Below, piece by piece: positions 1 through 53,749 of a stretch of DNA of 53,749 bases. Position 1 is the stretch's first letter; each line of letters opens with the position of its first letter. The DNA lies in NCBI GenBank assembly GCA_947176775.1, contig CAMWRY010000002.1, positions 1 through 53,749 of the forward strand, in the 5' to 3' direction. Source of the stretch: an uncultured Bacteroides sp. (GTDB lineage: Bacteria > Bacteroidota > Bacteroidia > Bacteroidales > Bacteroidaceae). Both the position numbers and the translations under genes were made by a program. Below the pieces are notes generated by a model. That model was not told the origin of the DNA. It searched no databases and saw only the letters and a list, made by a program, of their open reading frames with translations.

Positions 1-25
1 CTGATTTTGTTTATAAAAATAGAGA

Positions 26-50
26 CTGCCTAACTTTGGTTGTTAGACAG
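26..50. terminator. Hairpin, possible terminator of an upstream gene
   Basis: The arms CTGCCTAAC and GTTAGACAG pair at 8 of 9 positions around a 7-nt loop. No gene is visible to the left inside the window, so it may end a transcript that enters from outside. There is no clear T-tract after it on the plus strand, so the call is weak. Confidence 0.35.
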
Positions 51-54
51 CCCC

Positions 55-125
55 ATGATCCGGAGATGATCCGGAGCAGGTACGGAGTTGATCCGGAGAT
101 CATCCGGAGATCATCCGGAGATGGC
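55..125. repeat. 11-bp tandem array, core CCGGAG (six units)
   Basis: The word CCGGAG (once ACGGAG) starts at 60, 71, 82, 93, 104 and 115, exactly 11 bp apart, with all units in the same orientation. The typical unit is ATCCGGAGATC. The third unit reads GGTACGGAG, a word also found in the array near 50707. The array lies in the gene-free stretch 1-348; from about 130 to 348 I see only AT-rich sequence downstream of glf. No coding potential is visible. Confidence 0.85.
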
Positions 126-348
126 ATATCAAGCATGAACATGATTTCTGGAAAGATTTTAGGTATTTTGTCCTTTCGCTTTTTTTATCTGAACCAGTAA
201 CTTTATCATATATTTCTCTTCTTCTTGACTGTTGTTTGTAGCTAAAATACAATGATAAAGCTTTCTTGTGGAGTAATCATTTCTTTAATAATATTTTTTA
301 CGCTGAGAGTCGTTTGTGATATTACTGTATAAGGAATAGAAAAGTATA

Positions 349-1461
349 TCAAACCGTTGCAGAGTGCTCCCATAGCTCCAAGGCCGCAGCGATGGTGTCA
401 TCCATATCCGCATAGGTGTATTGTGCCAGTCTGCCTCCGAATAAGACGTGGCTTTGTTGCTGTGCCAATGCCTGATACTGCTGATAGACGTGGGTGTTTC
501 GCTCGTTGTTGATGGGATAGTAAGGTTCTTTCCCCGGTTCAAAAGCATCCGGATATTCGTAAGTGATAACAGTGAACGGCTGTGTGCCGTACTCAAAGTG
601 CTTATGCTCGATTAAGCGCGTATAGGGTATCTCAAGTTCGCAATAGTTGACTACAGCATTGCCCTGATAGTTGTCCGTACAGTCCAGACGTTTATGTTCG
701 AAACGCAAACTGCGGTATTCCAGGTGGCCAAAGCGGTAATCGAAGTATTCATCGATACATCCAGTGTAGACGATGCGTTCGGCTATGTTTTCCAGTTCGT
801 AGCGGTGTGCCGTGTAGTCGATGCCCGTGCGGACTTCGATATCTTCCAATAACCTGTTTATAAGCTGGTTGTAGCCTCCCACTGGTATGCCTTGATAGGG
901 GTCGTTAAAATAATTGTTGTCATAGGTGAAGCGGAAGGGGATGCGCTTGATGATGAATGCCGGCAGTTCCGTAGCAGGGCGTCCCCACTGTTTTTCCGTA
1001 TAACCTTTGATGAGGCGGTAATAGATATCCCTGCCGCAGAGCTTCAGGGCTTGTTCCTCAAGGTTGCGTGGCGTGTCGATATGAGCATATTCGCTGCATT
1101 GCTCTTTGATTTTGGCTTTGGCCTCTTCCGGACTATGTACTCCCCATAGCTGGTAGAAGGTGTTCATATTGAAGGGAAGGTTATATAGCTTGCCTTCGAA
1201 GAGGGCAAGGGGTGAATTGGTATAGCGGTTGAACTCGACCAGATTGTTCACATAGGCCCATACTTTCTGGTTGTCGGTATGGAAGATGTGGGCTCCGTAC
1301 TTGTGCACATGGATACCGTCCACGTTTTCGCAGTAGACGTTTCCGCCTGTGTGAGCACGCTTGTCTATCACTAAGCAACGTTTTCCGGCCGACCGGGCCT
1401 CGTGGGCAAATACGCTTCCGAACAGGCCGGCACCTACAATGAGATAATCGTATGGTTTCAT
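349..1461 (-). CDS. glf: UDP-galactopyranose mutase
   Basis: This FAD enzyme interconverts UDP-galactopyranose and UDP-galactofuranose in the cytoplasm, supplying the Galf donor for surface glycans. The 370-residue product has the family's usual length. It begins YDYLIVGAGLFGS, a Rossmann GxGxxG motif at residues 10-15, followed by the dinucleotide-binding acidic strand LVIDKR. The conserved HKYGAHIFHTDN segment lies near residues 53-64, and YTEKQWG further on is also typical. It is the last gene of the minus-strand glycan block, 35 bp after the probable galactofuranosyltransferase that would use its product. The start is the only ATG close to the FAD motif. No good terminator was seen after it. 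The identification is secure. Confidence 0.95.
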   Translation of the reverse strand: MKPYDYLIVGAGLFGSVFAHEARSAGKRCLVIDKRAHTGGNVYCENVDGIHVHKYGAHIFHTDNQKVWAYVNNLVEFNRYTNSPLALFEGKLYNLPFNMNTFYQLWGVHSPEEAKAKIKEQCSEYAHIDTPRNLEEQALKLCGRDIYYRLIKGYTEKQWGRPATELPAFIIKRIPFRFTYDNNYFNDPYQGIPVGGYNQLINRLLEDIEVRTGIDYTAHRYELENIAERIVYTGCIDEYFDYRFGHLEYRSLRFEHKRLDCTDNYQGNAVVNYCELEIPYTRLIEHKHFEYGTQPFTVITYEYPDAFEPGKEPYYPINNERNTHVYQQYQALAQQQSHVLFGGRLAQYTYADMDDTIAAALELWEHSATV

Positions 1462-1496
1462 GTCGTTTTTGATTTTTACGTGAGAGTTCGCTTGTC

Positions 1497-2537
1497 CTAT
1501 CGACGACGTTTTTCATTCAGGCAGGCTTCTGCCGTTTTCAAAGCTTGCTTTATGAAATGTCCTTTCGCTATTTCCTGCCCCATTCGGTGGGCGTTTTGCC
1601 GGAGGGTGGCGTATTTTTCCGGTGTAAGTGCCTGTAACTTCTCCTCCAGTTCACTTAGTGAGTCCACACAGAGGCCCACTTGGTGTGCTTCGATGAAGGG
1701 GGCCAAGGCGGCCTGCCGCCAGATGATGACCGGCAATCCGCAACGCAGATAAAGTGACGTCTTATGCGGATTGTTGTACCGGAGGTATTCCCCGAAGTTG
1801 CCGCTACAGGTGTGCACGGAGGTGCCATCCCATACCAGTCCAAAGTCGCCTTGGGCATTGGCTATAAGCTGGTCGGAGGGGACGAATCCCCTGTAGTGCA
1901 GGTGCTCTGCTCCCTTGGCGCTTTCCACTTCGAAGCCTTTTCCGTACAGATGGAACGAGTACGAGTGGATATAGTCGCCTATTTCGTAGAGGAATGTATT
2001 CTTGCGGCGGTTCAGTCCGCCTGCATAGATGATTCGGAACGGTGTCTCCGCAGGTGCCGGAAGACGGACGGGCGCAGAGGAGAGATAGTCGAAAATGCCT
2101 AATGTGCCAATGGGTGTCTGGCATCCATGCTCTTCCAGCCAGGATTTCATCGTCGGATTGTGGGCGATGATATAGTCGGCATGGCCGAGTCGTTTGATTT
2201 CCTGGGCTACGGTCAGCTTTTTGCGTCGGAAGCTGCCCAGATCGTGGATGACAACGATGATTTTGGCTTTCCGCAGGTGGGCGAGTCGGCATACGAAAGA
2301 GAAATATTTCTTCAGCGGATATTGCAGCACCAGGATGTCGGAGTCGTGTAGGCAAAAGGGAGCTTTCAGCACACTTGCGAGGGTGGCGATGAAGGCCAGT
2401 ATTTGATTCGTGAAGATCGTTTGCCTGAAGCCTACATTTCTGAATCCCATATCGGACATGATTTGTTCGATGTCTGTCTTGGCTTTATTGCCGGCATTTG
2501 CTAGTCCTTTGTAATTGCGTGATAAGTAGCAGTTCAT
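1497..2537 (-). CDS. Probable galactofuranosyltransferase (GT-B fold)
   Basis: The 346-residue product lacks a signal peptide and should act on the cytoplasmic face of the membrane. It resembles beta-1,6-galactofuranosyltransferase-type proteins of surface polysaccharide loci: an N-terminal lobe with IIVVIHDLGSFRRKK near residues 93-107 and ADYIIAHNPTMKSWL, then a sugar-nucleotide-binding lobe with RIIYAGGLNRRKN and the late segment YLRCGLPVIIWRQAALAPF. The direct neighbour is glf, which makes UDP-Galf, and this supports the donor assignment. The start codon overlaps the stop of the upstream kinase-like gene (ATGA at 2534-2537), implying coupled translation. Acceptor and linkage cannot be read from the sequence. 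A generic GT4-like transferase is the alternative. Confidence 0.75.
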   Translation of the reverse strand: MNCYLSRNYKGLANAGNKAKTDIEQIMSDMGFRNVGFRQTIFTNQILAFIATLASVLKAPFCLHDSDILVLQYPLKKYFSFVCRLAHLRKAKIIVVIHDLGSFRRKKLTVAQEIKRLGHADYIIAHNPTMKSWLEEHGCQTPIGTLGIFDYLSSAPVRLPAPAETPFRIIYAGGLNRRKNTFLYEIGDYIHSYSFHLYGKGFEVESAKGAEHLHYRGFVPSDQLIANAQGDFGLVWDGTSVHTCSGNFGEYLRYNNPHKTSLYLRCGLPVIIWRQAALAPFIEAHQVGLCVDSLSELEEKLQALTPEKYATLRQNAHRMGQEIAKGHFIKQALKTAEACLNEKRRR

Positions 2538-3274
2538 TTTTTCCCTTTCATTAACTGTTTTATTTTTTTTCGTTTCTCAAACTTGTCCAGTGCTTTCATG
2601 ACGCTGTCCACACTCTCCTGCACGTTCCATTCCCTGAGCCTGGCATATTGCTCGGTGATGTACTGCAACAGGTCCCTGCGATGTGTTACTCTTTTGAGGT
2701 TGTTTAAGCACTCTCGGGGAGGGAGCGCGGCTTTGAAGATGGAGCGGTTGGTGTCTATCACGGAGAACTGGAAATGGTCTCCGTCATCTTGGTGATACAA
2801 GATGTTGCTCAGGTTGGGGTCGCCGTGTAGGATGCCTTTGCGGTGTAGTTGTACGAAGAAGGCAGCCAGTGCGTTGGCCAACTTCTTGTCATAATTGTCA
2901 GTATTCGCCAAAGCTTGGTATACGGCAGGATAGGGACAGGAAGGTGAGATGAAATAGCAGTCACTGATAAGTCCGTACTGCTTTTCTTCGATGTAGGCAA
3001 TGCCTTCGGGAGTATCGATGTCGGCAACGAGCAACTTTTCTGCATACAGATATGCCCTCTCCGCCTTGCTCTTCTTGAAAAAGGTATAGGCTATTCGTTG
3101 GATGAGGTGAGGTCGTTTGTACCGTTTCACCATCCACTCGTTGCCACCTGTGGTAAACCGCTTGACAACGTTGCGCTTTTGGTAGACTGTCTCTCCGCTT
3201 TCACTGAATATTTCAGGGATTTGTGCGATGAAATCGCCATAAGCGCGGTATTTCGGATGGATAACAACTTTCAT
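2534..3274 (-). CDS. WaaP/Kdo-kinase-like lipopolysaccharide kinase
   Basis: This is a protein-kinase-fold enzyme of the lipopolysaccharide kinase type, predicted to phosphorylate a core sugar in the cytoplasm. Visible motifs are the beta-strand lysine in EWMVKRYKRP, the catalytic loop LHGDPNLSNIL (HxDxxxxN) and the metal-binding DTNR after VID. The track ORF starts at 3388, but the first 38 codons lie inside the upstream GT9 gene. The ATG at 3274 (MKVVIHPKYRAYGDF) gives an ATGA overlap with that gene's stop at 3271-3273, as at other joints in this operon, so I use 3274 (246 residues). A phosphorylated core fits the other phosphate-handling genes in the cluster. The substrate sugar is not known. 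Confidence 0.8.
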   Translation of the reverse strand: MKVVIHPKYRAYGDFIAQIPEIFSESGETVYQKRNVVKRFTTGGNEWMVKRYKRPHLIQRIAYTFFKKSKAERAYLYAEKLLVADIDTPEGIAYIEEKQYGLISDCYFISPSCPYPAVYQALANTDNYDKKLANALAAFFVQLHRKGILHGDPNLSNILYHQDDGDHFQFSVIDTNRSIFKAALPPRECLNNLKRVTHRRDLLQYITEQYARLREWNVQESVDSVMKALDKFEKRKKIKQLMKGKK

Positions 3275-4311
3275 GCCTTTACAATTATTTCTATTTTTTC
3301 CATAATTTCTCTGGCTGTAATCCTTGCCAGACAGGCATAATCCCCCCTCAGGCACGGCTTGTTGCCGAAGATGGAGCAGGGGCGGCAAGGGAGTCCTTCC
3401 GTCACTTGTACCGCATTTCCGTCACTCTGTCCCCATCCCATAAAACCGGCGAAAGGATGCGTAGCTCCCCAGACGGATACTACCGGAGTGGCGGTCAGCG
3501 AAGCCAGGTGCATGTTGGCGGAGTCCATAGATATCATAACATCCAAGTGGCTCATCAAAGCCAGCTCCTCGTTCAGTTTCAGCTTCCCGGCCAGCGACAG
3601 CACGTTTTCGTAGGGTTGGCTCCATTGCTCCAGTTTCTCTTTTTCGGCCTTTCCGCCTCCAAATAGGAAAATTCTCCACGTTTGGTGGGACGAAGCTTCC
3701 TCTATCAGCCGGATAACGGTGGTGTCGGGCAGCATTTTGCCCCGATGCGCCGCGAAGGGGGCGATGCCTATCCACCGTTTTCCATCGTCGACGGGGCCGG
3801 TCACGGCTTGGAACAGCGAACAGTCGCCTTTTCCCTCGCCGTAGATAGAGCGGAACATGGTCTTGACGGTATAGCCCAATTTGCCGAATACCTCTTCATA
3901 GCGGTCGAAGGAGGAGGGCAGTTGTTTCAGCTCCTTGTGTTCGGGTCTTGCCAGCGCTTTCTTCGCCTTGCGCCCCTTGTCGATGTGCGCCACTTTGGCA
4001 CCCGAGAGCAGGAAAAGCGTGCGCAGAACTTTACTGCGTAACACATCGTGCAGGTCGGCTACGGCATCGTAGTTTCCCTCCCTTTTCAACTCGCGGAACA
4101 ACCGATATAGCCCTGCCGGCCCTTTGTACCGGCTGACGTCCACTCCTCGGAAGTGCACATTGGCCGGTGCTTCGGCATACAAAGGCTGCATGAAAGGCTT
4201 GCTCAATACCGTGATGTCCATGTCAGGGTATTGCCGAGCCAGCGAGGTGACCACCGGAACGGTCATGGCCACATCGCCGAATGCTGAGAGCCGCAGAACC
4301 AAGAGCCTCAT
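3271..4311 (-). CDS. Glycosyltransferase family 9 (heptosyltransferase-like)
   Basis: The 346-residue GT-B enzyme begins LLVLRLSAFGDVAMTVPVV, the characteristic N-terminus of ADP-heptose:LPS heptosyltransferases. Later segments also fit GT9: WIGIAPFAAHRGKMLP, ISMDSANMHLASL and WGATHPFAGFMGW. It would add a heptose or related sugar to the inner core at the cytoplasmic membrane. It overlaps DUF4254 upstream (4308-4311) and the kinase downstream (3271-3274) by ATGA junctions, so the three are almost certainly one transcript. A heptosyltransferase next to a WaaP-like kinase is a common inner-core pairing. Donor specificity (heptose or another sugar) is an inference from the family. Confidence 0.88.
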   Translation of the reverse strand: MRLLVLRLSAFGDVAMTVPVVTSLARQYPDMDITVLSKPFMQPLYAEAPANVHFRGVDVSRYKGPAGLYRLFRELKREGNYDAVADLHDVLRSKVLRTLFLLSGAKVAHIDKGRKAKKALARPEHKELKQLPSSFDRYEEVFGKLGYTVKTMFRSIYGEGKGDCSLFQAVTGPVDDGKRWIGIAPFAAHRGKMLPDTTVIRLIEEASSHQTWRIFLFGGGKAEKEKLEQWSQPYENVLSLAGKLKLNEELALMSHLDVMISMDSANMHLASLTATPVVSVWGATHPFAGFMGWGQSDGNAVQVTEGLPCRPCSIFGNKPCLRGDYACLARITAREIMEKIEIIVKA

Positions 4312-4913
4312 TTCTTGCCGTAAAGGACGGGGTTCAGACTCGGGTCATTGTACATCTTCATCTGCTTGTACACTTTCATGTACTTGCTTCCGGTCTCAAT
4401 GTCGGCTATCAGTTGGTCGATGGCAGTGGACAGGTCTTTCTGTTGTTCCAGCAGGATGTTCAGCTTGGTTTCACACTGGGCGTGGTGTTCGGGAGTGGTG
4501 TCTGTGCGTTCCACCTCTTGGCGCATGTGGTAGATTTTCAGAGCCAGGATGGAAAGGCGGTCGATGGCCCATGCCGGGCTTTCGGTATTGATGGTGGCAT
4601 CCGGTTTCACTTGGATGCTTTGGTATTTGTCCAGGAAATAGCTGTCTATCAGTTCCACCAGGTCTGTACGGTCCTGATTGGATTTGTCTATTCTTCTTTT
4701 AATCTTCAGGGCCTCTTCCGGATGGATGTTCGGGTCGCGGATGATGTCTTCCAGATGCCACTGTACGGTGTCAATCCAGTTCTTTAGATACAGATAGTAT
4801 TCAATGCTTTTCAGTTCGTAAGGGTTCTGGATAGGAGTATCTACATGGTCTTCCTTGTGATAGTCGAGGATGGACTCTGTAAAGATACGGTTGCTAAGTG
4901 TTGTAAAGCTCAT
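4308..4913 (-). CDS. DUF4254 family protein
   Basis: The 201-residue, charged, mostly helical cytoplasmic protein has no signal peptide or membrane segment. It matches my memory of the DUF4254 family of Bacteroidetes, found near lipopolysaccharide genes, with segments such as KSIEYYLYLKNWIDTVQWH and a C-terminal heptad-like stretch EQQKDLSTAIDQLIADIE. Its biochemical role is unknown. Its stop overlaps the GT9 start (ATGA), so it belongs to the same translational unit. About 100 bp of AT-rich sequence separate it from the LTA-synthase-like gene upstream, where a second promoter could lie, but no clear -7 element is visible. Confidence 0.75.
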   Translation of the reverse strand: MSFTTLSNRIFTESILDYHKEDHVDTPIQNPYELKSIEYYLYLKNWIDTVQWHLEDIIRDPNIHPEEALKIKRRIDKSNQDRTDLVELIDSYFLDKYQSIQVKPDATINTESPAWAIDRLSILALKIYHMRQEVERTDTTPEHHAQCETKLNILLEQQKDLSTAIDQLIADIETGSKYMKVYKQMKMYNDPSLNPVLYGKK

Positions 4914-5015
4914 GACGTTAAAGATTAAATGATAACTATGATTAAATTACAAATTAAAGCAAACTTTCCTATATATCCAATTTATCAGATGGCTTTTTGT
5001 ACTCTTTTGGAGGAA

Positions 5016-6809
5016 CTACTGCTGCGTGGCCAGGTAGTCGAAGCGAATCATCAGGTCGGAAATGTCGTAGGCCTTTCGGGCAAATGCGGCTTCTTCCGGC
5101 GTAGTTTCTTCCCCTTCTACTTCCATCCGGGGACTGACGGCAAATCCTTTTTTATCCGGATCCAAGATGCTATGTCCCAGTCCGGTCCAGCAGTAATCGT
5201 CCAACCGGAGCAGGTTCAGCAGGGTGGGGTACATATCTATCTGCCCCATCACCTTGTCGTAGCGCATGCCTGTCGGAGAGTTTACGATGATGAAGGGGGT
5301 AAATGCCTTGTCGGATACGATGCCCTCAACGCCCGGAGCGTTGCACAACTCTTCACGGTAGGTGGCCAGTCCTTCGTGGTCGCCGGTGATGACAATCAGG
5401 GTCTCATCATATTGTGGAAGCGTTTTCAGGTATTCCACAAATTTGCCTATCGCCTTGTCTGTATAGTGTGCGGTGGTCATGTAGTCGTTCATCTTCTGCG
5501 GAATGGCTGGGGAGAAGTGAATCTCCTTCAGCTCTTCGGGCAGCTTGAAGGGGGCGTGCCCCGAGTAGGTCACCAGTTGCATGTAGACATTCTCTCCCGG
5601 TTTCCAGATTTCCCCGTCTGCTATCTTCTTGGCACATTGTGCCAGAAAGGAACCATCTCCGGTGCGTTTGTGCGTACCGAAGGCTTCGGTCAGTTCAAAG
5701 TCTTGGTAAGCGATGATGGTATCGGTCCCGAAGCTGTAGGCTATGACGCCTTGGTTCCAGGTCGATACTTTGTCGATGGTCAGCAGGTAGTTTCGCGAAT
5801 GCTTCTTCTGGTGCATAGCCTTCAGTAGAGTTCCGTAGGTATGGTCGGGGTATAGGCTGCTGTAGGTACCGCTGTTGATGGGTAGCATACCGGCGCAGAG
5901 CAGCAATTGTGCGTCGATGGAGCGTCCTCCTTTCACTTGGGTCAGCATGTGGGGAGCATACAGTGTAGTAGAGTCTTGCAACAATTTATTGAGGTAGGGA
6001 GTGATTTCCTGCCCTTCTACTTCCTGCTCCAATACCCAGCTTTCCAGTGACTCGGCCAGGATAACGATGCAATGGTTACGGGTGTCGATGTCTTCGGCCA
6101 GATGCCGATGTTCGGGTTTCTGACTCAGCCACATTTGGATTTCCTGTTCTATTTGTGGCGTAGGTTGTTGTTTTCGGTCTATCAAGTCAAAACATAAGTC
6201 TCCGAAGACGGTGTACATGGACGTGGTGCTTGAGCATAGGTAGGCCTGTTGGCGGACGTTGTTGTAGGCTTCCTTGAATCCGCCTTTGGCCAGCGTGGTG
6301 ACGGCGAACAGCAGCAGGCTGATTCCTAAGGCGCCTCCATAGCACTTGTAGGAGTTCTTTTCAGGTATACTCCTCTTGTTGAGTTGATAGAGGCAGATGC
6401 TGGCAAGGGTAGAGAGAGGGAAGAAGATATCATACCAGCGGAAAGAGTCGTAGACGCTTCCGGTGAAGTCGGCCAAATTTCCGGAGAGCCCATAGCTGTC
6501 CAGGGGGATGGCAGTGTAGTAGGTGCGAAAGTACATCAGATTGGCAATCAGTAGCATGTCCAGCAGGAACATGACGACTGCCTCGCTCTTCCAAAGCCTG
6601 AAGAGTTTGTAAGGAGCCAGGAGCATGAGAGTGGCTATCACCTTAGTTGCATAAAATTCGATGGTAGAGAATGAAGCGAAGGTAGTCGGCAGGCTCCATA
6701 AAAAGTCGAATAGCAGGAACTTGAAGAAGAGGGTAGTTCCGAACAAAAATGCCACTTTATCGGTTGCTCCTTGTCGGCTATCGAAGTAATGAAAAAGACT
6801 TCTTTTCAT
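5016..6809 (-). CDS. LTA-synthase-like membrane sulfatase-fold transferase
   Basis: The 597-residue protein has several N-terminal transmembrane helices (about residues 20-180) and an extracytoplasmic alkaline-phosphatase/sulfatase-fold domain. Metal and nucleophile motifs are LAESLESW near residue 251, GGRSIDAQ with the probable nucleophile Ser297 (Thr in classical LtaS), and the late metal ligand motif TGDHEG. Relatives transfer glycerol-phosphate or phosphoethanolamine from phospholipid to a glycan or lipid, or hydrolyse phosphoesters. It heads the minus-strand glycan block. A consensus-like -7 element (TACCTTTG on the minus strand, 6837-6844) lies 28 bp upstream. With the CDP-glycerol-type transferase encoded divergently, it suggests phosphodiester decoration of the surface glycan. 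The actual donor is unknown. Confidence 0.82.
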   Translation of the reverse strand: MKRSLFHYFDSRQGATDKVAFLFGTTLFFKFLLFDFLWSLPTTFASFSTIEFYATKVIATLMLLAPYKLFRLWKSEAVVMFLLDMLLIANLMYFRTYYTAIPLDSYGLSGNLADFTGSVYDSFRWYDIFFPLSTLASICLYQLNKRSIPEKNSYKCYGGALGISLLLFAVTTLAKGGFKEAYNNVRQQAYLCSSTTSMYTVFGDLCFDLIDRKQQPTPQIEQEIQMWLSQKPEHRHLAEDIDTRNHCIVILAESLESWVLEQEVEGQEITPYLNKLLQDSTTLYAPHMLTQVKGGRSIDAQLLLCAGMLPINSGTYSSLYPDHTYGTLLKAMHQKKHSRNYLLTIDKVSTWNQGVIAYSFGTDTIIAYQDFELTEAFGTHKRTGDGSFLAQCAKKIADGEIWKPGENVYMQLVTYSGHAPFKLPEELKEIHFSPAIPQKMNDYMTTAHYTDKAIGKFVEYLKTLPQYDETLIVITGDHEGLATYREELCNAPGVEGIVSDKAFTPFIIVNSPTGMRYDKVMGQIDMYPTLLNLLRLDDYCWTGLGHSILDPDKKGFAVSPRMEVEGEETTPEEAAFARKAYDISDLMIRFDYLATQQ

Positions 6810-6836
6810 AAAATAATTTTTTTAAGTACTGAGTTG

Positions 6837-6844
6837 CAAAGGTA
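6837..6844 (-). promoter_or_regulatory. Probable -7 element for the minus-strand glycan block
   Basis: The minus strand reads TACCTTTG, matching the Bacteroides -7 consensus TAnnTTTG, 28 bp before the ATG at 6809. No clear TTTG -33 box is present at the expected spacing. The 306-bp gap 6810-7116 separates the two divergent glycan blocks and should hold promoters for both. Confidence 0.45.
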
Positions 6845-6948
6845 GATAATTTGAGGGAGAAAAACTTTGTACGTAGCAACATTTAGGAAAAAGTTAATAA
6901 AAGTCGTTTTTTTTCTGAATAGATGCAGTATATGAAAAATTCTTGTAT

Positions 6949-6956
6949 TTACTTTG
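6949..6956 (+). promoter_or_regulatory. Possible -7 element for the plus-strand glycan block
   Basis: TTACTTTG is one base off the TAnnTTTG consensus. It would place the transcript start near 6963, just before the leader hairpin at 6964-7019. No convincing -33 box is seen. Confidence 0.32.
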
Positions 6957-6963
6957 TAGTCGA

Positions 6964-7019
6964 TTAACTTGTGTTGCTAAAACTCCAGCGCCTCTATAGA
7001 GTGGAGTATATCAAGTTAA
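6964..7019 (+). other. Leader hairpin ahead of the plus-strand glycan block
   Basis: Outer arms TTAACTTG and CAAGTTAA (8 bp) enclose inner arms ACTCCA and TGGAGT (6 bp), with a CTCTATAGAG palindrome at the tip. It lies about 100 nt before the first ATG and directly after the possible -7 element, so it could form the 5' end of the transcript. No terminator-like T-run follows it. Confidence 0.5.
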
Positions 7020-7116
7020 AGTAGAGAAAAACAGACTATTATAAACTAATTAACAGAGTTCTGCCGTTCTATTGGTGAACTGAGGTGATAGCCTAGACAG
7101 TGAAATTTTTGAATTT

Positions 7117-8181
7117 ATGAAGAAACATTATTTGTTTTTTGTTTCGGTTGCTTATTCTTATCCCATACTTCGTCCGCTTCAGGACGAAATCTGGAGTAGA
7201 GGAGATGAGGTCGCATGGTTTATAGAACCGGATTGTCCGGTTCTGTTGGAAGCGCATGAAAAGTGGATGCGTACGGTGCAGGAAGTAATGGATTATCAGC
7301 CTATAGCTGTGTTTGCGCCGGGCAATTACATCTACGACTTCTTTCCGGGAGTGAAAGTCTCCCTGTTTCACGGTTATCCTATCAATAAGCGTGGTGATGA
7401 GAAGGACGACCATTTTTCCGTGCGCGGCTGGTTTGACGTCTATTGCACGCAAGGCGAAACCAGCACCATTCCCTTCAAGGCGCTTGAGCGGAAATACGGT
7501 TTTTTCAAAGTGTACGAGACGGGATGGTGCAAGGCTGATTCGCTCATTAAAGAGCGTGCGTCCGTTCCTCGCAATATTCGTCCAGTGATACTTTACTCTA
7601 CAACATTCACTAAGAGCATTACTTCCGCTTCTCATTTGTTTGATACCATCCAAAAATTGGCTTATATGAAGGAGTGGGACTGGATTCTTTCGTTCCACCC
7701 AAAGTTCAGTGATTCGGAAGTGCTCAAGAAATACCGGGAGTTGGCAAGAAACTGCCCGAACGTCATCTTCCACGAAGGTGGAGTGGTGGATGCCGCTTTA
7801 CTGAACCGGGCCGATGTCCTACTATCGGACGCCTCTTCGATTATTGTGGAGTTTATGATGTTGGACAAGCCCGTAGTGACCTACCGCAACACCACTCCTG
7901 GCAGCCATTTGCTGAATGTCACTGAAGTAGATGCTGTGGAAGGTGCCATTGAGAAGGCTCTCCAGCGTCCGGCAGAGTTGACGGAACAGATGCGTGCCTA
8001 CGTGCATCGTCACGAAGGACATTTGGATGGCGAGTCGTCTTCACGTGTGCTTGATGCCGTGAACAATTATATTTGGTATTATCAAGGGCGTATTCGAACC
8101 AAACCGTGGAACCTGTTGCGTAAGTTTAAATTGCGCTGGCGAGTAGGTTATCCGTTGATGTCGGCTTTGGAATTGTGGTAA
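7117..8181 (+). CDS. CDP-glycerol glycerophosphotransferase-like protein
   Basis: The 354-residue protein resembles the teichoic-acid polymerase/primase (TagB/TagF) superfamily, which transfers glycerol-phosphate or a similar alditol-phosphate from a CDP-activated donor. Supporting segments are VSLFHGYPINKRGDEKD, YETGWCKADSLI, ILYSTTFTKS, WILSFHPKF and the late DVLLSDASSIIVEFMMLDKPVV, all typical of the family's GT-B C-terminal half. It has no signal peptide and should act at the inner face of the membrane. It is the first gene of the plus-strand block and is followed 15 bp later by a GT2. In a Gram-negative this implies a phosphodiester-linked substituent or linker in the LPS or capsule. The donor identity is inferred from the family only. 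Confidence 0.85.
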   Translation: MKKHYLFFVSVAYSYPILRPLQDEIWSRGDEVAWFIEPDCPVLLEAHEKWMRTVQEVMDYQPIAVFAPGNYIYDFFPGVKVSLFHGYPINKRGDEKDDHFSVRGWFDVYCTQGETSTIPFKALERKYGFFKVYETGWCKADSLIKERASVPRNIRPVILYSTTFTKSITSASHLFDTIQKLAYMKEWDWILSFHPKFSDSEVLKKYRELARNCPNVIFHEGGVVDAALLNRADVLLSDASSIIVEFMMLDKPVVTYRNTTPGSHLLNVTEVDAVEGAIEKALQRPAELTEQMRAYVHRHEGHLDGESSSRVLDAVNNYIWYYQGRIRTKPWNLLRKFKLRWRVGYPLMSALELW

Positions 8182-8196
8182 CCGGAGTGTGTGATT

Positions 8197-9207
8197 ATGG
8201 AGACAAAAGATAAACAACCGCTGATAAGCATCATAGTACCTGTCTATAATGTGAAAAATTACTTGGAGAAGTGCCTGCAATCTGTTTGTGGGCAGACTTA
8301 CCGTAATTTGGAAATCATATTGATTGATGACGGCTCTTCCGATGGTTCGGGAGAGCTTTGTGATTTATTCGCCCGAAGGGATGGGCGGATAAAGGTCGTT
8401 CATCAGGCGAATGCAGGGCAAAGCGCGGCCAGAAATAGAGGCTTGGACATGGCTCAAGGTGAATACCTTGGTTTCGTGGATAGCGATGATTGGATTGAGC
8501 CGGATATGTACGAGTTCCTGTATCGCCTGCTAAGGGAGAATGAAGCGGATATATCTATTTGTTCGCACTATATAGAAACGGCAACAAAGACCCGAGTGAA
8601 GCACGCTTCCGGACGCTTCTCTTGTTTCTCTTGTGAAGAAGCTGTCCGAACCTTGGTCAAAGACAAGCGTATAAGAAATTATATGTGGGATAAATTGTAC
8701 AAACGTCAATTGTTTGACGGAGTGTATTTCCCAGAAAATAGAGTATTCGAGGACATTGCCATCTCTTATCGGATATTTTATAGAACCCGGAAAGTGGTGA
8801 TGCAAGACTCTCCCAAATATCATTATCTGAAACGTGAGGGGAGCACTACGCAAGGCAAGTGGTATAATTATGAAAAAGAATACTTGCTTTTTCAGACCGT
8901 CTGCGAGCAGGTGAAGTTTGTACAGGAAAAAGGAATATGGGACAAGGCCGCTTATTGTGTACATAAGCGAGGCATTCATCTGGTTGACCATTTGATGATG
9001 CTTCCTCCCTCAGCTTCGATAGATGCCATTATAGAGGATGTTTTAGCCAAGATGCGAGAGTTTGGCCATGTCTCATGGCCGCAATTGGGGATTACGTATC
9101 TATGGAAGCGTCGCATGATATATGGCCATCTCAACTCTTATAGACGTATCTACCGTTTGGTGAGGAGATTCTTCAAGTCCAAACGATATAAATTCCAGAC
9201 ATTATAA
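8197..9207 (+). CDS. Glycosyltransferase family 2
   Basis: A GT-A-fold inverting transferase with the classical start ISIIVPVYNVKNYLEKCL, then IILIDDGSSDGSG and GFVDSDDWIEPDMY, where the DxD-like Asp residues bind the metal and nucleotide sugar. The family is cytoplasmic and membrane-associated. The track ORF opens at a GTG at 8191, but the ATG at 8197 is better placed relative to the GGAG at 8183-8186, so I use it (336 residues). Donor and acceptor cannot be predicted. It sits in a tight operon 15 bp after the glycerophosphotransferase-like gene and 23 bp before the WbsX-type gene. Confidence 0.9.
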   Translation: METKDKQPLISIIVPVYNVKNYLEKCLQSVCGQTYRNLEIILIDDGSSDGSGELCDLFARRDGRIKVVHQANAGQSAARNRGLDMAQGEYLGFVDSDDWIEPDMYEFLYRLLRENEADISICSHYIETATKTRVKHASGRFSCFSCEEAVRTLVKDKRIRNYMWDKLYKRQLFDGVYFPENRVFEDIAISYRIFYRTRKVVMQDSPKYHYLKREGSTTQGKWYNYEKEYLLFQTVCEQVKFVQEKGIWDKAAYCVHKRGIHLVDHLMMLPPSASIDAIIEDVLAKMREFGHVSWPQLGITYLWKRRMIYGHLNSYRRIYRLVRRFFKSKRYKFQTL

Positions 9208-9230
9208 CTTTATAGAATTGTAGTAACGAA

Positions 9231-10307
9231 ATGAATAGAGCAAGAGTTATCGCATTTTATCTACCCCAATTCCATCCGATACCGGAAAACGACAGGTGGT
9301 GGATGAAGGGGTTCACGGAATGGACGAATGTAGGAAAGGCACGCCCATTGTTTCTTGGGCATTATCAGCCTAAGGTTCCGGCCGATTTGGGATATTATGA
9401 CTTGCGAGTGCCGGAAACACGGAAGGCGCAAGCCGACATGGCACGAGAATATGGCATCGAAGGCTTTTGCTACTGGCATTATTGGTTTGGAAATGGGAAG
9501 AGGCTTTTAGAGCGCCCGTTCCATGAGGTGCTCTCTTCCGGCGAACCGGATTTCCCTTTTTGTCTGGCTTGGGCCAACGAGTCGTGGAGGGGGTTCTACC
9601 ACGGCATAAAGAGCAAGGATACGCTGATAACTCAACTCTATCCGGGAGAACAAGATTACATCGCTCATTTTCAGGAGGTGTTACCTGCTTTCAAAGACCA
9701 CCGCTATCTGACAGTGGACGAAAAGCCGATATTCATGGTCTATCACCCTTTGGATCATCCCGAGATGAAAGAGTTTATTGAGCTTTGGCGTACATTAGCT
9801 ATGCAGAATGGTTTGAAGGGCATTTATTTCATAGGCCAAACTTACCACCTGAAAGAGGAAAGAGAGCGACTGGCGGAGATGGGCTTTGATGCTATCAATG
9901 TTGTGCGCCTGTTTGACTTTGAGAAGAAAGCTGCGCTGGCCTATACCTATGCGAAATGGAAACATAAGCTGTTTCGTATTCCCAAAGTGGTGGAGTATAA
10001 AAAGGCCAGTGCCTTCTTTGTGGGTGATGAAGAGCAGGAAAAGAACATCATACCTACCCTTATTCCCAATTGGGATCATTCTCCGCGCTCCCGTGGCAAG
10101 GCATTGGTCTTGAATCACGCCGAACCTTCTTGTTTTGCCCGGCACCTGAAAAAGGTAATAAAGCGCATCGAGCATAAGCCTTTAGAACACCGGATTGCTT
10201 TTGTGAAATCATGGAATGAGTGGGCCGAAGGAAACTATCTGGAGCCGGATTTGCGTTATGGAAAACGCTATTTGGAAGCATTGAAAGAGGAGGTGGTAAT
10301 AGGATGA
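9231..10307 (+). CDS. WbsX-type protein (GH99-like domain)
   Basis: The 358-residue protein starts RVIAFYLPQFHPIPENDRWW, the hallmark of WbsX-like proteins of O-antigen and capsule clusters, whose TIM-barrel-like domain is related to GH99. Other typical segments are FTEWTNVGKARPLF, GIEGFCYWHYWFGNG, FCLAWANESW and KSWNEWAEGNYLEPD. There is no signal peptide, so it is cytoplasmic, unlike true GH99 enzymes. Its biochemical function in glycan assembly is not established and it is often annotated as a glycosyltransferase. The stop overlaps the next gene's ATG (10304-10307). Confidence 0.85.
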   Translation: MNRARVIAFYLPQFHPIPENDRWWMKGFTEWTNVGKARPLFLGHYQPKVPADLGYYDLRVPETRKAQADMAREYGIEGFCYWHYWFGNGKRLLERPFHEVLSSGEPDFPFCLAWANESWRGFYHGIKSKDTLITQLYPGEQDYIAHFQEVLPAFKDHRYLTVDEKPIFMVYHPLDHPEMKEFIELWRTLAMQNGLKGIYFIGQTYHLKEERERLAEMGFDAINVVRLFDFEKKAALAYTYAKWKHKLFRIPKVVEYKKASAFFVGDEEQEKNIIPTLIPNWDHSPRSRGKALVLNHAEPSCFARHLKKVIKRIEHKPLEHRIAFVKSWNEWAEGNYLEPDLRYGKRYLEALKEEVVIG

Positions 10308-11251
10308 CTTTGATGGGAGAAAAGATAGCGATTGTGATACCGGCCTACAAGCATCGCTTTCTCCGGCAGACGTTGGATGCTATTGCCGCACAGACTTGCC
10401 GAAGTTTTACGGTTTATATCGGTGATGATGCCAGTCCTCAGAATCTGGAGGAGATAGTGGCGGATTATGCGGATAAGATGGATGTGGTCTACCGGCGTTT
10501 TGATACGAATCTGGGGGGAACGGACTTGCCGGGGCATTGGGATCGTTGTATAGCGCTTGCTCGGGAATCGGTTATCTGGTTCTTCTCCGATGACGACTGG
10601 ATGCCGCAGGACGGGGTGGAACGCATTGTCAAAGCCTTGAAGCATCGTGGCACGGGAAGCGGAATGTTCCGTTTCCCACTGGTTGTCATCGATGAAAACG
10701 ACCGGATAGTGCACGAAAATCCTCCGTTGCCCGAATATCCGGTTTCAGGCTATCAGTTTCTGCTGGACAAATTGGAGGGAAGAATCTATTCGGCTGCTTG
10801 CGAATATGTTTTTACTCGCGACTTATATGAACAGGTAGGCGGTTTTGTGAAGTTCCCCTTGGCGTGGTGTTCAGACGATGCCACGTGGGTAAGCATCGGT
10901 GAAAAAGCCGGTGGAATAGTCCCATTGCCAGGTAAACCGGTCGGCTGGCGGAATGTAACAGGCGAGAACATAAGTTGCTCCTCTCGTTATGATAAGGAGA
11001 AGATGGCCGCTACAAGGCAATTTATCGAATGGATTTCAGCTTTTTATCCGGACAGGCTTCGCGACAGAGAGCTACGACATGCGGTAAAGAAGTACACCCA
11101 TACGATATTGCATTATAGTTTGCAGGACCGCTATCGTTTACGCGACCTTATGGGCATGTGTTGCAGTTTGTGGCATATCTGTCCTGCAGTGTCGGTAAGC
11201 GTGGCCTTCCGCATGTGTAAGTTGAAACTTAGAAACCGAAAGAACTTATGA
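10304..11251 (+). CDS. Glycosyltransferase family 2
   Basis: The GT-A enzyme starts MGEKIAIVIPAYKHRFLRQ, with YIGDDASPQNLEEI and the acidic WFFSDDDWMPQDG segment. The track ORF begins at 10220, but 28 of its codons lie in the preceding gene. The ATG at 10304 forms an ATGA overlap with the WbsX stop, the pattern seen throughout this operon, so I use it (315 residues). Another in-frame ATG lies at 10313. Its stop overlaps the next start at 11248-11251. The sugar specificity is unknown; a role in extending the LPS or capsule repeat is inferred from context. Confidence 0.87.
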   Translation: MTLMGEKIAIVIPAYKHRFLRQTLDAIAAQTCRSFTVYIGDDASPQNLEEIVADYADKMDVVYRRFDTNLGGTDLPGHWDRCIALARESVIWFFSDDDWMPQDGVERIVKALKHRGTGSGMFRFPLVVIDENDRIVHENPPLPEYPVSGYQFLLDKLEGRIYSAACEYVFTRDLYEQVGGFVKFPLAWCSDDATWVSIGEKAGGIVPLPGKPVGWRNVTGENISCSSRYDKEKMAATRQFIEWISAFYPDRLRDRELRHAVKKYTHTILHYSLQDRYRLRDLMGMCCSLWHICPAVSVSVAFRMCKLKLRNRKNL

Positions 11252-12543
11252 AGAAGATACTTTTTATACTCCCTTGTGTGCCTTATCCACTGACTACCGG
11301 AGGCAATCAGGCCTTTTTCAATATGGTGGAATACCTCCGGCATACGCTGTCAGTCTCCATATTGCTTTCTCCGGAAGACAAGGAGATGAATGACGTTGAG
11401 AATTTAAGGGCGTTATGGCCCGATGTAGATTTCTATCTTTTCAGGGAAGCGGATGCGGAGCCCAAGACCCGTTGCCCCCGATACTATCGCTGGCTGAAGA
11501 AACTGTCCGAATCTATTTCCCGAAAGATGCAACGCCAGCAGTGCTCTTTTCAGCAAGAGCGCCCTTATAAGAATATGACGTTGAGGAATTCCTGTTTTAA
11601 ACCCTTTCCCAAGGCATACGTGGAGTATGTGTCCGACGTCTCGCATCGTGGCTTCGACATTATTCAGGTTGAGTTCTATCCGTTGATTACCTTGGGCTAT
11701 CTGTTGCCCAAAGACGTAGAAACCGTGTTTGTGCATCATGAATTGAGGTATATACGCAATGAAAACGAGATGGAATGCCTGACTCATGTTACAGATGAAG
11801 ACAAGATGCTCTATGGCATTGCCAAGGATATGGAGAAAGCAGCTTTGCGTCAATACAAGCATATCATTGCACTGACAGAGACCGACCGTATGTTACTGGC
11901 AGACTTGCTTGGACAAGAGTGCCGCATCCATGTCTCTCCGGCGGTGGTACAGATTGGGGCTGCTTGCGACAGAACAGTCAAGCCTACCTCTGTCCGCCTG
12001 ACCTTTGTAGGAAGTGAAAACCACTACCCGAATCAGGATGCGGTAGACTGGTTTTGTCACGAAGTGGCTCCCTGCCTCCGTGCTCAGGGGGTTGAATTCG
12101 TTTTTCAGGTGATTGGGGGATGGAAGAGTCGTTATGTGAGGAGTCTTCAGACGCTTTGTCCGGAAATGAAGCTGGTGGGGCATGTAGAGGATTTGCGAGC
12201 CTATCTGAACGGTAGCATCGTCTTGGTACCGATTCGTATCGGTAGCGGCATGCGGATGAAGATACTGGATGCAGTTTCCTCCATGGCTCCTTTTGTGACT
12301 ACGACCAAAGGAGTCGAGGGAATCGACTTGCGTCACAACGAAGAGTGTTTGATAGCAGACAGCGCCGCTGATTTTGCAGCAGCGATTATCCGTTTGAAGG
12401 CAGATGAGAACTTGCAGGCCAAGCTGGCGACGCAGGCGTTGGAGCGTCTGCATACGCTTTATAATCCTCAGGAAATGTTGGCGAGAAGGCTGGCCGTTTA
12501 TGACGAAATATGGCAAAATAGTACAGGGGATGATGTTAAATGA
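11248..12543 (+). CDS. Glycosyltransferase, GT4/GT1-like (GT-B fold)
   Basis: The 431-residue protein starts KKILFILPCVPYPLTTGGNQAFFN, the glycine-rich acceptor loop of GT-B retaining transferases. Its C-terminal half has LTFVGSENHYPNQDAVDWF, KLVGHVEDLRAYL and IGSGMRMKILDAVSSMAPFV with KGVEGIDL, the nucleotide-sugar-binding region of GT4-type proteins. It is the last gene of the ATGA-coupled plus-strand series. A 160-bp gap with its own -7-like element separates it from the ABC exporter. Donor and linkage are unknown. Confidence 0.85.
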   Translation: MKKILFILPCVPYPLTTGGNQAFFNMVEYLRHTLSVSILLSPEDKEMNDVENLRALWPDVDFYLFREADAEPKTRCPRYYRWLKKLSESISRKMQRQQCSFQQERPYKNMTLRNSCFKPFPKAYVEYVSDVSHRGFDIIQVEFYPLITLGYLLPKDVETVFVHHELRYIRNENEMECLTHVTDEDKMLYGIAKDMEKAALRQYKHIIALTETDRMLLADLLGQECRIHVSPAVVQIGAACDRTVKPTSVRLTFVGSENHYPNQDAVDWFCHEVAPCLRAQGVEFVFQVIGGWKSRYVRSLQTLCPEMKLVGHVEDLRAYLNGSIVLVPIRIGSGMRMKILDAVSSMAPFVTTTKGVEGIDLRHNEECLIADSAADFAAAIIRLKADENLQAKLATQALERLHTLYNPQEMLARRLAVYDEIWQNSTGDDVK

Positions 12544-12643
12544 TAAAACTGCTATTCGATGGAACAGTCACTGTCAACGGATGCAAAGGGTATGTGATGG
12601 TCGTTGCACCTCTCCCTTCTCCTTAAGAAATAGCCTGAAACTT

Positions 12644-12674
12644 TTTTTCGTTCTCTTGTTTTCCGCTATCTTTG
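12644..12674 (+). promoter_or_regulatory. Probable promoter of the ABC exporter
   Basis: TATCTTTG at 12667-12674 is a full match to the Bacteroides -7 consensus, 30 bp before the ATG at 12704. The -33 position shows only a T-rich run (CTTTTTTTCG) and no exact TTTG. The gap 12544-12703 otherwise shows nothing. Confidence 0.5.
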
Positions 12675-12703
12675 TGCCCTTAATATTCACTTAACTGCAA
12701 CCC

Positions 12704-14542
12704 ATGAAGGAATTTCTGCAACTGATGCGGCGCTTTGTGTCGCCCTACAAGAAGTATGTTGGTTGGGCTATTGTGCTCAATGTGCTGTCTGCCGTGTTCA
12801 ATGTATTTTCGTTTACCTTGTTGATTCCGATTCTCAATATCCTTTTCAAGACGGGGGACAACACACAGGTCTATCACTTCATGGGGTGGGGCAGTGGTGG
12901 CCTGAAGGAAGTGGCGGTGAACAATTTTTATTATTACGTCACGCGGATGATCGAAGTGTACGGGCCGCAGACAACACTGTTGTTCATGGGACTTTTCCTT
13001 GCCTTTATGACGATGCTGAAGACTTCCTGTTATTTCGGCTCTTCGGCGGTGATGATTCCTCTTCGCACGGGTGTGGTACGTGACATCCGTGTGATGGTCT
13101 ATTCTAAAGTGATGCATCTGCCTCTCGGTTTCTTTTCCGAGGAGAGGAAGGGAGACATCATTGCACGTATGAGCGGTGATGTGGGTGAGATAGAGAACTC
13201 CATTACCAGTTCGCTGGACATGTTGCTGAAGAATCCGATTCTGATTATACTTTATTTCTCAACACTGATTGTGACTAGTTGGCAACTGACGCTGTTCACC
13301 ATTTTGGTATTGCCCGGTATGGGTTGGCTGATGGGGAAAGTAGGCAAGAAGTTGAAGCGTAAGTCGCTGGAAGCGCAAGGCAAGTGGAGCGACACGATGG
13401 CGCAGCTGGAAGAGACGCTGGGTGGGTTGCGCATCATCAAGGCTTTCATTGCCGAAGACAAGATGGTAGACCGCTTCAAGCAGTGCAGTAACGAACTGCG
13501 CGATGCTACAAACAAGGTGGCCATCCGGCAGGCGCTGGCACATCCGATGAGTGAGTTTCTCGGTACGTTGCTCATCGTATTGGTGCTGTGGTTCGGGGGA
13601 TTACTCATCTTGGGCGAGGGTACTTCGCTGGAGGCTTCTACGTTTATCTTCTATATGGTGATTCTGTACAGTATCATCAATCCGCTGAAGGACTTTGCGA
13701 AGGCCGGCTATAACATACCCAAGGGGCTGGCGTCGATGGAGCGCGTGGACAAGATTCTGAAAGCGGAGAATCCCATCAAGGAGCCTGAATGCCCTGTCTC
13801 CTTGGATGGATTGGAAGAACGGATTGAATTCAAGAACCTCTCTTTCAGCTATGACGGCAAGCGCGAGGTGCTGAAGCATGTTGACCTGACGGTGCCCAGA
13901 GGAAAGACCATCGCTTTGGTAGGGCAGTCGGGTTCGGGCAAGTCAACGTTGGTCGACTTGCTACCGCGCTATCACGATGTGCAGCAGGGGGAAATCACAC
14001 TTGACGGGGTGAACATCAAGGAGTTCCGCATCCACGATTTGCGCGCATTGATTGGCAACGTGAATCAGGAGGCCATTCTGTTCAACGATACTTTCTTCAA
14101 CAACATCGCTTTCGGTGTAGAGGGTGCCACGATGGAGCAGGTCGTGGAAGCGGCCAAGATAGCCAATGCCCACGATTTCATTATGGAAACTGAAAAGGGG
14201 TATCAGACCAATGTCGGTGACCGCGGCGGCAAACTTTCCGGCGGACAGCGGCAGCGCATCAGCATTGCTCGTGCCATCCTGAAGAATCCGCCTATCTTGA
14301 TTCTGGATGAGGCTACTTCGGCGCTCGATACGGAAAGCGAACGGCTGGTACAGGAAGCGTTGGAGCGGTTGATGAAGACCCGTACTACGATTGCCATTGC
14401 CCACCGCCTTTCCACGATTAAGAATGCAGATGAAATCTGCGTGCTCTATGAAGGCGAAATCGTGGAGCGTGGACGACACGAGGAGTTGCTGGCAAAGGAT
14501 GGTTACTACAAGAGATTGAACGACATGCAGTCGTTGGTCTGA
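12704..14542 (+). CDS. MsbA-like ABC exporter (fused permease and ATPase)
   Basis: The 612-residue half-transporter has an N-terminal six-helix type-I exporter domain (about residues 15-330) and a C-terminal ATPase with Walker A GQSGSGKST near 408, signature LSGGQRQR near 510, Walker B ILILDEATSALD near 533 and the switch histidine in AHRLST. It would act as a homodimer in the inner membrane. The family flips lipid A, lipid-linked glycans or phospholipids, or exports drugs or peptides. Its position directly after the glycan genes favours lipid A/LPS-core or lipid-linked glycan flipping. It has its own probable promoter and almost abuts the convergent gene at 14558. MsbA identity is plausible, not proven, so no symbol is given. 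Confidence 0.88.
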   Translation: MKEFLQLMRRFVSPYKKYVGWAIVLNVLSAVFNVFSFTLLIPILNILFKTGDNTQVYHFMGWGSGGLKEVAVNNFYYYVTRMIEVYGPQTTLLFMGLFLAFMTMLKTSCYFGSSAVMIPLRTGVVRDIRVMVYSKVMHLPLGFFSEERKGDIIARMSGDVGEIENSITSSLDMLLKNPILIILYFSTLIVTSWQLTLFTILVLPGMGWLMGKVGKKLKRKSLEAQGKWSDTMAQLEETLGGLRIIKAFIAEDKMVDRFKQCSNELRDATNKVAIRQALAHPMSEFLGTLLIVLVLWFGGLLILGEGTSLEASTFIFYMVILYSIINPLKDFAKAGYNIPKGLASMERVDKILKAENPIKEPECPVSLDGLEERIEFKNLSFSYDGKREVLKHVDLTVPRGKTIALVGQSGSGKSTLVDLLPRYHDVQQGEITLDGVNIKEFRIHDLRALIGNVNQEAILFNDTFFNNIAFGVEGATMEQVVEAAKIANAHDFIMETEKGYQTNVGDRGGKLSGGQRQRISIARAILKNPPILILDEATSALDTESERLVQEALERLMKTRTTIAIAHRLSTIKNADEICVLYEGEIVERGRHEELLAKDGYYKRLNDMQSLV

Positions 14543-14557
14543 TTGGTGTTTTTGCCT

Positions 14558-14956
14558 TTATTCCTGTGCCAACTGTTTTACCTTTTCCCCTTCCTTCTCA
14601 AACCGATAAGTACCTCCCCGTTCGCTCAGTTCGAACAGCGAGAGCTTTTCTGTGGCGTTGTCCACAATCATCAGGGTACTCTGTTCGGTAAAGCGGCCCA
14701 CTTCCAGAGTGAAGGGTTCTTCGGTGATAGTATGGTTCACCAGCAGGCTGTCGTTGATGTAGATGGAGGTGGAATCTCCAGCGAAGCCTTTCGTCAGTGT
14801 GATGGTATAGGTTTCGATGAAGTTGCGGTTTTCCGCTTTCTGTTGTTGCAGCCTCATGCTCATGTAGACAAAGATGACGACTACGAAAATCACGGCAAAG
14901 GCAAGGATGCCGTTGCCTACCATAAACTGTTTGTTGGTATTAAGACGATGTGCCAT
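14558..14956 (-). CDS. Hypothetical single-span membrane protein
   Basis: The 132-residue protein has an N-terminal cytoplasmic stretch (MAHRLNTNKQFMVGN), one hydrophobic helix at about residues 14-34 (ILAFAVIFVVVIFVYMSM) and a roughly 95-residue periplasmic domain rich in beta-strand patterns. I recognise no family. The reading frame is convincing: it has a consensus-like -7 element (TACATTTG on the minus strand) just upstream and fills the gap between two converging and diverging neighbours. It ends 15 bp from the convergent ABC gene. Function unknown. Confidence 0.65.
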   Translation of the reverse strand: MAHRLNTNKQFMVGNGILAFAVIFVVVIFVYMSMRLQQQKAENRNFIETYTITLTKGFAGDSTSIYINDSLLVNHTITEEPFTLEVGRFTEQSTLMIVDNATEKLSLFELSERGGTYRFEKEGEKVKQLAQE

Positions 14957-14981
14957 ATACGGTTGGTTTTAAGAAACACTG

Positions 14982-14989
14982 CAAATGTA
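14982..14989 (-). promoter_or_regulatory. Probable -7 element for the small membrane protein gene
   Basis: The minus strand reads TACATTTG, an exact TAnnTTTG match, 26 bp before the ATG at 14956. No exact -33 TTTG is present at 19-21 bp. Confidence 0.42.
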
Positions 14990-14995
14990 ATGAAT

Positions 14996-15026
14996 AAAAT
15001 TGAACCGGAGGATAAACATTTGAACA
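14996..15026 (+). promoter_or_regulatory. Putative HTCS operator, site 3 (TTGAAC direct repeat)
   Basis: TTGAAC occurs at 15000-15005 and 15020-15025, 20 bp apart in direct orientation, 70 bp before the esterase ATG at 15095. The same spacing and core occur upstream of SusC-1 and of the type-B carboxylesterase. The flanking bases match less well here than between the other two sites, so this is the weakest of the three. Confidence 0.4.
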
Positions 15027-15094
15027 AATAGGAAAGAATGCTTTGAGGGCAATTCGCTAATATTGCGGTCGTAAAACAAATTGTTAAAGATACT

Positions 15095-16783
15095 ATGAAA
15101 CTGAATTTCATTTTTGGGCTCTTGTTTTCTGTAGTTGCATTGCAGATGAAAGGGGCTGGTGGAACCCCTGAAGGGCTTCCTCCGTTTGTTCGTTTTCCTG
15201 GGTTGGAGCAGGAAGTTTACATTACGCGTGATACGTGCAAGAGTGTAGAGGGACGTTTTCCCGGCTTTTCCCCTTTTTTCGTGATTTATCCGGACAAGCC
15301 GTGCGATGCTTCCGAAGCGGCGGCGTTGACGGATGAATTGGGTATTGCGTCCTATGCGCACACCTATTCGGGGACGGTCTGTGTGATGAACCCCTTGGGA
15401 AAGGAGTATGATGCGGTGAAGGATTTGGAAGCTTATAAGAATTTCCTGAACAAGATGCGTGTTTTTACTAATCTGAAGATAATCGGTATAGGTAAGGGAG
15501 CGACGTTCGTTAATAGAACCATTGCCGGACATGCGGGTGCTGTTGCCGGTATCGTATCGCTGAATGGCCGACCGGCCAAGACGGCTGAGGGTGCCGCCCC
15601 CGTTCCTGCTTTTATTGCCGGAACACACAGTCGGCAGGTAGCGGCAGCCTATATCTTGCAGAATCAGGCGGAACCGGTGCGGAAAGAAGACGGGTTGGCT
15701 TGTTATGCCAACCGGCAGGAGCCTCTACAGCAGGTTGTGGTGAGTGCAAACAAGTACATTTCCCTGAAAGAAGCTTTTGCGGAAGCTTGGAAGACTTTGC
15801 TTTGCAAGAACTACCGTTTCAACAATTACGAACATACTTGGTACACAGGAGCTCAATTCGACCAATATGGTACGTATGAGCTGGAGCCGTATATCATGCC
15901 CGAAGATTGGGGAATCACTCGTCGTGTGATGAAGAAAGACCTTATCGGTACAGGCGATTTCCTATGGTATGAATTCCATCCGGAAGCTACCTTGAAGGCA
16001 GAAAAGGCTTCTGTGCCGTTGTTGCTTTTGCTGCATGGCAACAACAATGATCCGCGTACGCAGGCTGAGACATCCGGCTTCATTGAGTTGGCGGTTGAGG
16101 AGAACTTCATTGTTGCCGAATTGGAGTGGCAGGGCAACGGTTATGCTCCTATGGGGTTGGACGGCATCGAGCAGGTGGTGTATCATCTGTTGAAGACCTA
16201 TCCGCAGATAGACCCTTCGCGGGTATATGCCGAAGGGCTTTCGGCAGGAGCCGCCACGGCTACGGGACTTGGTATACGCAAGTCGCACGTGTTTGCCGCT
16301 GTGGGTGCCCAATCGGCTGGGCTGACCCCCGACCGGTATATGTTCGGTTACAGTGGCGAAGCCCTGATGAACGAGGCGGTGCAGAAACGGGGCAGTGTGG
16401 AGACCGCTTATTTCTCTGTGACGGGTACGGACGACGAAGTTGTGCCTTTTGTAAGCGAGAACAATTGGCGCACCAATGCCTTTTTCTGTGCCTGGACTGC
16501 CTATCAGACCATGAACGGCATGGAGGTGAGCAGCCGGCCTGACTTTTCCAAAGATGCCACCTTCGGCATAGCGCTGAAGGATAGGGAAGTGATTTCCACC
16601 AACAAGCGCGTCACGATGGAAGCGGGAGTGCTTTACAAGGGAAACATTCCGCTGATTAAAGTCGTGGCTGTGAATGACTACGGTCATTGGAACTTCAAGC
16701 CTGACGCACGGTTGATGTGGGATTTCATGAAACAATTCTCCCGCGACCCGCAGACGAAGAAACTGGTTTATAACAAGCGATAA
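15095..16783 (+). CDS. Secreted two-lobed alpha/beta-hydrolase (PHB-depolymerase-like esterase)
   Basis: The 562-residue protein has a hydrophobic N-terminal signal sequence (FIFGLLFSVVALQM). The C-terminal half (about 290-562) is an alpha/beta-hydrolase of the polyhydroxybutyrate-depolymerase/feruloyl-esterase type: LLLLLHGNNNDPR supplies the oxyanion loop, GLSAG holds the nucleophile Ser383, TGTDDEVVPF a likely catalytic Asp and NDYGHWNF the His. The first half (about 55-190) also resembles a hydrolase core, but the corresponding elbow reads GIGKG (131-135) without a serine, so it may be a dead duplicate. The gene is next to HTCS-1 (convergent) and has the TTGAAC repeat upstream. An esterase on acylated glycans is the best guess; a peptidase is less likely. 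Confidence 0.75.
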   Translation: MKLNFIFGLLFSVVALQMKGAGGTPEGLPPFVRFPGLEQEVYITRDTCKSVEGRFPGFSPFFVIYPDKPCDASEAAALTDELGIASYAHTYSGTVCVMNPLGKEYDAVKDLEAYKNFLNKMRVFTNLKIIGIGKGATFVNRTIAGHAGAVAGIVSLNGRPAKTAEGAAPVPAFIAGTHSRQVAAAYILQNQAEPVRKEDGLACYANRQEPLQQVVVSANKYISLKEAFAEAWKTLLCKNYRFNNYEHTWYTGAQFDQYGTYELEPYIMPEDWGITRRVMKKDLIGTGDFLWYEFHPEATLKAEKASVPLLLLLHGNNNDPRTQAETSGFIELAVEENFIVAELEWQGNGYAPMGLDGIEQVVYHLLKTYPQIDPSRVYAEGLSAGAATATGLGIRKSHVFAAVGAQSAGLTPDRYMFGYSGEALMNEAVQKRGSVETAYFSVTGTDDEVVPFVSENNWRTNAFFCAWTAYQTMNGMEVSSRPDFSKDATFGIALKDREVISTNKRVTMEAGVLYKGNIPLIKVVAVNDYGHWNFKPDARLMWDFMKQFSRDPQTKKLVYNKR

Positions 16784-16818
16784 TCGGCAACTTTTATCGG
16801 AAGTAATCTCTATGCAGG

Positions 16819-16858
16819 CCACGGCTCTTTCTTTTAAGGGAATTAGAGGGAGCCGTGG
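16819..16858. terminator. Bidirectional terminator between esterase and HTCS-1
   Basis: The arms CCACGGCTCTTTC (16819-16831) and GAGGGAGCCGTGG (16846-16858) form a 13-bp stem, with two G-U pairs in the plus-strand transcript and a 14-nt loop. It sits between two convergent genes, so it can serve both. Confidence 0.75.
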
Positions 16859-16882
16859 GTGCTGATAAGGGATGTACAAGGT

Positions 16883-19800
16883 TTATTGATACTCACTCGG
16901 GTTTATGCCGAATTGTTTTTTAAAGCAGGTAGAGAAGTGGGGAAGGGTATTGAAACCGGTCATGTCCGCTATTTCGGAAATGGTATAGGTTCCTTCCTTG
17001 ATTAGTTCGGCTGCGCGGTTCAGTTTATAAGTTCTGAAGAAAACGCTTGGATTCTTGCCGGTTAACCCTTTCACCTTGTAGTAAAATTTGGTACGGGAGA
17101 TTTTGAGTAATTCGGCCATCCGCGTGATGTCCAGTTCCGGATTATCCAGTTCATTTTCCATTAGTTTATACAGTTCTGTCATGAAGGCCTCGTCTTTTGG
17201 GGTAAGGGCAAGTTCTTTCATCTGGCTTGTCCGGGTATTGTTCGTCAGGAAACTACGCATTTTATCACGGTTCGTCAATAGTGATTCAATCAGGGCCAGT
17301 AAGTAAGCCGGTTCAAAAGGTTTGGGCACGTATGCGTCTGCTCCGGTATGCAATCCTTCTATCTGGTTTTCCACGGTGGATTTGGCGGTTACCAGAATGA
17401 CGGGTATGTGACAGAATTGCAGGTTTGCTTTAATCTCTTTGCAAAGCTGGTAACCGTCTTTGTCCGGCATCAGTACATCGCTCAGTATTAAATCCGGAGC
17501 TTCGTCTACAATGGTCTGGAAGATGTTGGTGGAATTGAGTCGGCTGATGATGTGATAATGCGGGGTCAGCAGAATCTGCAGATAGTGCATGATGGCCGGG
17601 TCATCGTCTACTATGAGTATTGTTTTCGAACTTGTTTTACCTTCACGGGCAGCATCCGGTTCTATTTTCGCAGGTTCTATGGAAGTATTGTTCAGGAGTG
17701 TTTTTTTACCATAGAACCGTTCCTCTTTTGTGTACGAGAAATCGTCTGCGGGCAGAATCAGGATAAACATGGCTCCGTTCCCTTCTTTCCGGTTTGCCGC
17801 TTTCAAGTGTCCGTGGTGCAACCGGGCAAGGCATCGGGCATAATAAAGCCCGATGCCGGTTCCCAAATTGTAAGTCCCTTTGTTGCCTTTTATCTGATAG
17901 AACCGTTCAAAGATTTTTTCCAGCTGTTCTTCCGGAATGTTTTCTCCGGTGTTGGTTACGGAAATCCGGATATACCGGACGCTTTTGTCTTGTTCTGTCA
18001 GGCAGAAGAACTCCTCGGCTTCTTGGCGTGTGACGATGGCGAACGAGATTTCTATTTCACCTCCTGTAGGAGTAAACTTCATGGCATTGGAAAGCAGATT
18101 GCTCAGTATTTTCTCTACTTTGTCTTCATCGGCCCAATAGAGGATGTCATGGTGTAATCCCTGAATGCTAAGGGTTATATTCTTGCTTTGGGCATTGATG
18201 TTGAAGAAACTGATGATTCGTTTGATGGTGGAGGCAAGGTTGGTCTGTTGGACTTCCAGTCCCAGGTTGTCGTTGTCTAATTTGTTGAAATCGAGCAATT
18301 GGTTGACTAGCTGGAGCATCCGCAGAATACCGTCTTGCAGAACATTCAGTAGTTCCCGGTTGGCACTGTATTGGCCGGGGGCGGCACACAGTTGTCTGAT
18401 GGAACCCAACATCGTGGTCAGTGGTGTCCGGAACTCATGGGATATGTTGGTAAAATAGCTCATGTATGTCTTATTCATTTTCTGCTCTTGTGCTTTTTCT
18501 TGTTCGGCACGGCAGGCGGTTTCTTTCTCGATTCTTACGCGCCGCCAACTGTGTATAAGTGTACCGGCTATTCCGATGATTGCCAGAGCATATGCACATC
18601 TTGCCCACCAGGTATTCCAAGGAGCAGGTTTGACGATGATGCGCAACTGTTTTTCTTCTCCGATTATGCTTTGGTCTTCATTGGTGATTTTTACTTTGAA
18701 CATATAGGTTCCTGTGGGAAGGTTGGCATAATAAGCTTCCCGGTTGGTGTGTGCATTTATCCAGTAGCGGTCAATGCCTTCCAATAGGTAGTGATAGTGT
18801 ATTCGTTCGTATTCACTATAATCCAATGCGGCAAATGATATGCTGAAGCTGGTCTGGCTATGTTTCAGATATACGTCCGGTTGGTAGGAGAGGTCCTTGT
18901 CGATGATTGCATTCTTTCCGGGATATACAAGCTTGTTATGAATCTTCAGATTCTCGAAAGTGAGTGGAACATGGTATTTGAAAGGAGTTTCCACCGGATT
19001 GAAGAATGTCATTCCGTGAGTGCCGCCGAATACTAAGGTTCCGTTTGAAAGTCGGCAGGATGCACGGTCGTAGAATTGATTGCCGCCGATACCGTCAGTT
19101 GCATAGTAGTTGCTGATTTGATTGGTCCGGCGCTCATATTTACTTAATCCGTATAATGTGGATATCCATAGGTTCCCTTGTATATCTTCTTCGATGCTGC
19201 AAATCTCTGTGCAGCCAATGCCGGATATAGGAGATAATTTATGATTCTGCGAAGTATATCGTAAAAGCCCGTTATGGGAGGTCCCAATCCAGATATCTCC
19301 TTGGCTGTCTTCGTATAATACGGAAGGGATAAATTTAGAACGGCGTATGCAGGCCAGGCTGTCTGCCCTCGAGATGTCCGGTATCCGGATTTTCCATGTA
19401 TCCGGATTTATTGAACGAATCTTGTTGGCAAAGGAGGCAATCCATACTTCTCCATTGGAGAGGGGACGTAGGGTAGGAGTAAAGGTGAAAAATGACTGGG
19501 GATAAAGTGATACGGGTGTGAATACCTTTTCACCTTTTTTCAGGGCATATATTGCCTGGCTGAAGCTGCCTGCCCATATTGTTCCGTTACGGTCTTGCGT
19601 TATGCACAGTACGGAAGGGACGGAAAAAATACTCGTTGCTTTTAATTGATTAGACTCGAGCACGCATTTTATGACTTGATTGGTATTGGTGGCAAGCCAG
19701 ATGTGCCGGTCTTTGTCGTGATAGATGTGTCTGACAATTATATTTTCTGTGTTTTGTGCAGGTAGGATTCTACTGATATTCACAGCTTCTATATGCTTGG

Positions 19801-20929
19801 TATTCAGGTTGTAGATATACATTCCGTCTTTCAGGGTGGATATATACAAGTTGCAGGAGTCGGCATCGAGGGCTATGATGGATTTTTGATGGAAGAACGA
19901 ACGCAGATAATTGTTGCTGTTGAAACGCTCCTTATAATGATAGCGTACGGTATAGCCTTGGTCCGGCGAGCCTATCCACAGATTCTTGTGCGAGTCGGTG
20001 TACATGCATTTGATGCCATGTTGCGGGACTTCAAATGGAAATCCGTTTTCCTTTTCATGTATGACGGTGTTTTCTATGTGGTTGTAAAGGAACGTATGCT
20101 TTTGCGTGCAAATCAGTAGCCTGTTCTTGTCGTACGGGTGTATATAGGTGATGGCGGCTTTCGATAAGATGGGATGATTACTTATTGCTTCGGGAGTCGT
20201 TTTGAATCTTTTGCTTTCGGTATCGAATATGAAGAGTCGGTTCTTGCTTGCCAGCCATAGGGAGGTATGGTTGTGCATGTAAGAGTAGGTAATCTTCTGC
20301 GGCATGGGTATGGAGTCTGTCAGTTGCATGTTTCGGGAGTCGTAGCATCGGATGGAGACGGGGTTGACGGCCCACAGACAGTTGTTGTTATCCATGTAGC
20401 AGGTCTGCTTATAGGTCTTGTCCGGGTCAAAGTTGATGAAAATGCGGTTGAAGGTGTCCGTTTCGGGATTATAGACGCAGAGATGTACCACCATGTTTAG
20501 GAAGATTTTTCCATCCTTGCTTTCTATGAACTGATATCCGTTCCTATTATTATAGGGCACGTTTATGGGTATCTGGCAGAAGTTGTCTTGGTCGGTATAT
20601 CGGCATGTTCCGTCGGTTGTCGCTATCCATAAGCGTTTGCGTGAGTCCATGAAAATATCCTGGATTCTATCTCCGGGCAGTTGCAGTGAGTCGTTGGAAC
20701 TGTAATATTGCCGGTATTCGTGTGCGTTGAATCTGTTCAGTCCTCGTGTGGTTCCTATCCAGATATAGCCTTGCGCGTCTTCTTGGAAATCCGTAATGTT
20801 TTGGTTGGAAATGGTTGCCGAAATTCTATAAACATCCTGTTTTTCCGCTTCTGCTTTGGCGGTTGTCGGTTGGCACGAAGACACCGCTATTGCAGATAAA
20901 GCTATGAGGGAAAGAATGATTTTTTTCAT
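16883..20929 (-). CDS. Hybrid two-component system regulator (HTCS-1)
   Basis: The 1348-residue one-protein sensor-regulator is of the type that controls Bacteroides polysaccharide utilization loci. Parts in order: signal peptide with lipobox-like SSC at 19; two-component propeller repeats (for example GYIWIGTTRGLNRFN, NLWISTLYGLSKY) and a Y_Y_Y-type domain to about 755; one membrane span (WARCAYALAIIGIAGTLIH); histidine kinase with SHEFRTP (His831), N-box near 940 and GTGIGLY near 1025; receiver domain from about 1104 with LILSD (Asp1151); AraC-type HTH from about 1250. The periplasmic part should bind an oligosaccharide or other cue. It is divergent from SusC-1, the usual arrangement for target control. 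Its output domain is very like that of HTCS-2. Confidence 0.95.
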   Translation of the reverse strand: MKKIILSLIALSAIAVSSCQPTTAKAEAEKQDVYRISATISNQNITDFQEDAQGYIWIGTTRGLNRFNAHEYRQYYSSNDSLQLPGDRIQDIFMDSRKRLWIATTDGTCRYTDQDNFCQIPINVPYNNRNGYQFIESKDGKIFLNMVVHLCVYNPETDTFNRIFINFDPDKTYKQTCYMDNNNCLWAVNPVSIRCYDSRNMQLTDSIPMPQKITYSYMHNHTSLWLASKNRLFIFDTESKRFKTTPEAISNHPILSKAAITYIHPYDKNRLLICTQKHTFLYNHIENTVIHEKENGFPFEVPQHGIKCMYTDSHKNLWIGSPDQGYTVRYHYKERFNSNNYLRSFFHQKSIIALDADSCNLYISTLKDGMYIYNLNTKHIEAVNISRILPAQNTENIIVRHIYHDKDRHIWLATNTNQVIKCVLESNQLKATSIFSVPSVLCITQDRNGTIWAGSFSQAIYALKKGEKVFTPVSLYPQSFFTFTPTLRPLSNGEVWIASFANKIRSINPDTWKIRIPDISRADSLACIRRSKFIPSVLYEDSQGDIWIGTSHNGLLRYTSQNHKLSPISGIGCTEICSIEEDIQGNLWISTLYGLSKYERRTNQISNYYATDGIGGNQFYDRASCRLSNGTLVFGGTHGMTFFNPVETPFKYHVPLTFENLKIHNKLVYPGKNAIIDKDLSYQPDVYLKHSQTSFSISFAALDYSEYERIHYHYLLEGIDRYWINAHTNREAYYANLPTGTYMFKVKITNEDQSIIGEEKQLRIIVKPAPWNTWWARCAYALAIIGIAGTLIHSWRRVRIEKETACRAEQEKAQEQKMNKTYMSYFTNISHEFRTPLTTMLGSIRQLCAAPGQYSANRELLNVLQDGILRMLQLVNQLLDFNKLDNDNLGLEVQQTNLASTIKRIISFFNINAQSKNITLSIQGLHHDILYWADEDKVEKILSNLLSNAMKFTPTGGEIEISFAIVTRQEAEEFFCLTEQDKSVRYIRISVTNTGENIPEEQLEKIFERFYQIKGNKGTYNLGTGIGLYYARCLARLHHGHLKAANRKEGNGAMFILILPADDFSYTKEERFYGKKTLLNNTSIEPAKIEPDAAREGKTSSKTILIVDDDPAIMHYLQILLTPHYHIISRLNSTNIFQTIVDEAPDLILSDVLMPDKDGYQLCKEIKANLQFCHIPVILVTAKSTVENQIEGLHTGADAYVPKPFEPAYLLALIESLLTNRDKMRSFLTNNTRTSQMKELALTPKDEAFMTELYKLMENELDNPELDITRMAELLKISRTKFYYKVKGLTGKNPSVFFRTYKLNRAAELIKEGTYTISEIADMTGFNTLPHFSTCFKKQFGINPSEYQ

Positions 20930-20985
20930 ATATGAAGTGTATTAAGATATGTTCCGCGGAGAGTGTTTTTTTACAATGGAGCAGA

Positions 20986-20993
20986 CAAAAGTA
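20986..20993 (-). promoter_or_regulatory. Probable -7 element of HTCS-1
   Basis: The minus strand reads TACTTTTG, matching TAnnTTTG, 57 bp before the ATG at 20929. No TTTG box is visible at the -33 position. The 307-bp divergent gap 20930-21236 otherwise holds the TTGAAC repeat. Confidence 0.42.
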
Positions 20994-21057
20994 GAAAGAA
21001 AATAAGTAGGTGATATTTGCTGTAACAGTGATTTTTCCGCTTGGAATATGCTGTATG

Positions 21058-21112
21058 GCATGTTTTGAACATATTGATAATCTTTTGAACGTAAAAGAAA
21101 CAATATCTGAAC
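21058..21112 (+). promoter_or_regulatory. Putative HTCS operator, site 1 (TTGAAC direct repeat)
   Basis: GCATGTTTTGAACA (21058-21071) and TTTTGAACGTA (21083-21093) place TTGAAC at 21065 and 21085, 20 bp apart in direct repeat. A weaker third half-site, TCTGAAC, lies at 21106-21112. The 14-bp first half and the last 10 bp of the second half are identical to sequence upstream of HTCS-2. The block lies 125-180 bp upstream of the SusC-1 ATG and in the HTCS-1 leader region. Binding by the AraC-type domain is an inference. Confidence 0.6.
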
Positions 21113-21236
21113 ATATAGGAAATGTTTTTGTATTTTCTCAATATCCTCTTATTCCCTCTTTTGATAAAATTGTATCGAAAATCCTGCAATGAGTGAATGT
21201 AGCTTTTTTATTAACAAATCTAATTATTTAAGCATT

Positions 21237-24200
21237 ATGGAAAACAACTTTAAAAGAAAGCTGATGGCATTCTGGCTGTTCCTTTTGGTGGGAATACCTT
21301 ATATGCTGGCGCAAAGTCCGATGATGGTATCGGGACGGATCACAGATGATTTGGGAGAACCGATGATTGGTGTGAGTGTACTTGAAAAGGGCACCTCTAA
21401 TGGAGTGATTACGAATATGGAGGGAAATTATTCCTTAAAGGTAAAGCAAGGTGCCGTCATTGTCTATTCGTACATCGGATATGTGACACAAGAACTGAAA
21501 GCCGTATCAGAGAGAATGAATATAACGATGAAAGAAGACACCCGGACGCTGGATGAAGTGGTAGTGGTGGGCTATGGTGTACAGAAGAAGAGCGACCTGA
21601 CAGGCGCCATTTCTTCCGTGAAGGCAGAAGACATCCAGAACCGCTCTATTACCCGGGTGGAAGAAGCCCTGCAGGGCAAGACAGCCGGTGTGCAACTGAT
21701 ATCCACGACTTCGCAACCGGGCGCCTCGCCTACCATTCGTGTCCGTGGTTTCTCGTCGAATGGCACTTCCGACCCTCTCTATGTGGTAGATGGATTGATA
21801 GTATCCGACTTGAGTGCTGTGGATCCTAACAATATAAAAAGCATGGAAGTCCTGAAAGATGCCGCATCCGCTGCCATTTATGGTGCGCAGGCCGGTAATG
21901 GCGTGGTGCTTATTACCACAAAGAGCGGAAGCAAAGGCACCAGCAGCATTTCCTACGACTTTCAATATTCCATCAGTAGCCTGGCCCGACGTCCCAAGCT
22001 GATTAATTCACAAGAAGCCTTATTGCAAAAGAAGGAGCAAGACCCTACTTTTACAGATGATAATATCCAGGAGCTTATTACCAGCGGCACATGGGACGGC
22101 GTATCGACTACCGATTGGTATGATGTGGCTTTTAATGCTTCGCCATCCTCCCATCATACGGTCAACTTTCAGGGAGCGAATGACAAGGGCTCTTTCTTCC
22201 TGTCATTAAACAATCTGTATGACAATGGTATTCTTCGTGAAAACAAGGATACCTACAAGCGGCTTTCCGTCATGCTGAATGCCGACTATAACATTAAACC
22301 TTGGTTGAAGGTAGGTGTTACTGCCAATTATGCAAAATATACGCAGAAATCCATCAATGACGGTAGTGCGGGCAATTCATATTCCAGTATGATTGCTACC
22401 GTGATGACCATGGCTCCTTATTATGCGGACACTTATGCAGCCGATGCGCTTCCTAAACAAATGGAGGCATTGATTGCCAACGGCTTTACTTTGCTGCGCA
22501 ATGACAAGGGCGATTATTACAGCTGTCTGGGTTCTATGGAACAGATACATCCTATGGTAGCCATCCGCATGAGCGACAAGAAAAACTTCGGCAACAGTCT
22601 GATGGGAACGCTCTATGCCAACCTGACTCCTTTCAAAGGATTTGTGTTTACTACCCGGCTGGGTTACAGGGAACTGAACGCAAACACTTATCAGTATAAC
22701 AATCTCTATTACGGTTCGGCTTCCGCCAATAATAAGGATAAGAACGGGGCCAGCCGCTCCAACTCCTCTACTACCTATTATCAGTGGGAGAACTTTGTGA
22801 ATTATAGTACGGATTTGTGGGACAAGCATCATGTGTCTGCCATGCTGGGTATGTCCTACAGCGAGAATAACTTCACTTATGTTTCTGCCGGTGTAGACAA
22901 GACTGCCAAGCACGATCCTTTGTATGCCGACGTTTCGTATCCTGCCGGAGATGCCGTGAAGAGTACCGCCGGTTACAATCTGATTAATCGCAAACTGTCC
23001 TATTTCGGCCGTTTGGCTTACGATTACCAGAACCGCTATATGCTGCAAGCGGCCATGCGTGCCGATGCCGCCGATACTTCCGTGCTTCCGGGTACCAATC
23101 GCTGGGGCTATTTCCCGTCGGTATCAGCCGGTTGGGTCATTTCCAACGAGCGCTTTTTCACGGAAAAGAACAATACCCCTCTCACATTCCTGAAGTTGCG
23201 TGCCAGCTGGGGACAGAATGGAAGCACAAGCAATCTGAGCGGTTACAAGTATTCCAATTCCCTGGTGACTTCGGCTGCCGGATACTCTTTCAGCAATACG
23301 GCGATGAACTATGTCACTTCTGCCAAACCTTCGCAGCTCTATAATCCTGACTTGAAGTGGGAAACCTCCGAACAGCTGGATTTGGGTATGGATTTGCGCG
23401 CTTTCAACGACCGCTTCTCGTTTGGTATGGACTGGTATCAGAAAAAGACAAAAGACTTGATTGTTTCCAACATTGTCATTCCTTATGAGGCGGGAAACTC
23501 ATCGGCTCCGATGAATGCCGGTAATGTGACGAATAAGGGTTTTGAGTTTGAGGCCGGATGGAAAGACAAAGCCGGTGATTTCAACTATTCTGTGACCGCC
23601 AATCTGGCCACTTTGAAGAACGAGGTCACTTATCTGGATCCGCATGTCAGCGGCGGACGCATAGAAGGCGCCACTACAATGGCTTCGAACGGTTCGTTCT
23701 CCGCATTCGAGGTAGGCTATCCGGTGTGGTATTTCAGAGGCTATCAGGTCGATCATCTGGATGACAAGGGCAATCCCGTATTCAGGGATAATACGGGTGA
23801 CGGTACCATTGATGCCAGTGACAAGGCGATGATTGGTAAACCGATGCCGGACTTCACGTATGGCATCACGTTGACCGCCAACTACAAGAATTTTGATTTT
23901 CTGATTTTCGGCAACGGCTCCGTGGGCAATGACGTATTCATGTCCTACAGTTATAACTCCATATCCTATACGCTGAAGGAGATGTACGACCAGCGCTGGA
24001 CGGCGGACGGGACTACCAGCCGTAAGTTTGCACGGCCGCAGAATACGAATGCAGACAAGTATGGCTTGTCCGATGCCTATATTTTTGACGGCTCTTATTT
24101 CCGCATCAAGCAGATACAGCTGGGATATACGTTGCCCCGGACGGTTACGAAGAAATTCCTGGCCGACAAGCTGAGAGTATATGCCTCGTTGGATAATTTC

Positions 24201-24329
24201 TTCTTGTTCACGAAGTATCCGGGACTCGATCCGGAGGTTTCCTCCACGGCTACCAGCGGTATGGGCGTGGATTACGGAAATTATCCCACAACGAAGAAGG
24301 TGGTGTTCGGTTTATCAGTTACATTTTAA
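21237..24329 (+). CDS. SusC-family TonB-dependent transporter (SusC-1)
   Basis: This outer-membrane active importer would work with the SusD lipoprotein that follows. The ATG at 21237 (MENNFKRKLMAFWLF) begins a good signal peptide ending near MLAQ, so I prefer it over the track start at 21189; the product is 1030 residues. An N-terminal carboxypeptidase-D-like beta-sandwich (VSGRITDDLGEPMIGVSV) is followed by the TonB-box-like EVVVVGYG, a plug domain (TAGVQLISTTSQPGASPTIR, PLYVVDGLIV) and a 22-strand barrel ending in the aromatic KVVFGLSVTF. It pairs with SusD-1 18 bp downstream. There is no glycoside hydrolase gene in this unit, so the imported ligand is unclear. Confidence 0.95.
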   Translation: MENNFKRKLMAFWLFLLVGIPYMLAQSPMMVSGRITDDLGEPMIGVSVLEKGTSNGVITNMEGNYSLKVKQGAVIVYSYIGYVTQELKAVSERMNITMKEDTRTLDEVVVVGYGVQKKSDLTGAISSVKAEDIQNRSITRVEEALQGKTAGVQLISTTSQPGASPTIRVRGFSSNGTSDPLYVVDGLIVSDLSAVDPNNIKSMEVLKDAASAAIYGAQAGNGVVLITTKSGSKGTSSISYDFQYSISSLARRPKLINSQEALLQKKEQDPTFTDDNIQELITSGTWDGVSTTDWYDVAFNASPSSHHTVNFQGANDKGSFFLSLNNLYDNGILRENKDTYKRLSVMLNADYNIKPWLKVGVTANYAKYTQKSINDGSAGNSYSSMIATVMTMAPYYADTYAADALPKQMEALIANGFTLLRNDKGDYYSCLGSMEQIHPMVAIRMSDKKNFGNSLMGTLYANLTPFKGFVFTTRLGYRELNANTYQYNNLYYGSASANNKDKNGASRSNSSTTYYQWENFVNYSTDLWDKHHVSAMLGMSYSENNFTYVSAGVDKTAKHDPLYADVSYPAGDAVKSTAGYNLINRKLSYFGRLAYDYQNRYMLQAAMRADAADTSVLPGTNRWGYFPSVSAGWVISNERFFTEKNNTPLTFLKLRASWGQNGSTSNLSGYKYSNSLVTSAAGYSFSNTAMNYVTSAKPSQLYNPDLKWETSEQLDLGMDLRAFNDRFSFGMDWYQKKTKDLIVSNIVIPYEAGNSSAPMNAGNVTNKGFEFEAGWKDKAGDFNYSVTANLATLKNEVTYLDPHVSGGRIEGATTMASNGSFSAFEVGYPVWYFRGYQVDHLDDKGNPVFRDNTGDGTIDASDKAMIGKPMPDFTYGITLTANYKNFDFLIFGNGSVGNDVFMSYSYNSISYTLKEMYDQRWTADGTTSRKFARPQNTNADKYGLSDAYIFDGSYFRIKQIQLGYTLPRTVTKKFLADKLRVYASLDNFFLFTKYPGLDPEVSSTATSGMGVDYGNYPTTKKVVFGLSVTF

Positions 24330-24347
24330 ATAATAAATAGAAGAAAT

Positions 24348-26009
24348 ATGAAAAGAAAATATATCTTGTCCGGACTGTTGGCGTGTGCACTTACATTTTC
24401 CGCATGCGATGTCGATTTGCTGGATATTCCCCAGAAAGGTGTAGAGAATGAAGAGAATTATTATCAGACGGATGAACAGTGTGAGTCTGCCATCGCTGCT
24501 GTCTATGCGTCCTGGCGGAATGCTTATTCCGGGCGTGGTGAGAAAGCCTCGCAGTATGCCAACGGTTTCTTCCTGAAAAATTTCTTGGCAGACGATTTCA
24601 ATTCGGGTGGTGCCCGCTCCGACCAGGTGTATGCGCAGGAGATATACGAAAGTGCGATAGTGGCCACGAACGGTTGGGTGGAAAACTATTATAAGAGGTT
24701 GTATGCCACGATTTATCTGGCCAATCTGGTGATTGAGCGGTTCGATGCCGCTGAAAGTGAAGTGAAGGCAAGAAACATTGCCGAGGCCAAATTCTTCAGA
24801 GCCATCTGCTATTTCGAACTGACCACTTTGTGGGGGACTCCTCCTTTGGTAGATAGGGTATTGAAGAATTCGGAAGAGTATAAGGTGCCCAACTCCACTG
24901 CCGAACAGTTGTGGAAATTCATGGAGACAGACCTTACGGAAGCTATAACTTCCGGGAAACTCACTTCGAAAACGAGTTTGGAAGACAGGGACGGGGGAAC
25001 CCGCGCCACGTTGGAGGCTGCCCGCTGCTTGTTGGGAAAGATTTATCTGTATCAGGAGAAATATGCCGATGCCAAAAGTGAGTTGGAGAAGGTCATTTCT
25101 TCCGGCAAATATGATTTGATAGCCGATGTCAGCACATTCTATCATCCGGCCTCTGCAGGCTGCAAGGAGTATGTGCTGGAGTGTGTGCGCCATTACGACC
25201 CTTCCAACATGTATTCTCAGGAGGGCTGGTTCGGCATCTTGGCCAATTGGGGATTCGGCTATGGCTTTATAGCCGGTCCGGAAGCGTCCATGCACTATAA
25301 GTTCAACACTACCAGCGGTTACAGCTACTTCAATCCGTCAAAGTCTTTGTACGATGCCTTTGTGGCTGAGGAGGGTGCCGACGGGTATCGCTTGAATGCC
25401 TGGATCAGGACCTGGGAGCAGGTGATTGCCATGAACATTGCGGTGAACACGACTACCAACAAATATGCCAGCGAAGGCTATTTCCGTCTGAAATGGCTGG
25501 CAAGCACCGATGACGAATTTGTAGGGTATTGGTGTGGAAACCAGAGCAATACTCCGGTCATCAGATATGCGGATGTGTTGCTGATGGCTGCCGAGGCTTG
25601 CCTCCAGGCGGGAGACCAAGCCGGTGCCGACGAATATCTGGGCAGAGTGCGCGACAGGGCCCGTCTTCCCAGAAAGAGTCATGTGACGCTTTCCGATATA
25701 AAGCTGGAGCGCCGCTTGGAACTTGCTATGGAAGGCATGCGCTTCCAGGACCTGAAGCGTTGGGGGGATGCTCCGGCGGTATTGGCGGATAAAGGGAAAA
25801 AGTTACCGACTTTCCAGATTGTACCTGACCCGAATAATGACCTCACTACGGCGGCAGGCATCTACAACGCCCGTTATACGACCAAAACCACTTATGTCGA
25901 TAATGAAAAGTCGTTGTCGGGTTGGACTCCCAATCGCGACGAGTGGCTGCCGTTTCCTGAAAATGAATTGGAGGTGAACAGCAACCTGAAACAGAATCCC
26001 GGTTATTGA
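24348..26009 (+). CDS. SusD-family surface nutrient-binding lipoprotein (SusD-1)
   Basis: The 553-residue lipoprotein has signal peptide MKRKYILSGLLACALTFSAC, with lipidation expected at Cys20. It then follows the RagB/SusD helical TPR-like fold: ARNIAEAKFFRAICYFEL, ARCLLGKIYLYQEKYADAK and the C-terminal RYADVLLMAAEACLQ, RRLELAMEGMRFQDLKRWGD and a final NPGY. It caps the SusC-1 barrel at the cell surface and binds substrate. It is co-transcribed with SusC-1 (18-bp gap) and probably with the MBL-fold gene (50-bp gap). Confidence 0.95.
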   Translation: MKRKYILSGLLACALTFSACDVDLLDIPQKGVENEENYYQTDEQCESAIAAVYASWRNAYSGRGEKASQYANGFFLKNFLADDFNSGGARSDQVYAQEIYESAIVATNGWVENYYKRLYATIYLANLVIERFDAAESEVKARNIAEAKFFRAICYFELTTLWGTPPLVDRVLKNSEEYKVPNSTAEQLWKFMETDLTEAITSGKLTSKTSLEDRDGGTRATLEAARCLLGKIYLYQEKYADAKSELEKVISSGKYDLIADVSTFYHPASAGCKEYVLECVRHYDPSNMYSQEGWFGILANWGFGYGFIAGPEASMHYKFNTTSGYSYFNPSKSLYDAFVAEEGADGYRLNAWIRTWEQVIAMNIAVNTTTNKYASEGYFRLKWLASTDDEFVGYWCGNQSNTPVIRYADVLLMAAEACLQAGDQAGADEYLGRVRDRARLPRKSHVTLSDIKLERRLELAMEGMRFQDLKRWGDAPAVLADKGKKLPTFQIVPDPNNDLTTAAGIYNARYTTKTTYVDNEKSLSGWTPNRDEWLPFPENELEVNSNLKQNPGY

Positions 26010-26059
26010 TTTATCCTGAGAAATTCACAATTCGGTTTAACTATATAAAGAAGAAAAAC

Positions 26060-26887
26060 ATGAAAAGAAACTTAGTGATATTTGCCCTGCTGTTTGTTTG
26101 TATGGCTATAGGGGCGCAAACGGTATTCAAGAATGAAGAGGTAGAGGTTTCCTTGTTGAAAGAGAAGACTTGGGTATTTTCTACTTGGGACTATACTACC
26201 ATGTATCTGATAGAGGGCGAAGACAAGGCCGTGCTGATTGATACCGGCACGCGTTGTGCGGATTTGGATAAGATTGTGGGACAGATAACCGGGAAACCGC
26301 TGGAAGTAATCGTCACCCACATGCACCCCGACCATGCCGGCTGCATCAAGTATTTCGATAAAGTATGGATGCATCGGGCCGATACGGTGCTGGTGCCCCA
26401 GCATGCGGCAGATTATCAAGGAGAATTCCTCTATATGGAAGAAGGACAAGTGTTCGACTTGGGTGGACGCAAGCTGGAAGTGGCATGGATGCCCGGGCAT
26501 ACGCCCGGCTCGGTGGTACTCCTGGACAAGGCAAACGGAGACTGTTATTCGGGTGATGCGTTCGGCTCGGGTGAAGTATGGCTGCAGTGTGTGCCGATGT
26601 CTCCCATCGCCACTTTCCATGAGTCGTGTTGCCGTATGGAAAAGCTCATGAAGGAAGGGCACATCAAGGATATCTGGTGCGGACATTATCCTTATCTGAA
26701 ATCTTCTTTGCCGCTGGCCTATATTCAGACGATGATACGTATTTCCCACAGGCTGATGAATGGAGACCAGGAAGGTTCGGAACCTTATTCCAACTATTTC
26801 ATCAAGATGCCTCCCACTGCGAGGAAGTTGGCCGAAGGCCGGGCGATGATTGTATATGATTCGACTAATATTCCGGAAGCCCGGTAA
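26060..26887 (+). CDS. Secreted metallo-beta-lactamase-fold hydrolase
   Basis: The 275-residue protein starts at the ATG at 26060 (MKRNLVIFALLFVCMAIGAQ, a signal peptide); the track start at 26006 lies in the SusD-1 tail. The zinc-binding motif THMHPDHAG supplies His87, His89, Asp91 and His92; further ligands are probably in MPGHTPGSVV and CYSGDAFGSG, with a late His in WCGHYPYL. Family members hydrolyse lactones, thioesters, phosphodiesters or beta-lactams. In this position, after SusC-1/SusD-1 and beside esterases, a periplasmic lactonase or esterase acting on the imported ligand is an attractive but untested idea. A resistance beta-lactamase role is less likely given the locus. Confidence 0.85.
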   Translation: MKRNLVIFALLFVCMAIGAQTVFKNEEVEVSLLKEKTWVFSTWDYTTMYLIEGEDKAVLIDTGTRCADLDKIVGQITGKPLEVIVTHMHPDHAGCIKYFDKVWMHRADTVLVPQHAADYQGEFLYMEEGQVFDLGGRKLEVAWMPGHTPGSVVLLDKANGDCYSGDAFGSGEVWLQCVPMSPIATFHESCCRMEKLMKEGHIKDIWCGHYPYLKSSLPLAYIQTMIRISHRLMNGDQEGSEPYSNYFIKMPPTARKLAEGRAMIVYDSTNIPEAR

Positions 26888-26924
26888 CACACATGGCTAT
26901 TCCTCTCTCACTTTAAGGCGTAGT

Positions 26925-27008
26925 CCTTGTATGCACGAGATGTGCATCTCATGTATCTCGAGATGTGCATCTCGTGTTGTATGAGATGTGCATCTCGTGC
27001 ATACAAGG
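26925..27008. repeat. Palindromic repeat array, GAGATGTGCATCTC with 23-bp period
   Basis: GAGATGTGCATCTC occurs at 26937, 26960 and 26983, exactly 23 bp apart. Each copy is nearly palindromic (GAGATGnnCATCTC). The block is framed by the inverted pair CCTTGTATGCACGAGATG and its complement ending at 27008, so the whole 84 bp can fold as one long stem or as three small ones. It lies between the convergent MBL-fold and HTCS-2 genes. Confidence 0.85.
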
Positions 27009-27024
27009 GCCGGTTGTTAAAAGC

Positions 27025-27065
27025 ATGAGGGTTATACCTTCACTCCTGAAAGGCATAACCCTCAT
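27025..27065. terminator. Bidirectional terminator between MBL-fold gene and HTCS-2
   Basis: The perfect 11-bp arms ATGAGGGTTAT and ATAACCCTCAT, with further ACCTT/AAGGC-like pairing inside, lie 25 bp from the HTCS-2 stop and between convergent genes. Confidence 0.7.
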
Positions 27066-27090
27066 ACAACAAGCCAAGTAGCCCGTCCTT

Positions 27091-30000
27091 CTATTTGCCG
27101 TATTCGCTCGGACTTACTCCGAACTGCTTCTTGAAGCTCTTCGAGAAGTGGGACAGCGTGCTGAATCCCGTCATGTCCGCAATTTCCGAGACGGTATGTT
27201 TCCCTTCCGTTATCAGTTCGGCGGCACGGTTCAGCTTGTAGGTCTTGAAGAAGGTGCTGGGGCTTTCGCCGGTCAGTCCTTTTACTTTATAGTAGAACTT
27301 GGTGCGTGATATTCTCAGCAGTTCGGTCATGCGGGCAATGTCCAGTTCGGGGTTGGAGAGCTTGCTCTCCATCAGGTGGTAGAGTTCGGTCATGAAGACA
27401 TTGTCTTGTGGGGAGAGGATGTTCTCTTCCATCTTGTCCGTCTGCGTGGCTTTTCCCAGCATGTTGCGCGCTTTCTCGCGGTTCTTGAGCAGCGACTTGA
27501 TGAGCGCCAGCAGGTAGGCAGGGTCGAAAGGCTTGGTCACGTAGGCGTCGGCTCCCGTGTCCAGTCCTTCCACCTGGTTTTCCACGGTGGCTTTGGCCGT
27601 AACCAGAATCACGGGCAGGTGGCAGAGCTGCAAGTCTTCCTTTATCTCCCGGCAGAACTGGTAACCGTCCTTGCCGGGCATCACCACGTCACTCAGAACC
27701 AGGTCGGGTGACTCCTCATGCAGCGCCTTCAGCGCATCGTCGGCATTGAAGCGGCAGATTACCTTGTAGTGGGCGGAGAGGAGGGTGCGCAGGTAGTGCG
27801 CCACTTCGGTGTCGTCGTCCACCACCAGCAGGGTGGGTTGCTTCTCGCCGGTGCCGGTCTTGTTCTCGGCAGGCTGCGAGGCGGCGGCCAGCGGGAAGGC
27901 TTCCGACTGGTTGCTCTGTTCCGTTGCCCGTTCGTCTTCGGCATACGCGGCGTCGTTCACGGGCAGGACGAAGGTGAACACGGCGCCGCTTCCCTCTTCG
28001 GGCTGGCTGGCTTTCAGTTGCCCGTGGTGCAGTACGGCCAGGCTGCGGGCGTAGTACAGGCCGATGCCCGTTCCCCAGTTGTAGGTACCTTCGGCTTGGT
28101 TGCCTATCTGGTAATAGCGTTCGAATATCTTCTCTATCTTGTCTTCGGGGATGCTCTGTCCCGTGTTGGCCACGGACACTTTGACGTACTGCGTGATGCG
28201 CCCGTCGGCGGACAGGCCGAAGAGCCGCGCGGCTTTCTCACGGTCTATTACGTCGAAGCCGACACTGATTTTACCGCCTTGGGGCGTGAACTTCAGGGCA
28301 TTGGACATCAGGTTGTTGAATATCTTTTCCACCTTGTCCTCGTCCAGCCACATCAGGAAGGTGTCTTCCAGTCCGTAGGTGTTCAGGTCGATGCCCTTGT
28401 CGTCGGCGTTCACCCGGAAGATGCCCACCTGGCGTTGCAGGCAGGCGATGAGGTCGGCGCGCTTCACTTGCAGGCGCAGGGTGTCGTTCTCCAGCTTGTT
28501 GAAGTCCATCATCTGGTTGACGAGCCTCAGCATGCGGTTCACGCTGCGCTGCACGATGTGCAGCAGGTTCTTGTCCGCACCCTCTATCCGCGGATTGGCG
28601 CAGAGCTGGTTCACGGGGCCGGAAATCATGGTGAGCGGCGTGCGGAACTCGTGCGAGACGTTGGCGAAGAAACTCATGTTCATCCGGTTCACCCGTTGCT
28701 CCTGCTCTTTCTCCAGGCGGGCGCGGCGGGCGGCCTCCTTCTCGGCGCGGACGCGGAGCAGGGCACGCAGGAAGAGAAGGGCGAGGGCGGTTGCCAACAA
28801 GAAGTAGATGCAGTAGGCCCACCACGTGCGCCAGGGAGCCGGATATACGCGGATGCGGATGGAGTTTTCGGCCTCCACGATGCTCCGGTCGTTGTTGGTG
28901 ATTTTCACGTGGAACACATACTCTCCGGCAGGCAGGTTGGCGTAGTAGGCCTCGTGGTTGTTGCGGGCGTCTACCCAGTAGTTGTCGAAGCCCTCCAGGT
29001 GGTATTGGTAGTGCACTCGTCCGTACTCGCTGTAGTTCAGGGCAGAGAAGGAGATGCTGAAACTGTTCTGGTCGTGCTCCAGGTGTATGTCGGGGCAGTA
29101 GGAGAGGTGCTTGCCGATGGTTTCTCCATGCAATTGCGGGCGTATCAGCTTGTTGTGTATCTTCAGGTCGCTGAACAGCAGCGGGATGTTGCGCTTTATG
29201 GGCACGTCGATGGGGTTGAAGAGCGTGAGCCCGTGCGTGCCGCCGAATGCCAGCGTGCCGTCGGGCAGACGGCACGAGGCGCGGTCGTAGAACTGGTTTC
29301 CGCCTATGCCGTCGGCGGTGTAATAGTTGGTGAAGCGTCCGGCTGTCCGGTCATATTTGCTCAGTCCGTATTGGGTGCTTATCCAGAGGTTGCCTTGCCG
29401 GTCTTCCTCGATGCCCGATATGTCGAGGCAGGAGGTGCCGGGCATGGGTGTCATCCGGCCCGTTTCGGGATGGTAGCACATCAGACCGTTGCTTACGGTG
29501 CCTATCCAGAGAATGCCGTATGTGTCTTTGTACAAGGCCGTGGGGACGAATACGGAGCGGCGGATGCAGGCTTTCCAGTCCTCCTCCGCGATGTCCACCG
29601 TGCCCGTTTCCAGGTTTTCGATGTCAATCTGCTTGATGGGTTGGTAGAAGCCCGTCACCATCAGCCGGCGGTTGTCCATCATCGCCACGCCGGGCACGAA
29701 GGTGAATCCTTCGAAGAGCTTCATCGCCTCGAATTCCTTCTTGCCGGGGCGCAGGGCATAGACGTTGACCGTGGCGGTGCCTATCCAGATGGTTCCGTCG
29801 GGCGACTGGGTGATGGACATGGGCAGGAAAATCCGGTGCCGTTCTTCTATCTTCAGTTGCCCGTCGGGCGTGTAGCGTGCCTTCAGCACTTCATTGTTGG
29901 TGATGGTCATCCATAGGTTGTTGTCGCTGTCCACCATCAGCTGGTTCGCGTAGATGGCTTTCTGTTTCTCTTGCTCGCAGAACGTTTCGGGGTCGATGTG

Positions 30001-31173
30001 CCTGATTTCGCTGCTCTTCGTGTCATATACGTAGATGCCGTCCATCAGGGTGGAAATCCACAGCTTGTGGTCCTTGCCGGCGCTTAGCGACACCACGGAC
30101 TTGTTGTTCAGCTCGGAGCGCAGGTAGTTGTCGTTGTTGAACCGCTCCTTGTAGTGGTAGCACACGGTGTACCCCTGGTCCACGGAGCCTATCCACAGGT
30201 TCTGCTGCGAGTCGGTGAACATCCGGCTGATTCGGAACCGGGGCATCTCGAAGGGGAATCCGTTCTCGTCCTGGCGGGTCACGCTGCCGGTGCCCGGGTT
30301 GTAGTAGAACATGCCGTGTCTGGCGGTGTTCAGCAGCAGGCCGTTGTTGCCGTAGGGGTGTATGTAGTCGATGTCGGCGTTGCACAGCGTGGTGTTTCGG
30401 GCGATGGGCTGCGGCAGCGGCTTGAAGCTGCGCGTGCGGGTGTCGAAGATGCTGAGGGTGTGGTTGCCGGTTATCCACAGCTCGTTGTTGTGCAGGTACG
30501 AGTAGTAGGGATAGCCGTTGAGGGCGACAGACTCTTTCAGCTGAAGGGTGGAGGGGTCGTAGCAGCGGAGCCCGGTGGAGGTCATTACCCAGAGGTTGTT
30601 GTCGGGGGCGATGTGGCACTGTGCGTAGAAGGCATTTCCGGGGCTGATTTCGGGCAGCACGCAGGTAATCTTTTCCTCCCGGGGGTGGTAGGCGTAGAGC
30701 TGGAAGCCGGTGTTGAAGAAGATGCGCCCGTTGCGGTCTTCCAGAATCTGCCTCACGTTCTTGTTGTCGGCCTCGATGGGGATGATGCGGAAATTGTCCT
30801 TGTCGGTGTATAGGCACACGCCGTTCACGGTGCCCACCCAGAAGCGGTTCTTCGAGTCGCGCAGCAGGTGGGTAATCTGGTTGTCGGGCAGTCCCAGCGA
30901 GTCGTCGGTGCAGAAGTACTGGTGGTAGTCGTGCACGTTGTTCTTGTTCAGCCCGCGGAACGTGCCTATCCATATATGGCCTTGCGTGTCTTCGGCTATG
31001 GTGGTGACTTTCTGGTTGGAGAGGTCGTTGGCTATGACGGGGCTTTCGATTTCGGCATTCCGGTTTTCGGGTAGGGGCTCTTTGGCATCGCATGCCGACA
31101 GGCAGACGGCATACAGAGTTCCGGCCAGCAGGCGGAACAGGGTGCGGAGGATTTTCCGGTTAGACAAGGTCAT
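27091..31173 (-). CDS. Hybrid two-component system regulator (HTCS-2)
   Basis: This paralogue of HTCS-1 has the same layout: lipoprotein-like signal (lipobox LSAC) from the ATG at 31173, propeller repeats (HIWIGTFRGLNKNN, NLWISTQYGLSKYD), a Y_Y_Y-type domain, a membrane span (WWAYCIYFLLATALALLFL), kinase SHEFRTP near residue 840 with GTGIGLY, a receiver domain from about 1115 (LVLSD) and an AraC-type HTH ending SEYGK. The track start at 31263 adds 30 residues that carry no clear signal; 31173 gives 1360 residues and a normal signal peptide. Key HTH segments (SRTKFYYKVKGLTG, SEIADMTGF) are identical to HTCS-1. The gene is much more GC-rich than HTCS-1, which explains the long antisense ORFs. 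It is divergent from the carboxylesterase gene. Confidence 0.94.
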   Translation of the reverse strand: MTLSNRKILRTLFRLLAGTLYAVCLSACDAKEPLPENRNAEIESPVIANDLSNQKVTTIAEDTQGHIWIGTFRGLNKNNVHDYHQYFCTDDSLGLPDNQITHLLRDSKNRFWVGTVNGVCLYTDKDNFRIIPIEADNKNVRQILEDRNGRIFFNTGFQLYAYHPREEKITCVLPEISPGNAFYAQCHIAPDNNLWVMTSTGLRCYDPSTLQLKESVALNGYPYYSYLHNNELWITGNHTLSIFDTRTRSFKPLPQPIARNTTLCNADIDYIHPYGNNGLLLNTARHGMFYYNPGTGSVTRQDENGFPFEMPRFRISRMFTDSQQNLWIGSVDQGYTVCYHYKERFNNDNYLRSELNNKSVVSLSAGKDHKLWISTLMDGIYVYDTKSSEIRHIDPETFCEQEKQKAIYANQLMVDSDNNLWMTITNNEVLKARYTPDGQLKIEERHRIFLPMSITQSPDGTIWIGTATVNVYALRPGKKEFEAMKLFEGFTFVPGVAMMDNRRLMVTGFYQPIKQIDIENLETGTVDIAEEDWKACIRRSVFVPTALYKDTYGILWIGTVSNGLMCYHPETGRMTPMPGTSCLDISGIEEDRQGNLWISTQYGLSKYDRTAGRFTNYYTADGIGGNQFYDRASCRLPDGTLAFGGTHGLTLFNPIDVPIKRNIPLLFSDLKIHNKLIRPQLHGETIGKHLSYCPDIHLEHDQNSFSISFSALNYSEYGRVHYQYHLEGFDNYWVDARNNHEAYYANLPAGEYVFHVKITNNDRSIVEAENSIRIRVYPAPWRTWWAYCIYFLLATALALLFLRALLRVRAEKEAARRARLEKEQEQRVNRMNMSFFANVSHEFRTPLTMISGPVNQLCANPRIEGADKNLLHIVQRSVNRMLRLVNQMMDFNKLENDTLRLQVKRADLIACLQRQVGIFRVNADDKGIDLNTYGLEDTFLMWLDEDKVEKIFNNLMSNALKFTPQGGKISVGFDVIDREKAARLFGLSADGRITQYVKVSVANTGQSIPEDKIEKIFERYYQIGNQAEGTYNWGTGIGLYYARSLAVLHHGQLKASQPEEGSGAVFTFVLPVNDAAYAEDERATEQSNQSEAFPLAAASQPAENKTGTGEKQPTLLVVDDDTEVAHYLRTLLSAHYKVICRFNADDALKALHEESPDLVLSDVVMPGKDGYQFCREIKEDLQLCHLPVILVTAKATVENQVEGLDTGADAYVTKPFDPAYLLALIKSLLKNREKARNMLGKATQTDKMEENILSPQDNVFMTELYHLMESKLSNPELDIARMTELLRISRTKFYYKVKGLTGESPSTFFKTYKLNRAAELITEGKHTVSEIADMTGFSTLSHFSKSFKKQFGVSPSEYGK

Positions 31174-31236
31174 ATTAAAAGGTTTTGAATGATGTGCGAA
31201 AATAAGGATAAAAAATTGAATATAAGTTGCTTTACA

Positions 31237-31272
31237 GCATGTTTTGAACAAAAGAACAAACATTTGAACGTA
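31237..31272 (+). promoter_or_regulatory. Putative HTCS operator, site 2 (TTGAAC direct repeat)
   Basis: GCATGTTTTGAACA (31237-31250) and ATTTGAACGTA (31262-31272) give TTGAAC at 31244 and 31264, again 20 bp apart. The first 14 bp and the last 10 bp of the block are identical to site 1. It sits 64-100 bp upstream of HTCS-2 and about 260 bp upstream of the carboxylesterase ATG, oriented as at sites 1 and 3. Confidence 0.6.
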
Positions 31273-31362
31273 TGGGCAAGCGCTTTTAAACTTCCGGGCA
31301 AATCCTTTTTACATGTCGGCCAGCCCTTCCGGCGCAATCGGCGTAATATTGCAACCGGAAAA

Positions 31363-31480
31363 AGTGAACGAGTTAACAAGGCTACAAGTGAACAAGGCTT
31401 TTCCTTGTAATCGCTTTAAAAAGCAAGATATAGGCCGAGGGCTGTTTATCCCTTCTTGTAGCCTTGTCAACTTGTTCACT
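31363..31480. repeat. 26-bp inverted repeat upstream of the type-B carboxylesterase
   Basis: The arms at 31363-31388 and 31455-31480 match at 24 of 26 positions; the identical inner part is ACAAGGCTACAAG and its complement. A smaller hairpin, ACAAGG-CTTTT-CCTTGT, lies just inside the left arm. The 66-bp interior contains no recognisable promoter. It could form a large leader hairpin or a site for a DNA-binding protein. Confidence 0.75.
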
Positions 31481-31529
31481 AAAAGCAAGTCAAAGACAAA
31501 TTATCAACTTAAAAAAACGGTATACAACC

Positions 31530-33191
31530 ATGAAAAAGCAACCTTTATCTATGCTTGCGTTGGCCTTCCTGCTGATTCTCTCCTCTTGCGGACAGACAGC
31601 GGGCGTGAAGACCGCCGACGCGCAACAAGCTCCGGGCGAAATCATCGCCTCTTCCGAGACAGCCATCACCGAAACAGAGTCGGGCAAAGTGGGAGGATTC
31701 CTGCAAGACGGTATCTATATATATAAAGGTATTCCCTACGCCAAGGCAGAGCGTTTCATGCCCCCTCAGCCTGCCGACAAATGGGAAGGCGTGCGCAGTA
31801 GCCGCATGTTCGGTCCCACCTGTCCGCAGGGGAAGCGTGCCGGCTGGGGTGCTGACGAGCATGCTTTCGCCTTCCACTGGGACGACGGCTATCCCGGCGA
31901 AGACTGCCTGCGGGTCAATATCTGGACTCCGGGCCTGAACGATGGCAAGAAGCGTCCTGTCATGGTGTGGCTACACGGCGGCGGCTATGCGGCAGGCAGC
32001 GGGCAGGAACTTCCCTCCTACGATGGTTTCAACCTTGCCAAGAAAGGTGATGCGGTGGTAGTCACGCTCAACCACCGTCTCAACGTCCTCGGCTTCCTCG
32101 ACCTTTCCGCCTACGGCGACAAATACGCCAAATCCGGCAATGCCGGCCTGCTCGACCTCGTGGCAGCACTTCAATGGGTAAACAAGAATATAGCCGCGTT
32201 TGGCGGCGACGCACAAAACGTAACGATTTTCGGACAGTCGGGCGGTGGCGGAAAGGTTTCCACATTGCTTGCCACTCCGTCTGCCAAAGGGCTCTACCAC
32301 AAGGCCATCGTTCAGAGCGGTTCCATGCTGCGCACGATGAATGCCAAGTACTCCCGTCGCATCGGTGCAGCCGTGATGGACGAGCTGGGACTGAAAGCCT
32401 CGCAGATAGACGAGTTGCAGAAGATGCCTTACGAACGGCTGCTTGCTGCCGGTGAGAAAGCCGTTGCCAAGGTGAAGGCCGAGGCCGAGAAAGAGGGCGG
32501 CATATCCACCTTCATCTTCGGATGGGCGCCCACCGTGGACGGAGACGTGCTGCCCGCACAGCCCTTCGACCCGCAGGCGCCTGCACAGAGCAAGGACGTG
32601 CCCGTAATGATAGGGACTACCTTGCACGAGTTCACCATGAGCACCTACGTGCCTGCTTTCCGCACCATTACGAAAGAGAAGGCAGTGGAACTTCTGAAGC
32701 AACGCTATGGCGACCGCACGGACGACTTCCTCGCCGCCTTCGAGAAAGCCTATCCCGGCTATCAGCCGAAAGACCTGGTGGACGTGGACTTCGTCTTCCG
32801 TCCCGGCGCCGTGGAGCAGGCACGGCTGAAAGCCGCCCAAGAAGGCGCTCCGGTCTATATGTACCTGTTTGCGTGGGAGTCGCCCGTGCTCGACGGCATG
32901 TTCCGCAGCACGCATTGCATGGAGATACCTTTCGCCTTCAACAACGTAGTGCGCCACGCCACGATGACCGGCGGCGGTGCCGAGGCGCAGGCGCTTGCTG
33001 ACAAGATGAGCGGTGCCTGGCTGAACTTCGCCCGCACCGGCAATCCCAATGCCGAAGGCCTGCCCCAATGGGAGCCTTATACGGCCGAAGGCGGCGCCAC
33101 GATGTTCTTCAACAACACGTGTGAGGTGAAGCACCACCACGATAAGGAGCTGCTGGAGGTGGTACGAGCGTTCCCGACACGCGGTTTCTGA
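31530..33191 (+). CDS. Type-B carboxylesterase lipoprotein
   Basis: The 553-residue product begins at the ATG at 31530 with signal peptide and lipobox (MKKQPLSMLALAFLLILSSC, Cys20); the track start at 31464 lies in the leader. The cholinesterase/para-nitrobenzyl-esterase fold is clear: GIPYAKAERF, EDCLRVNIWTP, the oxyanion loop WLHGGGYAAGSG and the nucleophile elbow FGQSGGGG with Ser237. A late histidine in FRSTHCMEIPF fits the catalytic position. It should cleave acyl or aryl esters at the cell envelope. It leads the plus-strand genes of the second utilization locus, 246 bp before SusC-2, and is divergent from HTCS-2, so it is probably the first gene the regulator controls. The natural ester is unknown. 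Confidence 0.9.
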   Translation: MKKQPLSMLALAFLLILSSCGQTAGVKTADAQQAPGEIIASSETAITETESGKVGGFLQDGIYIYKGIPYAKAERFMPPQPADKWEGVRSSRMFGPTCPQGKRAGWGADEHAFAFHWDDGYPGEDCLRVNIWTPGLNDGKKRPVMVWLHGGGYAAGSGQELPSYDGFNLAKKGDAVVVTLNHRLNVLGFLDLSAYGDKYAKSGNAGLLDLVAALQWVNKNIAAFGGDAQNVTIFGQSGGGGKVSTLLATPSAKGLYHKAIVQSGSMLRTMNAKYSRRIGAAVMDELGLKASQIDELQKMPYERLLAAGEKAVAKVKAEAEKEGGISTFIFGWAPTVDGDVLPAQPFDPQAPAQSKDVPVMIGTTLHEFTMSTYVPAFRTITKEKAVELLKQRYGDRTDDFLAAFEKAYPGYQPKDLVDVDFVFRPGAVEQARLKAAQEGAPVYMYLFAWESPVLDGMFRSTHCMEIPFAFNNVVRHATMTGGGAEAQALADKMSGAWLNFARTGNPNAEGLPQWEPYTAEGGATMFFNNTCEVKHHHDKELLEVVRAFPTRGF

Positions 33192-33247
33192 CGGGACGGA
33201 TGTACGTCCTTTCGGAAAGGTAATACGCTGCCAATGAAAAAGTTGCT

Positions 33248-33364
33248 TTGCCAATCTCAGGACGCTGCTTTGGCACAGCCTTGCCAACATATAGGCAAGG
33301 TCTTGCCTGCCTATTGGCAACGGCTTGCCAACCCGTTGGCAAGAGGCTGCCAGTGGGTTGGCAG
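33248..33364. repeat. 11-bp-period array of TTGCCAA/TTGGCAA motifs
   Basis: Motif starts at 33270, 33281, 33292, 33303, 33314, 33325, 33336, 33347 and 33358 are all exactly 11 bp apart; another, TTGCCAA at 33248, is in phase. TTGCC-type and GGCAA-type units mostly alternate, so neighbouring units form hairpins, the best being CTTGCCAAC-CC-GTTGGCAAG (33324-33343). The array lies in the 246-bp gap between the carboxylesterase and SusC-2, where no other element was recognised. Confidence 0.85.
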
Positions 33365-33437
33365 GAAGTGGTAGCAACGCCGCCATCCATATAAAAACAA
33401 CACTTGAATTATTAACATAAATCTAATTTAAACGAAA

Positions 33438-36400
33438 ATGAAACAAATCATGAAGCTGACAGAACGGAGGAGATTCGCCACACTGGCACTCTTCCTGTTA
33501 ATCTGCCTTCCTTTCACGCTGGCACAAGCCCAGACGATGAAAGTGACCGGCAAGGTGACCGACAACCTGAACGAACCGATGATTGGTGTAAGTATCGTAG
33601 AGAAAGGTACTACCAACGGTTGTATTACCGATATTGACGGTAATTATACATTGAATGTAAATCAGGGAGCGACAATTATTTTCTCTTACATCGGCTACAT
33701 AACCCAAGAGAAACAAGCCGTTGCCGGTGTGATGAACATTGTCTTGAAAGAAGACAGCGAGACGCTGGACGAAGTGGTGGTAGTAGGTTACGGTGTGCAG
33801 AAGAAAAGCTCCGTGACAGGAGCCATTTCGCAGGTGAAGGCCGAAGACATGCAAAACCGTACTATCAGTGATGCTTCACAAGCCTTGCAGGGTAAGACAG
33901 CCGGTGTGCAGTTGATTACGACTTCTGCCGCTCCGGGTTCCTCACCTACGGTACGTGTGCGCGGTTATTCGTCCAATGCGGCTTCCAGTCCGCTTTATGT
34001 GGTGGATGGCGTACGCATGAGCAGCATTGCCGGTATCGACCCTAATGATATTGCCAGTATGGAAGTGCTGAAAGATGCTGCTTCCGCTGCTATCTATGGT
34101 GCTGAGGCCGGTAACGGTGTTATCCTTATATCAACAAAGAAAGGTAAAGCCGGACAAGGAAAAATTACGTATGACTTCCAGCTTTCCACGCAATCCATTG
34201 CCCGTATGCCCAAGTTGCTTAATGCAGAAGAATACGTTGATTACATGTCGGAAAGCAAAGCTTTCGACCCCAATTTCATAAAAGCCAATTGGGATGGAAA
34301 GACCAACACGGACTGGCTGGATATTGCCTTTGAAAACTCATTGATGATGAAGCACAATTTGGCTTTTGCCGGAGGTGGCGAACAGGGTAATTATTATTTG
34401 TCGCTGACTTATCTGGACAATGACGGTATTGTAAAAGGGAAAGACGATGTTTACCAACGTATGACGGCTACCGTCAATGCCGAATACAACATAAAGCCTT
34501 GGTTGAAGGTAGGTACGACAAACCAGATTGAGAAGTATAATACTCGCGGTGTATCTACGCAGAATGCCTATGGCAGCTTCCTGCAATCCGTTCTGATGAT
34601 GGACCCCTTGACACCGGACACTTATGCACCGGACAAATTGCCTGCCCACATGCAGAACGCTTTGAATCAGGGCAGCACATTGTTGCAGGACGAAAACGGC
34701 AACTACTATGCCTCTTCTCGTTTCTATGAAGGTGAAAACTACCATCCTACAGTGATGCGTAAGAATACCATTGGCCGTAACAGCGGATTCAATGTCAATG
34801 GTTCTATTTATGCGGACTTCACGCCCATCAAGGGATTTACCTTTACTTCCCGTTTCGGCTACCGTCTGGGGGGCACTCGCTCTGCTACAACCAATTTGCC
34901 TTTCTATGGCAACTCAATACAGAAACGTGATTATGTAAACGTAAGTAGCCAGTCTTCTACAAGCATTTATTACCAATGGGAAAACTTTGCCAATTACGTA
35001 AAATCGTTCAATGGGCATACCATCAATGCCATGCTGGGTATGTCGTTCCAAGAATCCACTTACGACTATGTAAAAGGTTCTCTCGACCCGGATGGCGAGC
35101 ATGCCGTACTTCAGAACAATCCGTTGTTCTTTTATCTGAATTACGGTGCTGCTTCTGCAATCAAGGGTATCGGTGGTGAGAAGACCCGTTCGGCCAAGAT
35201 GTCTTACTTTGGCCGTGCAAGCTACGATTATATGGGGCGCTATATGGCTCAGTTCTCGCTGCGTGCTGATGCGGCAGATATGTCACAACTGCCAGTGACA
35301 AACCGTTGGGGATATTTCCCGGCAGTCTCTTTAGGTTGGACGGTTTCGGAAGAAAAGTTCTTTGAGCCGGTGAAACAGCACGTCAGCAGCTTGAAGCTGC
35401 GCGCCAGTTGGGGACAGAACGGTAGCCTTTCCGCATTGAGCGGTTATGCCTACAGTACGGATATGGCTTCCAGCGGTATCTATCCGCTGACCGGAGGCAA
35501 TGGTTTCACTACTGGTGTGAACCCCGCTTCATTGGGTAATGATGAGTTGAAATGGGAGACATCCGAACAGATTGATTTTGGTATGGATGCCCGTTTCCTG
35601 CGTGACCGCCTGACTTTCAGCGTAGATTATTATGAAAAGAAGACGAAAGATTTGTTGGTGCTGGATACGAAACCCTCTCTCAGTATTGGTGGAAAGACTT
35701 CTCCGATGAATGCCGGTAATGTAAGCAACAAAGGCTGGGAGTTTGAATTGGGCTGGCGCGATAACATCAAGGATTTCAGCTACAGCATCCGTGCCAACTT
35801 GGCCACATTGAAGAATGAAGTAACTTATCTGGATCCCTCACAGCCTCGTATTGAAGGAGCTTCATTCCATACTTACAAACTGAGCTACTTTGAAAAGGGC
35901 TATCCGGTGTACTATTTCCGTGGTTATCAGTTTAATGGTCTGGACGAAAAGGGCAATCCTACTTTCAAGGACCTTGATAACAGCGGCACTCTTAATGAAG
36001 GCGACTTGGCTTATATTGGTGATGCCATTCCCGATTTTACGTATGGTATTACCTTGACAGCTGCCTATAAAGGGCTTGACCTTACTATATTTGGTACGGG
36101 TTCACAAGGTAACGATATTTTCCATTGTTACTACCGTCCTGATTATAGTAAGAGTAACCGTTTGAAAGAAGTTTGGTATGATAATCATTGGTCTACAAAC
36201 AATCCGACCGGTACAGTACCTTTGGCTAATGCTAATAATATAGACCAGTACATCCAGTCCGATGCGATGGTTTACGATGCTTCTTTCTTCCGCATCAAGC
36301 AGATTCAGTTGGGCTATACCTTGCCGAAATCACTGCTGAAAAAGGTATTTATCAACAACATGCGCCTTTATTGTTCACTTGACGACTTCTTCGTTTTCAC

Positions 36401-36518
36401 AAAATACCCCGGTTTCGATCCGGAATCTTCGGCTAACGCCACTACGGGTATGGGTATTGATATGGGTGGTTATCCTGCTTCCAAGAAAGTGGTGCTTGGT
36501 TTCAATATAGAATTCTAA
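33438..36518 (+). CDS. SusC-family TonB-dependent transporter (SusC-2)
   Basis: The 1026-residue outer-membrane importer has a signal peptide ending near FTLAQAQ, the N-terminal beta-sandwich VTGKVTDNLNEPMIGVSI, TonB-box-like EVVVVGYG, plug segments (TAGVQLITTSAAPGSSPTVR, PLYVVDGVRM) and a barrel closing with KKVVLGFNIEF. It is strongly similar to SusC-1 throughout, as if the two loci arose by duplication. An ATG at 33450 (MKLTERRR) is an alternative start. It pairs with SusD-2 25 bp downstream. Its codon use is more AT-rich at third positions than that of the downstream enzyme genes. Confidence 0.95.
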   Translation: MKQIMKLTERRRFATLALFLLICLPFTLAQAQTMKVTGKVTDNLNEPMIGVSIVEKGTTNGCITDIDGNYTLNVNQGATIIFSYIGYITQEKQAVAGVMNIVLKEDSETLDEVVVVGYGVQKKSSVTGAISQVKAEDMQNRTISDASQALQGKTAGVQLITTSAAPGSSPTVRVRGYSSNAASSPLYVVDGVRMSSIAGIDPNDIASMEVLKDAASAAIYGAEAGNGVILISTKKGKAGQGKITYDFQLSTQSIARMPKLLNAEEYVDYMSESKAFDPNFIKANWDGKTNTDWLDIAFENSLMMKHNLAFAGGGEQGNYYLSLTYLDNDGIVKGKDDVYQRMTATVNAEYNIKPWLKVGTTNQIEKYNTRGVSTQNAYGSFLQSVLMMDPLTPDTYAPDKLPAHMQNALNQGSTLLQDENGNYYASSRFYEGENYHPTVMRKNTIGRNSGFNVNGSIYADFTPIKGFTFTSRFGYRLGGTRSATTNLPFYGNSIQKRDYVNVSSQSSTSIYYQWENFANYVKSFNGHTINAMLGMSFQESTYDYVKGSLDPDGEHAVLQNNPLFFYLNYGAASAIKGIGGEKTRSAKMSYFGRASYDYMGRYMAQFSLRADAADMSQLPVTNRWGYFPAVSLGWTVSEEKFFEPVKQHVSSLKLRASWGQNGSLSALSGYAYSTDMASSGIYPLTGGNGFTTGVNPASLGNDELKWETSEQIDFGMDARFLRDRLTFSVDYYEKKTKDLLVLDTKPSLSIGGKTSPMNAGNVSNKGWEFELGWRDNIKDFSYSIRANLATLKNEVTYLDPSQPRIEGASFHTYKLSYFEKGYPVYYFRGYQFNGLDEKGNPTFKDLDNSGTLNEGDLAYIGDAIPDFTYGITLTAAYKGLDLTIFGTGSQGNDIFHCYYRPDYSKSNRLKEVWYDNHWSTNNPTGTVPLANANNIDQYIQSDAMVYDASFFRIKQIQLGYTLPKSLLKKVFINNMRLYCSLDDFFVFTKYPGFDPESSANATTGMGIDMGGYPASKKVVLGFNIEF

Positions 36519-36543
36519 CTTTTAAACTTAATGGTATAAGACA

Positions 36544-38187
36544 ATGAAAGCAACACATTATATATATGTACTTTTTGCAGCCTTGTTTACCTTGGCATGC
36601 ACTGGCTGTGAAGACCGCTTGAATATAGAGAAACACGGTAGTCTGGGAGGTCCCGAGAATTACTATAGAACTGATGCAGAGGCTGAGGCTGCCGTGGCTT
36701 CTATGCTTATCTCCTGGCGTGATGTATATTCCAATTGGTTTTATGTGAAAAACTGCCTCTCTGATGATGCCTATACAGGTGGTGGCTCCCGTGGTGACAA
36801 TGCCATGATGGAGCAGTTGAATGAATTCACGTTCTTTACAGACAATGGTCTGGTTTCCGGTTTGTATTCCGGACTTTATACTGTGGTTTATAAAGCCAAC
36901 TTGATTATAGAGAATGTAAAAGGTGATTCTCCAATCATGAGACGTGCTGTGGCCGAGGCTAAATTCTATCGGGCATGGTCTTATTTTGAGTTGGTCACTT
37001 TGTGGGGTACTGCTCCTTTGGTGGACCATTTGTTATCTCCGTCCGAGTATCACGTGAGCAACAGCACACCTGAAACTCTGTGGGCCTTTGTGGAGCAGAA
37101 TCTTGAAGAAGCCATTTCTTCCGGTGCATTGCCATCTAAATCCGGTGTAAACGATGAGGATGCTACTTCACGTGTTACGCTTGAAACAGCTAAAGCTTAT
37201 CTTGGTAAAGCTTATCTTTTCCAAGGTAAATATTCTGATGCTGCTACTGTTTTGGACGAAGTCATTAATTCTAAGAAATATGAGTTATATCAAGGCGGCT
37301 TTGACATGTTGGGACATGCTGTGACTAACAATTGTAGTGAATCTATGCTTGAAGTACAACGTCGCAATAATAGCGAACAAATATGGAGTCAGTTCGTACA
37401 GTTCTATATAATGTTGGGCTGGCGTACAAGCCACATGTCATATGGTGTTAAGGCTCTGTCTGAAGAGGGCATTGCAATGGGTACTTATGGATTCTTTAAC
37501 CCTACCAAGTCTTTGTATGATGCTTTTGTCGAAAGAGAAGGGGTGGACGGTTATCGTCTGAAGAGTACGATGCGTACCTATGAACAAATGAATGAAGTGG
37601 AAATGGCTATTAATCCGGGATTCTATCTGGTTGGTAACGAGGGCTATTTCTTCTGGAAAACTCGCCTTTTGGCCTCAGATAATATTATTGATCAAAGTGG
37701 GTTCCAGTGCTTTCAATATACTAACCTGCGTGTGATGCGTTATGCAGAAGTATTGCTTATGGCCGCTGAGGCTCATGTAATGGGTGGTGGCTCTGCCGAC
37801 AAGGCTGTGAAGTATATTAATGAAATCCGTACTCGTGCCAAGCTTGTTCCGCTTTCTTCCGTGACATTGGATGATGTGAAGAAGGAAAAACGCCTTGAAC
37901 TTTGCTTGGAGAGTGTTCGTTTCCAGGATTTGATTCGCTGGGGTGATGCAAAAGCTGTGTTAGGTGAACAAGGCAAGGCCATTCCAGCCTATGGCTACTT
38001 TGTCAAAATTGGTGCTGATGGCAAACCGGTTGTGGATGCAGACAAGAATCCAGTATTTGAATTCAGACTGGAACCGGAAAACGTAAAGAACTCTGTGTAT
38101 GGTTTCCAAGACAAACACATGCTGTTGCCTATTCCTCATGCAGAATTGAATGTGAATCCCAATATCAAGCAAAATACAGGTTGGTAA
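36544..38187 (+). CDS. SusD-family surface nutrient-binding lipoprotein (SusD-2)
   Basis: The 547-residue lipoprotein has the signal peptide MKATHYIYVLFAALFTLACTGC, with lipidation expected at the LACTGC region. Typical SusD segments are AVAEAKFYRAWSYFEL, AKAYLGKAYLFQGKYSDA, MRYAEVLLMAAEAHV, KRLELCLESVRFQDLIRWGD and the terminal NTGW. It works with SusC-2 as the substrate-capturing lid. It is followed 12 bp later by a GH3 gene, so import and hydrolysis are co-transcribed. No extra surface glycan-binding protein gene follows it. The coding sequence is noticeably poorer in GC than the GH3 next door. Confidence 0.95.
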   Translation: MKATHYIYVLFAALFTLACTGCEDRLNIEKHGSLGGPENYYRTDAEAEAAVASMLISWRDVYSNWFYVKNCLSDDAYTGGGSRGDNAMMEQLNEFTFFTDNGLVSGLYSGLYTVVYKANLIIENVKGDSPIMRRAVAEAKFYRAWSYFELVTLWGTAPLVDHLLSPSEYHVSNSTPETLWAFVEQNLEEAISSGALPSKSGVNDEDATSRVTLETAKAYLGKAYLFQGKYSDAATVLDEVINSKKYELYQGGFDMLGHAVTNNCSESMLEVQRRNNSEQIWSQFVQFYIMLGWRTSHMSYGVKALSEEGIAMGTYGFFNPTKSLYDAFVEREGVDGYRLKSTMRTYEQMNEVEMAINPGFYLVGNEGYFFWKTRLLASDNIIDQSGFQCFQYTNLRVMRYAEVLLMAAEAHVMGGGSADKAVKYINEIRTRAKLVPLSSVTLDDVKKEKRLELCLESVRFQDLIRWGDAKAVLGEQGKAIPAYGYFVKIGADGKPVVDADKNPVFEFRLEPENVKNSVYGFQDKHMLLPIPHAELNVNPNIKQNTGW

Positions 38188-38199
38188 TCCTAATAAAAC

Positions 38200-40566
38200 A
38201 TGAAAAGATTCTTAACTCCCCTTTTCACCTTTTGCGTGGCGCTGGCTGTGAATGCACAGCCGGTGCCCGCCACCGGTTCGCCCGTGCTGCGTGCCGACAA
38301 CATTGACGAAGTGGTCAGCGCCCTGACCCTTGAGGAGAAGGTGCACCTCGTCATCGGTTGCGGCATGTCGATGGGCAGTGACTCCAAGTTCCCCGGTACT
38401 GCCGGACGTACCTACGACATTCCTCGCCTGGGCATCCCATCGGCTTTCCTTGCCGACGGACCGCACCGCCTGGCGATGGCTTCCAAACGAGAGTTCGACA
38501 GCCACACCTATCATGCCACCGAATTCCCCTCGAGCACCACAGTGGCAGCTACGTTCGATTCCGATGCCGCCTACCGTGTAGGCCAGGCTCTGGGTACCGA
38601 AGTGAAAGACTACGGTATGGACGTGCTCCTCGCCCCCGGTGTCAACCTGATGCGTAACGCCCTCTGCGGACGAAACCACGAGTATTATGCCGAAGACCCC
38701 GTGCTGGTGGGCAAGATAGCCGCCGCCTACATCAACGGCATCCAGAGCGAAGGTACCGGCACCTGCCTGAAGCACTTCGCCGTGAACAACCAGGAAACCA
38801 ATCGCAACAACAACGACTCCCGACTGACGCAGCGCCCCTTGCGCGAGCTTTATCTGAAATGCTTCGAGATAGCCGTCAAGGAGGCTCAGCCCTGGAGCGT
38901 GATGACCGCCTACAACAAGGTGAACGGCAAATACACCTGCGAAGACCGCGAACTGACCGAAGATATCCTCCGCGACGAATGGGGATTCAAGGGACTGGTG
39001 ATGTCCGACTGGAATGCCGGAAAAGATGCCGTGACTTCCATAGCTGCCGGAAACGACATGTTGCAGCCGGGACAGGAACGCCAGTACAACGCCATTCTGG
39101 AAGCCGTGAAGAACGGCACGCTGGATGAGGCGCTCCTCAACCTCAGCGTGAAGCGTGTGCTGGAGTTTGTGGTGAAGAGCCACACCTTTGCCGGTTACAA
39201 TTATCCCAACGAGACCGACCTCAAAGCCCACGCGCAAGTGGACCGCCGGGTAGGTGCCGAGGGCATCGTGCTGCTGGATAACAAGAATGCGCTGCCTATG
39301 GCTGCCGGCATCAGGAAGGTAGCCCTTTACGGCACTACTTCTTACGACATGGTTCCTGCCGGTATGGGATTCGGCAGTACGGGCTTCGGATATTATACGG
39401 TCTCTATGGTAGAAGGCTTGCGCAATGCGGGCTATACGGTAGATAAGGATTTGCTGAACCGCTACAAGAAGCACATGGCCGACGAGCAGAAACGCCTCTT
39501 CCCCCACGGTCGTCCTCCTTTCGCGTTCACTCCGCTGCCCCGTTCCGAAGAGTTCCTGCCCACTGCCGAGGAACTGGCCGCGCAAGTGAAAGCCAACGAC
39601 ATCGCTGTGCTTACGCTGGGACGTGTCAGTGGTGAAGGCTGCGACCGCCGTGTGGAAGATTTCCTCTTGAAGGAGAACGAACTGGCTCTGATAAAGCAAG
39701 TGTCTGCCGCCTATCGTGCCGCAGGCAAGAAGCTGGTGGTGGTTCTCAACATCTGCAGCCCCGTGGAGACCGCTTCATGGAAAGAGCTGGCAGATGCCTT
39801 GGTATGCGCTTTCCAGCCCGGGCAGGAAGTGGGCAACTGCATTGCCGACGTGTTGACGGGTAAGGTGAACCCCAGCGGCAAGCTGCCTATGACGTTTGCC
39901 GTGAAGTATGGCGACGCGCCGTCGGATGCCAATTTCCCCTTCGACTATGAGTTCAAGATGCCGTCGTTCGCCATGGGTACCGGCATGAACTTCAAGTCCG
40001 ACAAGAAAGAGGAGAAGCCGAAAGAGCCGGAACGCAACGTCGATTTCACCCTCTACGAGGAGGGCATCTACGTGGGTTACCGTTACTTCGATACCTTCGG
40101 TAAAGAGGTGTCTTACCCCTTCGGCCACGGACTGAGCTATACCACCTTTGAATATGCGGTGGAAGAGGCTGCCATCGACGGTGACCGCTGCCGCATGAAA
40201 GTGAGCGTGAAGAACACCGGCAAGGTGGCAGGCCGTGAAGCCGTGCAGCTCTATGTCAAGGCTCCCGAGGGCGGCATGGACAAGCCCGCCAAGGAACTGA
40301 AAGCCTTCGGCAAGACCCGCCTGCTGAAACCCGGCGAGAGCCAGACCCTGACATTGGAGTGGAACGTGATGGACATGGCCTCCTTCAACGAGAAAAGCAG
40401 CTCTTGGGAGTTGGCCAAGGGTGAATATCAATGGATGGCTGCCGCCTCTTCGGCCGACGTGCGTTGCACCACGGTGCAGAAGGTGGCAAAGGCACGCAAG
40501 CAGAAAGTGCACGATGCCATGCGGGCACAAGTGCCGGTGGCTGTGCATCCCATGGTGAAGAGATGA
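38200..40566 (+). CDS. GH3 beta-glycosidase (first of three)
   Basis: The 788-residue exo-acting enzyme has a signal peptide (MKRFLTPLFTFCVALAVNAQ), an (alpha/beta)8 domain with LADGPHR, the substrate-binding KHFAVNNQETNR near 201 and the nucleophile in GFKGLVMSDW (Asp270), an alpha/beta-sandwich domain (GRVSGEGCDRR) and a C-terminal fibronectin-III-like domain (SYPFGHGLSYTTFEY, VKNTGKVAGREAVQLYV). GH3 enzymes remove terminal beta-glucose, beta-xylose or related sugars; the exact sugar cannot be read here. It probably acts in the periplasm on material imported by SusC-2/SusD-2. A small AGGTG/CACCT hairpin follows the stop. Confidence 0.92.
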   Translation: MKRFLTPLFTFCVALAVNAQPVPATGSPVLRADNIDEVVSALTLEEKVHLVIGCGMSMGSDSKFPGTAGRTYDIPRLGIPSAFLADGPHRLAMASKREFDSHTYHATEFPSSTTVAATFDSDAAYRVGQALGTEVKDYGMDVLLAPGVNLMRNALCGRNHEYYAEDPVLVGKIAAAYINGIQSEGTGTCLKHFAVNNQETNRNNNDSRLTQRPLRELYLKCFEIAVKEAQPWSVMTAYNKVNGKYTCEDRELTEDILRDEWGFKGLVMSDWNAGKDAVTSIAAGNDMLQPGQERQYNAILEAVKNGTLDEALLNLSVKRVLEFVVKSHTFAGYNYPNETDLKAHAQVDRRVGAEGIVLLDNKNALPMAAGIRKVALYGTTSYDMVPAGMGFGSTGFGYYTVSMVEGLRNAGYTVDKDLLNRYKKHMADEQKRLFPHGRPPFAFTPLPRSEEFLPTAEELAAQVKANDIAVLTLGRVSGEGCDRRVEDFLLKENELALIKQVSAAYRAAGKKLVVVLNICSPVETASWKELADALVCAFQPGQEVGNCIADVLTGKVNPSGKLPMTFAVKYGDAPSDANFPFDYEFKMPSFAMGTGMNFKSDKKEEKPKEPERNVDFTLYEEGIYVGYRYFDTFGKEVSYPFGHGLSYTTFEYAVEEAAIDGDRCRMKVSVKNTGKVAGREAVQLYVKAPEGGMDKPAKELKAFGKTRLLKPGESQTLTLEWNVMDMASFNEKSSSWELAKGEYQWMAAASSADVRCTTVQKVAKARKQKVHDAMRAQVPVAVHPMVKR

Positions 40567-40661
40567 GGTGTGCATATACATCACCTGAAAAAACTGATAT
40601 ATATCAATCCGTTTTAGAATGGAAAGCACTTATTTTGTAGTACATTTTTAAAATCTATGCC

Positions 40662-41546
40662 ATGAAAAGATTGATACTTTCTCTTTTTGCCGTCTGCTCG
40701 TTGTGGATGGCAAATGCACAGAATCCTGCATGGGGACCACAAAGCAAGGTCGTGACCGACAGCATCTACAGCACGGTGCTGAAGACGCACCGCGCCTATA
40801 CCATCTATCTGCCTCAGAGCTATGACAAGGAGGCAGACAGGAAGTATCCCATTCTCTACCTGCTGCACGGCATGTCGGGGGTGAATACCAGCTGGTTTAC
40901 GGACCAGCGTGTGAAGGACGTGATGGACCAGTTGACGGCATCGGGTGAGGCGTGCGAGATGATTATCGTCAGCCCCAACGCCGGAGGCAATCCGGCCACG
41001 TGCTGGAACGGTTACTTCAACATGCCGGGATGGGCTTACGAGGATTTCTTCTACAAGGAGTTCATGCCCTATATCGAGAAGACCTACCGTGTGGTGGGCG
41101 ACCGTCAGCATCGTGCCGTTGCGGGCCTTTCGATGGGTGGTGGCGGAACCACAAGCTACGCGCAGCGCTATCCCGACCTCTATTGTGCGGCGTATGCCAT
41201 GAGTGCCTTGATGAACATCCCCGTCAGTGGTGAGGCGGCGGGAAAAGACCCCGACCCCACGAACAAGGTGGCTGTGCTGACCCGTTCGGTGCAGGAGCAT
41301 AGTTGCATCAAGTATGTGCTGGAGGCTGATGAGGCCCGTAAAGCCGCTCTGCGCACCGTGCAGTGGTTTGTGGATTGCGGTGACGATGATTTCCTGCTCG
41401 ACCGTAATATCGAGTTCTTCCAGGCGATGCGCAATGCCGGCATTCCTTGCCAGTTTCGCGTGCGCGACGGAGGGCACACCAGTGAATACTGGCATTCGGC
41501 ATTGTATATGTGCTTGCCTTTTGTGAGCCGGTGTTTTGAGAAATGA
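40662..41546 (+). CDS. CE1-like secreted esterase
   Basis: The 294-residue enzyme has a signal peptide (MKRLILSLFAVCSLWMANAQ) and a single esterase-D/feruloyl-esterase-type alpha/beta-hydrolase domain: PILYLLHGMSG (oxyanion loop), GLSMGGGG with nucleophile Ser157, VDCGDDDFLL with the acid and RDGGHTSEYW with the histidine. It would remove acetyl or hydroxycinnamoyl groups from sugars. Spacing from the upstream GH3 is 95 bp, with a TTATTTTG sequence at 40630 that is close to a -7 element, so partly independent transcription is possible. Compared with the CE1-type gene at 41992 it lacks the N-terminal E-set domain. Confidence 0.88.
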   Translation: MKRLILSLFAVCSLWMANAQNPAWGPQSKVVTDSIYSTVLKTHRAYTIYLPQSYDKEADRKYPILYLLHGMSGVNTSWFTDQRVKDVMDQLTASGEACEMIIVSPNAGGNPATCWNGYFNMPGWAYEDFFYKEFMPYIEKTYRVVGDRQHRAVAGLSMGGGGTTSYAQRYPDLYCAAYAMSALMNIPVSGEAAGKDPDPTNKVAVLTRSVQEHSCIKYVLEADEARKAALRTVQWFVDCGDDDFLLDRNIEFFQAMRNAGIPCQFRVRDGGHTSEYWHSALYMCLPFVSRCFEK

Positions 41547-41590
41547 GATTTGATTCCCTTCAACTTTCTCCAACTCCTTAAACGATTATA

Positions 41591-41902
41591 ATGATTATGA
41601 AGAATTTTACACTTTTATTTACCCTGCTGCTGATGTGTACAATGACCTTTGCGCAACAAGCATTGTGGATATGAAGGAAGGCAAGGACGGTGTGTGGGAA
41701 TATACCACTACCGAACCGCTGAAGCCTGAACTGTACGGCTATTCATTCTACGTGGACGGCCTGAAAAATAATGGATCCCGGCAACGTCTATATGATTCGC
41801 GACGTGGCAACTGTGACTTTGTCTTTGGAAACTGGCGAGGGACACATCTGGAGAAACTGGCGCATCTATCTGACGGAGTTCGCGCCGAAGTTATTCAAGT
41901 GA
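41591..41902 (+). pseudogene. Remnant of a CE1-type esterase with E-set domain
   Basis: Three fragments align in order with the intact esterase at 41992. The start MKNFTLLFTLLLMCTMTFAQQ matches its signal peptide and runs into a stop (ALWI*). In a second frame [20 protein letters not shown] matches its residues 83-102. After a further shift [12 protein letters not shown] matches residues 116-127, and the end [20 protein letters not shown] matches the C-terminus. The Ser-containing core is gone. The sequence stays close to the parent where it survives, so the decay looks recent. The 111-residue track ORF at 41635 is a by-product of the remnant and not a gene. Confidence 0.85.
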
Positions 41903-41976
41903 CCTCGTGCCGATTGATTCACCCTGCACTTTGCCAATCCGAAGTGCAGGATTATAGAAAACCTGTTTAATAATAA

Positions 41977-43188
<1,212 letters not shown>

Positions 43189-43197
43189 ATTGTTGAA

Positions 43198-43287
43198 GGA
43201 GTTATCGCCCTTCGGGCTTAGGAGTTAAAAACCGATAGTATCTCCTTGTGACAGGAAGACTATTGACTTCTAACTCCCGATAGCTCC
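43198..43287. repeat. Nested inverted repeat after the CE1-type esterase
   Basis: GGAGTTATCG (43198) pairs with CGATAGCTCC (43278-43287) with one wobble, and a second GGAGTTA (43221-43227) pairs with TAACTCC (43271-43277). A small GCCCTTCGGGC tetraloop hairpin (43207-43217) lies inside. It may act as a partial terminator or RNA-stabilising element inside the operon. Confidence 0.6.
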
Positions 43288-43315
43288 CCTTGAATAATTA
43301 ATATCCCAATCTATC

Positions 43316-45657
43316 ATGAAGAAACAAATCTTATCAATAACGCTTATGGCAACTACCTTTGTTGCCTGCGGACCGGGCGTGCCGCAGCTCGGAAAAGCCT
43401 CTTTGGAGGATGTAATCGGCGCCATGACTTTAGAAGAGAAAGCCCACCTGGTCATCGGCACCGGCATGGCGGGCTTCGAGAACGGAGACAGTGCCGTGGT
43501 GGGCGAAACGCGCAGCCTGGTGCCCGGTGCCGCCGGAACCACTTATCCCATCCCCCGTCTCGGCATCCCCTCCATCGTGCTGGCCGACGGTCCGGCAGGA
43601 TTGCGCATCAACCCCACGCGCGAGGGAGATACGGCAACCTATTATTGTACCCATTTCCCCATCGGCACGCTGCTGGCCTCCACCTGGGACCAGGAGCTGG
43701 TGGAGAATGTGGGCAGAGCCATCGGCAACGAGGTGCTGGAGTATGGTGCCGACGTATTGTTGGCTCCTGCACTCAACATCCACCGCCATCCGCTTTGCGG
43801 ACGTAACTTCGAATACTATTCCGAAGACCCACTGGTGAGCGGAAAGATGGCTGCCGCCTACGTGCGCGGCGTGCAGAGCAATGGCGTGGGAACCAGTATC
43901 AAGCACTTTGCCGTCAACAACCAGGAGACAAACCGCATGGCGAACGATGCGCAGGTATCGCCCCGTGCGTTGCGCGAGATTTACCTGAAAGGGTTTGAAA
44001 TAGCCGTGAAAGAGTCCGACCCTTGGACGGTGATGTCTTCCTACAACTACGTGAACGGCGTATATGCTTCCGAAAGTCCCGAATTGCAGACCACGCTGTT
44101 GCGCGACGAATGGGGCTTCAAGGGCATGGTGATGACCGACTGGTTTGGCGGCAAGGATGCCGTGGCACAGATGAATGCAGGAAACGACATGCTGCAACCC
44201 GGCTACGACAAGCAGTACCGGGACATCGTGGCAGGCGTGAAGGAAGGCAGGCTGGATGAGACGGTGCTCGACCGCAACGTGAAACGCATCCTCGAACTGA
44301 TACTCCGGACACCTCGCTTCAAGGGCTATCCCTTCTCCAACAAGCCGGACCTGAAGGCGCATGCCGCCATTACACGGCAAAGTGCCACGGAGGGCATGGT
44401 GCTGCTGAAGAACGAGAACAGCGCCCTCCCACTGCCGGCAGACGTGAAGCGTGTTGCCCTGTTCGGCTGCACCTCCTACAATTTCATCGCAGGTGGCACC
44501 GGATCCGGAAACGTGAACCGGGCTTATACCGTCTCTCTGCTGGATGGCTTGAAGAACGCCGGCTATGAGACAGACGACCGCCTGAAAGCAGATTATGAAG
44601 CGCACATTGCCGCCGAACAGGAGCGGTTGAAACCGGAGGATGGTAAGTTCTCCGCCTTCATGCCGGTGGTGCTTCCCCAAGAAATGACGTTCGAAGAGGC
44701 ACGCTTGAAGGAACTGGCCGCACAAAGTGACATGGCGCTGATTACCATCGGCCGTGGCTCCGGTGAGTTCCTCGATCGGGAATCCGCCAATTTCTATCTC
44801 AGCAAAGAGAAGCGGCAGCTGATGCAGGACGTATGCCGCGTGTTCCATGCTGCCGGCAAGAAGGTGGTCGTGGTGCTCAATATCGGAGGAACCATCGAAA
44901 CCTCCTCCTGGAAAGCGCTGCCCGATGCCATCCTATGCGCCTGGCAGGGTGGGCAGGAAGGTGGAAACAGCGTGGTGGACGTGCTGAGTGGCAAGGCTTC
45001 GCCCAGCGGCAAGCTGACCATGACCTTCCCCGTGCGCTTTGAAGACCATGCTTCGACCGCCAACTTCCCCATCGACCTGAAATCGGACATCGACATCGTC
45101 AACGCCAACAAGGGCGAGAAGAAGCACAGCCTGAAAGACGTGGACTATACGCGTTACGAGGAGGACATCTACGTGGGTTACCGCTACTTTGACAGCTTCG
45201 GCAAGGAGGTATCCTACCCCTTCGGATACGGCCTCTCGTACACTACGTTCGCCTACGACAAAGCGAGCATACGGGCGGACAATGGCCTCTATACCGTACC
45301 GTGGAGGTGAAGAACACTGGCAAGACGGCAGGGCGTGAGGTCGTCCAGCTCTATGTCTCCGCTCCCGACGCTTCCGGCACGAACAAGCCCGAGAAGGAAC
45401 TCAAGGCATTTGCCAAGACCCGGGAACTGAAACCGGGCGAATCTGAAGTGGTCACGCTGAAGGTGAACTCCGCCGACCTGGCTTCCTACGAGGAGGCTTC
45501 CTCCTCATGGGTGGTGGCTGCCGGAAACTACAAGTTCCTGGTAGGTGCTTCTTCTCGTGACATCCGCGCCGTGCTGGATGCCGAGGTTGAGGCTGCCGTG
45601 CAGAAGACAAACGACCTCTTGAAGTTGCAAGCACCCCTTGCTACACTGAAAAGATAA
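43316..45657 (+). pseudogene. GH3 beta-glycosidase, frameshifted near the C-terminus (second of three)
   Basis: The first frame (43316-45310) encodes a GH3 with lipobox-like VAC at 18, LADGPAG, KHFAVNNQETNR, nucleophile Asp275 in GFKGMVMTDW and the start of the C-terminal domain ([15 protein letters not shown]). It then ends abruptly at YTVPWR. The overlapping second frame (45301-45657, MEVKNTGKTAGREVVQLYV) is the missing fibronectin-III-like end. One extra base near 45297 would restore YTVTVEVKNTGK, so a single-base loss explains it. The active site is intact, but the domain that packs on it is cut. It could be a true mutation, a phase-variable state or a sequence error. It is 45% shorter in the last domain than the first GH3. 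Confidence 0.85.
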
Positions 45658-45683
45658 CAAGGCTTGCGGCGACTTATATGTCG

Positions 45684-45774
45684 CATGGTACGCGGATGAC
45701 GCGGATTTCGTTTTTTTTATTTACAAAAATAATTCGCGTTTATCTGCCTAATCCGCGTTCATCTACGTGCCATG
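45684..45774. repeat. Imperfect inverted repeat built of CGCGGAT-type words
   Basis: The left arm from 45684 (CATGGTACGCGGATGACGCG) pairs imperfectly with the right arm ending at 45774 (reverse complement CATGGCACGTAGATGAACGC). Extra CGCGTTTATCTGC and CGCGTTCATCTAC words repeat 19 bp apart on the right. A T8 run (45711-45718) lies in the loop. It sits between the second and third GH3 genes; a short GCGAC/GTCGC hairpin precedes it. It is probably a member of a dispersed intergenic repeat family. Confidence 0.7.
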
Positions 45775-45844
45775 TCTGATTATTCCTTGAATAATAATAC
45801 TGGAAATGGATAAAACAATGTCACTCTATATCGGAAGATTGCAC

Positions 45845-45852
45845 TATCTTTG
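45845..45852 (+). promoter_or_regulatory. Probable -7 element of the third GH3 gene
   Basis: TATCTTTG is an exact match to the Bacteroides -7 consensus, 47 bp before the ATG at 45900. No TTTG is found at the -33 position. Confidence 0.45.
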
Positions 45853-45899
45853 TCCGGACATGATTAAAGACGAAAGTTAAAACCTAAAATATACCATTT

Positions 45900-48389
45900 A
45901 TGAGTAAGAAAACGATTTTATCCTTGGCTCTTTCGGGGCTTCTTTCAGGGGCCGTGGCACAGACCACCGTGGCACCTGCCATTCCAAGAGACGAGAAGAT
46001 AGAGCAGCAGATTGAAACGCTGTTGAAGAAAATGACACTGGACGAGAAGGTCGGACAGATGTGTGAACTTACCATCGACCTCTTGCAGAAGCGTGCCAAT
46101 CCTTTCGCCGGACTCGACCCGAAGAGCATCACAGTGAACGACCTGAAGAAGATTATCAAGAAATACAAACTTGAAAAGGAATTCAAGTTGGGCAAGGAGA
46201 TGCCCTCGCAAGAGGTGATGATGCAGCTCTACATGCGCATTCAGGACATAGAGAATGCCAAAGGCTTCCAGCTCGACGAGGCGATGCTCGACTCCGTCAT
46301 CGGGAAATACAAGGTAGGCTCCATCCTCAATGTGCCCAACGGCGTGGCGCAGTCGGTGGAGAAGTGGCAGGAAATCATCAAGCGCATCCAGGAGAAATCC
46401 ATCGAGGTGATGGGCATCCCTTGTGTCTATGGCGTGGACCAGATACACGGGACTACCTATACCCTGGGCGGCACCTTCTTCCCGCAGGGTATCAACATGG
46501 GAGCCACCTTCAACCGTAGTCTGACGCGCGAAGGCGCACGCATCTCCGCCTACGAGACCAAGGCCGGAAGCATCCCCTGGACTTACGCCCCCGTGACCGA
46601 CCTCGGCCGCGACCCACGCTGGCCGCGCATGTGGGAGAACTACGGGGAAGACTGCTATGTGAATGCCGAAATGGGGCGCGAGTCCGTCCTCGGCTTCCAG
46701 GGCGAGAACCCCAACCTGATAGGGACAGACCGCGTCGCCTCCTGCATGAAGCACTTCATGGGCTACGGCGTTCCCGTTTCGGGCAAGGATCGTACCCCTT
46801 CGTCCATCACCGTGCAGGACATGCGCGAGAAGCACTTCGCGCCCTATCTGGAGATGGTCCGCAACGGTGCCCTCTCCGTCATGGTGAACTCCGCCATGAA
46901 CAACGGCCTCCCCTTCCATGCCAACTACGAACTATTGACTCAGTGGCTGAAGGAAGACCTCAACTGGGACGGCATGATTGTGACCGACTGGGCGGACATC
47001 GACAACCTCTGGAAGCGCGACCACATCGCCAAAGATAAGAAGGAGGCCATCAAACTTGCCATCAATGCCGGTATCGATATGTCTATGGACCCGTATGACT
47101 GGAAGTTCTGCACGTTGCTGAAGGAGCTGGTGCAGGAAGGCGAGGTGCCGATGAGCCGTATCGACGATGCCGTGCGTCGCGTGCTTCGTCTGAAGTTCCG
47201 CCTCAATCTCTTCGAGAAGCCTTACTATGACTACAAGGACTTCCCGCTGTTCGGAAGCAAGGAACACGCCGCTGCCGCTCTACAGGCTGCCGAAGAGTCG
47301 CTCGTGCTGCTGAAAAACACGGACGGCATCCTGCCGCTGGCAAAGGGCAAGAAACTGCTGCTCACCGGTCCGAACGCCAATTCCATGCGTTGCCTCAACG
47401 GCGGCTGGTCTTACTCCTGGCAGGGCGACAAAGCGGATGAGTGCGCCGGACAATACAATACCATTCTGGAAGCCTTTACCAACAAGTTCGGTGCGGAGAA
47501 CATCCTTTATGAAGCCGGTGTCACCTACAAGCAGGGCGGCAACTGGTGGGAAGAGAATGCTCCCGAAATAGAGAAGGCGGTAGCTGCCGCTGCAAATGCC
47601 GACTACATCCTGGCCTGCATCGGTGAGAACTCCTACTGCGAGACCCCCGGTAACCTGACCAACCTCTTCCTCTCGCAGAACCAGCTCGACCTGGTGAAGG
47701 CGCTTGCCAAGACCGGCAAGCCCGTCATCCTTATCCTGAACGAAGGCCGTCCGCGCCTCATTGCCGACATCGAACCGCTGGCAAAAGCTGTTGTCAACAT
47801 CATGCTGCCGGGCAACTACGGCGGCGACGCCCTTGCCAACCTCCTTGCCGGCGACGCCAACTTCAGCGGAAAGATGCCCTACACCTATCCGAAGGAAATC
47901 AATTCGTTGGTGACCTACGACTACAAGCCCTGCGAGCACATCGGCAAGCAGATGGAGGGTGCCTACAACTACGACGCCCAGGTGGCGGTGCAGTGGGCGT
48001 TCGGCTACGGACTGAGCTACACCACCTTCGCCTACAGCAACCTGCGCGTGGATAAGCCCACCTTCATGGCTGATGACCTGCTGACCTTCACCGTCGATGT
48101 GAAGAACACCGGCAACCGCATCGGCAAGGAGAGCGTCCTGCTGTTCAGCAGCGACCTTGTCGCCTCCCTCACTCCTGACAACCGCCGCCTGCGTGCTTTC
48201 GAAAAGGTTGAACTCCGTCCGGGCGAGACCAAGACCGTCACCCTGAAAGTGAAAGCTTCCGACCTCGCCTTCGTGGGCTACGATGGCAAGTGGGTGCTGG
48301 AGCAGGGCGACTTCCGTATCCAGACGGGCGATCAGGTGGTGAACGTGGTCTGCACCGCTACCAAAAAGTGGGACACGCCTAATAAGTGA
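45900..48389 (+). CDS. GH3 beta-glycosidase (third of three)
   Basis: The 829-residue enzyme has a signal peptide ending near LSGAVAQ. It belongs to a different GH3 branch from the other two: an insertion of helices at about 60-150 ([16 protein letters not shown]), [43 protein letters not shown] and the nucleophile in [11 protein letters not shown] (Asp363), then [20 protein letters not shown] and a C-terminal fibronectin-III-like domain ([15 protein letters not shown]). The branch resembles BglX-like periplasmic beta-glucosidases with broad beta-gluco-oligosaccharide activity. It has its own probable promoter. Two strong hairpins follow the stop, so transcription probably ends there. Confidence 0.92.
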
Positions 48390-48401
48390 ACGATGTGAGA
48401 C

Positions 48402-48445
48402 TGATGTGAGGCCGATGCAAGCGATACCCAATCAGCCTCACATCA
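48402..48445 (+). terminator. Hairpin after the third GH3 gene
   Basis: TGATGTGAGGCCGAT (48402-48416) and ATCAGCCTCACATCA (48431-48445) pair at 14 of 15 positions around a 14-nt loop, 13 bp after the stop codon. No T-run follows directly. Confidence 0.6.
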
Positions 48446-48499
48446 TTGAAACTGTCATGCCGCATGGCAATTGAGGTGTGTCAAAACCCTCTCTTTAAC

Positions 48500-48541
48500 A
48501 AAATCCCCTTTGCTACAGATATCTGTAGCAAAGGGGATTTT
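48500..48541. terminator. Perfect 42-bp palindrome between GH3 and GH29
   Basis: Two 21-bp arms meet without a spacer at the centre CAGATATCTG. The outer ends are AAAATCCCC and GGGGATTTT, so either strand gives a GC-rich stem followed by T residues, as in a bidirectional intrinsic terminator. It ends 30 bp before the -33 box of the fucosidase promoter, so a regulatory site is the alternative. Confidence 0.7.
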
Positions 48542-48571
48542 CATATTTTGGTGTTTTGGCACATTTCAATA

Positions 48572-48603
48572 TTTGCACACCTCCCCCAAATCCCTTACAT
48601 TTG
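48572..48603 (+). promoter_or_regulatory. Promoter of the GH29 fucosidase gene
   Basis: TTTG (48572-48575), a 20-bp spacer and TACATTTG (48596-48603) fit the Bacteroides housekeeping consensus in both boxes. The -7 box is 25 bp before the ATG at 48629. Confidence 0.75.
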
Positions 48604-48628
48604 TACCATTCCTAAAAACAGATATCGT

Positions 48629-50521
48629 ATGAAATCATTCCTACCAGCAACATGCAGCATCGCCATGGCTCTCTCCCTGGCCTCCTGCTCAGTGTCGGAC
48701 ATCAAGGCACCGGAGCCTATTTTGCCCGTTCCGGAGCAAAAGCAAGTAGAGTGGCAGAAGATGGAGACCTACGCCTTCATCCACTTCGGCCTGAACACCT
48801 TCAACGACCGCGAGTGGGGCTACGGCGACTCCGATCCCTCCACCTTCAATCCCACCCGGCTTGACTGCGAGCAATGGGCGCAGACCCTCGTGAATGCCGG
48901 CATGAAAGGCGTCATCCTCACCGCCAAGCACCACGACGGCTTTTGCCTCTGGCCCTTCGAGGGGACAGACTACAGCATCGCCCGTTCGCCCTACAAGAAC
49001 GGCCGGGGCGACATCGTGCGCGAACTCTCCGAAGCCTGCAAGAAGTACGGCCTGAAGTTCGCCGTCTACCTCTCTCCCTGGGACCGTCGTCAGGCCAACT
49101 ACGGCACGCCGGAGTATCTGGACTATTTCTATGCCCAACTTCGCGACCTGCTGACCAATTACGGACAGGTATTCGAAGTCTGGTTCGACGGCGCCAACGG
49201 CGGCGACGGCTGGTATGGCGGCACCAAGGAGGTGCGCACCATCGACCGCAAGAACTACTACAACTATCCGCGCATCTACGAGATATTGGACGAACTCCAG
49301 CCGCAAGCCGTGATTTTCTCTGACGGCGGCCCCGGCTGCCGCTGGGTGGGCAACGAGAAGGGCTTTGCCGGTGCCACCAACTGGTCCTTCCTGCGTCAGG
49401 GTGAAGTCTACCCCGGCTACGACAAGAGTCATGAGCTGCAATACGGGCATGCCGACGGCAACCAGTGGGTTCCGGCCGAGTGCGACGTATCCATCCGCCC
49501 GGGCTGGTTCTACCACCCCGAAGAGGACGACCGTGTGAAGACCCCCGAACAGCTGCTCGATCTCTACTACCGGAGCGTCGGCCACAACGGCACGCTGCTG
49601 CTCAACTTCCCTGTAGACCGCGACGGACTGATTCACCCCACGGACTCGGCCAATGCCGTCCGCTTCCACCAACTCGTCCAGGCAGAGCTGAAGACCGACC
49701 TGCTGGCCGGCCTGCTTCCGGAGGTCTCCAACGAACGGGGCGGCAAGTTCACCGCCTCCGCCTTGACGGACGGTGACTACGACACCTACTGGGCCACGGC
49801 CGACAGCGTGGACACCGCCGAAGTGACATTCTCTTTCTCCGCCCCTCGGCGCATGAACCGCATGCTTCTGCAGGAGTACATTCCGCTGGGGCAGCGCGTC
49901 AAGTCCTTTGTAGTGGAAAGCCGGGACGGTGACGGCACCTGGCGTCCGGTGCGCCTGAACGAAGAGACCACCACCATCGGCTACAAGCGCCTGCTTCGCT
50001 TCGAGACGGTGACTGCCGATGCCATCCGCGTCCGCTTCACGGAGTCGCGCGGCTCGCTCTGCATCAGCACCATCAGTCTCTACGATGCCGGCGAGGGGGC
50101 GGACCTGACCTACACGGTTCCCACCGAGCAGCTCAAGAGCCTGCCCTTTAGTCTGCCGCTCCTGCCGGAACAGGAAGCCGCCTTCGCCTCCGACCGCAAC
50201 GGGCAGACCACCCTTTTTGTCCATGCCGATTCGCTCCTTATCGACCTGGGTGCCGAACGCACCGTCTCTTCCTTCCACTTCCTGCCCGACCAGGGGGAAA
50301 CGAGCCGGGGACTGGTGTCCAATTACGAGCTGTCGGTAGGCCCTGATGCCAGCCGGATGGACCGTGTGGTGAAGAGTGGCGAGTTCTCCAATATCCGGAA
50401 CAACCCGGTCATGCAGTCCGTCTATTTCACGCCCGTCACCACGCGCTACCTGCTCCTGAAGGCCACTCGTATGGTAGTGCCCGGTGAACCGATGGGATTT
50501 GCCGAGATAGCTGTGCAGTGA
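48629..50521 (+). CDS. GH29 alpha-L-fucosidase lipoprotein with discoidin-like domain
   Basis: The product starts at the ATG at 48629, just after a clear promoter; the track start at 48446 runs through that promoter and is wrong. The 630 residues begin with a lipobox (MKSFLPATCSIAMALSLASC, Cys20), then a GH29 barrel with FIHFGLNTF, GVILTAKHHDGFCLWP, FAVYLSPWDRRQ and the nucleophile motif EVWFDGANGG (Asp187). The C-terminal part contains an F5/8C-like segment (about 390-490, LTDGDYDTYWATADS) and further beta-rich sequence. It removes alpha-L-fucose from glycans at the envelope. Being monocistronic and constitutive-looking, it may not belong to the esterase-GH3 locus. Confidence 0.92.
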   Translation: MKSFLPATCSIAMALSLASCSVSDIKAPEPILPVPEQKQVEWQKMETYAFIHFGLNTFNDREWGYGDSDPSTFNPTRLDCEQWAQTLVNAGMKGVILTAKHHDGFCLWPFEGTDYSIARSPYKNGRGDIVRELSEACKKYGLKFAVYLSPWDRRQANYGTPEYLDYFYAQLRDLLTNYGQVFEVWFDGANGGDGWYGGTKEVRTIDRKNYYNYPRIYEILDELQPQAVIFSDGGPGCRWVGNEKGFAGATNWSFLRQGEVYPGYDKSHELQYGHADGNQWVPAECDVSIRPGWFYHPEEDDRVKTPEQLLDLYYRSVGHNGTLLLNFPVDRDGLIHPTDSANAVRFHQLVQAELKTDLLAGLLPEVSNERGGKFTASALTDGDYDTYWATADSVDTAEVTFSFSAPRRMNRMLLQEYIPLGQRVKSFVVESRDGDGTWRPVRLNEETTTIGYKRLLRFETVTADAIRVRFTESRGSLCISTISLYDAGEGADLTYTVPTEQLKSLPFSLPLLPEQEAAFASDRNGQTTLFVHADSLLIDLGAERTVSSFHFLPDQGETSRGLVSNYELSVGPDASRMDRVVKSGEFSNIRNNPVMQSVYFTPVTTRYLLLKATRMVVPGEPMGFAEIAVQ

Positions 50522-50648
50522 TGGGTTATCTCCTTCTCTCTACGAGGGTGGCCGAAGTGTAATATGATACGTTTTTTTTACAAATAGACCATTTTCTCTG
50601 CAAGTGAAGGAAACGGATACATTTCAGGTCTGAAACCTACCCGAAAGG

Positions 50649-50743
50649 GGTCTGGTCCGTACCCGCTCCGTACCTGCTCCGTATAAAAGTACCTTTATAC
50701 GGAGCTGGTACGGAGCAGATACGGACCGGGTACGGACCAGACC
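50649..50743. repeat. 95-bp inverted repeat made of 11-bp units
   Basis: CCGTAC-type words start at 50657, 50668 and 50679 and TACGGA words at 50698, 50709, 50720 and 50731, each series exactly 11 bp apart. The two halves are inverted, so GGTCTGGTCCGTACCCG and its complement close a hairpin of about 40 bp per arm. The word GGTACGGAG is shared with the array at 55-125. It lies in the 615-bp gap 50522-51136 after GH29 and could also act as its terminator. Confidence 0.85.
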
Positions 50744-50903
50744 TCCTTTTTGCTAAGTCACAGATAGCAATTAAGCACGAAAATTTCGCCAACAAGCACG
50801 AAAAAACTCTGTTCACTGTGCCTAAGGTTGAAAACAGGCATATCTCGCAATTCTTTTGTATATGTAAGACTTTAGTTATAAACTTTTACAAATAGGCTTA
50901 ATG

Positions 50904-50991
50904 AACGTGAGTTCGGTATAAGCGATAACTTACATGCCGCATGGTAGCTTCAACAACATGCGGTCTATGGGTTATCGCTTATATTCACGTT
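50904..50991. repeat. Long interrupted inverted repeat upstream of rimP
   Basis: Three perfect arm pairs nest in order: AACGTGA/TCACGTT (7 bp), TATAAGCGATAAC/GTTATCGCTTATA (13 bp) and CCGCATG/CATGCGG (7 bp), closing on a 13-nt loop. A 5-nt bulge lies on the left arm. It ends about 50 bp before the rimP promoter. Between this and the 11-bp array are two AAGCACGAAA words (50774, 50793) and AT-rich sequence without a gene. Confidence 0.8.
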
Positions 50992-51038
50992 AGTGATAGG
51001 TGGAATTTCAAGCAGATGAATCTTTTTTTCGCTAATAT

Positions 51039-51069
51039 TTTGTAGTCGAACATTTTATTTATATCTTTG
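51039..51069 (+). promoter_or_regulatory. Promoter of the rimP-nusA-infB operon
   Basis: TTTG (51039-51042), a 19-bp spacer and TATCTTTG (51062-51069) match both boxes of the Bacteroides consensus. The distance to the rimP ATG is 67 bp. This is the best promoter in the window. Confidence 0.8.
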
Positions 51070-51136
51070 CAATCGGAAACGGATGAAAGGTGGAGGGGCG
51101 ATAAAGCTCCTCTTTTTTGTTCCTAATGGTTAATCT

Positions 51137-51604
51137 ATGATAGAAAAGAAAACTGTTTGTCAGATTGTTGACGAGTGGCTGGAGGGGAAAGACTACTTTC
51201 TGGTGGAGGTGACCATCAGCCCGGATGACAAGATTGTGGTGGAAATAGACCACAAAGAAGGTGTTTGGATTGAGGACTGCGTGGAGCTGAGCCGCTACAT
51301 CGAGTCCAAGTTGAACCGTGAAGAGGAGGATTATGAATTGGAGGTCGGCTCGGCCGGCATCGGACAGCCCTTCAAGGTATTGCAGCAGTACATGAATCAT
51401 ATCGGCGAGGAGGTGGAAGTCCTGACAAAGGACGGGCGGAAGCTCTGCGGCGTGTTGAAGGAAGCCGACGAACAGCATTTCGTGATTACCATCCGGAAGA
51501 AAGTGAAAGAAGAAGGTGCCAAGCGCCCCAAAATGGTGGACGAGGACTTGGACTTTGCGTATGAAGAGATAAAATACACTAAATATTTAATCAGTTTTAA
51601 ATAA
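51137..51604 (+). CDS. rimP: Ribosome maturation factor RimP
   Basis: The 155-residue cytoplasmic protein helps mature the 30S ribosomal subunit. It has the family's two-domain layout: an N-terminal half with VDEWLEGKDYFLVEVTIS, VEIDHKEGVWIEDCVELSR and LEVGSAGIGQPF, and a C-terminal SH3-like half with EVEVLTKDGRKLCGVLKE. Length and position match the standard rimP-nusA-infB order, and nusA follows after 4 bp. The start follows a strong promoter. Confidence 0.93.
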   Translation: MIEKKTVCQIVDEWLEGKDYFLVEVTISPDDKIVVEIDHKEGVWIEDCVELSRYIESKLNREEEDYELEVGSAGIGQPFKVLQQYMNHIGEEVEVLTKDGRKLCGVLKEADEQHFVITIRKKVKEEGAKRPKMVDEDLDFAYEEIKYTKYLISFK

Positions 51605-51608
51605 GACT

Positions 51609-52874
51609 ATGGCCAAAAAAGTAGAAACTGTCAGCTTGATAGACACATTTTCGGAATTCAAGGAACTGAAGAATATCGACAGGACCACGATGGTAAGCGT
51701 ACTCGAAGAGTCGTTCCGCAGCGTGATTGCGAAAATGTTCGGTACTGATGAAAATTACGACGTGATTGTGAACCCGGACAAAGGGGACTTCGAAATATGG
51801 CGTAACCGTGAAGTGGTGGCAGACGAGGATTTGGAAAATCCGAACTTGCAGATTGCGCTGTCGGAGGCACAGAAGATAGACGCTTCCTACGAAGTGGGTG
51901 AGGAGGTGACGGATGAAGTGATTTTTGCCAACTTTGGCCGTCGCGCCATCCTGAACCTGCGCCAGACGCTGGCTTCCAAGATTCTGGAACTGGAGAAAGA
52001 CAGTATCTATAATAAATACATTGACAAGGTAGGCACCATCATCAACGCGGAGGTATATCAGATATGGAAGAAGGAGATGCTGCTGCTTGATGACGAAGGC
52101 AACGAACTGCTGCTGCCCAAGACCGAACAGATACCGAGCGATTTCTACCGCAAAGGCGAGACGGCTCGCGCTGTGGTGGCACGTGTGGACAATAAGAACA
52201 ACAATCCCAAGATTATCCTGAGTCGCACATCGCCCGTCTTCCTGCAACGCCTGTTCGAGATGGAAGTGCCCGAAATCAATGACGGGCTGATTACTATCAA
52301 GAAGATTGCCCGTATTCCCGGCGAGCGTGCCAAGATTGCCGTTGAAAGCTACGACGACCGCATCGACCCGGTAGGCGCCTGCGTGGGTGTGAAGGGTAGC
52401 CGTATTCATGGTATTGTTCGCGAGCTTCGCAACGAGAATATCGACGTTATCAACTATACGTCGAACATACAATTGTTCATACAGCGTGCCTTGAGCCCTG
52501 CCAAGATCTCTTCCATCCGCCTGAACGAGGAAGAGCGCAAGGCGGAAGTGTTCCTGAAACCGGAAGAGGTGTCGCTGGCTATCGGTAAAGGCGGTTTGAA
52601 TATCAAGCTGGCCAGTATGTTGACTGAGTACACCATCGATGTGTTCCGTGAACTGGACGAAGCGGTCGAGGATGAAGACATCTACTTGGACGAATTCCGT
52701 GATGAAATAGACGGGTGGGTAATTGATGCCATCAAGTCCATCGGCATTGATACGGCCAAAGCCGTGCTGAACGCTCCCCGTGAGATGCTGATTGAAAAGA
52801 CGGACCTCGAAGAAGAAACGGTGGACGAGGTATTGCGCATTTTGAAACAGGAATTTGAAGAAGAAGGAGAATAA
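51609..52874 (+). CDS. nusA: Transcription termination/antitermination factor NusA
   Basis: The 421-residue protein binds RNA polymerase and nascent RNA and modulates pausing, termination and antitermination. The N-terminal polymerase-binding domain (about 1-125, VSVLEESFRSVIAKMFG) is followed by an S1 domain (about 130-200, ARAVVARVDNKNNNPKIILS) and tandem KH domains (about 205-345, RIPGERAKIAVESYD, VGACVGVKGSRIHGI, AIGKGGLNIKLA). The acidic C-terminus is short, as expected for Bacteroidetes, without the extra repeats of E. coli. It starts 4 bp after rimP. An 8-bp tandem repeat begins at its stop codon. Confidence 0.95.
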   Translation: MAKKVETVSLIDTFSEFKELKNIDRTTMVSVLEESFRSVIAKMFGTDENYDVIVNPDKGDFEIWRNREVVADEDLENPNLQIALSEAQKIDASYEVGEEVTDEVIFANFGRRAILNLRQTLASKILELEKDSIYNKYIDKVGTIINAEVYQIWKKEMLLLDDEGNELLLPKTEQIPSDFYRKGETARAVVARVDNKNNNPKIILSRTSPVFLQRLFEMEVPEINDGLITIKKIARIPGERAKIAVESYDDRIDPVGACVGVKGSRIHGIVRELRNENIDVINYTSNIQLFIQRALSPAKISSIRLNEEERKAEVFLKPEEVSLAIGKGGLNIKLASMLTEYTIDVFRELDEAVEDEDIYLDEFRDEIDGWVIDAIKSIGIDTAKAVLNAPREMLIEKTDLEEETVDEVLRILKQEFEEEGE

Positions 52875-52910
52875 TGTGGTAATGTGATAATGTGCTAATG
52901 TGCTAATGGA
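52872..52910. repeat. 8-bp tandem repeat TAATGTGN (five units)
   Basis: TAATG starts at 52872, 52880, 52888, 52896 and 52904, exactly 8 bp apart; the first unit overlaps the nusA stop codon. Further on, CCCATTAG-TACATTAT-type words (52964-52990) and GCACATTA near 53045 are inverted relatives, so the 190-bp gap before infB can fold back on itself. Confidence 0.75.
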
Positions 52911-53064
52911 GATAGTGGGGCTATCGCCATCCATGTAGCGCAGCACATTCACAGCGCACTTCCCCATTAGTACATTATTCCCCATTAGCCAATAGTGTAT
53001 TTGTATATTCGCACATGGATGTACTTGCATATTGGTACATTGGCACATTAATTCATTGTAATTT

Positions 53065-53749
53065 ATGACGATAAGGTTAAACAAAGTAACAAGAGATTTG
53101 AATGTAGGAATTACGACGGCTGTCGAGTTCCTGCAAAAGAAAGGATTTACCGTGGAGGCAAATCCGAACACGAAAATTACGGATGAGCAGTTTGAATTGC
53201 TCAAAAAGGAGTTTAGTACAGACAAAGACCTTAAGATAAAGTCGGAACGTTTCATCCAGGAACGTCAGAGTAAGGATCGCAACAAAGCGTCGGTAGCGAT
53301 TGACGGCTATAAGGAGACGCAGGAGAAGGCCAAGCCTGAGGAAATTAAGACGGTTGTTCCGGAAGATGCACGCCCGAAATTCAAGCAGGTAGGCAAAATT
53401 GATTTGGATAAATTGAAGCACAGACCGGCTCCTGTTCAGGAAAATGTAACAGTGGCAGAGGTTGTGGTAGAGGAGAAGAAAGTGGAGGAGCCGGTAGTGG
53501 TGGAAACTCCGAAGCCGGAGTCTGCTCCAATAGCCCAGCCCGAACCGGAACCGCAGCCGGAAGCTCAGCCGAATCCCCAGTCTGCACCGGAACCGAAGGT
53601 ACAATCCGAGGTCAAGGAAGAACCGGCTCCGGCAGTAGAGACCAAACAAGAATCTAAAAAGGAAGAAATGATAAAAACGCCTGCCCCCACACCGGCAGTT
53701 GTGTAATAACCGGTGGAAAAGGAGAGAAAATAAGAAGAGATTTTCAAGA
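53065..53749 (+). CDS. infB: Translation initiation factor IF-2, N-terminal part (window edge, in-frame stops)
   Basis: The N-terminus [20 protein letters not shown] with [16 protein letters not shown] is the IF-2 N-terminal domain as found in Bacteroides, followed by [17 protein letters not shown] and a Pro/Glu-rich linker. The GTPase part lies beyond the window. The frame as given has TAA TAA at 53704-53709 and a further TAA at 53731-53733, yet the frame after them reads PVEKE and EEIFK, which suits the IF-2 linker. Replacing each TAA by GAA would restore a continuous frame. IF-2 is essential, so a sequence error near a contig end is likelier than real stops. The intact-looking ORF ends at 53706. 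Confidence 0.85.

Follow-up and report, generated by a model that had tools for sequence, protein, structure and literature searches.

The window analyzed here is a stretch of 53,749 nucleotides on contig C2 of a draft Bacteroides genome (285 contigs totaling 2.2 Mb, with a completeness of 64.5%). Its forward strand carries a carboxylesterase-family gene (PF00135; 31464–33191) followed by a SusC-like TonB-dependent receptor gene (33438–36518), the SusC protein being 98% identical to that of B. muris and 95% identical to that of B. rodentium. An array of short words, assigned to neither strand, lies in the gap between the two genes, starting 56 bp after the esterase stop codon, a placement at a gene 3′ end that is typical of its family (see below), and ending 73 bp before the SusC start. 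Read in 11-mers, positions 33248–33368 give TTGCCAATCTC, a blank step, and then nine core words (33270–33364) in the order TTGGCAC, TTGCCAA, TAGGCAA, TTGCCTG, TTGGCAA, TTGCCAA, TTGGCAA, CTGCCAG, and TTGGCAG. The core words start every 11 bp without a break (33270, 33281, and so on to 33358), and an outlying word, TTGCCAA (33248–33254), is in phase with them two lattice steps to the 5′ side, the position at 33259 being degenerate. The first-pass annotation had described both the exact spacing and the in-phase outlier, and both stand: the array scores 9/9 on the lattice when up to two mismatches are allowed per word, and 500 shuffled versions of the gap with dinucleotide content preserved reached at most 4.

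The word is a 7-bp near-palindrome, TTGSCAA, with TTGGCAA and TTGCCAA being mutual reverse complements. Among the nine core units, word positions 3 and 5 are conserved in 9/9 and positions 1, 2, and 6 in 8/9, and the 4-bp spacers show no conservation. Read in order, the word centers are G C G C G C G C G, an unbroken alternation. The orientation had been called mostly alternating; the alternation is real but strict over the nine units, and the repeat unit is therefore a 22-bp dyad rather than 11 bp. The strongest hairpin in the minimum-free-energy structure is an 18-bp inverted repeat (33324–33365; arms at 33324–33341 and 33348–33365) in which the spacers pair as well. Folded as RNA, the array gives z = −5.1 to −5.3, and Rfam yielded no match at gathering score in the window. 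The array is absent from the esterase–SusC gap of B. muris and B. rodentium, but this absence is uninformative, since the gap does not align. A Mediterranea relative carries an unrelated 22-bp array (four copies of TTACCGACCAAGGTCGGTCAAC) in the corresponding gap (L047:4834–4928).

A genus-wide repeat family

In 420 kb of the source genome, intergenic array clusters numbered 7 at lag 11, 17 at lag 22, 7 at lag 33, and 9 at lag 44, versus none at any of these lags in 20 shuffles of the intergenic DNA; the other lags were mostly near zero, with a few clusters at 7, 21, and 23. Autocorrelation at lag 11 had been proposed as a check on the locus, and these peaks bear the periodicity out. A 22-bp peak also appears in other Bacteroides stretches with other words, which agrees with the expectation that different loci would share the period and differ in their core words. 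No such arrays occur in 10.6 kb of intergenic DNA from E. coli K-12. The annotation had further placed the motifs on one face of the helix. The 22-bp period is indeed constant across families that differ in word and in palindrome length, and a period fixed despite varied palindrome lengths is better accounted for by the geometry of the double helix than by the length of hairpins.

The window array is one dispersed copy of a genus-wide repeat family, referred to below as TGSCA. Of 160 Bacteroides genomes, 70 contain the pattern TTGSCA-N5 taken three times, with 1 to at most 240 matches per genome; the reversed pattern, used as a control, gave close to zero. Outside Bacteroides, a multi-match run was found in a class-wide sample solely in genome G256, and the family is almost absent beyond the genus. 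Dozens of loci with no relation to one another carry an identical word. An operator private to the esterase–SusC gap and local to its polysaccharide utilization locus (PUL) was rejected because the family is genus-wide and sits at unrelated genes. TGSCA arrays have no shared flanks, leader or tail, or terminal repeats outside the array, and a literature search turned up no earlier account of these arrays in Bacteroides.

The structure of the unit can be read from its junctions. Among 453 adjacent junctions of distinct TGSCA arrays, 410 alternate and 43 do not. The closing pair is complementary in 145 of 182 G-to-C junctions (A–T 127, C–G 18), more than in any of 1000 shuffles, whereas C-to-G junctions shun complementarity (29/228 vs. 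75 expected). These opposite tendencies indicate that the unit is an 18-bp hairpin, TTGGCAA-N4-TTGCCAA, with a directional 4-bp spacer. Base changes at the closing pair preserve the hairpins, and the earlier suggestion that neighboring words pair as hairpins is thus upheld by the G-to-C junctions.

DUF6078 genes and their arrays

A second copy of the TGSCA array in the source genome lies on contig C61 (1542–1660) at the 3′ end of a DUF6078 gene (PF19555), and this copy and the window array both consist of TTGSCAA at 11 bp. TGSCA arrays are likewise found at DUF6078 3′ ends in four other genomes (G069, G086, G042, and G123), whose proteins are 52–71% identical to that of C61. We surveyed DUF6078 in 25 genomes, partly picked for TGSCA arrays, in which nearly all genes could be read with their downstream DNA. 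A lag-11/22 array follows the stop codon of 52 of the 72 DUF6078 genes, compared with 17 of 188 other genes followed by a similar gap (P = 2×10−23), and when TGSCA words are left out 33 of 51 DUF6078 genes still have an array (P = 2×10−15). Lag 22 accounts for 51 of the 72 3′ ends, and non-multiple lags tested between 8 and 24 for 0 to 4 each. The DNA upstream of DUF6078 had at least four words on the lattice in 0 of 31 cases.

The home copy of the TGSCA family sits directly behind a DUF6078 gene, and the words of the paralogs differ on a common 22-bp lattice: TGCCA, TTACA/GTTAC, TCTCA, TTCCA, TCCCA, GTTTC/TTTCA, TGCAG/TTGCA, and CTTTA, many of which fit TNNCA/TGNNA. Word type follows the DUF6078 protein tree, requiring 19 changes where shuffled labels average 46 (with about 30 labels assigned by eye; linkage alone would yield some agreement), and the TGCCA, GTTAC, TTCCA, and TGCA types each occupy a single branch. 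Since a gene and the array beside it are passed on together, this agreement is by itself no proof of recognition. About 11 DUF6078 genes, spread over several subclades, have no array, and in some of the arrays the words are mostly in the same orientation and fold poorly. Some array-less subclades show a single large palindrome with TGTCA/TGACA words past the stop codon (L382/L384, L405/L412/L418, and L409/L411).

The dispersed arrays match the genes of the genome in which they lie, an agreement that does not depend on linkage. The source genome has three DUF6078 genes, with the words TGCCA, TGCAG (/TTGCA), and CTTTA, and all three words are also dispersed in it (on C2, in the window; on C3, C5, and C13; and on C7, respectively); none of ten words from foreign paralogs was found in the same 420 kb. 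Among 22 genomes chosen by TGSCA count alone, a TGSCA-type DUF6078 occurs in 15 of 17 TGSCA-rich and 0 of 5 TGSCA-poor genomes (P = 8×10−4); the exceptions, G157 and G049, have plentiful TGSCA arrays and no TGSCA-type DUF6078. Across 197 genomes of the class, DUF6078 is confined to the Bacteroides family, with G256 as the sole outsider. Its DUF6078 gene lies on C59 with the array behind it, and G256 is the outlier common to the TGSCA and DUF6078 searches. Genomes thus hold dispersed arrays of the words carried by their own DUF6078 genes, and by its sequence the window array is a “solo” copy belonging to the TGSCA-type DUF6078 of the source genome. Taken together, these matches suggest a previously undescribed partnership between DUF6078 and scattered DNA sites. 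DUF6078 is already catalogued in Pfam (PF19555) as a family of unknown function; a literature search returned no paper on DUF6078 and no described repeat partner.

The DUF6078 protein has about 144 amino acids and four invariant cysteines (Cys17, Cys22, Cys28, and Cys59), and its C-terminal region, YYR.RKGERLLSP.EQ, is conserved. Residues 81–124 show weak similarity to an Xre-like helix-turn-helix (E = 0.002, below the Pfam cut-off), which hints at DNA binding. Comparisons gave no usable relative in the PDB, no defense family in PADLOC, and no match to transposase families. DUF6078 was not found in viral contigs, where matches to the array pattern are scattered, mostly single, and taken as chance; a phage origin of the system was rejected on these grounds.

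Siting behind genes and turnover

Genes were called mechanically, with the longest open frame setting the gene start, a choice that works against the 3′-end bias observed. The gene ends found within 60 bp of TGSCA arrays are 3′ ends in 44 cases and 5′ ends in 2 (P = 5×10−11, Fisher’s exact test against randomly placed blocks). TGSCA arrays lie between convergent genes in 20 of 42 cases versus 33 of 191 in the background (P = 7×10−5), and between tandem genes the array is closer to the 3′ end of the upstream gene in 19 of 22 pairs (P = 9×10−4). The bias was seen for the TGSCA family only; it was not found for two other families of the source genome, A and B (see below). The control of read-through that the first-pass annotation had envisaged for the window array is possible, as family copies sit at gene 3′ ends. 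Several TGSCA arrays lie behind mutually similar genes (30–43% identity; L214, L301, L304, L315, L316, L321, and L343), with at least one flank AraC-like by eye, possibly an enriched class of neighbor.

Siting at gene 3′ ends could also reflect an RNA element, in which rows of transcript hairpins past stop codons would serve as a terminator, a Rho-linked stop, or an exonuclease block, and DUF6078, if involved at all, would bind RNA. The strong folding of the window array and the complementary closing pairs of G-to-C junctions are in keeping with such an element, but we regard it as improbable. C-to-G junctions avoid complementarity, some DUF6078 arrays fold poorly with their words mostly in one orientation, and a period of 22 is held across families of differing palindrome length, which hairpins alone do not need. 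Nor is there the T-tract of an intrinsic terminator: the 8 nt directly past 59 array-bearing 3′ ends contain at most 5 T, and at most 3 T in 48 of the 59. An initial count of canonical terminators (3/59 vs. 29/87) raised the idea that arrays replace them. It was dropped after a fairer comparison, in which canonical terminators were not significantly rarer at array 3′ ends (9/59 vs. 24/87, P = 0.11).

Change over time was followed between two sister species (G086 and G042), whose array flanks are mostly 91–98% identical. The array is retained at 10 of 10 loci where both flanks align, its length shifts by steps of about 22 bp (84 to 128; 117 to 76), and at L299/L329 and L301/L344 an internal segment between inverted words is flipped. 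Over TGSCA arrays, words persist and spacers diverge. Gain and loss of 22-bp units and hairpin inversions would also be produced by a neutral minisatellite, arising through slippage and template switching on quasi-palindromes in any spacer, with the fixed 22 bp reflecting the in vivo helical repeat, and families A and B have the 22-bp period without DUF6078. Such an origin is nevertheless highly improbable given that words are kept as spacers diverge, that an identical word stands at dozens of unrelated loci, that the association with one protein family is very strong, and that no arrays occur in the 10.6 kb of E. coli intergenic DNA.

Known repeat systems and a candidate boundary mechanism

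TGSCA arrays are similar to the REP/BIME elements of enterobacteria and Pseudomonas in being dispersed extragenic palindromes, alternating, numerous in a genome, nearly genus-specific, and located at 3′ ends, and to REP/BIME–RAYT systems in that a home copy lies beside the cognate gene family. REP/BIME elements are bound by gyrase, IHF, or Pol I. The array word differs from REP in being a 5–7 bp half-site on an 11-bp lattice rather than a 20–40 bp hairpin, DUF6078 takes the place of an HUH (Y1 tyrosine) transposase as the linked gene, and, unlike in REP–RAYT, one genome has several DUF6078 paralogs with differing words. RAYT was rejected as the partner, as the source genome, at 64.5% completeness, has no match to it (Y1_Tnp, PF01797) and DUF6078 is linked instead. 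REP palindromes end with a GTAG or CGTC tag (PMC3733652), which is absent from the TGSCA units examined. With neither RAYT nor tag, the array was not filed as REP; by analogy, it may work like REP/BIME with a different cognate gene.

The same layout, a gene with a flanking copy, many dispersed copies, and paralog-specific words, would be expected of a selfish REP/REPIN-like element, in which DUF6078 or a recruited partner copies or mobilizes the array, the offspring are non-autonomous and bring no host benefit, and gene 3′ ends are merely tolerated insertion sites. The variation in dispersed copy number between genomes, from 1 to more than 200 matches, fits this as well. We consider it unlikely, if less so than the RNA element, as the protein of about 144 amino acids matches no transposase family, no conserved flanks or terminal repeats lie past TGSCA arrays, the array is kept at all two-sided orthologous loci of the sister species, and viral contigs have no DUF6078.

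We favor, at a probability of roughly 60%, a role for dispersed TGSCA arrays and their sequence-specific binding by DUF6078 in a REP/BIME-like boundary behind genes. DUF6078 would be a sequence-specific DNA-binding protein that reads its own word, with each helical turn offering one TGNNA half-site to one protomer. Successive protomers would point in opposite directions, and sites on one helix face would allow side-by-side assembly. Assemblies past stop codons, preferentially between converging genes, would form the boundary, which may act in the formation or protection of transcript ends, in blocking read-through, or in handling supercoils. Arrays would turn over by gain and loss of 22-bp units and hairpin-mediated inversion with their words kept, and at the window locus the esterase transcript would be set apart from the SusC/SusD genes. 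A broader proposal, which we hold more tentatively and at slightly under even odds, is that DUF6078 is a DNA-binding family in which divergence has left each paralog with a TGNNA word of its own to read, the paralogs marking gene 3′ ends genome-wide at one site per helical turn, with interchangeable words and no relationship to REP–RAYT.

A prominent class of intergenic repeats, blank in current annotation, would thereby be explained, and an uncharacterized family in a dominant gut genus gains a testable partner, with dozens of sites per genome whose sequence is predictable from the paralog. If binding holds, the natural variety of words on an invariant lattice would provide a recognition code readable from sequence alone and would show how gene ends are marked in Bacteroides, a genus whose 3′-end and nucleoid biology is poorly understood.

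Plasmid iterons and helically phased operators offer another comparison: their sites lie about 22 bp (two turns) apart and are cooperatively bound by a protein encoded nearby. TGSCA arrays differ in being chromosomal and dispersed, in having half-sites that alternate every 11 bp, and in lying behind genes and not at an origin or promoter. Among Bacteroidales intergenic repeats, BrickBuilt and MITEPgRS of Porphyromonas gingivalis are 23-bp (41-bp) tandem minisatellites in about 10–20 copies, and BrickBuilt has a leader, a tail, and terminal inverted repeats (PMC4596501). TGSCA arrays have none of these three, but family B of the source genome (GACAGACAC) fits the BrickBuilt plan. Its 22-bp palindrome array (GACAGACAC/GTGTCTGTC) lies within a MITE bounded by the terminal inverted repeats CCTGTTGGCGGAATTAA, at about 26–30 loci (e.g., L193, L032:7533–7618, and L204).

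Family A consists of direct 11-bp arrays, TMCGGAG-N4, of up to 12 units, with two in the window (55–120 and 50656–50741) and at least 27 genome-wide (e.g., L180:1571–1699). An inverted arm often precedes a short loop, a leader (CGTACCCGAACCGTACCATCTCCG) is conserved, and neither a DUF6078 partner nor a 3′-end bias was found. Arrays of TTGTACA with a 22-bp period (TTGTACAGAA/TTCTGTACAA) occur in G026 (L104:14414 and L105:7658) and G003 (L113:18607); these genomes have no DUF6078, so the arrays may have a different partner. A common origin for all 22-bp arrays was rejected, as DUF6078 is linked neither to families A and B nor to the TTGTACA arrays.

In Prevotellaceae (L054–L083), 8/16/24-bp A-rich tandem repeats stand right before the starts of SusD-like and other genes, unlike the habit in Bacteroides. 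The window itself contains a 23-bp repeat made up of the palindrome GAGATGTGCATCTC between converging genes (26928–26999), and an 8-bp array of TAATGTGC (52872–53049) that recurs in inverted form as GCACATTG about 120 bp further on, similar elements being found at L031:15736–15864. Inverted ends (GTGAGTTCGGTATAAGCGATAAC ... GTTATCGCTTATATTCACGTT) at about 50890–51000 resemble those of P. gingivalis MITE239 (PMC4596501).
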